In this document: in pieces, positions 1-64,000 of the stretch | Position numbering within the stretch: the stretch's first letter is position 1 | Layout of the letters: each line of letters opens with the position of its first letter | Assembly: GCF_026210795.1 (NCBI RefSeq) | Contig: NC_089456.1 | Span: forward strand, 1,676,501-1,740,500 | From: Rhizophagus irregularis | Lineage: Eukaryota; Glomeromycota; Glomeromycetes; Glomerales; Glomeraceae | Length of the DNA: 64,000 nucleotides | Direction of reading: 5' to 3' | Position numbers and translations under genes: made by a program | The notes under the pieces: model-generated | The model's database searches: none | What the model saw: only the letters and a program-made list of their open reading frames with translations | Told to the model about the DNA's origin: nothing

Positions 1-1575
1 ATGGGGTCTATCGGAGAATTCTTCGATGCGCCGTAGAGCTTAGCTACAATCTTGGTGCGATCAAGAATATAACTCCACTTTCTTTTCCTACAACTCTCTC
101 GTTTGCGCTCAATATCAATTTAGGAAAATTTCTTTCCGACGATGTTACTAAAAAATGACTTCTCCCCGTTACCTCTGCACCACTCGAGGTAATTTTGATA
201 TAATTCATTACAGGTTAGTCTCTCTACTCTATCCTCGAATGGAATTTGAAAGTTGGTCGCGCCATCTCTGATTTCATTTTTGTCTCAAGTATATCACGCG
301 GATACCAGTCCTTTGGGACGTTAAGACTAAGCAGATATGCCATAAATGATCCAGGCGTATCAGGGTGCTCAAGAATTTCACCTTGCCTTTTGAAATATGG
401 AAAGTTTCCTTTACATCGGGCGGAAACATCCAATAAATTAATATTTATAATACTTTTATTATTTTTAAATTAAATTTATAAGTTGAATTAAAAAAATACA
501 AATTAATAAAATATAAATTAAAAGAAATTTTATTAAATTTTATAATTAAAATTTTAAAATTTAAATATTAAATTATTAAAACACGAAGCATAAAATACGG
601 CCATCTCCTTTTCTACTTGTATTGGTGAATCGTGATTGCTTAGAACCATGAACCCAGGGTAATGACCGCATACTTGAGGCTCCAATCCTTTTCGTTCTAT
701 CAAGACGTAATCTTCGGTTATAAGGGACTTCAAATGGCCATTCGCTTTTTGCCATTCATCTTTTGCCATTCTGGTTTCATTCATAATTATAAGCTTGCGA
801 CCTTGAACGGCGCTGTTGAATTTTCCAAGAATTTTTCCAAGGTCAGAAGTAGAATATACACGTTCAGGCTCAAATAGTCTTTTTCGGATAAAGTTTGAAA
901 ATATTCTTTCAGCAACGTGGGGAGAACGTAAAACGAGAAATGATGGGCGGAAACTAGAAGCCAAATCCACCGAAGGACATATACACTCTCCACCACAAAG
1001 AACGTTTTCTATATGCCAAAGAATCGGATTTACAAGGTTGCAATTAATCTGGGAAGCTGGCTTCGCTTTAAAGCCTAAGAAAAGGTTAAAGAATTCCGCT
1101 TTCGGTGAATAGCATTTGGAGGATATGGTAGGAAATCAATATCCGCATAAGTTATTAGACAATCATCTTCTGTTTTCTTTATTAATGATATTAATTTTAT
1201 CGGCTCTCCGCCTAATTCACTACGTATATTAATTGTTCGTTTACCAATATCTAGTTTATGATTCATACCAAAATACAATCCTCCGTCAGAATTTTTATGC
1301 TTGAGAATCCATGCTCTTGATTCTTTTGATACACAAGCAATTGTAGCCTGAATAGCATCATACACCTCGTTACGTGTAAGTTTTTTCTTAGAGGCGCACA
1401 TCATGATTATATCCCCACCATACGAAATGATCATCAGGATTAGAAATTCTAGGCCGGTCTAACTTTTCTGGAGCTGGAAGCTTTTTCTCTCTATCTAAGG
1501 TTGTCTCGCTAATGGTGAGATTTAGTAAGGGTTTTCTCGCCTCTGGTTGCTTTTCTTGATCTGCGCGTTAACAAT
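1..1575 (-). pseudogene. Primase-helicase (NrS-1/D5-like) relic
   Basis: Reading leftward, one protein can be followed through several frames. The N-terminal part is at about 1570-1400 (PDDHFVWW), the middle at 1434-1075, then a segment with KPASQINCN and HIENV, the ATPase core at 970-554 (KLIIMNET, then VLSNHD as sensor-1), RCKGNFPYFKR near 420 and a C-terminal winged-helix-like part (NELYQNYLEW to RTKIVAKLY) reaching the window edge. This order fits NrS-1/D5-type superfamily 3 helicases of viruses and plasmids. The Walker A segment is ruined (SPHVAER where a GxxGxGK loop is expected). There are frameshifts near 1395 and 1080, a stop near 165, and an AT-rich insert at 434-590. Composition is less AT-rich than the surroundings. 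It may derive from a DNA virus or a self-synthesising transposon; the source is not decided. It is not functional as read. Confidence 0.65.
434..590. other. AT-rich insert inside the helicase relic
   Basis: This block is almost pure A/T and splits the helicase reading between the SNHD motif and RCKGN. It could be an intron, but no AG lies just before the downstream coding part, so an insertion or replacement is as likely. No clear target duplication was seen. Confidence 0.4.
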
Positions 1576-2058
1576 AATAACTATAAAATTTTTATTTCGG
1601 ATAATATGTGCATTTTCATTAGTATGAACCGAACATATAGTGTACAGTGCGAAACTACCTCAACAGCACCCAGAAAAATTAACTACCCTAAAGAACACCA
1701 CCAAAAAAATTTCGGTAACGTGACTTTGTACTACTAATCTAAAAATAGTAGATATATCGAAATATTTTTCACAGTTCTTACTTCTCGCCCCAAGACTCCC
1801 GGTCAAACGATCATCAAAACACTTGCAAAGTATACTCTTTTTTGGTTGTGATCAACACGAAAAGTTTGCCTGCGAATTTAATATCTTAGATTTTAGATTA
1901 TAGATTCAATAATAAGAATAATGAATCCTAAATCTAAGAGTATAACGCCCACCCTCCTTCCTTATGAACCGATGGGCTATATATATTTTTTTCCTTCATT
2001 TTTTTTCATTTTAAAAAAAAAAAAAAAATTTCGGGTTACTCTACGTATTATGCAATAT
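1576..2058. other. Intergenic, with an imperfect palindrome
   Basis: No gene seen. Positions 1884-1899 and 1924-1939 form an imperfect inverted repeat (TCTTAGATTTTAGATT against AATCCTAAATCTAAGA). A poly(A) run lies just before the transposon left end. Confidence 0.5.
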
Positions 2059-2092
2059 TTAGGCCACTCCAATTAACAATTATGTTTAACAA
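2059..2092 (+). repeat. Left terminal inverted repeat
   Basis: 34-bp arm pairing with 6286-6319 at 31 of 34 positions. It ends in TGTTTAACAA and is followed by a poly-C tract. Confidence 0.75.
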
Positions 2093-2444
2093 AATCCCCC
2101 CCCCTCAAAAATTTACATTTTATATAGATACTAGAAAAATGCAAAGTAAATATATTCCCCCCCCCGAATATTCAGTTTTTAAGTATAAATATTAATATTA
2201 AATTTTTTCACTATAAAATAAATATAAAAGTTTGATAAATTGATAAATTCACATGATCGCTAATGCATATCAATATTCGGAACATTTTTTATCCTTTATG
2301 CAATGTTGTGTTACCTGTTAAAGTAATATTACTGGTTCTTTGTTCGCAGATTTTTTTTTCTTTCTTCGCTCAAGTTCTTTGTTTTCGTTGTTATTTCTTT
2401 AAATAAACACGTACCTTTTTGAGTATAAAATTTCGTGTAAAATC

Positions 2445-5400
2445 ATGAGATTATACCTGCTAGTTTCTGTATATCAAAACGGGAAACAAATTGTCAAATC
2501 TTCAGCAATAAGTATTGAACCCCCTGGACTTTTATCTGATCTTTTAAAGTTGGCTCTTTCTACTAATGATATACCAAACGCGAATATATCAGTTGACTTT
2601 CAAAAAGATAATTCAAAAGATTGGCATATAATATTAAAAGGAATTCAAGAAAACTTAGAAATATTAATTTTTTTAAAGGCTACACATATTAGATTCATAT
2701 GGAATGATGATTATGATGATATCAATAATTCTCAAGCAGAAATTCACAAAAATGCCTTTAATATTTTAATGAGTAATGCTACAAATATTCATCTTCCTCT
2801 AGCACAAGGTTTAACCACCCGAAATAACCTTTTATATAATCACGTTATTGATCTTTTAAGAATCCAAAAACTTGGGTGGTTTGGGAACGCTCACACAACT
2901 TCTGGGGTACAGTTTGTATCCCGTTTGAGTAACCTTATCTGGTATATTGATCCACATCGCAGCAAGTTTATTCAACGATCATATCATTTTCCAAAATTTA
3001 TAGAAGAATTACCAGAATATAAAGCAAGTTCATCTTATAATCAATACTACAATAATTCACATCATAAAAAAATAGAAATTCAAGCAAAAACTTTGAAACG
3101 TCATGTAGAAGCTCTAGAAAAATCATTAATTCAACCGTGGGCAAGTGATAAAAAATGGGAACAATTTATCGATGAAGTTATTCAATTATGTGCGACATCA
3201 AAAAAGTATGTAGAATATTTAGATAATGTAAATAATAGGATGCGCATTATTCATAGCAGTAGTATACCTATACGAAATGGGATTGATCACATAAAAGTAC
3301 TATTAGATATTAATAAAACTTCATCAATGAGTAATAAATATACCGATATTATTAATTTAATGCAAGATAAGGCTGAGTATGATCCTATCTGCATTGACGA
3401 TCTTATTCCACACAATGTTTTTCAAGCTGCATATTTGGAAGGAATGGAACTTCCATTTAATATTACATTATATCGTTACTATAGTGGGAATTATATTGGT
3501 ACTTTAAATTGGATTTGGAAAAGACCAGATACCGTTGAGTTATTTGATAAAACTAAAGAGTCACAATCTTTACTAAAAGCGCACAAGTCATTACCAAAAT
3601 ACAGTACACGGCAAATGAGAAAAAATGTGATTAATAAAGTAAGTTAAACTTTTTAAGTAAATCTTAACAAAATGTAATGCTTAAAATTTTTTTATATTGT
3701 ATAGTATTCACTTTATACACGATTGTCACCTGCTATATTATGTACACTATATCAAGATCTTACTGGAAATGCGATAAGCAATTCAAATTTGATATCTCAA
3801 GAAGTACAAGAACGCATAAAATTGATGTATGAAACTCAAGATCCAAATATTGTATTTGATTTACGAAAAAATGGAGGATTTAAAGGAACTAAATTTGATG
3901 AATTTTGGAACGAAATGGATGCATATTTTAATGAAGTAAGTAATTTAATTAATAATCCAATTTAATATTAAAAGTATTAATATGAATATTTTGATTTTAT
4001 TTAAAGATTGTTTTAGCAGTACATGATCAACGACATACCTCAAATTTGTATATGCCAGTTGCAATATCAATTCAAGAACTACGTGAAAGTATTATAGAAC
4101 GCCTAAAAGCTAAGCATGATGAAAAAAAATTTTCAACAATTTCAATTCCAAGCAGTGAGTGGATTAGACTCCAATTTTGGCCGAAAAACATCTATACAAA
4201 AACTGCTATACAATATTCTGGTCGATTTAACATTTCTTACAAAGTGCAAAGTAGACTTCTCCAAAAATCTCATCCTGATGCACATTATTGTGCTGCATTG
4301 TTTCGTTATACAAGGCTTTTTGTTATCAAATTTCGAAATTTCACCTGCTTTATATCTGCAGATGACAAACATAAAGTTCCAATCGGAGAAATAGTTGAAA
4401 CATCAACAGGAGTTCGCAATAAAGCTACATTAGCATTTGCTGATATGGAGTTAACATCATGTGATCATGATTTTACAAAACTTTCAATAACACCATCAGT
4501 TTCATTATTATGTAATATTCCTAAAGATATCAGCGAAAGTTTCTATCAAGGGCAAGTATATGTATCCTATAAGGACTCTGTTTTTCAACCTAGCTCAGCA
4601 CTTAGGCATTCTGCTGAATGGTTAAAGTGTTTACGTGAAAAATATACTATTTTGCCCGAAATGCTAGTTATTTATACTGATGGTGGCGCTGACCATCAAA
4701 CTACATTTGGTTCTGTTCAACTTGCAATGATTTGTCTGTTTTTGGAAGGAGATTTTGATTTTTAGCAGCAGTTCGAACAGCACCATATCATTCATGGTCA
4801 AATCCTGCAGAACGTATAATGTCAATTATAAATCTTGGATTACAAGGTATAGCCTTAAAGAGAAGTGATATGAGTTCTGACTCTGAGAAAGTTTTTAAAA
4901 ATTTGGGAACAATGGAAGAAATTCAAAATGCAGCATTATACAATCAAACTTTAAGCGAGGAAATGAAAATAGCTATCAAAGATACTCAAGAAATTTTACA
5001 AAATAGAACTACCCGATTGAAATTACATAATCAGAAATTTAAGTGTATTGACCCAGCTACTTACAAAGAAATTAATAATTTATTTGATGTAAGTATTTTG
5101 ATTTGTATTTACATGGATATATGAGCAATACGTGCTTAATTTTGCTATTTTATTGGGTAAAAATATAGATTTTAAAAAAGGTTGATCCTACCGTTACTCA
5201 AAATAATACTTCAAAAAATAAACTTCGTACTTGTGTTGATTTACAAGAATTTATTAAATCTCATTGTTTAGTTTGAGAATATTCATTCCAGGTATGATTT
5301 TACATTATAGATTATTTATTTTCTTTGAAATTATTACTTTTACTTATATTGGCTATTTTAAGATCAAAAAGTGCGGAAAAAATGAATGTGTTATTTGTGA

Positions 5401-6067
5401 TCCTATTCGATTACCACAGGAGATTTTTAATCAATTACATTTTATGCCAGACCCACAAATTTCAAGTGGTATGGTAATTTTATATTTTTTAACAATTTTG
5501 GTTTTTCTTATTTATCAAAATTTAATTTAGATCCCGATCACTATCAAGATTTCAATTCACTATACGGACGTAATACTACTGAAATTGACCTTCCAAGTAA
5601 AAAAAATAACCTAGTATGTCAAGAGCTTGCACCAGATGGAATGTTAGTTGCTGCAAGGGTTCGTGATTTTGCTCTTTGTACATCTTGCACAAAATTACGC
5701 TGCATCTTCAGTAAATATGTATTAAGAGAATCCGATAGTGAAATATTGCAAACAGCTATGGAAACATTTGCATATATATACATGTGGTTCGCCTATTGTT
5801 CCAGAAAATCATCCTTTATATAATAAGGTGTTTGTTAGAATGAATTTGGCTTGTGATTCACCAATTGAGCAGACTTATTATTCATGTAGAATTGAACATT
5901 CACAAGTTTGTTACTATTGTGGTGAGGAGGATAATCTTATCAACCCATCACCAGAAGTTTTATCCCGATTTAGAACAGTATATCCTTTATGCGAGGTTTG
6001 TCAAAAAAATGGTGTAACTTTTTTTACAAAAGGTAAACTTCAAATGAAAAAAAAGCAACGTGTATAA
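2445..6067 (+). pseudogene. DDE-like transposase with C-terminal zinc region, damaged
   Basis: Exons read by eye: 2445-3638, 3705-3935, 4007-5088 (frameshifted), 5181-5291, 5363-5468 and 5531-6067 (frameshifted), separated by short GT-AG introns. Candidate RNase H-fold acidic residues are ADDKHKVPIGE, then IYTDGGADHQTTF, then SNPAERIMS, a D-D-E order. The C-terminal part is cysteine-rich: CGKNECVICD, then CTSC, then CYYCGEEDN, then CEVC, probably zinc-binding. From memory, similar uncharacterised proteins occur in sponges and cnidarians as well as AM fungi; this was not checked. Lesions: one base missing at about 4763 between the second acidic motif and the glutamate, TGA at 5274-5276 where arginine is likely, and a frameshift at about 5776 in an AT repeat. 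ATG 2445 follows a TATAAAA at 2424. The damage is light, so the copy is probably young. Confidence 0.7.
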
Positions 6068-6285
6068 TTGAAAATAATACTAAAATATAAAATAAAGAAT
6101 AGTTACTTTTTTACATTTAAAAAAAAATATAAAATCCCCTCTTATTTTAAAAGTTTTTAATATTGTAAAAAAAATTAATATAATAAATACTCCCCCCTCA
6201 ATTTTTACGCTCAATAATACTGTAAAAAAAATCTGTAATTTTTTTTTTTTGACCCCACCCCCCCTTTTTTTTTTAGAGAAGATTC

Positions 6286-6319
6286 TTGTTAAACATAATT
6301 GTTTATTGGAACGGCCTAA
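6286..6319 (-). repeat. Right terminal inverted repeat
   Basis: Mirror of 2059-2092. The poly-C and poly-T tracts at 6245-6275 lie directly inside it. Confidence 0.75.
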
Positions 6320-6364
6320 TTGGTGTAACTTGACGTAACTATATGCAAATCTTATGATCAACTA

Positions 6365-6514
6365 TGCCAAAACTACAGAAAAACCTATTATAGAGGTTTT
6401 GGCATGTTTTGGCAGTTTCGCAATTTTGACAGATTTCAGCATTTCAGCATTTCGGCACTATATAAGAGATTTCACCTTTCAGCATTAGGCCAAACAGGTT
6501 TCGGCAAGCAACCT
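6365..6514. repeat. Partial AGGTTGC-family MITE
   Basis: It ends in GGCAAGCAACCT followed by TA. It shares the wording of the other copies (gttttggcagtttcgc, cagcatttcggcac) at 14982-15221, 39413-39836 and 40522-40764. The left arm is not recognisable. Confidence 0.55.
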
Positions 6515-6525
6515 TATTCTGGAGC

Positions 6526-6685
6526 TCGCGAGCCAGTTCATAGCTCGTGAGCCAGCTTGAACGAGCTGTATCAAAGCTCGGCTCAAATGAGCCAAGCCAA
6601 ATTGATTACGAGCCGCAGCTCAGCTCAGCTCGATATACCTAGCTAGCTCGTGAGCTGGCTCAAGCTAGACTGGCTCGTGCAGAGC
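6526..6685. repeat. GC-richer inverted repeat, likely MITE
   Basis: The ends read GAGCCAGT at about 6530 and ACTGGCTC at about 6675. Repeated AGCTCGTGAGCC words inside can fold on themselves. No clear target duplication. Confidence 0.5.
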
Positions 6686-6689
6686 ACTA

Positions 6690-7122
6690 CGCCAAATATA
6701 TATAAAAAAATTCAGTCTTTAGTTACAACTAATGGAAAAAATTATAATGTTAAAAAGGAATATATAGATAATAATAATGTAGTCACAAATTTGGGTGGTT
6801 ATGAATTTTTACCAATTAATATTCATATTAATAATATTATAACATCTTTTAATATGTTTCATTTTGAAAATATTTATGGAAAAAATAATTGAAGAAAAGC
6901 TCTATCTTTACATATATTTTTGAACATTTTAAAAGAATATCAGACACAAGTGAAATTAATTTGTTTATTAAAGTATGTAATGGTTGTGAATATAATATTG
7001 GTCAAATAGAGGGTAAATGTATAATAAAATCAATAAAAACTGAAATATATGAAGTGAGATATAAAAGACTTATTAAATGGAAGGGATATAAGGCATATCT
7101 TCTAAAGGAAGCACAACATAAT
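6690..7122 (+). pseudogene. LINE linker fragment before RNase H
   Basis: Two overlapping frames (about 6690-6892, then 6889-7122) give a linker-like peptide with VCNGCEYN, comparable to the CNGC stretch ahead of RNase H in similar LINEs as I remember them. One frameshift near 6890. It is cut by the insertion at 7125. Confidence 0.5.
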
Positions 7123-7124
7123 TA

Positions 7125-7762
7125 CAGTTATCCCTCTCTATAGTCACCCCCTATATAAGCACACCCTCTCTTAAGTCATACCACTTTCAAGTCCTGATTT
7201 TTTATATAGTGAAATGCCCCTATATAGTCACAAATTGATTATAGTCACTATCACAGCAATCGTTGATCCCGATGTAATAGTTAACATATGGAAAATTCCC
7301 CACTTATAGTCATTTCACGTGATTGAATTTATATTTGAAAAATGTATATCACATTCTGAAGATAATTATTTCATCAGTTTCATAGTATAATTTCATAATA
7401 ACAATAAGATTTGCTTAAAATACGGTTAAAATGGATATAAAAGGAGTGGTAACTTTATGCATTTTTTCATGTATGCATTTGTCAGTTTATGCTGTAGGCT
7501 AAAAAATTGTATAAGCTCAAATTTGGTAAGGTGGAAGGTAGGAAAAATTAAAATTATTATTTTTTTTTTTTTATAATATGATTTCTATATCTGATAATCA
7601 AGTTAGCATTCATTTTACTTACAATAAAAAATTATATATAATCACGCCAAATCAAAACTTTGCATAGATGTGCTGTACATGTAAAGCCTCACTATAAGCA
7701 CACCTCTCCATAGTCACACCATTTGGTGGTCCCGAAGGGTGTGACTGTAGAGGGGACAACTG
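7125..7762. mobile_element. Tc1/mariner-type non-autonomous element (638 bp)
   Basis: The ends are inverted: CAGTTATCCCTCTCTATAGT on the left, and CAGTTGTCCCCTCTACAGTC as the reverse complement of the right. TA flanks both sides (7123-7124 and 7763-7764). Repeated words such as ccctatataagcac and cctatatagtcac lie near the ends. No open frame of note, so it would need transposase in trans. Confidence 0.75.
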
Positions 7763-7801
7763 TATATGGAAAATATTATAAGATATGATCAATTTTTTAA
7801 A

Positions 7802-8956
7802 TGAAACCCTTTATATTACTCTTCATATGATAATTATCAATTACGTTTTGATGAAAATAGTTTAGATATTATTGAAAAATATATAGATTTATCATTAGAT
7901 AAACAGAAATTATTTGATTCAAGAAAAATTTTATATGATTCAAATGTTAAAGATTTTGTTTGCTATACAGATGGTTCAATTAAAGATATTACCAAAGAAT
8001 ATGTATCAGCTACTTTTGGAACAACTTTTTATAATTTGTCCTTGCAAAAAATTTTGGAATTAATATCATCTTATAATAATTGGATTTCATCAACACGTGC
8101 AGAAATTTTTGCTTTATTAATTACTTTGCTAATAGCACCTTCTAATAGTAATTTAACAGTTTATACAGATAGTGCTAGCGTTATTAGTAATTTTGAAAAA
8201 TTTAAATTTTATAATTTTACTTTAGTTACTAGACAAATTTTTAAAATTAGTAATAACAACATTCTTTGGAAAATAATTATGGATATTATTAAAGAAAATA
8301 ATTTATCTGTTAATATATTTAAAGTTAATGCTCATACAGATGATTCTTTAAATAATTATGTCAACAATATTGTTTCTTTGGCACATAATGATCAAAATTT
8401 AGGAATTAATTTAAATTATAATAATTTTTATGATCTTCCTTGGATTCCCAAATGGAATGGCATAGTTATAGAAAAATCTTTAAGAAAGTTAATTACATTA
8501 ACAACCAATACGAAAAATTTGGAAAGGTTTTTAAATTTAAATAGAAATGATAAGTATAGAAAATGTGAAATAGATTGGTCGATTTTTTTTAATAATTTTT
8601 TGGGAGAAAAACAAAAATTATACACTGATTTCAAAGAATTAAAAATTAGAAGACGCAAAATTCAGTTGATGATTGAAGAACTTCCTTGCATTGAACAAAT
8701 TAAAAGAACTTTATTTTCATTATATAAAGAAAGATTTTGTCCTATGTGTGAAGAGGATGAAGAAGATTTTAATCATATCTGGTTTTGTGAAGAAAGACGA
8801 GAGGATATGGATGATTTAATTTCAGGAGTACAAAATTGGCTTCTTTTAGAAATTAATAAAATTTTAGATCCTATTAATCATATTACTCTTGAACATATTA
8901 AAAATCTCAATGATATTTGGAAACTTGAAGTATCAGAGGATCACATACTTTCATAG
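7802..8956 (+). pseudogene. LINE RNase H and zinc-knuckle region
   Basis: Open from just after a TGA at about 7799 to 8956. RNase H motifs in order are VCYTDGSI (Asp), STRAEIFALL (Glu), TVYTDSAS (Asp) and KVNAHTDDSLNN, where a KVKAH-type end motif is usual. A C2HC-like knuckle follows: CPMCEEDEEDFNHIWFC. The frame is lost near 8940 and the C-terminus continues in another frame. It is fairly well preserved, so insertion may be recent relative to the gypsy relic to the right. Confidence 0.7.
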
Positions 8957-9303
8957 ATTTAATTAAAGGTTTCTTTCCTTGTTCGTTAATTAATTTTTTT
9001 AAACAATTATTATCTACGAAATCAAAAGTTGAAATTTTGTCATATAATTTTAGGAATGAAATTTTGGATAAATCTATGATTTTTTGGAAAGTGAGGTGTA
9101 ATAAACTTAATGAAATTGATAGAGGTTTGGGAATTGATAAAAATGTTAAAAAACAACATTTTGGTAAAGAGCAGTTTATTGACAAAACGCGTAAATCAAA
9201 AAATAAGAAATACTTTAATCTACAAAGTCTTCAAAGTCATATTTATTTTGGGGGTAATACAATAGATTACTATAATATTGTTGATTACAGTAGTGTTTCG
9301 TAG
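8947..9303 (+). pseudogene. LINE C-terminal tail, shifted frame
   Basis: Continues the LINE protein after a frameshift (FIDLIKGFFP onward, basic and helical, with NFRNEILDKSM and a lysine-rich end). Stop at 9301-9303, then the 3' UTR. Confidence 0.55.
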
Positions 9304-9769
9304 TATTATTTTTATTATCTTTGATGTTGTAGTAGTAATTAAAGGAGTTGTGGTGAGTTTTTATATAACATTACCGAAGTCCATACGAATAGTAGTAGTT
9401 ATGCGGATAGTTTAGTGAACCTATTTGGGTGAGCAGGATGGTAGATAGTTCTTTTGAACATAAAATCTTAAGTCCCTAATAATATTATAGTATTAGTTCG
9501 ATCGTGTTCTTTACTAAATGTTATATAATGTAGATCTTTTCCTTTTTTTGTGATTTTTCTTATTTCTAAATAAAGTTGACTTCGTTATAAAAAAAAAAAA
9601 AAAAAAAATATGCATCCGGAGTGATGATCATCAGCTTAGATAAGCGCGACAAAAGAATAAGTGGATCATCAGCCAGGTCTTGTGCGACAGGGGAATTTCT
9701 CACATATACTTAGCCTAGGTATTTTTTTCGCAAATAAAATTCTTTTCACTACCTCAGCTTTCGGCGAAC

Positions 9770-10860
9770 GTAACATCATTTTTATATTTTTTTCACCCGA
9801 GCCTATAAAAAACGTAACGCTGTCAGATATTGTAAATACACCAGCTTCTATCACCACTTCCGCTACTACTGGAGACAGTAACATTGACGAGCGGAGTTAA
9901 TGATCGAGACTTTCTCAAGCTGACTGAAGAAAAACTTGAGCGTCATGGAATGAAAATGGGAACCTACGTCGAGGCTTGCAGACTTTGCTAGGAAGGTTTT
10001 CACCATGTAAGTCTCAAAGTTATTTGTTCGTCTATTCCATACATAAATAATAACTCTTTCGTCCCATTTCTAAGCAACCTATCCGCTCAAGGACTTTTTT
10101 TCTCATAAATTCGAAAAAAGAAAACTATCAGGATAGGTTATCTCCTGAAGGTCTTGACCGAAGGAAGGCCATTTTTGGTAATCTTTATTTCGCGTATGGA
10201 ATTTAGGGATTAACAAGGGGGATTAACGTAATGACGAAATGCATGCGTCATTAAATGGAGATTTTCAGGGGGAGACCGAATCGGATCTGGATCTATTTTC
10301 CTGTGAATTTCAAGTGCTATAAAAACGTCTGTTTAAGCAAACTAGCGACATTTTTTTCAGACCACAAGAGTAATGAGTGGGCAGGGTATGGAGAACCGAA
10401 GCTACAATTGATGTAAAAAAGATCACTGCCGACGATATCAATATGGAGGGTATGGAGGATATGGAGGATATTGAGGATATCATAAACACTTCGTTATACC
10501 CACTACCTCTACTCAAAACAATAATGTGCAACCAGCTCGTACCTCTATCAGTGATACTTATAATGTGCAACCAGCTCGCAACAGATCCCTAAAAATATTT
10601 GCTTTAAATATATTAAAATACCTCCCAGAGGATATTCTTCGTGAAGAACCAGATTTTTCGTCATTTAAAACGAACGAAGCTATTCCTGATAATGGGCCGT
10701 GCGGAGATTGCGATATGTCTATTTTTTCAGAAGATCCGCCTAGATCGCTCGTTATAAATGTTTGTGGTGACGTTATCCATCGGACTTGCGTGAACAAAGT
10801 AGATAATCGTAGTGCCTTAGAAGAGAGAAAGAGTTTTTTTTTTATTGCCCTTTCTTCACT
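9770..10860 (+). pseudogene. SAM and RING-like domain gene, broken
   Basis: Pieces in order: a low-complexity start (NTPASITTSATTGD, 9825-9880), a SAM-like half domain VNDRDFLKLTEEKLERHGMK in another frame ending at a stop near 9990, and at about 10526-10850 a frame with CGDCDMSIF, then VINVCGDVIHRTC, half of a RING-like C3HC4 pattern. The second half of the RING (a CP.C motif) is missing; the frame runs into polar sequence. I recognise both parts from large expanded families in AM fungi, a recollection rather than a search. Several frames and stops make this a relic. Confidence 0.5.
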
Positions 10861-10861
10861 T

Positions 10862-11270
10862 TAAGAATCAGAATCCAGCTTCTGTGCCTCCTCCAACAAT
10901 CATGCAATATGTCCGAGTACCTTTTACACCTTAGCTTACAAATCTTCATCATTGTACACAACGGTAACTGGTTTTGATAGCTTCTTCCTCTCTTCCATAA
11001 AATACATTTTTCTGCATCTGTGATAATTCCAAAAGTCTTTCCTGTGAACGCATCTCTCACTAGCCTTACGCTTACGGTTTGATAAAGTTGCACAGCATTC
11101 TGAGCAATGCCCTTATAAAAATCTTCGTTTGCCAACAGTTTTTGCGGATTGAAGCAAGTCTATTGCGAAATCGACTGGGCCGTGCCTGTGATATTTTTTT
11201 CTGGTTGGAGTTTCGGAGTTCAAACTTGCCTTCGTATAGGTTCACACCAGCAACCAAGTACGAACACATA
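10862..11270 (-). pseudogene. PD-(D/E)XK-nuclease-like fragment
   Basis: On the minus strand one frame gives GPVDFAIDLLQSAKTVG. A frameshift then leads to EDFYKGIAQNAVQLYQ, followed by a segment with GKTFGIITDAEK, and the frame is lost again. The D..I then AQNAVQ arrangement resembles nuclease-like proteins that are abundant in AM fungi, some linked to Crinkler-type effectors. That link is from memory. It is short and multiply shifted, so non-functional. Confidence 0.5.
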
Positions 11271-11731
11271 TTGTGATTTCAATGCTTTATTTTCGTTTAT
11301 AGGAATGGTCGTTTACTTATTTTTTATTTTATTTTACTCTATTTTATATGTAACATTTCTGATATCATTTGTGCGATAAATAAATAAATAAAACATTTTT
11401 ATTAACAAACAAAGAAAAAAAAAAGAATAATTTAATTATAAAACAAAACAGAAGCTGATCATAAAATAAAATCGTGATAAGTCACAGAACCTGCTCTCTT
11501 AAATTTCTTATAAATAATAAATATATGTCTTAAATTCCTCACTAAAGAAAAAAATTGAAACTTTACTAGTTAAAATGTTAAAATATCAAATTTTTCAAAT
11601 TTTCGCCTCACTATTAGAGATACATAATTAGATACTTTCTGTACTTCCCACCCATACTATAATTATGTATTCATATATCTAATTCCACAACCTATACCTT
11701 ACCACTCCTACAATACAAACATAAGAAATAA
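11271..11731. other. Intergenic, AT-rich
   Basis: No gene seen. Short (AAAT)n repeat at about 11371-11395. Holds the 3' flank of the minus-strand gene at 11732. Confidence 0.5.
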
Positions 11732-12211
11732 CTAAATCTTCGCCATTAAGACAATTCCAAAAGCTGCAGCTGCATGTTGAATTATTTGAGATACAATATG
11801 ACCACCTGTGGACTTATATTTATCTTCATATTCATAAGCCATAATAGAAAATTTACTTCCATAATTGTCCTTAACCTCATCTAATCTTATAATATATTTA
11901 TCCCCATTTCTTAACGAACCATACCAATCCTCTGTTTCTTCACCTGAAGGACCAGTAGGACCAACAATTTTAAATTTCCAATTATTGTCTGAAATTTTCA
12001 TTGGTGTGTAATTATTAAGTTGTATTTTAATATGTTTACCAGAACTAGCATAAGGAAGTGTGTCATCATAAAAGTCTGAACATGGTATCCAACCATAATT
12101 TTCATATTGTTGTGTCTTTGGATCAATTTCAAATGTACGCCCACTTTCAATATTATTATAGTAAAGTTTAAAACCAGTATTGTTCATGACTTGTACAATT
12201 CCAACAGGCAT
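11732..12211 (-). CDS. Hypothetical protein, 159 aa, single exon
   Basis: I do not recognise this family. The ATG at 12211 (MPVGIVQVMNNTG) is chosen over an upstream ATG at 12271 because the extra 20 residues are low-complexity (isoleucine/lysine) and look like UTR. The protein is rich in alternating polar and hydrophobic stretches with many Tyr, Asn and Gly, and has WIPCSDFYDD, VGPTGPSGE, YGSLRNGDKY and FSIMAYEYEDKY. It looks like an all-beta soluble fold, followed by a short alanine-rich helix (IIQHAAAAFGIVLM). There is no signal peptide from the chosen start. A TATATATA lies about 75 bases upstream (12286-12295). Clean frame and balanced composition support a real gene. Confidence 0.6.
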   Translation of the reverse strand: MPVGIVQVMNNTGFKLYYNNIESGRTFEIDPKTQQYENYGWIPCSDFYDDTLPYASSGKHIKIQLNNYTPMKISDNNWKFKIVGPTGPSGEETEDWYGSLRNGDKYIIRLDEVKDNYGSKFSIMAYEYEDKYKSTGGHIVSQIIQHAAAAFGIVLMAKI

Positions 12212-12955
12212 AATAATAATTTTATGTAAATAAGTGAGGATAATTTTAATTTTTATAATTATAATTATCACCTCAGAATACAGTTGTATATATACTAGTT
12301 GGCGCTATGACTCACATCTTGATATAAAAGAGATCTCATCTTGTGATATTCGATTGTTACACAGCTGATTAACAGATTTAGTTTATTTGTAAAAGTCTTA
12401 TTATAGGGATTCGTTTTATAAATGCTCTGTATCAATGAAAAAAAATAATAAAGCTTTGTCTATATTAGACTATTGATTTTTAAATTTATGACCCTTAAGA
12501 ACTTAATGATTTCATATATAACTGAAGGTGATTTTGTTTATAAAAATAATAACTCAATCTATCATTACCATAGTTTGATGTATTCTTTGAAGGCGTCCGT
12601 AGCTTACGGGATATCGAAGTTATGAAAGCGAATAAAGAGAAACCTCTTACCTCAGAACAAATTGACGTAAACTTGAATAATATGAGATCGAAACTTTCAG
12701 TAAGCATTTGCGGACAATTATATGGAATTTCTTCTGACATATATTCATTCATAATTATTCTAAATGAATAAATATCTACTGCTTTTATATATTGATATCC
12801 ACATAAAACTTCTGGTGCCATATAAGGTAATACTCCATAAGCTCCTCCTTCTTTAACTGATTGCTCTGCATTATTTACTGGTTGACACATTCCTAAATCA
12901 CCAATAAGTGGTACCCTAAAATCATCATCACCTACCTCCGTAATTAATATATTAC

Positions 12956-13940
12956 CTAGGGGTTAGATAAATTAACGGGGGGGACAACTTTAGGTTACAC
13001 AGACTGATCAATAATAACCAGAACTGTCACCACCATAAATTGGTTACACAATCAAAATTTACTATAAAATTGCGCAAATTTTTTACTTTTTTTTATTTTT
13101 TTCGACGCGTACGCATAGAAAAGCAGCCGATCTCAGAAGTCAAGGTTATGTATGCTAGCTCTATATAGGCGAAGTTTTTTTATTAAAATTAGACCACTGG
13201 TTGCTTTGTTCTTAATTTTATATGTTTTTTGCTCTTTTACTATACAGAAACTTTCAAGATCGTAGCGATGGCTTAATGCGCAGTAACTGCAAGTTTAATT
13301 AAGGCAATAGTAGAAGTTTATCGAGCGGCAGAATATAACAAAAAAATTTGCCGTGCTCTAGCAGAACAAGTTGGAATAACTGTTGCACCTTTGGAGTTGT
13401 TAAAAATTAGACATGAAAATGAATTACGCGATTATATGTAATTTCTTTATGATTACATAATGTGGTCACTATGTATTTATAACGCAGTTACTGCGTATTA
13501 AGCCATCGCTACGATCTTGAAGTTTCTGTAAAGTATATAGAAAGTTAAAATTACATCCTTTTTTTTCGAGATTTCAATAAGTATATACTAAATATTTTTA
13601 TGTAAAACGTTTTAAAATAGCCTTTTCTTCTTTTATTATGTATTATTTTTAAGTGTGTAATAAAATTTTATATGTTTTCGAGGTATTTCAAACAGCCGAT
13701 CCAAAATTTTAAAAAATATAGACAGAATATTTCGAAAAAAAAAATATATTTTCATCACCGATTTATCATTTTTTTTCATAGATTATATTGATTATCGGTA
13801 GATCTTTCACTTTAAACATGGGGTACCGTTGCATTTTACTATAATTTACATATGGAGACAGTTTTGGTGATCATTTGACCAGTCTGATTAGCCTGTGTAA
13901 TATATGTGTTGGCCCTCCCGTTAATTTATCTAACCCCTAG
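12956..13940. mobile_element. CTAG-ended DNA element (985 bp) in kinase relic
   Basis: The inverted ends CTAGGGGTTAGATAAATTAA match at both sides, about 27 of 30 bases, and weaker similarity continues inward for about 100 bp. The flanking copies atattac at 12949-12955 and 13941-13947 look like a 7-bp target duplication. Removing the element and one copy restores the kinase catalytic loop. No transposase frame. Superfamily not assigned. Confidence 0.7.
13245..13528. mobile_element. TA-flanked MITE with captured coding segment
   Basis: Nested in the 985-bp element. Arms of about 45 bp start CAGAAACTTTCAAGATCGTA on the left and, reverse-complemented, CAGAAACTTCAAGATCGTAG on the right. TA flanks at 13243-13244 and 13529-13530. 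Between the arms lies an open 53-codon frame (13280-13438, stop TAA 13439) reading ASLIKAIVEVYRAAEYNKKI and further. This helical peptide resembles the N-terminal helical domain ahead of kinase domains in AM fungi, by recollection. The first codons lie inside the arm itself. Confidence 0.65.
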
Positions 13941-13963
13941 ATATTACCTAAGTGAAAATCTTT

Positions 13964-14162
13964 TGAAAAAATGTCCCAAAAAATCACGTGATATTTTCAT
14001 CACCGGCATCATACCCTTCCTTATTTCCATTTTTCCATAAGTATCTGAGGGACAAAATTTTTTTAACAAAATCCTACTCGTCACGTACTATCCGTCACAT
14101 GTGCGCCACACTTAATTTCAGTTAAGTTGCGTAATGCCGGCCATTTCGTGACATTTTTTTCA
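13964..14162. repeat. Small inverted-repeat element
   Basis: The ends read TGAAAAAATGTCCC and, from the right, TGAAAAAATGTCAC. The interior shares wording (ctgagggacaa, gtcac) with 55741-55918. Confidence 0.45.
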
Positions 14163-14169
14163 GGTTACG

Positions 14170-14217
14170 CTGGGGTAGTCATCAAACGATAAGGTTACAC
14201 AAAGTAAACTACCCCAG
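14170..14217. repeat. Short fold-back, CTGGGGTAGT arms
   Basis: CTGGGGTAGT at 14170-14179 pairs with ACTACCCCAG at 14208-14217. It may be a minimal MITE. The next 350 bases hold no gene. Confidence 0.45.
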
Positions 14218-14981
14218 TATTTTCATTCCACGTGATTTTGTAGCATCTGAATTTTAATTGGCGCAATATTTACGCCATACCTGCTAAACAACTTAGTCTA
14301 AACTACCTAAACCTATTACATTTATAAGTAAGTGGGTCCTATCACAATTCATGGTAATTGATCATTTTTCAGTTTGGAGAATTCTGTGATACTGGCTGGA
14401 TAAGTAAAAATAAAAGTAAAAAACAATAGAGTAGTAGGTTGTTTTAAAGGAAGAAAAAAATAAAAAAATATGCCTGCTTGATAACCTACCAAACTCTAAC
14501 TTATATATTGGCAGTTCCTTTCCTACTACTTTGGATTATTATTTAAGTTTAAAAATAGATAAAAAATAAAAATATAAAATTGTTAATGGGATTTTATTTA
14601 GAATAAAAAGTAAAGAAAATTAAAAGTTATTAAAAAATATGAATTTGAATGATTAATATATAGCATTATATTAGCATATAATTATGAATTAATAGGATAT
14701 TTTGAAATAAAAGCAACATATAATAAAATTAGAATCAAATATTATTGAAAAAAAATGTTAAAAGATATAGAAAATTATGCTAAATCTTATAATAGTTGTT
14801 AAAAAGAAGGAAACCTATTGGAAAATATGAGTTAAATATTATTAAAGTAATAGAACTATTTTATTAATAGGAATTGATATAGTAAAATCTATACTTTCCA
14901 GTAAAATTAAAAGTTATTATTAAAATATTACGTTATATTAATAAAATATATAAATTATAGTAAATTATAGTATTATGTTTA

Positions 14982-15221
14982 AGGTTGCTTGTCTAAACCT
15001 CTTCAAAATCCTACGATTAGTTTCGTCAAAATTTTACTATAGATTTATTATAGTTTCGGCAGAGTTTTGGCAGTTTCAGCATTTATAATAAGTTTTGGCA
15101 GTTTCACCTTTCTCCAAAGTTTCGCCAGTTTTTTAATATAACTTTAATATAGTTTCAGCAGAATTTCGCTTTTTGGCAAAACGCCATCTTGCCTAAACCC
15201 CTAAGTTTTGGCAAGCAACCT
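14982..15221. mobile_element. AGGTTGC-family MITE (240 bp)
   Basis: Starts AGGTTGCTTG and ends CAAGCAACCT, flanked by TA (14980-14981 and 15222-15223). The interior has repeated tttcggcag and gttttggcagtttca words shared with three other copies here. Inserted into the gypsy relic. Confidence 0.75.
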
Positions 15222-15564
15222 TAATTATGTTACATTTGTAATAATTCAAAAATTAATTCTACTGATAAATATAATAAGATTAAGATTTCGCTTATTTAAA
15301 TAAAAATTATTATAGAAAATTAGCTTTTATTAATTAATTTTACTTTAAATTTGAAAATTAAAGATAATCTATCTTATAAATAAATGGAGTTCTAATAGAA
15401 TTATTATTAAAAACTAAAAAAAATAAATATATTATTATATTAATAGATTATTTTATTAAATAGCTAAAAGCTAAAACAATTAAAATAACAGGTATTAAAG
15501 AAATTGCAAGATTTATTTATATAAAGAATATAATTTATAAATATAAATATTTAAAGAAAATATT

Positions 15565-15578
15565 AAGTAATAAAGAAA
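15565..15578. repeat. Left target duplication of the LINE
   Basis: aagtaataaagaaa, repeated at 25442-25455 just after the poly(A) tail. Joining the two flanks resumes the gypsy integrase reading. Confidence 0.8.
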
Positions 15579-15639
15579 TGATCATACACACAATCTAGCC
15601 AGTGATAAGGCAGTCACGACGTGTACACCTGATAGTTTC

Positions 15640-18020
15640 ATGGATACACAAAGTTGTACTACATCACTTGCTAAGCCGCCTCAGTCACGTGAAAATAGCA
15701 ATTACGCAATACCAACAAACAATAAGAAGAGAAAAACTAAGACTAAAGGTTCACATTTTTCTGCTACGCTGGATGTGAATAAAGTTCAACAACTGCATAA
15801 GGATATTGTACAAAATGACTTTTGCAGGGAAAACCAGATTGAAACGGAGACTGAGTCATTAAAGAATTTTGAACATATCGATAACAACACTCCAATGGAG
15901 GATGTTTTTCTCCTTCCAGCCCTTGATAGTAATCCGCAACAATCTGAAATATTGGTAGATTTCTCACTGGATAGGAACGATAACACATCATTGCCAATGC
16001 AACCATCCACAACAATGAATACGCGTTACAAATCAGATACTATATGGAGAGAATTATGGTTGCTCAATCAAGATGTCATAATGAACGAGGCTGACAATGA
16101 TAGCGATAAAAATATCACCAATAATAATGTAAAAGGAACAGTTATGGATCAGGTTTCCTCCCAATCCACTTCATCATTACAAGAATTAGAATCAGCTATT
16201 AAAGCGGCTCTAAACACCACTGACACAAACATTGATGATGCAATAGATCATAAATGGTATCCCCCATCAAAAATCAAAAAACCATCAAAAATTCTTTCAG
16301 ACATTAAAAAACACTCATCACACAACAATGTATCTATCCATGCATATACAGAAAAGAAAGTTGCCACGTATGATGCGTTTATTCAGGACCAGGAAAACTT
16401 ATAATAAAGGTCACCGGACAATAGTAAAATGATGGTTTTGCCCAAATTAATAAAAATTTTTCTTAAGTAATTAAACTAAAAATCTAACAAATCATACAGA
16501 AATGTCTGAAAAATAAAATGAATCATAAATTATTCTTTTAATATCAATATTAACTGAGATCATTAAATTTTCTGAAAAAAATTTTATAATAACGCGAACC
16601 ACTTTTTAAAAAATTTACTAATTATGCGAACCACCTTTTTGTATTACACAGAATATATAAAAATCTAAATTGAGTGTATAAATCATGCATTTAACTCTAA
16701 ACTTAAACAGATAAGTTTAATCCACACATTTTGGCTTCATTAAAAATTGTATATATAAAAAATTCAATGGATTTTACTAGTGTGCCGGGTACTACAGTGA
16801 CCTCCATTATAGGTTTTCCCGGTCCTGTTTATTCCAATTAACGACATTGATCATTACAACACGGTCGAGGATAAGATCTCTTTTATAGAACTCAATGTAC
16901 GAAACATGTTTGACTACGCCGGCATCGAGTACAACGCAAAGGATAAACAGATAATTATAAAAAACTACGTTCTTGGAGGAATGAGAAGAATGGTTCGTGT
17001 TTTCAACCATTACTTCAAGACTAGCAATTTCAAGATGATCGAAAAGAAGTACTACACGTTACATGGTCAATGAATCTCAAGCAGAGAATTTAAGATCCTA
17101 GAAGTCCCCAATAATACAGACAAGAATGCTATAGAAAGCAGCATTCAACGCCTGCTACATGGCTGCCCATTTTTTATAACAGATAAGAGTTATAAATATA
17201 GATCCGAGACCACAATGACTGTTTACTTTACGGTGAAGGATGAATATGCCAGACAATTATTGAAAAATGTCTGGTCCATTGATATAGAAAACTATATATA
17301 TCGTCTTGGCCTCGCGCATTTTAAAACTAGTGATTTTGATGATAGAAAGAAACATAGAAGAGAATTCATTGGCTTTAGCGACGAACATACAGCAGCAAAG
17401 GTAATGAAGATGACATCTCCATTCAATCCGAAGAGTGCCTTCAAACAAAGCCCGGACAAGATAATCATCAAATTCCAAAATGAGGCAGATCTCTTTAATG
17501 CTTGTGAAAAACGATACCACTTCAATGATTTTAGTGTTAAAGGTTACCCAATTGGTTATAATTGGCCACAAAGAGATCAAGCCATCAGCAAACTTAAAAA
17601 ATCACAAAACGTTAATATTCATCATCAGACATGTAATCAATCAACATCAGATGTTGCCAATGTGCACAACATTAACATGACCCGTTGCTCCAGCGACAAT
17701 GATAAAATGAATAACGTGGCCAATAAACAACACAAGTCCATAGAATATCAGGAAATAATTTGCAACGGAAAATATACAGGAGAGATACTAGCGCAAATAA
17801 ATCTCGCAGAAACCAGAAAGAGTTTAGTCACTTACCATCGTGCGCTAGTAGCTCTAATAGCATACCTCTTGGAGTCAATTCAAGGAGGAGATTAAATAAC
17901 AATAAGAACAACTTGATTAGTATGAGTAAGACACCCTTCGACACATCAAGTACACATAGTAATACACCCATCAATATCAATCGCCAAGGGGATTGGGATG
18001 AGGTGATGAGTCTCTGCTAA
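15640..18020 (+). pseudogene. LINE ORF1 (RRM-like), interrupted
   Basis: ORF1 starts at ATG 15640 with a polar, Ser/Thr/Asn-rich N-terminus and a lysine-rich patch (NNKKRKTKTKG, possibly nuclear-targeting). The frame is interrupted at VATYDAFI by the element at 16384-16827 and resumes in the same frame at 16834 (PINDIDHYN). TGA at 17071 replaces a probable Trp. The C-terminal half (17215 onward: MTVYFTVKDEYARQLL, REFIGFSDEHTAAKVM, KIIIKFQNEADLFNAC) looks like an RNA-binding RRM-type fold as in many LINE ORF1 proteins. A frameshift at about 17770 moves the reading to a frame ending [13 protein letters not shown] at 18020. The product would bind LINE RNA; this copy cannot make it. Confidence 0.65.
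16384..16827. mobile_element. 444-bp element with 6-bp TSD in ORF1
   Basis: The ends pair as CAGGACCAGGAAAACTTATA on the left and CAGGACCGGGAAAACCTATA from the right. tttatt at 16378-16383 is repeated at 16828-16833. Element plus one duplication is 450 bp, so the downstream frame is kept but internal stops end ORF1. Superfamily unclear; no coding capacity. Confidence 0.75.
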
Positions 18021-18141
18021 TTGCAACCTCTTCACTTCTTATTCCTTTTCCAGAACAACTGTCGAAAGGAGCGAGAAGGGGGACAATAGCCGGGTCCCAT
18101 TTATTCCCTCTCTAACTAAACACGGCTTAACTTATGATAAC

Positions 18142-19594
18142 ATGACTGACTCCACGCAAAATCAAAACGCTCAAAATTATAATGGAGTTATCGGAAGTGA
18201 TGACCCTAATAACAATGATTTTACAAATTCACAATTCACAAATAATAACAATAATCCTAATTATAACGCAAATAAAGACTTGATGAAAGACATTAATGAT
18301 TTTCTCACAAAAGAACGATGTAGATTCCAGTAAAACGACAGACAACAACTGAATCTCAGTTAATTTTCCCTAGCTTATCATTTGCCACACACAACATCAA
18401 TGGTATTAAGACCAATGTAGATAAATTTCATCTTTTATTACAAGATTTACCGGATTACGATATCATTAGAATCAATGAAATGAACCTGAATAAAAGTGAT
18501 GCGATCTTTTTGAATAATAAATTACCAGATGGCAGACTCATCTACTCAAAAGGAAACTTGAATAAAATCAGTGGAAAAGGAGTCGCAATATATATGAAAC
18601 ATAAATGGGAAAAACATATAGGTAGCATTGATAGCCCTACTGATAATATTTTATCCATTACTTTAGTTTTCAAACAATGCAGAATAATTATTACTCAAAT
18701 CTATATGCCACCTAATGACGCAACCGCATGATCAGAAGTCAACAATTATTTAAAGACATTAGTCGATGTATATCAAAATACAAATGATAACACAACTTAT
18801 CTGATCATTGCAGGTGATTTTAATGCCATCGTCGATAAATATATGGACAAGCTTCATGTAACAAAAAATTGGTCAGCCAACACCAAAATTTTAGATTTTT
18901 TGAATAATAATGGTTTTATCGATACATTTAGAAAGCTAACCCTGATCTCAGAAAATTCACGTGGTCTAACAGCGTGAACATGACTCGTATAGATTATATA
19001 TGGCTGAGTCCTAACTGGTGTAATGAATTACTACACAGCACGATCATAGATGCACAAATGTGCACTTCTAGTGACCACAACATAGTGACTTGCATTGTTA
19101 ACACGTCGAATATTATTAGAAATCACAAAAGATCAACCTGTGCAAGAAAGAACAATGAAAGAATAATTTTCGACTACGCAGACATGAATAAGGAAAAATG
19201 GGACAAATACAAATTGAATACGCACAATTGTTTTAAAGATCCCGAACTCTGGAAAATCCTCGACCAGCCCCAGCATGATATACAGGATCTTAATAGGATT
19301 TGGTCGATTATTAAAGGACACATGCTTAAATGTGCAACTAGCTCTATACTGAATAAAAAAATTTGTATGGGCGCAAATATGTCAAAGAAAAAAGCAGATT
19401 TACTAATCCCAAAACACTTGTACGTGCAGTTAAGATGACTTCGTTTAATGTATTCAACATGCAAGAGATTAATGGGTAAAACCATACCACTAAATACGAA
19501 AAAAAGATTTATTACATACATTAACCACATCAAATCAGCAATGCAACAATATCAAATTATATGCCCCTGATGCAGACTGGAACGCAGTCTGGGC
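18142..19594 (+). pseudogene. LINE ORF2 N-terminus: AP endonuclease
   Basis: An Asn-rich leader (18142-18333) is followed, after a +1 shift, by an exonuclease-endonuclease-phosphatase domain: ATHNINGIK (Asn), a RINEM segment at the usual catalytic Glu, IYMPP, IIAGDFNAI (GDFN), RIDYIW and SSDHNIV (the SDH end motif). These are the standard AP-endonuclease residues that nick target DNA for target-primed reverse transcription. Lesions: TGA near 18729, a frameshift near 18960, TGA at 19436 for Trp and a frameshift near 19565. Inactive as read. Confidence 0.75.
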
Positions 19595-20354
<760 letters not shown>

Positions 20355-20357
20355 TGA

Positions 20358-20777
<420 letters not shown>

Positions 20778-21034
20778 TAATCACGGCATATGGACTTTTG
20801 AATGTTTTCCAGGCAGGGGACGGCATAGATCAGGGAGAAACAATTTCACCACTCATTTGCATTGGCGCATTTTCTATGATCCTCTCCTTACACAGATACA
20901 TCAAGACAAGAACCTAGGTTATAAACTCAATATGAATTGGCCTACCATAGATTTTCACAATGTTATTGCATCTGAAACTACACTTAAGATTTCTTGTATA
21001 GCATACGCAGACGATACTGCATGGATTGCTTCTA

Positions 21035-21936
21035 CACATGCCGATCAAAATTATCCAGCCACTTTGTTTTACCAAAATTATGCAGATCATCACGTGCTGA
21101 TGTGACAAAAATATTATACAATTTTATATTTATAATTACAATAAACAAATTTCCATGCTTCACATTTTTCACATTTTTCAAAATTTTTCAGAAATATAAA
21201 CCATTTACTGAGTAAATTTATAATTTACGTGATGATAAATTAAAAGATTTAAAAAATCCCGTAACTTTGTCAATATTAATCTAATAAACACATATTTACC
21301 ACCATTCGAATCGCCTCGATGAGATGAATCCAATAAGCTAAAATTCATGGCTATACGATCACTAGATCAAAACTTATTATAAAATTTATTTAAATCTTTA
21401 AAGTGCAATTACATATCGAATATCGATCCTACAAGAATGTAATTATTACCATTCGAATCCACTTAATGAGACGAATCTAACAAATCTTAATTCATGAAGA
21501 TCCAATCACTGAGTAACGAAATATTCTTGATATACGATTTTTAAATTTTAATCTATAATCTTACGCAAATTTTCATAAACTTACATAATAATATGTTTAT
21601 GTAAGTAGTCATAGGTCAAGCCATAATCTTATATAATATTATTTCATAATGGATAATACTTAATAACCTTATTAAATTTTCTGATAAAAATACTTGAAAA
21701 GCATGTTAAGGATGCATGAATAGATATATCTCCAAAATATTATTGATAGCATACTTTATAGAATTGAAGAAGCTATTGCCACCAATGAAAATAGAATTCA
21801 TTATTAAATTTTTATTTAAATTAACAAACAATGGCACAATGAATATATATAACTTTAAATTTTAAATTTCACAATATTATGCATATGTAAGTTTATCACT
21901 TTAAAAAAGTGGCCAGATAATTTTGATCGGCATGTG
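21035..21936. mobile_element. TA-flanked 902-bp non-autonomous element
   Basis: The ends pair as CACATGCCGATCAAAATTAT on both strands. TA at 21033-21034 and 21937-21938. Excision joins IAS to NKDEITKI in frame. The interior has an imperfect direct repeat (accattcgaatc with tgagatgaatc) near 21300 and 21450. No transposase. Confidence 0.8.
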
Positions 21937-22131
21937 TAATAAAGATGAGATAACGAAGATCATTAGCATATCGAACTCGTTCTTCGAACTAAATGATATT
22001 ACGATCAATGGAGAAAAGTCTGAACTCCTGATTTGGAACACACCCAAAGGCACTACAAATGAAATTAATATGGAAACCGAATTGACATTGATAAAAGCCA
22101 ACCCTCCCTTAAAAGACGCTAGATATCTGGG

Positions 22132-22384
22132 CAGTGTTGTACATGGGACATGTCCCGCCAAAATTTTAATGTCCCGGACATTGTCCCATCCATGTCCCGT
22201 CCACGTCCCGTCCAAAAATTGTCCAAGTTTACAATTTGTCTTATCAAGACAGCACCTAATGGGCTATAATTTATAATTAAGATCATGTGATTTTAATGTC
22301 CCAATGTCCCGGACATTGCTAAAATCCTTGGACGTGTCCTGGACTGTCCCGTCCATGGACATGTCCCGTCCCTATGACAACACT
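22132..22384. mobile_element. hAT-type MITE (253 bp) in LINE
   Basis: Inverted ends CAGTGTTGT and ACAACACTG. Repeated gggacatgtcccg words inside. The 8-bp duplications tatctggg lie at 22124-22131 and 22385-22392. Excision restores DARYLGIYI in the LINE. Confidence 0.9.
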
Positions 22385-22392
22385 GTATCTGG

Positions 22393-24378
22393 GCATTTAT
22401 ATCAGAAGTAGAGCAGGCCAGAGTCATGTAATTAAAAGAGCGCAACAAGAAATTACTTCAATAACTAACACACTTAGATACAAGAAGGTCACAGCAAGCC
22501 AAATAGCATATGTCAATAATGTAGTTTTAATGGCAAGACTCGAATACAGACTGAAAACTACTTTGGTCAGTGAAAATCAATGCCAAACACTTCATAATCG
22601 TATGATTACTCTACTCAAGACAAAAATGAGAATCATAAGGTCCGTGAATAATAATTCAGAATTTATTATTAGAATTAATTCACAAGATTGGGATAGAATA
22701 AGCACGAGAATCATGCTCAGAAATGCACAGCTTCGCATAGGAGTACAAGGATGCATATTGGTTGACCACACAGAGCTGATTCTAAAAATCAATTTACAAA
22801 ATAACTTTAACTTTAATTTATTGAAATCATTTAAGGATCAAATATTTAGCTTCAGGTTAACAGATCTTACCGCATGGAATTTAACCACGCAACATCAACA
22901 CACTATTATTTCAATCTTGCATACATCTGTTGATGTAGGGCATACGAATTTCAGGAAACTAGAACAATCAAGGATAAAGGCCATTAAATCTTTTATCAAA
23001 CGACCTGCGGAATTACTTGATATTAACTTTCTAGATCACATTACACACAACAATGGTGTAGATATGTTATTCTGGACTCAGATCAAAAAGATTTTTGGTA
23101 AAAATCCCAAAGGGCCAATCCCAAATTTTTTTAAATACTTGGAAGAAATAGCTATTGATCAGAATTCGAACGGACAACGTACATTAATAGAACGGTACCA
23201 AGCTACGAATATCCCGACTAATAAGATAGTTTCACTTACACCTTCTCCTCCTTCAAGAGACGGAAGGCATAAAGAATGGATCATTACACACGATGGAAAT
23301 GAGTACCAATTCAGAAAAATTTTAAAGAAAAATCTCACACGGTTCTCATATCAACATTAGATCATACAAGACAACAATAATTTGATTACCCAATGCGCCA
23401 GATGCCAACTCATATAGAGGATGATCCTATGTGCGTAAAGAAGGAAAAATATCACAAATCAACAATTATTGACGTAAAACATTCAACTAATAATTACCAG
23501 GACACTTCCACTTTTGAAATTTTGACACCTGTTAATTTGATCAGGACGAGAATAATTACGAAACCTTTGTTGTACAAGAATGAATCCCCTTTCGTATCAC
23601 TGGATATCCTGAGTTATGACCTAGACATTATTAAAAGAACCATCTCATCAACATTACTAATCACGGAGCTCTCAGATATCCTTGGATGCTTTGAACAAAT
23701 TGACAATCAAGAGTTTCACTTTTTTACCGATGGTTCAATGGATTTGAATTGCATAAACAATGAAGATGTCGTTGTAATGGGAGCAGGCTGGATTTTAAAA
23801 AATACAGATATTAGCTTCTCATGTGGAATAAGATTCCACCCCTCATCAACCAGACCTGAATTGCTTGCCATACTGACAGCTTTACTAGTCGCCCCAGTGA
23901 ATCATGGATACACATTCATACGGATAGTTAGGCAGCGATCGATGGTATCAACACAATTAACAATATGGTATCGAGATATAACCACAAATTTCTTAAACTT
24001 AATAATTATATCATTCTTTTTGCCATTTATGATATTATCACATCTAAGAGATTGGACATTGAAATACATAAGGTCAAAGGTCATTCAGGTTGCCATTGGA
24101 ACGATATGGCTGACGCGATAGCAAAAATAGGTAGAGAAACGGCGGTTGTCAATTCTAATAGATTAGTTGACTTACAATTTATATGCAGTTATAGTTTTCC
24201 TTTATTATTTCTGCCAGTTTGGCATAGTATAGAGATAGATAAATGTGTTCGACAATTTTGTAGAATAGTTTCAGAATCATTGGAAGAGATCACATGGTCT
24301 TTGAATAGTAATTGGAAGGATTATTTCGATAACCAAACACATGATACATCAATAGAATGGCATTGGACCGCACACTAG
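22393..24378 (+). pseudogene. LINE ORF2: thumb, connector and RNase H
   Basis: A long frame to 23360 covers the region after the polymerase core (IRSRAGQSHVIKRAQQE onward). It then shifts to 23393-24121 with RNase H motifs FFTDGSM (Asp) and STRPELLAILTALL (Glu). After a shift near 23910 come HTDS (Asp) with a stop replacing Gln, and KVKGHSGCHWNDMADAIAK (His and Asp, 24073-24125). All four RNase H carboxylates are visible but in two frames. The frame closes at 24376-24378. Confidence 0.75.
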
Positions 24379-25137
24379 CGCTATCTTAATAACATTAACA
24401 AGAGCTGTTGTGATAATCTTGATACTAATAATACCCTAATTAATTTCATAAAGTCTTCAAATAACTTATTACCTACAGTTGACAATCTCAGAAAACGTAA
24501 CGACATTTATGATGATGTACTGTGCCCAGCTTGCCGTGATCATGAAGAGACTTTGAACCATTTAGTAATATGTGCTGGATTGGAACATGCGTTCCTCACT
24601 GCTGAAAAAGAAATGATAGATAAGATTCGGAAATATCTCAAACGTTTCAAGTGCAAAAAATCTGGCACAATCAATGAACTCTACATCAGCATATTTGAAT
24701 ATAGAGACCCAGCTTTCCCTGAATTGAAATAAAGGAACAGACAGGAATTACTACGTGGTTTGATTTCACACACAATCGTAAAGAAGCTTAGAAAACTCAC
24801 ATCAAAAAGAATTGCTTCACGCCTGTCTCTAAAGATCATTAAATACTTTCATGAAGCTTTTAGAGAACATGTTCGGAAACCGCGATGTAAAATGATGAAT
24901 GAACTAGAAGAATCGTTGCATATTACACCTCAGGACAAATGTAAAACCTCAAGGATACATAAGGAGGACGTAGAAACTCAACGCGATCACTATCGACATA
25001 CTCTAACTGCATTTCGTGAACAAAAGGCATCAAAATATAATGAAGGCTTGCGTCGATGCAAAGATCATCTATACCGTTTGGTAACAACTGGTTTATTTCC
25101 TTCCTGGAAGTCTAGAAAAATTTCCATTCAACATAAA

Positions 25138-25169
<32 letters not shown>

Positions 25170-25191
25170 TTATGATAAAGTTGCAGTGTAG
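24379..25191 (+). pseudogene. LINE ORF2 C-terminus with zinc knuckle
   Basis: After the stop at 24378 the reading continues to CPACRDHEETLNHLVIC (24520-24582), a C2HC knuckle like that of the first LINE at 8739. A TAA follows at 24730, then a basic helical tail (24760-25191) ending in an asparagine run encoded by the AAT repeat. Confidence 0.65.
25138..25164 (+). repeat. (AAT)n microsatellite
   Basis: About nine AAT units at the end of the LINE ORF2, encoding poly-Asn. Confidence 0.8.
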
Positions 25192-25455
25192 TGGGTCCCG
25201 TGATCACCAGATATTGAAGATAGGGCCTTTATAGCTAAGATGACCTGTTACTAAATGAAGTCTACCTACGAAGTCAAACGATCACTCGACAGTGCACACA
25301 TGGGGTACTACCGGTATGACGAGTGGTTTGTAGTTTAATTATATTAGAGTAGTTATTAGGAAATTTTACTTTGTATATATTTTTTTATTTTTTTTACTTT
25401 AATAAAACTGCAAATGCGCTGTGGAAAAAAAAAAAAAAAAAAAGTAATAAAGAAA

Positions 25456-25543
25456 GTTATTTTAATAATAAATTGGTTGAATTACTAATAGAAGAATTTT
25501 AAATAATTAATAAATTAATTAATAGTAATATATTAAAAATTAA
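25456..25543 (+). pseudogene. Ty3/gypsy integrase relic, continued
   Basis: Resumes the integrase frame after the LINE: FNNKLVELLIEEF, a stop, then INKLIN, where integrases have NGLVE..CEEFGI-type sequence. It is cut again by the TTAA-flanked element at 25544. Confidence 0.5.
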
Positions 25544-26291
25544 TTGCTGATCCGCATATAGTAGATAGAAAAACTATTACAAATTTGAAAGCTACGTTTC
25601 CCTCATAAATAAGTTGAACAATTTTTAACCAAATCATTTGAAATTTTTATTGAAAGGACTTTGAGATTTGATTTTTTTTATCCAAATATTTAATGTAATT
25701 CTTATAAACTCAAAATTTTAAAAATACATCTATAAATTGAACAAGTCAAAATTACATATGAAATCTGCATTTCCCCTATAGATAAGTCAATCAATTTTTA
25801 ACCAAATTACTTAAAATTTTTGTTAAAAAAACCTTAAAATTATATTTTTTTTTATTCAAGTATTTAATATTATTACTATAAAACTTAAAATTTTACAAAA
25901 AATTTTTAAATATTGCCAATTAGTATTTGGCAATATTTTGAATAAATTTGCGCCACTTTTTTTTTGCCTTATAAAAGTACCGGCTAGAAGCCTCATTACA
26001 TTTACATACTTTTACATATGTATTAATATATTTTTTAAAAAAAATTAATTGAAAAAATACTTCAAACTCTGCAAAAACTACCTAATTTTAAGTAATTATT
26101 GATTTTTTGTGATTTATTCAAATTTTTCAGATTTTTAAATTAAGTAACTTTACAAAATAAATTTTGATGCTTTAAAATGATCTGCACTGCCACTAAATCA
26201 CATATTCTGAATGTGTACATAGTGTTTATTTTTAGATTATTAAGTAAAATCAGGTTTTCAATTAGTCTATTGTTCACATGCGAATTAGCAA
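25544..26291. mobile_element. TTAA-flanked inverted-repeat element (748 bp)
   Basis: The ends pair as TTGCTGATCCGCAT and, from the right, TTGCTAATTCGCAT. ttaa at 25540-25543 and 26292-26295. It contains two tandem-like halves (aaatttgaaagc..tttccct and gaaatctgcatttcccct). A diverged inverted copy lies at 54560-55068. TTAA targets are typical of piggyBac-like elements, but no transposase is present. Confidence 0.6.
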
Positions 26292-26295
26292 TTAA

Positions 26296-26620
26296 AAATT
26301 AAACAAAGAAAATATAAAAAAATCTCAAAAAAAAAACAAAAAATATATTATAATAAAATTGGAAAAAAAAGAAAATTTTCAAATTAAAAATAAAGTATTA
26401 TATTATAAATTATAATATAGCAAAATAAAACAATAGTCTGAAAATTTAAAAAGAATTATATAAAATTAAAATAATGAATAGAAAGATATTAAAAACATAG
26501 AATTATTAAAAAATATATTAATAAATCAAATTTTAAAATTATAATTAAAATTTAAAGAAGCTCAAATTTTTATAAAAGAAGATAAACCATAATTATTAAA
26601 ATAGTTATTTCTTTAAATTT
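26296..26620 (+). pseudogene. Ty3/gypsy C-terminal relic
   Basis: KVLYYKL, a stop, SKIKQ, then a stop (usually Trp), then further fragments, like the integrase C-terminal region that reads GDKVLYY...KQWSGKL in intact elements. Heavily decayed to A/T; the end is not defined. Confidence 0.4.
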
Positions 26621-26884
26621 AATTAATTATTTAGTTTATATTTATAATTAATTATTAATATTATATTTAATTTAAAATTTAGTTTAAAATAGTTATATTT
26701 TATTATTTTATTATTTATTAATTATTAGAATATCAAATAAATATTAACTAATAGTAGTTAAATATTTAACTAATTGATAAATAAGAAAAGTAAATATATT
26801 AGAAATTAGTAAAATATTTTATAGTACTCTTCCCCCCTTTTATTTTTTCAAAAATTTGGATTCTATTAAACATATAATAATAAA

Positions 26885-27522
26885 AGGACCGGACATCACA
26901 TATATAACTCACATTTGAGTTTTAGCAAATTCAATCAAAATTAGGTTAAACTCATAATTTTAGAAAGAGCAAATTGATTGAAAATTAATTAATAGTCATA
27001 ATTATGAGTTTTAGCAAATTGTATTGATTTTACAAAGTCATATTTTATATTTGAGCAAATTGGTACTTTTTTTTAAATTTAACTTATCCTTTGTTTTTAA
27101 CTTTATAAATAATATTTTTAAAAATATTAGTTTCGGGGTCGGGTCATATTTTGGCCAAAATTAAGTATAATTCCGGCCAAAATTAAGCATAATGCGGGCC
27201 AAAAACCGTCCGTTTAGTTTCGCAACATTTTATTTTTTAATAATTATTTATTTAATTTATTATTTTTATTAATTATTATTTTATCTATAATCTACATATT
27301 TTAATTATAAAAATTGGCAGTTTAATTTATATTAATCATTTATTTTTTTATTGATAATAAAAAAAAAGATTATTAACTCATATTTTGAGTTTTAGCAAAT
27401 TAGTATAGATTTGAAATGTGATAATTTGATTTTTAGCAAATTAGGTCTATTTTAGCAGAAGCAAAAAATACTTAAATTCATGCAGATCAGTTATGAGTTA
27501 TAAATGTGATGTCCGGGGTCCT
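26885..27522. mobile_element. hAT-like element (638 bp), 8-bp TSD
   Basis: The ends pair as AGGACCGGACATCACAT and, from the right, AGGACCCCGGACATCACAT. ataataaa at 26877-26884 and 27523-27530. The interior repeats gagttttagcaaatt several times and has two ggccaaaattaag boxes. No coding capacity. Confidence 0.8.
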
Positions 27523-27530
27523 ATAATAAA

Positions 27531-28752
27531 TATATTTTCCCAAAAGTTATATTATGTTTATTTGTTTATTGTAAATTTTTCTTTCTTATTAAATAAACTT
27601 TTTATAAATTCTGAATATTAAACATATAATCAAATTGGAGCAGTTTAAATATAAGTAATTTTAGAATTTTATTTATTATCATCTTTCAAGATAGCAAAAT
27701 AATAAATACTTTCTTTTAATTATTAAAATAAATCCATATTATACTTAATTTTTAATAAATATAATTGTTAAATAATAGTAAAGAAAAAGAAAAACTTTTG
27801 CATTTTAATTGTTTGATAAGATCTATATTATTTTGATAATAAAAAAAAAATTATGTTATTATTTTAATATTTTAATAATAAAATCAAGCATGATATTATT
27901 AAATATAATCTTTATAATGTATATTATATATGATAAAAAATACATTGTTTTTATTATAAAAATTTTGCACTGTATTATATAATTATAATTTATATTTAAT
28001 AAAAAAATTAAAATTTAACTATTTTTTTAAAATAATTTACTAACTTAATAATTTTCTTATCTTTTAAACATTTACAATTAGTTAAATGGATCATATTGAG
28101 GTTTTTTTTTAATATTTCTATATAATTAGCAATCTTAAATTAAAATTGTCTATACAAATTTTATCTAACATTTTAAAATTCCATTAGTTTTTACATTATT
28201 TAATTGATTTAATACTAACACAATTATTTATACAATTTTGCTACCATTTGCTGCTAACTACTGTTTTCTTTTTTTAACCTAACTCTTACTTATGAGGTAT
28301 ATTTGCATGTGAGTAGAACTGTAGAAGTCTTTCTTGTTTGATATATCTTCCTAGATAAAATAATAAAGTGACTTGCTCCCTTTAAGGGTACAATAAAAAC
28401 TAAATATAATCAAGTATAATTATAAACCAAAAATTAAAAAATTATACTATATAGAAAAAATTAAATTTTTTTTTAAAAAAAATAAATATAGCATCTTTTT
28501 AATTTCATTATTCCAACAACTTACATTTATAAACATTATATATAATATTTTTAAGTTGATTTAAATTTGTTATTTTGGTATTATTCTTCATTACTCCATG
28601 CAAATTCAAAACCACAATAAAAAAAAATTTATTGTTTGTATTGTAACCCAATTTTGGCTAAATAATCTAAATTTTAACTACTGTAGTATGCATTTTTCGC
28701 AAATCACGTGATTCCGTAATAGCATATAGGAATTGACAATAATCTTTTGTAT
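27531..28752. other. AT-rich, no gene seen
   Basis: About 1.2 kb of A/T-rich sequence with many stops on both strands. Probably old repeat. Confidence 0.5.
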
Positions 28753-28754
28753 TA

Positions 28755-28948
28755 CACAGGATAATCTAAGCGCACTCTCTCTAAGTGCACGTATTATATA
28801 TTTTTTCTCCAAATGCACCTTCTTACTCAGTCCCAAGTATATAGAGATCATATAAAATTTCCTTCTCTAAATGCACTCCCTCTCTAAATGCATGTTTTTT
28901 CAAATTTTCATTATGGTCCCAAGGGGGGTAATTAGAGAGAGTTGACTG
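28755..28948. mobile_element. Tc1/mariner-type MITE (194 bp)
   Basis: TA flanks at 28753-28754 and 28949-28950. The right end GTTGACTG and left end CACAGGAT are diverged, but the interior repeats ctctctaaatgcac as in the 45239-45436 copy and keeps ggtcccaagg. Confidence 0.6.
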
Positions 28949-28950
28949 TA

Positions 28951-30915
28951 TTGCACTTACGAAGGTTTATATGCAATTGCTATTTGTTACCCTTCAGGTA
29001 TGACACAAAGGAACCTTGTAAATAGCTTATCAGTGTTTTACCTTGTATGGAAATCTTTGGATAACTATTAATTGTAATACCTGTAGGCGATGAGAAATAA
29101 TACAACTATCATTTGCGATCAACAACTCATTTGTCCACTACAAATTACTGTTTATGATGAATAGATCAAAAAATATGAATTTCTGACGAAATGAGCTACG
29201 CTCAGTCACACCCAAAAAGGTAATCCATTTTATATTTTGTTGTGTGAATCAGAATCCTGCGGATCGGATATAATATATATATCCATTTATTTTTTCGATG
29301 TATTTTTAGTTAATATCTATTAACCGTTGATATAGTGTTCTTGTTAATAGCACAATCGATTCCATATGAAACGAAAACATCTGAAAATCTACAATGAGAA
29401 ATACAAGAATGTATAAGAACGTATGATGATTCGTTGTTATCAGAAGAAAAAATGTAAGAAATTCGTTAATTATGTGAATCTGGAGGAAGTGAACTTATGT
29501 GTAGGGCCTAGTACGTCATTTATATATGTTCTGATTTTTCATGATTCATTAATAGAGTATATAACAATAGTGTATGGGTAACAGATGTTAAGAGCGTGGT
29601 TAAGAAGCGAGATGGTCATAGTACAATAACGTAGATACTTCTATACCGCTACACAATGTTGAGCAACTATAGAATGTGCCCCTGTATAACTGTATTCCTT
29701 CTTAGATTACTACCTTAATGACTCCATTTTCTACACATCATTGACGAAGTAACACAAATAGTAGCTTTAAATAGTTCACTGAAACGGGGCAACATTTGCA
29801 TCATATGTAATATGTTATTTGTTCTCGTATTTATTTTTCATCAGTTCCTAACCTATTGATTTTCATCTCTCTTTTTCTAAATGTCCATAACTAGTGGGCG
29901 TAACAATAAGTGTGAAAAAAATAAAACAAAATAAAACTACTATTTTTTATATGGCACAAAAATTCCCAATGTTTTTGACGACCAATTCTCCCCTAATGAA
30001 TGAATATCGTTATATCCCTTTCAATTGTGTTTTTCTGCCTGATTGACAACACAATATCAAATGGAATGAATGTACTGTATGTTACTTCTTCCCATTTTAT
30101 AAGTTGACATATAATAACTATTCTTACTATAACATGTGCTGAATTTAACCGGTCCTTACAGTATCTTCCCTCCCCTTTTCTTCGAAAAGTCCGTTGTACA
30201 CTAGTAAGGATACTATTGTCCATCCTTGAGCGATCAGTTAATATCTGTACAGGAATATATGTAGGAACAACATTACCATCAACTATAAATTAATCGAAAA
30301 TATGTGTATTATATGGATACATATTTTTAATTGATTTTCTCATGACATTCCAAAACCAAAGCTGATCGAAAAATTACTATGGTAAGACACGATTCTTGGT
30401 TTGGTTGGTCTTCGATAGTGATATAATTTTACTGCGCTATCATAAATTCTTCTGTAACGTGAATGGTTTAATTTGGTATATTTTTTTCGTATTCATTTCA
30501 CAGAAAATGTAATATCACACTTCTAGTCAAGCACTATTTAGTGTCGTCAACTGTTCCAATAAAGTACTTTTTGTTTTTTTTTTTGAAAAATTTTTCACGT
30601 CTTTAAATTTTTGATAAGAATTTAATGTAACATTAAACGAAATATTTATTTATTTTACATAACGACAATAAAATCAAATAAGTGATGTGTAAAAAATTTT
30701 GAAAGTAGGTATCTATCTCCATACAAATTTTTAATTTTTTCAGTTCAATTCATTATTTTTTAAGGTCTCCTATGATTTAGACTGAACTTCCCCGTTTAGT
30801 GATAACTAAATTTAATGAAATATGATCTTACACCGCTTCTTTGCAATGCAGGCATATTTTTAACGTAATGAAATATATTTACTTTTTTATTCCAAAAAAT
30901 CTATTATTTAATTCT
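28951..30915. other. Intergenic, no supported gene
   Basis: Less AT-rich than its surroundings in places (29000-30250), but no frame with domain content. It lies downstream of the LamG gene on the minus strand. Confidence 0.4.
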
Positions 30916-31927
30916 TCAATCGATTGTTTGATATTGTCTTCGATTTATACTATTACGTAGAATATAACCACCTGCTAAAGTTATCATACCAAGAAAGTAT
31001 GATACTATAACTAAAATAAAATTACTAGTTGTTCCCGAATCATCATCATTGATTATTGTTGGATCTTCACCCTAAATTTTAAAAAAAAGTATGAGAAAAT
31101 CTAAAAGTATGTGTATAAATATAATAAACTTAAATGAATTCTCACCGAATAATCCTTTAATACTTCTTCGTGAGATAGACGAAAGTTATAATAACGAAAA
31201 TTACTATTATTTTTTTTTTTGAAAATAAGTAATAATTAATAACTGTTAATTTGATTGATTAGATTTCACATATACTTTATTACCTAATTAGTCCAAAAAA
31301 TCCATCGTTACTAGCGGAATGGGGGTTTTTTCCAATATATAACGGCTCATCATTGAATATGATAAATTCATTCTGGATTATTCTGAGACTGTAAGATCCA
31401 ACCCATTTACCATCTATATACAAATTCATTCGTTTATCAGGGTCTGAAATTGTATAAGCTATATGGTACCATTGAGTAATTCGGAATTCATAATCATCCA
31501 ACTCAAATCCAGTTCTAATGTTACTAGTAGTCGAACACCTTACTAACGGAACTGGTTCAGTTGCTCTTAGCCAGAGTGAAGGTGTTTGATTGTCAGATGT
31601 GTTACCTAAATGTAAAAATAAGTATAATTTAAGATAATAATAATACTTAATAATCATATATAAAATACCTTTATAAAAAATGGTATGGTAGTAGCCGTTG
31701 TATTCATGTTTTATAATATTTATTTTTAGCGTAATTGACAACTCGTTTTTTACAACTGGTAAGTCAGTATGGTTAAAAACTTGATAATATTTAGGTAAGA
31801 AAATAATTTGTTCTGTTATTAATTCACGATATTCTCTTTGACTCTGTTCCTGACAGAAAACTGACAATGAATTGATGATGATTATTATCATTAAATAATG
31901 GAAATAATAATAATAATCCATTATCAT
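30916..31927 (-). CDS. Secreted/membrane LamG-domain protein, 4 exons
   Basis: Exons by eye: 31927-31669, 31605-31284, 31203-31146, 31071-30916. Total 795 nt, 264 residues, phases consistent. The N-terminus is a signal-like hydrophobic stretch (YLMIIIIINSLSVFCQ). The centre fits a concanavalin A/laminin G-like beta sandwich: SLWLRATEPVPLVRC, QWYHIAYTISDPDKRMNLYI, GKWVGSY, EPLYIGKNP, FFGLISNFRYYNFRLSHEEV. WYHIAYT, YIDGK and FRYYNFRLSHEEV are characteristic of LamG-type sequences. A C-terminal membrane segment (NFILVIVSYFLGMITLAGGY) precedes a short basic tail. So it is probably a single-pass surface or secretory-pathway protein with an extracellular ligand- or glycan-binding domain; the ligand is unknown. 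Introns are 63-80 bp, GT-AG. Confidence 0.8.
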
Positions 31928-33447
31928 CTTTATAATTCTTGAAAAAATGGAATGAAGTGAAAATGGGTTGAACTATTGTTTTATGCATTCATTAATAAAC
32001 ACGTGCCTGTGCATGAGCGGTTACATATAAATGTGAAAAATAACAAAATTGGATGACAATGGTTCTCTATACAACGTACAACCAGAATTAACCGGTCAAT
32101 TATTGCCATATTGGTAAAGTATGTCCGAGGACTGGTTGTTAATTGTATACCATGTGAAATTTTGGGTTAAAACCTTCCGCATAAACCACTGACTAAATTC
32201 TATCGGTTTGATTACAGATTTTGGCCAGAATTAAGTGTCCATTTTTTGAACTTGTATAATGTCATATAACACATTGTATTTGGAATTTCGGTAATGATTT
32301 GGAATTTCAGCAAATGGCAGAAATAAGTCATCATATAAATGACAACACAAATATCAGAAAGATAGCCTTGTCCTCCTTCACTGTAGTCACCTTTAAAAGG
32401 AACGATTTGATGACGGACCTTGGTGGTATACCGGTACACTGGTTCCCCACTAACTGAACCCTCCGCGAACGCAAAGAAAGGGAACAGTTCCAAGCTGTGA
32501 TAGAGAAATATTCCGGATTATATGTCATACGCAAGTTTGTGGGTTGACCGAAAACCCCATGTATTCTTGACGATTTCAGAGATGAAGTCTTTCAAGATAG
32601 TTCAAATGGCAAAATGCAAGAGGAAACTTGTGGCGTATTACGAAACATGAGAATCGAAGCGAGAAGCACTAGATACAAACCAAGTTTGATACAGGAAGGA
32701 ATTCCAGTTCGTTCGTCACTCTCCGCCCAAGCCAACCAAAAAAAACACAGTCTTCAAGAAGAAAGGAATCTCCTCCTTCGAATCGAGACCAAGTGACCAA
32801 GTGAAGAAACAAAACCAGTTGAAGGACCTCAAGTCCAAGAACAGGAAGCAAGTGTAGGTGACGAAACAAGACAAGAGGGGCAAGACTGCAACAGATCGTG
32901 AAGAGGTTTTTGCAAAAATTAGTCGGCTTTTGTGGAGTTTATTTAAATTTTTTACTTTAATAGACGTTTGTTTCTCCTTAGTCAGAATATTATTTTACTC
33001 TTTATTTTTCCCAGTGTGTTTAATTTCTTTTTTAGTTTCTTTTTCTTTTTCTTTTTGTTTTTGTCTGGACGGCTCTCAGTTGAATCTGGGCTTCATGTCA
33101 TTTTACCAACTGTGGGGTGTTATCTTCGTGGTTTTTGAGATCAGTTTAATTTTTTTTTTGATTACATAGAATTCTATTATGTAGATTCGTTATTTGTAGT
33201 CGTTTTGTTTCCTTAACCATAACAGATAACAGTATTATAAAAAATAAAATAAAATAAAATTTGGAATTTCAGCAATTTTCAAATTGTTCACGAAGAGATT
33301 TAGTTATTTCACTTAATGTCTTGATGGTTGATCGGTAAAAATTCTTTAGTATTGGTTTTAATAAGTGGTCTAAATTATTTGAGAAAGATGTTTTATACGC
33401 GTTTCTAAAAGAAAGTCATTGTCCCGCCCTATATTATTATTTAAAGG
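31928..33447. other. Intergenic with a retroposon-like remnant
   Basis: Positions 32440-32800 give a polar reading on the plus strand (RERKEREQFQAVIEKYSGLY, then FRDEVFQDSSNGKMQEET) in frames with stops. A C/T-rich stretch and an (AAAAT)n tail at 33238-33262 follow. This looks like a 5'-truncated retroposon, but no diagnostic domain is visible. At about 32068-32152 ACAACCAG and CTGGTTGT form a short inverted repeat. Confidence 0.35.
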
Positions 33448-33449
33448 TA

Positions 33450-33603
33450 CATGGTGAAATTCGATATAATGGAACCATCCGTTCCATTAGTAAAATTTGT
33501 CAAAAATCCGTTATATCGAGAAATCCGTTAGATTATAACGATGTATTAAGACTTTACTTATGTTCCGTTATACCAAGGTTCCGGTATATCGAATTTCACT
33601 GTG
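33450..33603. mobile_element. TA-flanked MITE (154 bp)
   Basis: The ends pair as CATGGTGAAATTCGATATAA and, from the right, CACAGTGAAATTCGATATAC. TA on both sides (33448-33449, 33604-33605). Interior palindromic words ccgttatatcgag. Confidence 0.75.
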
Positions 33604-34136
33604 TATATTAACAAAGCATCTTTTAGTATATTAGTAGAACAGTTTTTTAGGTTTATATCTTTTTTTAACGGTTGGTTAAACAGACCGTAGACATCACTCC
33701 CAACACGTGACCCAATACTATCGGTTGTTGCTGTAAGATATCACGCCATACACTACAATGTTATCGTAACACCCGTTTTTGAACGTAATAAGGATAAAAA
33801 AATATTATGCAATCAAGATTTCGTGTAACCAATAGAGAGTTACTTTTATTGTAACATCTAGAAATATGTGACATTTGAAAAAAAAATTTAATAACTTTTG
33901 AAAATCTGAAAATAGGAAAATAGTGATTTAATTTTTTTTTATAATTTAATATTAATTAAATAAAAATACTAAAAATACATTTTTTTTTTATACATAAGGT
34001 AAAAAATAACATAATATGTATAAGTCCACATTTTACATACAACCAACTATTAAATAGTTGCATAAATTTGCTTAATTAGAATATATAATAATAAATGCTT
34101 GTTATACTCCTAACTACTTAATGAAATAAAGTACGA

Positions 34137-35799
34137 TTAGGCCATGCTTATAGCTTCGACGAGATTGACAGAACCTTTTTCTTTTTCTCCTTTAACTTCT
34201 TCTTCTTCACTAGCTGCTATATCATCATCAGGATCAACCTTTGGATTAAAAGCCCACGAGTGCCTTGGTACAAAAGTGCTTGCAAAAATAACAACTGCAC
34301 CAACAGTTATCATAACTCCTGCAATATATAAAAACGCCTGATTTATATTATTAGCTGCCTTATATGCATCAAAAACTCTTCCAAGAGGAATTGAGAGAAT
34401 TGTAAAGACGATGATATATGAAGAATAAAGGAAAGCCATGACACATCCAAGTGGTGAAGTACCCGCATCTGCTTGAATATTAACTGAATGCAATCTAGAT
34501 TGTATATAGGCCACGAGAGAAACATCACCAGCTGCCCATCCCATAGAAAGAACGATCATAAGTGGTAGTGCACTCAAAGCCCATGAAAGTGCAGATTTAA
34601 CGGGTAAAAAGGGAAATATCCAGAGTGTCATTAAAGCAACGGCGTCAAAACGAACCCAAGGTAGAGGGGTGGCAACTTTTGAAGCAAATAAGAGAACGAC
34701 AAATGCACCAAGAAGTTCTCCAAAGTTAGATGCTCCTAAGAGGATATAAGAGTAAGACTTTTCTTTGAGAACTTGATTTGCAAATGTTGGAAAGATAACG
34801 TTCTCAATGAATCTGTGGAAGACGAAAGGCAAAACATAGCCTCCCATAAGCCAGATGAATCGACGTTCCGAAAAAACGATTTGTGCTCCACGTTTTACGG
34901 AGTAAAAATATAAGTAGAAAATATTCTTTCGATCGGAACTATCAGTTTCTTTATTTCTATTGATATCTGAAGGAGCGTTGGGATTATGTTTAATTCTGAG
35001 CCAAATAAAACCAGCAGCAGTGAACAGAATTGGAATAAGCATTAGAGCGTAAACGGGGCCCATCTTCTTAACGAGGGGAGTAGTTGCGAAAGCTCCAGAA
35101 GTTCCAGCAATTTCATAAAAGATGTGTACGTGTGCGTCCATTTTTTTTAATTTTTCTGGATTTTCACCAACGATATCACGAGGCAAGACACGCCTAACGA
35201 GCTCCAAAACTCCAAGACAGCCTCCCATAGGAAGGTATATTGGGAAAAGGATCCAAGGGGTCCAATTACCTTGACTTTCAAATTTACCACCAGTTGATGC
35301 ATCAACAATAATGAGAACAAGAGCAAGTGCTCCGAAACAAAACATACTGAACGCTAATATAACGTTTGTCCGAAATCGTACCAGAAGTTGTGCAGCTCCA
35401 ATAGAACAAATACATTGCATTATATTAACTAAAGTAAACATAAAGAGATAAGTTACTTTCTGTACGGCATGAACATTCAAGATCATTAATTTCTGTCTTA
35501 CTTACAACATGATGTCAAAACGGGAGTCATGGTAAGAGCTATAGATTTCGCAAACTTTTCCTGAGCTAGAAAAGAAATGGATGAACTAAAAAAAAGTAGA
35601 TAAAAAACAAGTTTAATGAATTATTCAATACTAAAGAAAGAAATAATTTTTCGACCGGAGTGGTACACAAAAATGGTAACACATACCTAAGACTCTCGAA
35701 GGCAAATTTAAAGCACATGATGCCTATAATGAACATGGTAATATTATGTTTCTCATCATGAGAGAAGGTAGTATCGCGGGCATTATTCTTGTTACTCAT
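34137..35799 (-). CDS. Major facilitator superfamily transporter
   Basis: Exons by eye: 35799-35687, 35585-35506, 35455-34137; about 503 residues. The first exon gives a short polar head (MSNKNNARDTTFSHDEKHN) and membrane segment 1. The rest has about a dozen hydrophobic segments (such as VTYLFMFTLVNIMQCICSIG, WTPWILFPIYLPMGG, ALMLIPILFTAAGFIWL, LGASNFGELLGAFVVLLFAS, ALPLMIVLSMGWAAGD). A polar central loop is near SDINRNKETDSSDRKN, and the C-terminus is acidic (DPDDDIAASEEEEVKGEKEK). That is the usual 6+6 MFS layout with both ends probably cytosolic. Substrate cannot be read. The junction between exons 2 and 3 needs acceptor AAAG at 35456 to keep frame, so part of segment 2 is uncertain. Confidence 0.8.
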
Positions 35800-38700
35800 G
35801 ATGGCAGTAAAAAAAAAGAAAGAAAGAAAAAAATGAACCGTAGTGAATAGGAGGAGAAAGTTGAAGGCACGTATTTAATTAAAATTTTTTTGATAGTAAA
35901 TTTGAAATTCGGGCAGTAATTTGAAATTCAATTATCTAAATTCTACCAATCACTAAACAACGTGCAAAATATGGCGGATTTCGAGCCGAATTTCAAATAA
36001 AATTTGTATAACCGAATTTTCCGAATTACAAAAAGTATACATTTATCAGTTAAATTATTGAGGTCACACAAACCTGTTACGACTAGTTCCGATGCTAAAC
36101 CGAAAGAAATAACTAAAATAGGTGAATAAAATTTTATATGAACTGGGCTTACTAAGGCGTATCTAAAGACAGCTAACAGATAAAAAAAGAAAAAAAAATG
36201 GAGAAGAAACTTTTTCAATTAACAAGATAGATGAGACGACTAACAATCGTACGATAAACAAATCAATTTGTAGATCACGCTATACTAATACGAAAACATA
36301 ATTAATTGTTACAATAAATAATATACAATAGATTTGCATAAATTAGAATTGGCTAAAGTTTTGTTAGTGTCGTACGGAGTACGTGTGAATTATAAAAAAA
36401 ACTCTAATGTATTACTTGAAATAAAGAAACTTCTTTTGAACAAACAAACCATTTATGAACCAATCTGCAATTAATCCAAAGAATTTTCTTTTATCTAACT
36501 TTGTTTTATTATGATATATCCGACTTAAATCTATTTTTATTAAATATGTTATAATACTATTATAATAATACTGCGGATAAGATCGAATAACATGACAAAG
36601 TTTTTGTCTTTTTTTGTTTAAATTGTTCGGCAAATATGAAAGACAAAAAAGTATCAAAAAAAGAACGTTCGAATTTGGAGACAATGGTTATGCTTAAAAG
36701 GCAATAATTTCTCAACAGTTTTTAACGTTACCATTAATCCAGAATCAAAAATCCAGATCCTAAAAACCTTTTTCCCTAAAATAAATCTATTATTAAACAA
36801 TGATATTATTACAATTGTAACAAGATTGATTGGTCAATTAAAAATAATTGTACTATTTAGGTTAATTGATCAACCTAATGATTTCTAGAAAAGAAATTTC
36901 TTAAGAAATATACTAAAAACGGTGAAACTCGGCTCAAAGTAAATCCATATTGTTAAAACTGTGATACTCGATTACGAAACATAAATAGATATTATATAAA
37001 CACATTTTCTGCAGTTAAAGGAATTTCTTGTGTTGATCATCCAGTCAATAAAAATCTTAGATTTTCCATATGTTATATGAAAATGGAAACTTCGAAAACT
37101 AAAATCAATTCTTTTTTTTGTTAAATATTAAATTAAATTTTTTCCATAATCCCTTAAAAAAAAATTATTAATTTAAATGCTGTCATTCAAATACGAAATA
37201 TGAATTTTCTCCACTCCTTCAAAAGGTCGATCACATATGATTTCACTATTTATGCATTAATAATCAACTTGAGGTTGGATAATCGGAAATAATCAGCCTA
37301 ATTATCGGTTATTCTTATAATGTCTTTTCCTTATATAGGATTTGAAGTATATTACGATTTGGATTAACAAACAGTTAACATACTTTAAATCATATGTGCA
37401 CAGAACATGTGATTTGGCCTGTTTTTATCTTTTTAAAAGAAATTTGATTTATTTTTATAACTTGTATATATCAATTATTAATTTTAAAAATGAACCAGTT
37501 TGGCTGGAATTACGGCATCATGACAGATGGATTTTTCATATCAAAAAATTTTGTTCAAAAGGAAGGTGCATGACATAAGTAATAGATAATAGTTACATAA
37601 AACTATCAATAAAATCATCACCAGTAATTTAAACTTAAATTGGGCAATTGGGCGGGCGGGGTGACTTACAAGATTATATTTTATTTATTTACTGTACGTA
37701 AAATTAGTTTTAATAAAAGTATGCTGAGGTAATTTGTCACACAAATTTCAGCCAATATCAAATATCTATTTATGATAGAAAGTATTAAATTTATTTTTAT
37801 ACAGCTAATTTTCTAAAATCACGTCAGATAATAGTTAAGATCGGATATTTATCCAGATAAATTTATATCCGAATCGAACGGATATATCCGAATTTTTTTG
37901 TCGGATATGCGGTTAAACAAATGACAGATACATTAATGGGATCGGATTTTTCGGATGACGGATAAATTTAATGTTCATCTGGAAGGAACAAATATTTTCC
38001 CAATACCCTATGACAAACACGTGGTGGTATCTTCGGTGTAGATCCACAAAATTCGATGTGAATCCGCGTAGGATTTATGGAATTCCACAATCCGCAAAAT
38101 AGCAGTTTTACCTTCATAAATTTTTTCTTTTATTAATATTTTTTAAATATGATTTTTAATATAAAATTTTGGATTTTAAATATTATTATCACTTTTAAAT
38201 GTATTATTAAAAGTTTTTAAAATTAATTTGACATTTTGACTTATAATTTTTTATTCATTAATATCATAATAGTATTTATTTTCTTTTAAATAGAATTGAA
38301 TTATACTGTATATTACCATTTTTAGTACTCAGAATATGAGTTGTATACAGAGACTTTTTATATGAATAGTATATATATATAATTTGACACCTAATATTGA
38401 TAAATATGCAAATAAAATTTACTTTTTTATTATTTATAAAACCAAATACTCCAAGTACTAATGTAAATAAATAAAATTTTCCTTAAATATTACAATACAA
38501 TTGGCTAAATAATATAAATATATAATAAAATTGCTACGTTTTCCGCCGGTATCACGTGACTTTTAATCATATATAATCTGTCACTCTTATTCGTCACATA
38601 CTATAATTTCAGCCAAATTTTATAATTCCGGCCAAATTTTCCTTTTTTTAGGTACTTGAGTAACGTTACATGATCCGAAAAAGGAAAATTTTATATCGAT

Positions 38701-39410
38701 CGCTTAATTCCGGCCAAAATTAAAAAATTATGTAACACTGGTAAATGATCTCTGCTAGTAATAACTCCAATTATATAATTTAAAAATTTGACTTATATAA
38801 ATTAAAATTTTACTTTATTTAACTCTATTTAAGTTATAGACTATTGCTAATTTGCTCTTCATATAAAATCATCTAGTGATTTCATCCATATATAAATTTA
38901 TTAAATTAAATGATTTTACCTATAATAAATCATAATAAATCACATATAAAAAATTAAAAAATTTATATAAATTTATATTAATTTATAATCTAAAATACAA
39001 TGCATGACTTTATATAATTATAAAAATACTAAAGTATAATTTAATTATTTATCAAAAAATGCAATAACTGATAAGTATAAGTATTAATAATAAAGAAAAT
39101 TAAGGAATATTCTAAAAATATATAAAAAAATAGTAATAGCAAATATTAGATTATTTGGCTATTTAAATAACTCCTAAATAATCTAATTATTTGGATTATT
39201 TATTATTTAATTTATGATTTATTTCCAAGTTAATGAATTTTACTAATACTTTTCAGGAAATTATTTTGCAAATAATTAGCAGAAAATTTAAATAAAAGCA
39301 ATAGATATTTTAAATAGAAAATGTGATATAAACTTATAAAATTAGCAAAAAAAGGTAATTTTAAAAAAAAACTAACATTGTAAACTTAATATAAGTAAAA
39401 TATGGTATAA
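35800..39410. other. AT-rich intergenic, repeat ground
   Basis: No supported gene. At 37820-37990 cggatat and atccg words pair repeatedly and suggest a decayed inverted-repeat element (similar words near 56050-56120). At 38560-38740 there are several ccggccaaatt boxes. Confidence 0.45.
38330..38530. repeat. Partial copy of the 41751-42313 element
   Basis: Shares gagactttttatat, gacacctaatattga and ttataaaaccaa wording, in the same order, with 41810-42060. Confidence 0.55.
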
Positions 39411-39412
39411 TT

Positions 39413-39836
39413 AAGGTTGTAGAAATTAAAGGATTTTAACAAGTTGGCAAAATACTGAAATAGCAAAACTTTGCTGAAACTATATACAGTCAAAACTCGT
39501 TATAGTGAATCTTGTTATAGTAAACATTAAGTAAATCGCATTATAGTGACCTATTGATTTTTTCTTTATAATTAATTTCTTTTGATACATTAAATTTTTT
39601 TAATAAATCTCATTATAGGAAAAAAATTACATAGTGGAACGGAAAGTTCACTATAACAAGCTTTGATTGTAAAAAATTTTATTAAAAAATTGTCAAAACT
39701 TTGAAGAAAAGTAAAACTTAGTAAAACTTATTATAAATGTTAAAATGCTAAAACTTTGCCAAAATTATAATAAAACTATAGTAAAATCTTAGAAAACTAA
39801 TTGTAAGATTTTGAAGAAATTTAAACAAATAATCTT
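39413..39836. mobile_element. AGGTTGC-family MITE, split by another MITE
   Basis: Begins AAGGTTGTAG and ends AAATAATCTT, a diverged form of the family. The middle words (caaaactttgccaaaa, aaaacttattataaatg) match 40522-40764. It is split by 39487-39669; without that it is about 240 bp, like its siblings. Confidence 0.65.
39487..39669. mobile_element. Tc1/mariner-type MITE nested in a MITE (183 bp)
   Basis: Left end CAGTCAAAACTCGTTATAGT, right end reverse-complemented CAATCAAAGCTTGTTATAGT. TA at 39485-39486 and 39670-39671. Confidence 0.8.
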
Positions 39837-40521
39837 AAATATGATAAACTAGTTAGAATTTTAAACAATATATAAATAAGTTAATTAAAAACTCTATTTA
39901 ATAAAGATCTTTAAAAATATAAAATAATATTTATATTAAAAAAAATTGGATCTCTTAATAACTTAAGATAAAATTATATATACAATAGATAAAGGTCTTC
40001 AGATTTATAAAATAAAATAAATTAAAGTAATTTTCAAATAATATAAAGTATAGTTATTGTATATAATATACCATTATATTGCAAATTTAATTTTTATAAT
40101 GAATTTTTTTTTTAAATATTCTTGTTTTTTCAGTTTATTTAAACTGTTTATTTATTATTTTTTTTTTTTGATTTGTTTAAACTGAAAATTTTTTATTTTT
40201 TATTTTATTTTTTCAGTTTATTTAAATTATTTTTTTCATTTATTTTTATTTTTTTCAGTTTATTTAAACCAAAATTCTATTTATTTAAAACTCAAATTCA
40301 GGTGAATGATAGAATAAGTATTATTTTATATTATTTCTTTTTTTTTAAAGAAACATTTCTAATTTTTTTTTTATAAATTTTTATACTTCAAATTTCCAAT
40401 GGTAAAAAGATAAATTTTACAGCATTTTTATTATAAAACATTTTTATTATTGAAACATTATTTAATATTTTCTTTTTTTTTATTTTATAGAAATAAATTC
40501 TAATTTAATTCTAATATAGCT

Positions 40522-40764
40522 AAGGTTGCTGGAGAAACTAGGGGGTTTTGGCAAGTTAGTGAAATGCCGAAATAGTGAAACTTTGCCAAAACTATATGAA
40601 AGTCTTATTAAAAAGTTAGCAAAACTCTGGAGAAAGACGAAACCTGACGAAACTTATTATAAATGCCAAAACTGCTGAAATTTTGCCAAAACTATAATAA
40701 AACTATAGTAAAATCTTGGAGAAACTAATCATAGAATTTTGGAGAGGTTTAGGCAAGCAACCTT
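40522..40764. mobile_element. AGGTTGC-family MITE
   Basis: Starts AAGGTTGCT, ends AGGCAAGCAACCTT, TA on each side. The best-preserved sibling of 14982-15221, read in the opposite direction. Confidence 0.75.
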
Positions 40765-41750
40765 AAATATAGCAATAGAAGTTAAATTTATTAATAAATT
40801 GATTAGAAGATCTATTTTTAAAGAATACTATCACTTTATTATTTTCAAAATATATTAATAATAATGTATTATCTAATAATAAAAATTAAATTAACATTTT
40901 TCATAATATTAAAATAGTAATTAATTTATCTAATTTCTTAGAATCTGCAAAAATAACAGATTATTTACTTAATTTTATAGAAATTGTTAGAATAATGCAT
41001 TACATCTATTATAATGTATTATATTATAAATATAATTATAATTACATTTAATATAAATGCTATAATATTTGGCAATACAATAATACTATAAAAAATTATT
41101 AATATTTTTTTTTATTTTTTTTAAAGAATATTAAACTCTTAGAAGATATAGTATAAAATACTTTTGTAATAACTAAAATCTTATTTTATTGCCATTTCAA
41201 AATATTATTATCATACATGTTTATTACTACCTGTAGATTAATAAGACATTTAATTACTTAAATATTCTCAATAAAATATTAATATATTTTCTATTCTTTA
41301 CTTAACTTTTAAACTTTAATTCTCTTTACAAATATAATCTTAAAATTCTACTTTCAAACTGCAATAATTTTCCCATAGTTTATTATTTTTAAATGGTAAG
41401 TATTAATTAAATTTTAAGTATATTTAAAATAACTTTTAATAATTAATATTTCATTTTTATTGAGTCAAAAAAACTTTTATTTTTCTGAATTATATCTAAT
41501 TGTATGATTAACTTTGATATCTAGAATTACAGTATATACAGTTTATTTGTGATTGTATATTTAAATACCAATATTTATACAGTTTTCATCTAATTTTTGG
41601 ATTTTTTTTTTATTTAAATTTAACTATATACATTATTTTGAAAATAGTAATAAATTATTATAAAATAATTTAATATTAAAAAAATTTTTATCTTTAGAAA
41701 TATAAAATAAAATTCAATATAATTTTAAAAATCATTATATATATATTATA

Positions 41751-42313
41751 GGATCCAGAAATATATATATAGGAGTTAGGTGGCAAAAAATTTTTTACTA
41801 TGAGCTGTGCGCAGAGACTTTTTATATAAGTAGTACATATAATTGACACCTGATATTGAAAATCCTGCAAAAATACGCAAATAAAATTTCAGACATTAAG
41901 TTATTAATTATTTTATCATAGCTTTTATATTATTTATAAAACCAAGTACTAATGTGAAAAAATAGAATTTGCCATTTTTTTAATAATATTTTTCTAAAAT
42001 TTTGCTTTTTAACCCTTAGAAATTTCTTTCAATGATTAATACTAAATATTACAATGCAGTTAATTAAATAAGTACGTACAGTAAAATATATTATATACAG
42101 TATATAAGATTAGCCAAATTTAGGTCAAAAATATGCAAACTAATTTTTTACATATAAAAATTTTGATAAAAAATACGCAATCTTGATGACTTAACTATAG
42201 ATAAAAAATTCTAAAATTGTATGCAAATTAAAACTTTACTCCGTTTAATTCCATTATATGATGACGCATCTGTGTACTCTACCCCTGTATATATATACAG
42301 TATTTCTAGGTTC
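41751..42313. mobile_element. TA-flanked inverted-repeat element (563 bp)
   Basis: The ends pair as GGATCCAGAAATA and, from the right, GAACCTAGAAATA. TA at 41749-41750 and 42314-42315. Non-coding. Confidence 0.6.
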
Positions 42314-42779
42314 TATATATATAAGATAAAATTATAAGATAAGAAGAATTAGTAAAAAGGTTTAAAATTTGAATACATCTATATTTGAATGTATCTCTTT
42401 TTTTAAAAAATTTTTAAATAGTAAATAATTTGTTGATCATTTATAATCATGTTATAATTAGCAAATTTACTATTTAATAATTCTAAAAAAGAGAGATGCA
42501 TTGCAATACATCTGTGTAAAATTATTATTTTCTTAATAAAATTACTAGTAAATTTGAAATTTTATCTATTAAAAGTAAGCAGATTTTATTAGTTGTAAGA
42601 ATTATTTATTAATTATATAAAATTTTCAAAAGTTGCTTATTTTAAAGGTATTTTTTTCAAAATTTCTTATTCTACATACTTTTATTTTTAAATAATCTAC
42701 TAATTGAATTTTAATGAATTTTATATTATTAAATTCATTTTAATAAGAAAAATTTAATGATAGTAAAATTGCATTTCTA

Positions 42780-43180
42780 GTACTAATATTAGCTAAGTTA
42801 GAGTTTAGATTTGCATTTATGTAATTTGAGTTGACTTAAGTTGAATTTGCATTCAAATTAGAAATTCTTGACTCAAGTCAACTAAGATTATATAGTTGAT
42901 AATGCTAGTTAAATACTATTTGTAATTACTACTAGCACTATATTTATAATAGTCTGAGTAAAATTGTAAATAGTTTTTTGGCTTGTACTTTAAATTTAAC
43001 TCAAATTAATTCAGGTTAATTCAAGATTTCAAGTCTTGACTTAAGTTTTAAATTCAAATACTTTTTAAGTTAAAAGTATTTTGACTTGTTTTACTTGAAT
43101 TGACTTATTGTCTTATTTTGATTTGAGTTCAAACTTTAAGTTAAATTATTTATATAAATTAAAACTTTGACTATATATAT
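42780..43180. repeat. Palindrome-rich block (ttgacttaagttgaa words)
   Basis: gttgacttaagttgaa, gactcaagtcaac, caagtcttgacttaag and ttgaattgactta recur in both orientations, giving a strong capacity to fold. Ends not defined. Confidence 0.45.
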
Positions 43181-45238
43181 TTATTAAATTAATTAAGAAA
43201 TATTTTGAAATCTCAATTAAATAATCTGTATTGAATAAAAATGATAATTATAATATTTTTTTTCTTTTTTTTTATTTATATCTTTTAAACCAAATTATTT
43301 ACTAGTATATAAATAATATTTTAATAAAAATATTAATTTTATAATTAATATAATTCTTATTTTTTTTTTTTAATTGCAGTATATTCGCTGATTTATTAAA
43401 ATTATATAGTATATAAATTACATATGAATTATATTACACTAAATATTATTAATCAACAAATCACTTATCATATTACAACCACATATACACTGTTAGGTGA
43501 AAATTATGCTTAGAGAATAAGACATATGTAGAATAATTTTTCTTAGCAAACACCTCTCTTTCTACGTGATGGGATTCACAAAACCTACTGCATCACAATT
43601 AAAAAATAATTTTTTCTTATAACATAAAAAAAATTAAATGCAACCAAAAATGCCTTATTAATCTTTTTATAATTTCAGATTCAAGTAAACTTTGTAAAGA
43701 GGTCCGCATCTATACTATAAAACCTAGTTGAATCAATGGTAAAAAATCCAGACTGGCATACTCTCCAAACTTTAACTACTTTTTCAACATCTATCTAAAC
43801 ATTAAAATTGATGGACCTATAATTGTATAAGTCTTTAAGGTGTGTTAGAGTAAAAAGGCTATCTATCAAATAAGAACTAGACACATAGAAAGCAATCCTT
43901 ACTAGATATCTGTTCAAAATTCCAATATACTTATAGTGCAGAACTTCTATACTCAACTACTTATAGTAACAATTGATTGATTATAAATTTCTAAAAAAAA
44001 ATTTTTTTATATTAAAGTAAAAAATTTAACTGATAATTTTTATAGATATGACTATTAGCTTTAAAAATTATTGGTTATTTTTTTTCTAAATTAAATTTTG
44101 GCTGAGTTTTAGCTGTTTAAAAATCTGTAATTTAAATATGTTGATTAAATTTAGTTAAAATTGAGATTATTCTAAATTTTTATATTACAGATTTTTTTTA
44201 ATGTACAGATTTTTTTTTTAAGATTTTTTTTTTAATATGCTAAGAAAAAAAAAGTTCTAAAACTGCAAAAAAAGATTTAATGAATAAGGTTGTTTAAATA
44301 TAAGTCAATTTAATGTTATAAATGATAATTATATATCATCAAGTAAATATTTAGAATGGAATTTATAAATAAAAAATTTAAAAACTAAGTAATTTTACTT
44401 TAATAATTTGGTCAAAAAATGCATATAATAAAATACAAATCTCATTATCATATATCTAATTCATTAGTTTATAATAATGAAATATAATGAATAAATATAT
44501 TATATAAATTTTATATCATATAATTTATAAAATCCTAATTTCTGATTGGTTAATATATATATCACATGATGCTTACATAATCTGAAAAAATCGAGACTTT
44601 TTTTTATTTTATAAATTAATTCCTTTTAATAAATAGAGTTTAATTTTTTTTACAAAATTAAAATCCAATCATAAAATCAAATTTTTTTTAAGTTCCTATT
44701 ATAGAGGTTCTGCACCATATCAAAATCACAAATAACTCTATTAATAATATAAAAGAAAAATAGTATAGATAATAAAGAAAATAAAAATGTAAAAATAAAA
44801 AATAATTGCAAAACATCCTGAAGAAAAAATTCAGCAAGATATTTATCACAATCCTTGAACCCTCTTGGAGTGTAAAAACAACTGTGAATGAAGCTTAAGC
44901 GTTGAATCAAGTATTGTTTAAAAAGAAACTATCAAAGATTATTTGACTTATTTTCACAAGTTGAATTAAATGTAAGCCTGTATTGAAAGTCATATGATCT
45001 GGTAGGTTTCCAAAAAGTATTATTTGGTTTAGTGTTATTTCTAAAATGGCATCTTTCATATCCGTTATAAATTGTTGTGATACCAGCAGATTTTAAAAAG
45101 TAATGAGAAACGTATTCAATTTTTGACATGATATATCTTAAAATCGTTTAGATAGTTTCCTAATCAGGAATCTTGTAATCTGACGAATAGGAAAGGCCAG
45201 TTTGAAGGAGTAAATATTATTCATTGTATTGGAAGGTA

Positions 45239-45436
45239 CAGTCAGACCTCTATAATTGCACTCTCCATAATTGCACCCATTATGTATACCCTCTCTAAAT
45301 GCACCCTCTGGTTCAGTCCCAAGCTTATATGATCTCTAATTATTTTACCTCTATAAATGCACACCCTCTTTAAATGCACTATTTTGAAAATTATGCATAT
45401 GATCCCAAGGGGTGTGCAATTATGGAGGTCTGACTG
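45239..45436. mobile_element. Tc1/mariner-type MITE (198 bp)
   Basis: The inverted ends CAGTCAGACCTCTATAATTG and, from the right, CAGTCAGACCTCCATAATTG are almost perfect. TA at 45237-45238 and 45437-45438. Six ctctataattgcac-like words are spaced along it. Confidence 0.85.
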
Positions 45437-45767
45437 TATAAAGAAGTCACGTTTAAAATATTTCAAAAGATTAGTAAAAGTCTTCCAAAGGTATTTCTTG
45501 TAAAGGTGTTTTGTACGTTATGAAGCTATCGTGTGTTTCTTGATAGCATCTTCTAATATCTTGAAAAATGGTATAAAGGTAGTTATGTTATAAAAATATA
45601 ATGAAATCTTCAGTAATAAGACTTTTGTTGTAAATTCTTTCTATATCCCAAAAAATAGCTTAATAATTTTAAAGTTGTATATTATTAGTCTTCATAGTAT
45701 TACTACTTAAGTTAGTTTTCTCTTTGCACGTCCTATCCTTTAGTTTTCTTTTTAAGATTCGATCCAC

Positions 45768-46766
45768 CTATGATCAACAGAAAATTACTATATAAATTCA
45801 GGGGAAATTTTATTGCAAAAAATAAATTAAATAAGCAAAATTTTGCCAATCAAAATCATCACAAATCATGTTGTGATACCAAGTCATATGATGAAACTTA
45901 AAAATGCCAAAAAAAATATTAAGAAAAATATTTTCACATAGAAACTCACAATAAATGCTAAAATCTGACACCTACCATGTCTTAAATATTCATTATTCAG
46001 TAAAAATTGCTTCATGTATAAAAATTACTCAAATATTATTGTCAAAGTAATGGTTTTTTAGCTAAAAACAAGTGTAACTAACGTATCAATAGAAAAGATC
46101 TAAAAATGAAAAATTTAACCTAAAATAACCTATCTGCTATATAAATCCTTCTAAAAAGCCATTATTACCTATTGTTCTAGTAATTGTATGTTATTTTTTT
46201 TATATTATTGTTACAATACTTTCAAAAAGCTAATAATACTTTACAAACTAACACTAAGAGTCTAAGAGTTTGTGTGATGCATTCAAATTGAAAAACTAGA
46301 TAAGAATACATATACCAAAACTTCTACCATTTAAAATTAATTTACAGGTTACTCCTCATGAAAATAGAAAAAGATCATAGTAACATGTGAACTAAAAGCA
46401 AAAGAAAATATTAGAATTATATAAAACAAGTAGTTTTAAACATATAAAATATATGAGAACATAATTTTAAATGTTCATATATGTTAAAATAATGTAATAT
46501 ATGACTTGAAATTCTTGCATATATATATATACATACCTGTCAAATCTGACGCTACCTCAAAGTAAAGTTTTGAATAAATAAATAAATTTCTCAATTTTTT
46601 TTTATTTTTTTCATCTTTGACATTTAAGGAATCATCATGTGAATTTTGGTGATACAGCATGATGATCTGCAGTTTTTATAGCTCATACAATTTAGCCAAT
46701 TTTGGCATTTTTATAATAATCTCATCCTGAATTTATATAGTAATTTTCTGTCGTTTGTAGGCGGAT
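45768..46766. repeat. Long-arm inverted repeat element (~1 kb)
   Basis: ACAGAAAATTACTATATAAA near 45778 pairs with TTTATATAGTAATTTTCTGT near 46732. Similarity continues inward (gccaat and atcatgttgtgatacca against tggtgatacagcatgat). No target duplication resolved, no gene. Confidence 0.6.
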
Positions 46767-47235
46767 CAGCTTTTAATGTACTTTCAGTCCAATATTTTCA
46801 TCATCTGCTTCCATGTTGAGAATTTTTACCCAGTTAAAAAAAAAATAAAAAATTACTAATATTAAAGAGAAAAGTGTATTAAACAAGAAGGTTTATAAAA
46901 AATAAAAAAAGGCTTAAAGAAAATTATTAATAAAAGCAAAAAAAATAAAATTTTATTATTGTAAAAAAATGGTTATGAATATAACTGGAAAGAGTTTTTA
47001 TATTCAATATAATTCTTATAATTATATAATATAATATTTTTAAAGGTATCATTAAAAAAAAAAATTTTAACTAAATTATACAATATAAAAATTTTTCTCA
47101 AAAGTTCATTCATTATTTGATCTAATTTCAATAAGTAATAAAGCTAGTTATAAAGAATTTTCAGATATGTATAGTACAATTATAACAAAGCAATATAAAC
47201 CATCTTTAATATATTAATAATAAAAAAGAAAAAAA

Positions 47236-47700
47236 CTCATATAGGATTTGATCCTACTGCTCAATTTGTTAGAAATGTTGAAATAGTAATTAAATATTAT
47301 GAATGCAATAAATGGTGTATATTTAATATATAGTAAAAGTAAGTTGTTTTCCTTTAAAATAGCCATTTTAAAAAGGTATTTAGATTCTATTCAATATGAT
47401 TCTTTTAAAGTTTTAGCAAACTCAAATATAGAAATGGAAAATATTGGTAATGAAAATAGTGAAAATAATAAAGTAAAAAATATTTTTGAAAATGTAAAAG
47501 TTGATGATAAATTAATGTGTAGTAATTCAATAGAAGTTTTCTACTATTCAAGTAGTTTATTTGAAGTTTAATATGAAAAAGTACCAGAAGATGAATTTGA
47601 CACATCTGAAAAGGTTAGTGTAAATGAAATATATTATCACTATTGTAATGAATGTTATACAATAGTTTCAAATAAGAAGAAGCATGATAAGAATGTTAAG
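47236..47700 (+). pseudogene. Cysteine-region relic related to transposase C-terminus
   Basis: GFDPTAQFVRNVEIVIKYYE, then CNKWCIF, YSKSKL, KRYLDSIQYDSF, VKVDDKLMCSNSIEVFYYSS, and after a stop HYCNECYTIVSNKK. The order (CxxC with hydrophobics, a helical piece, LxCxxPIExxYYS, CxxC) matches the C-terminal region of the gene at 2445-6067 (DFALCTSCTKLRCIFSKYV, RMNLACDSPIEQTYYS). It is strongly decayed, in two or three frames. No DDE part was found upstream. Confidence 0.5.
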
Positions 47701-48643
47701 TTTCAAGTAATAAAAATAATATATAACATATTTATAAATTTTTATATAATAAAGTATATGCAATTTTATTATGTTAAGTCACGTGATAAAAAATTTTACT
47801 ATAAAAAAAAAATCACTGAATTTTTGTAAAATTGACATAGCCAAATCATAGAATTTAAAAATTAATTTTGCCCATTATGATTCTATTTATACAATAATGT
47901 AAGTCATATTTATTTAATAAAATTTAACTTTTTTTAGTTTATAATTTTTTTGTAATAATGGGTTAGATTAATAAATATATTAAATATCCTGTAAATAGTA
48001 TAACTTGAATTGATATATTGACATAATTATTCAATTACAAATATTAATAATTATAATAAAAAACATGTATACATTAGTGATTAATCATAATATTTATTAA
48101 TCTAATTAATAAAATATTGAGTTAAAGTTATACCATTATGACTTAAATTAGACATTTAAATTAATGTTTAAGACTTTAAACTTTAAGGTTACAATTAGAA
48201 GTATAAGTATTACTCATAATTATAAAATATTGTAATAAAAAATATTTATTAAATCTATTAAATGTTACAGAAAATATATTACATATATGGAATATTAGTC
48301 TATTTTAAATTAATAAAAAAAATGTTAAATTATGATTCTATTTATGCAATATAAGTCATATTTATTTAATAAAATTTAACTTTTTTTTATTATATACAGT
48401 TTATAATTTTTTGTAATAATGGGTCAGATAATTCAGATTAACAAATATATTATACTTTATAAATGTGAGTCATTATTTCACATGAGAAATTATGACAACA
48501 GATTAAATTAGAAAATTTTACTTAATAAGGCATCTGATTGTATGTCTTATATTTTTGATTTCACAGGAACCATAAAATTTTTTTCGATTTGGCCAATCAC
48601 AAGATAATAATATATATCCATATGATTAATATCATATAAGTTA
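47701..48643. other. AT-rich intergenic
   Basis: No gene seen. Two similar stretches (ttctatttatacaat..gtcatatttatttaataaaatttaac at about 47880 and 48330) form a diverged direct repeat. Confidence 0.45.
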
Positions 48644-48651
48644 TATATAAA
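48644..48651 (+). promoter_or_regulatory. TATA-like box
   Basis: TATATAAA, about 40 bases before the ATG at 48690. Confidence 0.4.
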
Positions 48652-48689
48652 CCTTTTTCTTTGTTCTATATTCTCATTCTATAGCTAAG

Positions 48690-49802
48690 ATGTCTTCAAA
48701 TACAACTAATATAGAACAAAGAAATGACAACAACAAAAACAATAAAATCTGTTTTATTTGCAAACAGCACAGACTATACTTGTAGCCAAAACCTTTTCAC
48801 GTAATTTTCGGCCACGTCTTTAAATCAAAATTAAGTTAAAAAATGATAAAAATTAATCTCTACATCCAGCCGAAACTATAATATAAAGTCTTTGGAGTTT
48901 CAGATGGATTTCTGGATAGTTTTTAATAATTTATTATAATTAAATTACTGAAAGTCTGAAACCCTGTCCAGCTTCATAGAGGTTTCGGCTACATGTATAG
49001 CACGGACATTCCACAAGGTACTGTAGAGTACCAAGATCCAAACCACTCGCAACTAGAAAAAGCCAAAATACACATGTCTCCAAACGTACACGTATTTCCA
49101 AACGTACAGGTATTGATCTAATTATAATTGTAATAAAATTTAAATATATTTAATATGTTTGTCTTCAAATGCAAAGAAAGGAAACCAAAGAAAGTACAGA
49201 AAGTAGCATGGAGTAAAGAAGATGAGGTAAGCAGTTCTTCAGTTATTAAAGAAATCCATATATCTAATCTTGCTTGAATCTTTCATCATTAAGACACATC
49301 GCCAAGCACTCATTAAATGTGCTAAGGCATATGCTAAAGCTGAACAGGAAGTTCTCTCCATTCCAGGTACTTCAGCTATTGGAGATATACAATATGCAGT
49401 TTCTCTCCTTAATGAACAAAATAAAGCTGAAATCTGGCCAGATCAATTCAAACCAGAATACGATCTTTCACTTGCAGAGTCTCCAGTAAAGTAAGTCAAT
49501 TATCCTTTTGCTTTTTCTTTTTACCTTTATTTCTAATTTTATATATTTTAAGGGAGGCCTTAGTTGCAGCTAGAATTCTAGGAGAATTCTCAGATTTAAC
49601 AGTAAAATTAATTGAAGAGCTTAATTATGATTTTTATTGGGCTGTTAATGAAACCTCAAAAATTCTTTCAAAAGTTCAAGAAGATTCATACGATGGTGAT
49701 GATCTTAAAGATTATGACCTTAGAGAGTGTGATAACTCTATGGAAGGTTTGTACACTAAAAAGTATATATCTATTGATTCCAACATTAAAATAATATATT
49801 AA
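48690..49802 (+). CDS. Unrecognised multi-exon gene with MITE in exon 1
   Basis: I do not recognise this family. It starts MSSNTTNIEQRN, then CFICKQHRLY, a CxxC start that suggests zinc binding. Exon 1 is interrupted at 48779-48995 by a TA-flanked MITE; without it the frame continues as STDIPQ. Later exons: about 49177-49226 (KKVQKVAWSKEDE), 49294-49490 (HRQALIKCAKAYAKAEQEV, helical) and 49553-49802 (ALVAARILGEFSDLTVKLIE, then an acidic DDLKDYDL part). The only frame-compatible joint I see from exon 1 to the second exon uses donor GTACTG at 49017; a better-looking donor at 49110 breaks frame. With the MITE in place the product would stop after about 31 residues, unless the insertion is spliced or absent in some nuclei. 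Confidence 0.5.
48779..48995. mobile_element. TA-flanked MITE inside exon 1 (217 bp)
   Basis: The ends pair as CTTGTAGCCAAAACCTTT and, from the right, CATGTAGCCGAAACCTCT. TA at 48777-48778 and 48996-48997. Excision with one TA keeps the host frame open. Confidence 0.7.
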
Positions 49803-50466
49803 CAAACTATTATATCAACAAATTAGTCAATGATATGTCATCACCCGTACCTTCACAACATGAATAAGAATGTTAAAGAAGTATAAATATTATCTTTAAC
49901 TTTTAATTATTCGTAATTAATTTAGAATAAATAAAAATTAATGGCAATTTACGTAATTTTTTACTTGTGTATTCTTGTATGTAGTGTGTTTGTATAATAA
50001 TATTTCCTGATTCAGATTTTCATTGCAATAAAAATATTGTGATAAATGTATACTACAGGGCTGTATGACAGAACTACTAATTTAATATGTGAATCAAGTC
50101 AAAAGAAGTGCACTTTCATGATGAACTGCAATATTAAGAAGTTATTTTATTTTATTTTTTATTTAGCCGTTTTCATATATTATTTTACAAAAATATAATA
50201 AAGATTTTATTTGGAATTTTTTTAAATGTATATATATTTTACAAGTGATATTCCATATAAATTTGAATATGATATTTATAATAGTATAAGTTTTATAATA
50301 CATTAAAAATGCTATAATTCTATAAATTTGCTATAAATCATTAAATCATTTAAAATAATTGTTAGAATTTAAGATTAATATCATTTTAGATAATTGATCA
50401 AATAAAAATTTTTTAATATTCACTTCTAATTTACTGTATATTATATAGTATTTTGTATAATAAAAA
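49803..50466. other. AT-rich 3' flank
   Basis: No gene seen; ends at the target duplication of the retroposon. Confidence 0.5.
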
Positions 50467-50476
50467 TGTAACAAAA

Positions 50477-50571
50477 GGGGTTGATCACCCTTGGCTCATT
50501 GGTTAGTCCGTGAGTCCCCTCGTGAAGCCTCGAGTATGGTGAGGTCGCAGGTTCGATTCTGCCGATCACGG
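50477..50571 (+). ncRNA. tRNA-like head with A and B boxes
   Basis: A box at 50492-50502 and B box at 50550-50560, with an intervening long-arm-like segment (ctcgtgaagcctcgag). The ends do not form a clean 7-bp acceptor stem, so this is tRNA-derived rather than a working tRNA. Confidence 0.6.
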
Positions 50572-51560
50572 AAATTAAAAGAATTTTACTGCGGACACTA
50601 CTACCAATAGTGTGAAGGTACAGGGATTAGTGTAGGCTGGACTGCATCATGGTGAATTAGTATGTACCAGTCGGCGGCATATTTCAACAAAGTGACATGT
50701 GGTGTCCTCCTAGCATTCCCTATGAGGCTATTGGGAAGCCTATTGTCTTGTCTGGATGGTCACTGCTTGCATACCATCTGGGTGAGCTCTTGTCTTGGTG
50801 GTCACTCTACGATACCACTAAGGGTGTGGTAAACTTTACTGTGGGGGTTTACTTACGCTAGATGGTCCTCATAGATGGTAAAGTCTCAAGTGCAATGTTT
50901 TAGCAGTAGTTTACCTTCTAATAGGTTTAGGCTGATTGGAGACGTTCGTGGGCTTACAGGTATATAAGGTTCTAAGGTGAGGTTCGATTCCTCAGTGAAT
51001 TTGTCGTACTGGTGGGTGATCCCTGGGTAACTGGGTTGGTTACTTATAATAGCGCTCGATCCCAAGCACTTTAACAAGCCTTACTGTCCCTGGTAGTCAC
51101 TACTATTACTACTGGGGGATTTACAACTATGGTGGGCTGGTATGGTAATCGCGGCCTGTAGTGGGCTTTGAGTGAGGCCATATTAGTAGTCTTAGTATTG
51201 CAGTACCTCTAAGCTAACCATCATGGAAGGACTTCTAGATGTCTGCTCCGTTATATCTGCCGTACGTGGGTGGTTGCTCACTTCTAATGGGTGCTAGTGG
51301 ATAGTATAACTGTGTCAGATACCCTGCTACACTACGATCCATGTTGGGTTTAAACTTGGGTCGTCTTCCCAGTGTGGTATATAGGGGGTAGGGGGGATGA
51401 ACATCCGGTTACTTCTAATAATTAGAGTAGGTTGCTTGGTTATCTGTTGCTCAACGGTAGGAGTATGTTACTGCAACTGACGTTGTAATGCTCCCTCCAC
51501 GTAGCTTTGGTGAGCCGGCTATGCTGATGTCTCCTAAAACATAAAAAAAAAAAAAAAAAA
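50477..51560 (+). mobile_element. tRNA-headed retroposon (SINE-like, 1.08 kb)
   Basis: Flanked by tgtaacaaaa at 50467-50476 and 51561-51570 (longer if the shared A run is counted). It ends in a pure poly(A) run (51543-51560), the mark of LINE-machinery insertion. Composition is clearly GC-richer than anything nearby. The head carries pol III-type boxes: TGGCTCATTGG at 50492 and GGTTCGATTCT at 50550. A second GGTTCGATTCC-like box occurs at about 50982. No protein frame of note. It is far longer than typical SINEs of a few hundred bases. It could be a composite of tRNA-like and other structured RNA parts, or a retro-copied long non-coding RNA. Confidence 0.75.
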
Positions 51561-51570
51561 TGTAACAAAA

Positions 51571-52437
51571 TCAATATTTTAATTAAAGGTGCATAAATCA
51601 GCTCATAGCTTCTCTATCATATATTAGGACATTTGGCTTTTCATTCTAGATTAACTGTATACCTAACCTAAGTTTCTTTACATGTTGTAGATTGATAAAT
51701 GTATAGACTCCTCTCTTATTTTATCAGAAAAGAATATTATTACCACTTACCTTAGCACCAGAAACCTAAGGTAAAATTTATATTGAAAAATCCTACTATA
51801 TATAAATAAATTACATCTAAAAAAGGAAATGTTACATTAAGTTATTATGACTTTTTTTCTTTTTAGATCAATTAACCAATAGGATCGCTGGTAAAATTAC
51901 TAGTAAATTTAAAATTTTTCCTGAAGACCATAAACAGATCTTAAAGGAATATAAAATTTTGACTATAAATTTTCAGCTAATTTAAATTTTAAATAATTTA
52001 TTTTAAACTATTTAACTAAAAATAAGTTCTTATTTAGTTTTAAATCTTTATTTAACTTTTTTTTATTTTTTTTTATTTTTTATATTTATATATTTTCTAT
52101 TAATTTTATATATATATATTTTATAGTATAAGATTTATACCACTAGTATTTTAATTTATAGTAGTTGTTAGAACTATAAATTTGATCAAAATTAGAATAA
52201 ATTTTTAAATTAATAATATCTTAATATTTTAAAATGCTTTAAGTTCTTTTTATCAAAATTTTTATCATTATAATCAATATTTTTTTCAAAAATATTTATT
52301 AACAACAAGTAAATTCCATGTAAATTGCAATTTTTTTAGTTGCTATTACTTCTTTATATATAATTTTTAATATTTATTTATATATTTAATTATTAAATTT
52401 TTTTTTTATAAAAAATTTTTGCTAAAACTATTATTTA
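51571..52437. other. AT-rich, no gene seen
   Basis: Short mixed sequence to about 51780, then nearly pure A/T. No features resolved. Confidence 0.45.
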
Positions 52438-53194
52438 TCCCTTAAACTGTTTTGCGGGCAAATTTGCCTGCAATTTCTAAATTAGAATAAATGATGCTAT
52501 AAAAAATTCTTTAATTTTGGCCAGATCGTCACATAATTTTGCAGCCAAATTGATCTACATTCTGGCCATAAATTGTATGAGTTAGATATACAGTTGATCA
52601 TTAAAATTGGATTAGAAATTAACCCGCAAAAATAGTATTGAAATTTTTATATAATAAAATTTAAACTTTTCTTACCATATTTTTTCTCTATTTGAATATT
52701 TATTATAACTTTTTATTTTTATTATAAAAATTTTGCATTATAATAAACAAAATAGAGATAAAAAAAAATCAATTATTATGAATATATAATTAAAATGCAT
52801 AATAAAATTTTCATTAAGGTTCTATATAAAGTCAAAATCCTACTTTTAAATATCAAAAATCATATTAACAAAAGTCATTTCTCGTATCAAATTCTACATA
52901 TTCTATTAAGCTTTTATATAGCTACAATTAATTATCAATGAAATCGTCAAAGTTAAGTGCAAAGTTTTTTAAAATTTTGTGATTATCTTAAAATACAACT
53001 TTTAACCAATGGGTAATTTTTGATTTTCTAATATATAATTAATAAATGATAATAATTGCTGCACAATATATAATTTAAACTATCTTAGAAAAAAATTTTA
53101 TTAAAATTGCTTTATTTTTCATAAAATTAGATGAGAGCTGAAATTTGGTAAAATTGCGGGCAAATTTGCCCGCAATTGCTTACAGTTTAAGGGA
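52438..53194. mobile_element. TA-flanked inverted-repeat element (757 bp)
   Basis: The ends pair as TCCCTTAAACTGT, with GCGGGCAAATTTGCC palindromes just inside each (52454 and 53156). TA at 52436-52437 and 53195-53196. A ggccagatcgtcac segment and ggcc boxes near 52520-52570. Confidence 0.7.
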
Positions 53195-53258
53195 TATTTA
53201 ATTTTTTTTTCTATAAATTATCAAATAAAAATATTAAGTTTTTATTCAAATCAAAGTA

Positions 53259-53455
53259 CACTCAGACATCTATATAGTCATCTAATCAATTCTGTAAAAA
53301 TCAGTGATTATATAAAGGCTTTTACTATAATATGATTATATAAAAATTTTTTTATATAATAATTATATATATTGGTATTTTCTAAAAGTGTAATTATATA
53401 AAGGAATTTTATATGATATGACTATATGAAGTGTAATTATATAGGAGTTTGACTG
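53259..53455. mobile_element. Tc1/mariner-type MITE (197 bp)
   Basis: Left CACTCAGACATCTATATAGT, right reverse-complemented CAGTCAAACTCCTATATAAT. TA on both sides. A diverged sibling of 45239-45436. Confidence 0.65.
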
Positions 53456-53662
53456 TATTAGCTATTATTTTTATAGACTTATTATATTAAAAAGATATTT
53501 TTAAATATCATTATCATTTATAAAATTTCTATACATATGATAAATTTTAAAATAATAAGATATTTATTAGAATTATCACATTTTAGAATATTTTATTTAT
53601 TATAATATTGAATTAAAGTAGATGTAAAATTATAATTATAATTAATTTTTATTATAAGAGTA

Positions 53663-53806
53663 AATTTATTCATCGCACGTGCGATGCATCGCCACTTTCC
53701 TTTTTTGTAAATTATTTATGTTGATCAACCTGCTTATACATCGCCACCCCCTTAAAATGGCAATGATAAACATAAAAATTTGCATCATACGTGCGATAAA
53801 TAAATT
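53663..53806. repeat. MITE-like inverted repeat (144 bp)
   Basis: AATTTATTCATCGCACGT pairs with the reverse complement of the right end, AATTTATTTATCGCACGT. gcatcgccac words occur twice inside. Confidence 0.65.
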
Positions 53807-54559
53807 ATTTCTTATTATAATATATGATTATATTTTATTATAATTACAATTTGAATAATCATTAAAATACTAATAAACTTTTAAAATTAAACCAAATTTT
53901 AAATCCAATTTATTATTATTTTTGAAGTTTAAGAATATTTTATATATTAATTAAATTGTTAGATTCTTTTAAAAATAACTATTAACTATTACTCTAATGG
54001 TAATAGATTTTTACTAAAAAGTTGCTTCTTTTAAAGTTTAAATAACTTTAAATAAATAAAATATTTTATTAATTTTTACAGATTACAAGAATTAAATTAG
54101 ATAAAATAGTAAAAACATATTATTTTTATTTAAATATCTATCTTGATAAAAGATTGCAAATATCTTTTAACATTAAACTTTAATAAAATCTAATATATTA
54201 AAAGTTTAAAAATTCTTCTTAGATATAAAATTTATATAATTTTTAAATTTGATAATATATTACTAGATTGCTTCAAATAAAAAATTAACTAAAATTCATT
54301 TAAATATAAAAAATAAGTACTTAATTACTAGTCTATATAAATAATAAACTAATTAAAAATCTGATTTTACTTAATAATCTAAAAATAAATATTTTATATA
54401 TATTTAGAATATATAATTTAAGGTAATAGTGTAATGCAAATCATTTTAAAGTATTAAAATTTATTTTTGTAAAATTATTTAATTTAAAAAACTGAAAAAA
54501 TGAAAAAAATAGCAAAAAATAGCTTAGAAAAAAAAAAAAAAAAAATTGTAAAAAATTAA

Positions 54560-55068
54560 TAATTGTTTAAAATTAAAAGTTTTTACAGATTTTGAAATCA
54601 TTAATTAAATATAAAAAAAATTCATATTTTTTTAATTAATTTTTCTTTAAAAAATATATTAATATCTATATAAAAGTATGTAAATATAAAATTTAAGACT
54701 TTTAGCTAGTACTTTTATAAAGTAAAAAAAAGTAATACAAATTTATTCAAATTTTGACCAATTGGCGATATTTAGGAATTGTTTGTAAAATTTTAAGTTT
54801 TATAATATTAATATTAAATATTTAAATAAAAAATAGAAAAAATATAGATTTCATATATAATTTTAATTTGTTCAATTTATAGATGGATTTGTAAAATTTT
54901 GTTTTATAAGAATCATATTAAATATTTGGATAAAAAAATTAAAAAAATTGAATCTTAAAGTTCTTTTAATAAAATTTTAAATGATTTAGTTAAAATTGAT
55001 TGACTTATCTATAGGGAAATGTAAATTTCAAATTTGCTATTTATCACATGCAGATTAGCAATAATTAA
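54560..55068. repeat. Inverted, diverged copy of 25544-26291
   Basis: Read on the minus strand from 55068: TTGCTAATCTGCATGTGATA, then caaatttgaaatttacatttccctatagataagtcaat, matching the left half of the first copy and continuing in order to about 54560. Confidence 0.6.
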
Positions 55069-55530
55069 GTATTAAATTTTTGCTGATTTAAATCTTTAAT
55101 ATGGATCAGTTTATTTATACTATTCTGTTACTTTTGATAGCCAGTTTAAACTGATTTATCAAAGTTTTAATTTATTAAGGATTTTTTATCAATAATATTG
55201 AAAACATCTTTATTATTTTCAATAAAATTAATAAAGAAAAAATATTTTGTTTGAATCTTATTACAAAAAAAATTGATAAGTTAATACATAATGCTTATTT
55301 TTTTTTTCTTATTATAAAAAAAAACTTATTTTTAAAGTTTAGTTAATATTGCAGATACTATTTGTTATCAAATAATATAAAATAAGATTTCCTGGATATT
55401 GCTCTGGTTTGGCAAAGATCTGTCCTTTTGAATTCTAAGTATTTCTTCTTTTTGAAAATAAAAGAGTTAATAAAATATTAGCTTTAAACCATTTTTTGAA
55501 TTACCTACTGCAATAAGAAATTCTATATAT

Positions 55531-55706
55531 ATTGCAGGTCATAGTACCTGGGTATAATAATGACCTTGTACTACTATGTCTATAACTCAAATTTTTATTA
55601 TAACGGCATTATTTAAAGGCTTGTATAATAATCAGAAAATTTATTTACATATAATTTCTGGTAAAAAAGGGGAATACTATACATGGGGGTACTATGGCCT
55701 GCCAAT
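55531..55706. repeat. MITE-like inverted repeat (176 bp)
   Basis: ATTGCAGGTCATAGTACC pairs with the right end, reverse-complemented ATTGGCAGGCCATAGTACC. Confidence 0.6.
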
Positions 55707-55740
55707 ATTTTGGTCATGTGCAACATATATATGGAAAATC

Positions 55741-55918
55741 TTACCACACTACCCTGTGATGTTTTGTCACTTTGTCCCGTAATAACCTGTTTACGTTTTT
55801 TATTATGTTTCTGAGGGACAGGTTTTTTGCTAACCTGATCTCTATTTGTCACCGAATTATATGTCACCATACTACACGTTTAAAGTACTATTTATATTGT
55901 GACAGGGTAGTGTTACAC
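55741..55918. repeat. MITE-like inverted repeat, ACACTACCCTGT arms
   Basis: ccacactaccctgtgat on the left pairs with gacagggtagtgtta on the right. The interior ctgagggacagg resembles 14045-14070. Confidence 0.55.
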
Positions 55919-56298
55919 TTTTACTAATAAATGGTAGGGGGTCTAAAAACATTCTCAGATTTTAACCCCTATTAAAGGTCTTGTTTCACGAACAGTCAAC
56001 TGGTTTGTTGATAATTGATATTGATTTTAAATCTGGTATTACATATAAATCTGTTCATAGGTCATCCGCCATCCAGATGGATCTAACAGAAATCGGATTC
56101 GGATGACCGCTCCCGCTCAGATAAACCGAAAAAAATTCAGATAAATTGATGAAAGTAGGTTTATTATCTATTTATATAATATATTATATTATTTATTATC
56201 AAATTATTTTTTATACATAAAAAAAAAAAAGAAAAATATTACAAGCGAAATAGAATCTAATTAATTATAATAATAATAATAAATTTTTATATTTGATG

Positions 56299-57298
56299 TT
56301 AACTATTGGCCCAAATATGTTCAAGAGGAACCTTACTTAATTGACCACTAGAAACCAATTCTTTAGCTTTTTTCTCATAAATAGCCCAGGCCCTTTCTTT
56401 TTCACCACCATTATAAGCCCTCTTTAGATAAAGATCACCCTTAATAAAATCTGGTTTTACATCATAAAGTCCATTAATATATATTTTACCTAAAATATAC
56501 ATAGCGCTAACATATCTTTTTTTATTTGCAGCAGATGTTAATCTATTAATACCTTTCTCAATCCTTTCTTCATTACTTAAATTTGAATGTTCAAGTAAAA
56601 ATTTACCGTAAACGGTTTCCCAATAACCATCATCAAGTATATAATCAGCACATGATTTATAATAATGATCAGCCAATTCATAATTTTTTAAATATTCGTA
56701 ACAGAAACCCATCCAATATAATACATCGTAATCTATTGTAATTGATTGTTTCGAAATTGGTTCTAAAATTGATAAAGCTTCAGAATATTTGGATAACTTT
56801 GCGTATGACTTTGCTTTAATTATTTGCTCTTTACTATTATTAATAAAGGAGAGGAAAGAAAGAATTAGAGATTTTTTAATTAAAATAAAGATTAAAATCA
56901 CGCGGTTTTGGAAAGAAAAAAACTTACTCGAAGTCTGTTACCGTAAATATAAATTCCAAAGATGGTTCATTTTGTTTTTCTGAAGTTAAATCGACTGACT
57001 TATCACCATTCTTATTATTCTTTCTTTTTATCTTACTATCAAATAAAATAAATAAATATTAAAATTACGATTATTTCAAAAAAAGAATAGTCTTTTCAGT
57101 CACAAAACAATCTAAGAATTAATAATGTACATCTGAAATAATATGTACACAATATGAAAATACTTACAAAAAAATCATCACAATGTGATAAATTGAATAT
57201 TTTGATTTCTTTTTCTGTGTTCCTTTCTCCTGTTTTTCGTTCGGTAATAATATTACACTCGATAAATCCAAAGAACGTTTTGATTTTGTTGATGGCAT
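56299..57298 (-). CDS. TPR/Sel1-like repeat protein, 3 exons
   Basis: Exons by eye: 57298-57168, 57035-56928, 56833-56299; 257 residues with matching phases. The N-terminus is basic and polar (MPSTKSKRSLDLSS, then KKKSKYS), with a weak hydrophobic stretch (SIYHIVMIFF), too short to call a membrane anchor. Residues from about 80 onward form paired helices: IIKAKSYAKLSKYSEALSIL, DVLYWMGFCYEYLKNYELAD, GINRLTSAANKKRYVSAMYI, LGKIYINGLYDVKPDF, GDLYLKRAYNGGEKERAWAI. The KYSEAL, ADHYYKSCA and ILGKIYINGL patterns are TPR/Sel1-like. Such repeats are scaffolds for protein-protein contacts; a specific partner cannot be named. Introns are short, GT-AG. Confidence 0.75.
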
Positions 57299-58884
57299 TT
57301 TATTTAATTATTTATTAATAAAAAATGGTTGAGGGAAAAAAAATATCGAACTGAAAAAAAATCTGAAAGTTATATGTATGTATATATAGAGAGAATTCTT
57401 TTATTTATCACTTTCCAAAAGAAGGATCGAATTTTCTTTAGGAAAAAAAGGGAGAGATGATTTAAAGAATACCATATACAAATTAAAAACTAATCCTAAA
57501 ATTATTCTTTTATTATTTACTTTTAGAATAAGAATTAGTTAATCATTATAAAACGATTTCTATTTTTGAATTAATTGTACTGAAAAAGGGGAAATTTTTC
57601 TTTTTTTTTGCGTCAAGATTTCATCATCCCTTAATATGGTTTTTTTTTACATATAAATTGATATAATTGGTATTTCATAGTTGCCGATTTTCTTTTTCAT
57701 ATAATGTATACGTAATTTGTGCTTTTTTGAATTCTTATATTTTTTTTTTAAGAAACATTCAAACAAACAATTACAATATATATAATATATTAAAAAAAGC
57801 CATTCCGTATGGTTTACGACCAGATTGGGTTGTACAAATCATTTAAATAATGAATATTTAATACAGTAATTTTATATTAAGTCTCAAATTAACTTTTATA
57901 TTACTTTTATATTATGAAATGATTATAAAATCCTAAATAAAGCCCTATATATGCTGTAATTGTGTAATCAGATGACTATTTTCAAATAAAATGAAAGGTA
58001 AATGACTTGTGTAATTGCATAATTTTATGTGAAAAACTCACATATATACATACTTTATACATGCGCTATACATTTATACTAATACGAACGCTATACTGTA
58101 CCTTATAATTGTTTAATGAAGAAAAAATTTTAACCACCAGATTCTTATAAAAAATTCGTATTCGTCGGAGTTTTTTTATTTTTAAAAAAAAATCGTTTTA
58201 AATGTTGATGAATATCATTTCTCCTAGTGGGATTTCAATTTCAATCGTACAAAAAAATTTAAATGCATAATGTAGATTGTGATGCCAATGCGAAAGAAAA
58301 TGATACAATTATGACTAAATTAATAACAAGTTTCAAATCAGGTTTAAACCAACTAAAAATTTTTTTAACGATGCGGCTTAAACAAAAAAAGCAAATTTAA
58401 AATATCTCTGATTGCATATTCAAAGTTCATAAATTCTCCGAATGGTTGTCATATATTATATTAAATTGGGATAATAATTTCAGTCCAGAAAAATCAAGTT
58501 TCTTAATTAAAAAATTTTTTTAGAAATTTCGAATTTTTTCACGAAATAATGATAGAATTTATCTCACAATGGCGTTCTTCATGCATATATCTTTAATCTT
58601 TTATTTTTTGCCTCATTTATCGGCCCCAAATTTTAATATTTCTAATTATGGTGCCTGTGGCAAAATCGTACGTAGGCTTAATTTAATCTTATGCATTTCT
58701 ATGTACGATTACGAATCTTTAATTTATCACGTGTAATGTCAAATAAATTAAACTGCACGTGACCATCAGTTGGTTTTATTTTGATGGATTTTTTTTTTTT
58801 AAAATAAAAAATAAATATGTATATTAATATATACAGAAGTTTTTCCTTTTCCTTTTCCTTTCCTTTTCTTTTTAAAGATGTGAT
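57299..58884. other. Intergenic, no gene seen
   Basis: Upstream region of the TPR-like gene and downstream region of the SOSS-B-like gene. Simple A/T runs. A (TTCC)n-like stretch at 58835-58870 sits in the latter's 3' flank. Confidence 0.5.
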
Positions 58885-60462
58885 TTACTCAATTCTCGGT
58901 CTTTTATGCTGTATACCTTCTCTTGGATCACGATTGTCTGGTCGAATTAATCCATTTAATCCAGCTGTAAAATCAAAATTAACTAATTCTCCTTCTTCGG
59001 AAGGTCTATCCAAATCTGTATGTGGTGGTCGATTAAAATCCCATTCGCCTCTATCACGATCCCTATCACGATCCCTATCTCTATTATCCCTACCTCTATC
59101 CCAATCTCTACCTCTATTTCGTGGTTGATTACGTCCACCTCCTCCTCCGCCTGCACGTTTATTGCCATCTTGATTTCTAGGTCTACCATTATCACGATCT
59201 TGACGTCCTTCTTGATCTCGCCAACTATCCCGTCTTGGAAATTTAGAATTACGTCTTTGTGGAGGTCGCGGTCGATCATTTTGTTGTAACATAGTTTGAG
59301 GTGATAGTGGTAATGGTGGTCTTGGTGACCTGGAATCATATTGTAACATAAATTGTTCATTTCCTCCACCATTACTACCGTATCTTAATTGTCGTTCTCT
59401 CTGTGAAAATTGTATGTTGTTATATATCCCATCATCTTCATTCTTCTTTGAAGAGTCTTCTTGTTTTATTGATACCTGAAAATCTTGCTTTATATTATTC
59501 GGCAGGAATCCCCCAGATTGCATTGAATCTAATACGTATGGTTGTGGTGGTCGTTCGTATGGTCTGAATGTTTCCAAATCTATCAACTTTTTTTCATCAT
59601 TCATTGGAACCTGGAAAAGGAGGACGTGAGTTAACTTTTCTTGTGACGAGACCGTAAGTGTTTTTTAAAAGATACTAGCTATACATTTAATACTTACATA
59701 TGTGTTGGGATTCTTTTCATCCTGTATCCACGTGTAACTGCTCAAATTTGGCTCTTCATCCTCTTTATAATACATTGTATCCCTTAAAGAAGAAAAAAAA
59801 AGTAGAAAAAAAATATATATATAATAATACGTTAATTAAAAATTATAGATAAAAGAAAAAGAAAAAAAGAAAAAATTTTTTCCGTACCAATCAATAATCT
59901 TTATCTTTCCAAAATTCTTATTGACCGTTAATTCTAGAGACTCTTCATGTACTCTGGTTTCACTATTCATATATTCATAAATAAATCGAATTGGTTATAA
60001 ATTAAAGAATTTTTTTTTTTTTAATAAATTAATAGATTAATAATTACCCAAGAGTGATTTGTACAATATCTCCACCTTGATAATACTGTCCATTTTCCCA
60101 AATCACCAAAGTACAAACAGCGGTTTCATCTGCAACAAGGAAACTATGAAGTTCCACTTCTTGCTGAGTTTTTAACGTGCGACGTGATACTAGATTTAAT
60201 AAACGAAAAAGGAAAGGTTAATCTGAAAATAAATAAAATAAAATAACAAATCTAAATAAGATTCTATATGCTTACAATGTTGAAGTATGATACATGTTAT
60301 ATCAAAACCACGTATCCATGGCCTTAATTCTCTTATTTTTAGTACACCGTTTCTTTGGATAGGAATTGGTTTTTGAATAATGGAATTATTATTTCCATAT
60401 CTCTGCTGTATAATTGGTGGTGGTGCCGATGCGCTTGTTTCGATTAAAGAATTAACCGACAT
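58885..60462 (-). CDS. SOSS-B-like single-stranded DNA-binding protein
   Basis: Exons by eye: 60462-60276, 60189-60048, 59962-59888, 59782-59698, 59610-58885; about 404 residues with all phases consistent. Residues about 38-130 form one OB fold: VLKIRELRPWIRGFDITCII, then VELHSFLVADETAVCTLVIW, ENGQYYQGGDIVQITLGE. The IRELRPW, VADET and W...GDI..L pattern is that of SOSS-B (hSSB) and related RPA-like OB proteins. The C-terminal half is disordered, Pro/Gln/Arg-rich, with RGGGGGGRNQPRNRGRDWD and an RD repeat: an RGG/RD tail as in RNA-binding proteins. It probably binds ssDNA in repair, or RNA; nuclear location is inferred. The tail makes it longer than the roughly 210-residue animal SOSS-B. Confidence 0.75.
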
Positions 60463-61074
60463 GACGTATCTATCTTAAAAATTATTTTTTGGAGATCTGC
60501 AAAAAAAATTATGGTAAATGGAAGGGTCTATTTATAAGAATTTTTTGATGATTGTGTAACAAATTTATTGTTTGTTGATCGACAGTGATTGGCTGAAATC
60601 ATTACTAATCCGTTTTGTGTAGCATAGCTCGATCAATTGCATAATTTTTCCCAAATAACACAAAATTTACCGATACAATAAGTTTCTGCAAAAACAGTTA
60701 AAAGATAGTTTACAAAAACAATAATAATCTCTTTATTTGTTGACTAACTAACCGCATATATACAGGTTTAAATTAATACATAAATTTAAAAATTCTTATT
60801 TTTAATTTTTTTTAATTTTTTTTTTTAAAAAAAAAATTTAATGCTTTACTTTTCTTTCTTTTTTTTTATTTTATGCAATTTATCTTACACACAATGCATT
60901 TATAAATTTGCATATGAAATTTTCCGTAAATTGCCCTAAAATGCTTAGGAGTTAGGATTCTAAATTCGAAAATTGGAACATAACTTTAATAAATTAATTT
61001 CATTTCATAAATTCAATTTAATAAAAATTTTAATTGCTTACCTATATAAAAAAAAAAAATATTATAATACATAT
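60463..61074. other. Intergenic between two minus-strand genes
   Basis: Contains the 5' region of the SOSS-B-like gene and the 3' end of the zinc finger gene. No other feature. Confidence 0.5.
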
Positions 61075-63284
61075 TTAACCGAGGAAGCTATCTAATCCTT
61101 CATATAAAGCATTTGAATGAATAGAATTAATAAATTCGTCAATATGCTTCCTTTTATGTCTTTGTAAACTACTTGCGGTAGTAAATGCTTTTGTACATCC
61201 TAGTTCATCACATAGATAAGGTTTTTCTCCTGTATGAGACCTCTCATGATCCCTTAAATGACCCGAATGAGTAAATTTTCTCCCACATTCGGGAAAACTA
61301 CAAACCATTAATTTATTTCCGGTATGTAATCTCTGATGAGTTCTTAAATCATTCATTCTACTAAAAGTTCTGCCGCATCTTGGTTCTTCACATTTCCATG
61401 GTTTCTCATCTAAATGTGTGTATTTATGAGTTTGTAAACTTTTGATTGTTGCGAATGCTTTATTACATCCAACTTCATCACAAGCATAAATTTTCTCCAA
61501 ATTATGATTTTTCTTGTGTCTGAATAAAACATCCGACCTTTTAAATGTTTTACCACATCCAGGCAAATCACAAACGAACGGTTTATCCTCAGAATGTGTA
61601 CTCTTATGTTTTTTTAAATTTCCCAATAAAGCAAATGCTTTATTACATCCATCTACTTCACAAACGAATGGTTTCTCATCTGAATGAGTACGTTCGTGAA
61701 TTTGTAAATTACCTAATTGACTAAATTTCTTGCCACATTCTTTACAATCATAAGGCCTTTCTCCTGTATGAACTCTACGATGATTTTGTAAATGGCTCAT
61801 TTTAGAAAACTTCTTGTTACACTCAGCAAATTCACATTTGAAATACAATTCTCCCGTATGTTTACGCTTATGAGTTTTTAAATCGTCAAGACGCTTGAAT
61901 GCTTTGTTACATCCAGGTTCATTACATTCATAAGGTTTATCCTCTGAATGAATACATTTATGAACTTGTAAACTACTTGATGTATAAAATGATTTTTCAC
62001 ATCCGGGTTCATCACAAACATAAGGTCTTTCTCCATTATGACTTCTTTCATGTACTTTTAATCCGTGTAAAGTAGCATAAGACTTTTCGCATCCATCTTC
62101 ATTGCATTTAAATGGCCTTTCACCAGTATGTGAACGTTGATGAATCACTAAATTATTTTCTGTACTAAATGATTTATCGCATCCAGGTTCATCACATACG
62201 TAAGGTTTCTCTCCATGATAATTTCGCTCATGTGCTTTTAACCCATGTAACGTAGTATAAGTCTTTGTACATCCATCTTCATTGCATTTAAATGGCCTTT
62301 CAGTATGTGAACGTTGATGAGTTGCTAAATTATCTTCTGTATCAGATGATTTATCACATTCAGGTTCATCGCACCTATGTTCCTTATTAGATATATTAAA
62401 ATTATTATGAGTGTTTTTTATTCTTTTTGCAGGATGATTGAACTCAGGTTTATTTTCATCAATTTCTTGTTCTTCATCTTCATCCATTGTATTTAACGTA
62501 TCCATTGTATCTTCTTGAGTTTCCATTTCTCTTACAGTAATATCCGAAATATTATCATCATAATCTTCAATACGATCTATTTCCATATCTTCAGTTAAAT
62601 AATTAGGCAAATTCATTTTTCTATTCACCAAATCATCAATCTTTTGTAACGTGTTTTGTAATTTTTCTTCTTCATTTTCAGCTTGCAAGGTTTGTTCTAA
62701 TCTTAAGAGAGGTCTTGTGATAAATGTTGGATAAACGTCAAAATTTTCAGCATTTTCGGCGAAATTAATATGATTAACTTCATTTTTATTTCTTAGGAGT
62801 CTATTTTCTGAGGATGAAAAATCTTGAGAAGAATTAAAAGTATTATCTGAATTAATGATGTTACTAACAAACGAATCAATCTGACCTAATAAATTCAATC
62901 CTGAAAAATTTTTTTCATCATCAATTATACGATTTTTTTCTTTAGATGAACTATCTAACCGATTCATTATACTATCTCTAGAATTATTTGTATTTGGAAC
63001 ATTATCAGAACCTTTTCTTTTATTATTTTCAAGAGAATAACCTGAGATATTAATATTAGAACCTATCGAAGTATGAACTATATTTTTATTCCTCGAACGA
63101 CCACCTTTTTTTTTATTGTTTTTTTTAAAAAAAAAAATGATAAAAAAAAATGATAAAAATAAAAAAAAAGAATAAGCAATTATTTTACTAATTACATATT
63201 GTTATTACTTGTTTCAAATAAATAGGAGAAAGAGCGAAAAAAAAAAAGAATTTAGAACGTTATATTTTTGATACCTGACGCCAT
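61075..63284 (-). CDS. C2H2 zinc finger protein with 14 fingers
   Basis: Two exons: 63284-63275 (ATG GCG TCA G) and 63104-61075, giving 679 residues. The tiny first exon is inferred because the frame is open upstream of the ATG at 62967 and joins in phase to GRSRNKN. Residues 1-245 are polar and acidic (DTMDTLNTMDEDEEQEIDEN), possibly an activation region. The C-terminal part has 14 C2H2 units in tandem from CDEPECDKSSD to HKRKH near the end. Most have CX4C spacing as in TFIIIA-type fingers; one (CKECGKKFSQLGNLQIHERT) has CX2C. Unit 1 is weak. Linkers are TGERPF/HSDEKP-like. It is probably a sequence-specific DNA-binding (or 5S-RNA-binding) regulator; the target is unknown. TFIIIA itself has nine fingers, so this is not simply TFIIIA. 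Confidence 0.85.
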
Positions 63285-64000
63285 ATTTTAACAATGATGT
63301 TTGTACAAATGTCGAATGTCGACGGGAGAGAGAAGGTTGATCCACAATGGTGTACAAAATTTTGCATTCTTATTTGGGCTTTGTTGGCTTATATATGAAC
63401 ATTTGGTTTTTTGCAGTACAACATATTTTTTTGACGCTCTCTTCTAAAATAATCCCAACCTTAAAAAAATGACGATCCAAAAAATTGTGGAAATCATGTG
63501 ATTATGATTAGTCTCCTTTAGCAATTCATTTCCTTTTGAAATTCATTTATGTCTAATCCGGTAACCCATATTAGCCTTCATATATCTTTATATTATACAT
63601 GTGTCTTGTACAAAGAAACAGGCATATTGTAACTTGTGCCTTTTATAGTTAATGCTTCGAGTTGGCATATTAAAAAATTACTATAAACAAATTCATTTTG
63701 GAGTAAACACTCATTTATTGAGTCGATCAGTTAGAACTTTTTATTTAAAATAACAGATAAGCTAAAATAACATATGTAACACAAGTTCAAAAAATCTAAT
63801 CCGCTTAAGCGAAGACCCTGATCCAAACAAAAAGTGATACGAGTCAGATTGTTACAAAATACAAATAAAAATAGCGCAATTAGATTTATTACAAACAGTA
63901 TCTATAGTTAATTTTTTTTCATAAATAAGCTCGGGATACATTAAAATGAATAATAATTCTTAATTATTTGAAACTATCATCAAAGTACAATTTTATAATT
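63285..64000. other. Upstream region of the zinc finger gene
   Basis: No further gene seen to the window end. Confidence 0.5.

Follow-up and report, generated by a model that had tools for sequence, protein, structure and literature searches.

The locus analyzed here is very probably a cut-and-paste DNA transposon of the autonomous type, inactivated in this copy, that belongs to the ISAzo13/Zator group. It resides in a stretch of 64,000 nucleotides from Rhizophagus irregularis (the window, C28:1676501-1740500), where the element occupies positions 2062-6316 (4,255 bp), and it has relatives elsewhere in the 146.7 Mb (32 contigs) of the genome that we searched. The family features terminal inverted repeats (TIRs), 3-bp duplications of TWA (TTA or TAA) around relatives of the window copy, element-free counterparts of occupied sites, signs of recent spread and a D-D-E catalytic core. 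In the mechanism proposed for these elements, a long spliced DDE transposase would bind the GGCC-ended TIRs of about 31 bp, possibly through its N-terminal or its Cys-rich region, and would excise the element, probably by cut-and-paste chemistry. Insertion would take place at TWA with a 3-bp stagger, the repair of which would leave the triplet on each side.

An earlier note on this DNA had placed 34-bp TIRs at positions 2059-2092 and 6286-6319. The repeat is real, with two arms of 34 nt that are 91% complementary, and the pairing exceeds chance (E 5e-7 in a self-comparison). In each arm, however, the outermost three bases (TTA and TAA, mutually reverse-complementary) belong to the target DNA, and the TIR proper is 31 bp long with 28/31 positions identical. 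When a 30-base end consensus was searched with up to three mismatches, 11 matches were found in 146.7 Mb vs. none for the reversed control. Copy L009 is 96.6% identical to the window copy, and the match between the two starts and ends within a few bases of the ends of the window element. Two runs of nine C follow closely on the left TIR (see table), and C or G runs are also found close to the ends in several other copies of the family.

Table. Features of the transposon copy, given in positions of the window
Feature	Position	Strand	Basis
Left target-site triplet TTA	2059..2061	.	Flank triplet comparison
Left TIR, 31 bp	2062..2092	+	Inverted-repeat comparison; identity edge with L009
Two subterminal nine-C runs (2096-2104, 2157-2165)	2096..2165	+	Sequence
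Exon 1, open over 398 codons; no known domain in this N-terminal part	2445..3638	+	Reading frame, Pfam scan
Exon 2, 77 codons	3705..3935	+	GT..AG intron 3639-3704 before the exon
Exon 3, DDE catalytic core, frame change near 4750-4770	4007..5088	+	Frames, ISAzo13 alignment
Exon 4, in-frame TGA at 5274	5169..5291	+	Reading frame
Exon 5, 3' border uncertain (5468-5473); Cys-rich tail starts (IKKC..C..C)	5363..5470	+	Similar stretch in L015
Exon 6, Cys-rich C-terminal region, frame change near 5765-5780	5531..6067	+	Frames; L015, L028
Right TIR, 31 bp	6286..6316	-	Inverted-repeat comparison
Right target-site triplet TAA	6317..6319	.	Flank triplet comparison

Between the TIRs lies the gene that the same note had described as a multi-exon DDE gene with a cysteine-rich C-terminus, two frameshifts and one TGA, all of which could be located. 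Four GT..AG introns (3639-3704, 3936-4006, 5089-5168 and 5292-5362) fit the reading frames and a fifth one is likely near 5470-5530. The exon pieces, deduced at the DNA level from frames and relatives, total about 1,090 codons. Catalytic codons start at 4361 (D), 4679 (D) and 4810 (E). Both D codons are situated inside the window row of the ISAzo13 alignment, while the E codon lies beyond the end of that row and was placed via the frame that continues after the break. The protein tail carries repeated CxxC motifs; L015 has the same Cys-rich tail motifs in a frame that is open, and L028 contains a related ORF that is likewise rich in Cys. The window copy is broken by the TGA in exon 4 and by one frame change each in exon 3 and exon 6. 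In a Pfam scan, none of the gene pieces yielded a significant match.

A tblastn search of the genome with the exon-3 core returned 150 matches, a figure that represents a lower bound on matches and not a copy number; some copies yield several. Among the best 66 of these matches, 52 cover the query almost completely, and 21 of these, the window copy included, are free of stops, which applies to the core segment and does not imply intactness elsewhere. The earlier note had expected intact copies elsewhere in the genome, and relatives with an open frame in the core segment do exist. By identity to the window copy, the family can be divided into subfamilies A (about 46-100%, containing the window copy itself), B (about 40-46%) and C (about 29-36%), each of which forms a supported group among the fetched copies (98/98, 95/91 and 99/99, respectively) in a tree that was midpoint-rooted and carries a long-branch warning. 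The stem of A and B together is long (1.67 changes per column). The alignment set for A comprised 15 of the 20 A rows, with L009, L010, L016, L017 and L027 omitted as broken or near-duplicates, and L012 and L013 (A), L031 (B) and L034 (C) were further omitted from the tree; L034 is 99% identical to L033. TIRs enclosing the gene are found in each subfamily, mostly as GGCC..TCCAA in A and GGCC..GCAAA in B and with GGG in C. The repeats start with GGCC or GGCT in A, with GGCC or GGCG in B and with GGG in C.

The fungal elements are 3.1-5.9 kb long, a nested copy excepted. In this copy, on C18, 28.1 kb separate the two ends, each of which is flanked by TTA, and a giant cargo-carrying element was considered as an explanation; the element is present in seven ordered pieces split by other DNA, and we prefer to see in this composite a nested insertion into an element of the family. 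In viral contigs and prokaryote genome contigs, no relative was confirmed by tblastn; the short-pattern scans may miss some. The family profile had no match up to E 1 among the PDB sequences.

The insertion signature is highly uniform. Among 22 elements for which both ends were found, 21 are flanked left and right by the same 3-bp triplet, which is TTA or TAA in every case. The sole exception is the window copy with TTA on the left and TAA on the right, a single mismatch that is best read as a substitution or as pointing at a recombined copy. Of the 28 fetched loci, 20 entered the comparison, together with the window copy and with the C18 composite (in which L011 is included), and L010, L020-L024 and L027, in which one or both ends are missing from the fetched stretch, were omitted. 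A search for further copies with shared ends and a duplication of constant length had been proposed as a check; ends of the same type and the 3-bp TWA duplication in 21 of 22 elements now corroborate the idea of a TIR-bounded transposon that encodes its own transposase. Copies L013 and L012 are located within tandem arrays. When their flanks are joined by a single TAA, they align across the junction to element-free units of the array, at 91% (L013) and 87% (L012) over 183 columns. Copies L015, L016 and L017 are 98.9-99.8% identical to each other over 4.2 kb up to the TIRs and have different flanks, which indicates that the family has moved recently.

As judged from profile matches, subfamily C appears to be homologous to ISAzo13. 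The model NF033519 (transpos_ISAzo13) matches L035 with an E value of 2.8e-9, under the curated cut-off, and PF07592 matches L035 (E 6.6e-5) and L036 (E 8.7e-4), again below the curated cut-off. L033, also from subfamily C, gave no ISAzo13 match in Pfam or NCBIfam. Across the whole genome, PF07592 has 12 matches, all of them below cut-off, and the best one (E 0.0012) overlaps a tblastn match in the identity range of C. A plasmid search starting from C yielded two weak matches (E 0.5 and 8), the better of which is a cyanobacterial protein that itself matches PF07592 at 7e-54. For A and B, no significant Pfam match was obtained; A had no direct match to an ISAzo13 model and L029 (B) reached 0.046 with the NCBIfam ISAzo13 model. 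In HMM searches between ISAzo13 and the fungal proteins, with E values scaled to a million sequences, the ISAzo13 profile found two of four C proteins below 0.005 (best 1.6e-6) and reached A with E 0.058, and in the opposite direction the best E values were 3.1e3 for A, 2.5e2 for B and 0.024 for A, B and C combined.

Since the HMM searches from A and B miss ISAzo13 directly, these two subfamilies were assigned to it through C. The A seed found four C proteins with E values from 6.5e-18 to 3.4e-24 (phmmer, small ORF set), and hhalign connected A and B to C at 99.3% and 99.0%, respectively. Against 11 ISAzo13 proteins, hhalign gave 79.7% for A, 33.1% for B, 90.5% for A and B together, 96.9% for C and 96.4% (E 1.1e-9) for all three, while controls from the same genome stayed at or below 0.5% for Harbinger (five proteins) and at or below 2.3% for Tc1-like transposons (six proteins). 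From the bridge formed by C and from the profile-profile alignments we infer that A and B group with ISAzo13. The view of the earlier note that the family constitutes a DDE group of its own is thus not supported: C links it to ISAzo13 (PF07592, NF033519) and hence to Zator, with the link of A and B being an indirect one.

Other known transposon types and an origin from the host have to be weighed against this assignment. PIF/Harbinger elements typically have 3-bp TWA duplications and ends rich in GG, and the elements described here show both. Because Harbinger shares the TWA duplications, this signature is non-specific. The family proteins have no DDE_Tnp_4 match, none of the 42 genomic matches to DDE_Tnp_4 falls into the window element or into a locus fetched for subfamilies A, B or C, and hhalign to five of the Harbinger proteins of the genome did not exceed 0.5%. 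PIF/Harbinger transposases are thus encoded by separate genes in the same genome, unrelated to the family by profile comparison, and membership in that superfamily is highly improbable and already largely refuted. Tc1/mariner (IS630) features are likewise not seen: there is no DDE_3 match, and the duplication is 3-bp TWA instead of TA. Kolobok (4-bp duplications of TTAA), Sola (4 bp) and KDZ (8 bp) were rejected, as flanks are identical at 4 bp or 8 bp in 0 of 22 elements; their transposases were compared via Pfam scans only. A host gene family with incidental inverted repeats could likewise explain why there are many copies and why some of these have long open frames. In the copies examined, this explanation has practically no chance and is already refuted by copy identity that stops at the TIRs, by constant target duplications and empty sites and by near-identical copies that occupy different sites.

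More weight has to be given to the idea that A and B constitute a separate DDE superfamily with no more than an ancient relationship to ISAzo13/Zator; the indirect nature of their link to ISAzo13 leaves some room for it. A and B are devoid of significant Pfam matches, their profiles miss ISAzo13 directly, their common stem is long, and the protein is much longer, spliced and equipped with a Cys-rich tail. We nevertheless regard a separate superfamily as unlikely, because A and B show clear homology to subfamily C (phmmer, hhalign), which in turn is linked to ISAzo13, and because the TWA duplication and GG-type ends are common to A, B and C. Furthermore, the convergence criterion of Repbase (PMC4455052) would tend to unite the groups if they converged on iteration.

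The assignment to the ISAzo13/Zator group ties in with published work. Eukaryotic Zator resembles ISAzo13 and 3-bp duplications are made by both, as stated in a section of PMC10045372; the same pairing appears in a passage of PMC5718144. Zator is related to TP36 transposases, and Zator/TP36 in turn to IS630 (PMC7386202, in the part bearing on these groups), which fits the 26.7% that hhalign gave for ISAzo13 vs. Tc1. The fungal family would accordingly share a superfamily with Zator, which was compared by its published description. Until a recent curation, about two thirds of the R. irregularis transposable elements had no classification, and a large number of repeats stayed set aside even afterwards; the curation made use of a Zator HMM, and section 10 of the text names no Zator family (all from portions of PMC11075540). 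The titles and abstract openings that we searched do not describe the family, most subscription papers being outside the scope of that search.

As far as sequence comparison goes, A and B give the impression of being divergent lineages, for which a separate lineage name may be justified. It is conceivable, if somewhat short of an even chance, that the two represent an undescribed major lineage of eukaryotic transposons with at least sister-group rank to Zator, which would so far have been contained in the unclassified repeats of Glomeromycotina. As the family, with its 150 protein matches, has been assigned to a superfamily and has ends and target sites that follow an exact pattern, it could be annotated at once. 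It also extends the connection that ISAzo13/Zator provides between bacterial and eukaryotic transposons to a lineage whose transposase is far larger, and the near-identical copies are a sign of its recent movement.

Aligned with the bacterial ISAzo13 proteins, the fungal cores have the motifs D.K..[IV]G, [DV/T]HD[FYM], D[GNA]G and P..S..N..E in common. The spacing between the second D and the E is 43 residues in all six fungal proteins measured vs. 42 in all five from ISAzo13, whereas the two D residues are 105-111 residues apart in the fungal proteins and 85-92 in ISAzo13. The bacterial elements measured are 1.3-1.8 kb long and thus much shorter than the fungal ones, and unlike ISAzo13, A and B feature a spliced gene and additional N-terminal and Cys-rich C-terminal regions. 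Bacterial ends were scanned at 17 loci and scored at 15 (L043 and L047 are without clear arms), with the register set by eye for each copy. Equal 3-bp triplets are present in 11 of the 15 copies with ends found, nine times as TTA or TAA, while L038, L044, L045 and L075 have unlike triplets. Seven of ten cyanobacterial copies carry identical TTA or TAA triplets outside ends like GGGACTTCCAGAAA; among the other bacterial copies, arms were found in five of seven and identical triplets in four of these five (TAA, TTA, TGA and GGC). In ISAzo13, 3-bp duplication is therefore general, and TWA is frequent and not fixed. Different termini in named relatives, a possibility raised in the earlier note, were not encountered, as ISAzo13 also combines G-rich ends with 3-bp duplications, often of TTA or TAA. 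Bacterial ends start with GGG, GAG, GGT or GGA, next to GGCC/GGCT, GGCC/GGCG and GGG in the fungal subfamilies, and the cyanobacterial end GGGACTTCCAGAAA resembles the subfamily C end GGGGCGTGCCAGAAATC in style, so that G-rich ends may well be a trait that defines the ISAzo13/Zator family.

Directly inside both ends of the window element lie C runs with a length of 6 to 9 (2096-2104, 2157-2165, 6192-6197 and 6258-6264), and C or G runs are also present close to the terminal inverted repeats of several other copies of the family. These runs may constitute a subterminal signal common to the copies.

A copy of subfamily A, to which the window element belongs, spans 28.1 kb between its two ends on contig C18 (G000:C18:4114584-4142711; fetched loci L065, L066, L070-L072 and L011) and has probably been split by other insertions into seven pieces that have kept their order. 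Both of its ends are flanked by TTA, the usual 3-bp target duplication being TTA or TAA. Two further A copies, L012 and L013, are each surrounded by AT-rich tandem arrays, the units of which match one another in inverted orientation as well. In the subfamily B copy L028, a long frame is open (L028:3036-4679), and within it K stands in place of the catalytic E of NPVER.

On contig C16, two right-type ends reside about 16 kb apart in opposite orientation (G000:C16:2301657-2301686, L067, and C16:2317944-2317973, L068). Their outer flank is largely common to both, and one of the two lacks about 10 bases ahead of GGCC. The pair may have arisen by inverted duplication, or from a transposition that went wrong.

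Among the other features of the window, the open reading frame with weak similarity to RNase H is possibly a retroelement fragment.

Other features of the window
Position	Strand	Feature	Basis
6355-6690		Right flank of the window element; many short repeats, at first resembling TTTCAGCATTTC and further on GAGCTCGTGAGCC	Read by eye
8036-8956	+	ORF, weak RNase H match (E 1.1e-5)	Domain match
31280-31927	-	ORF, Laminin_G_3 (concanavalin-like) match (E 6.6e-9)	Domain match
61075-62967	-	ORF, 630 aa, about 10 C2H2 zinc fingers	Domain match
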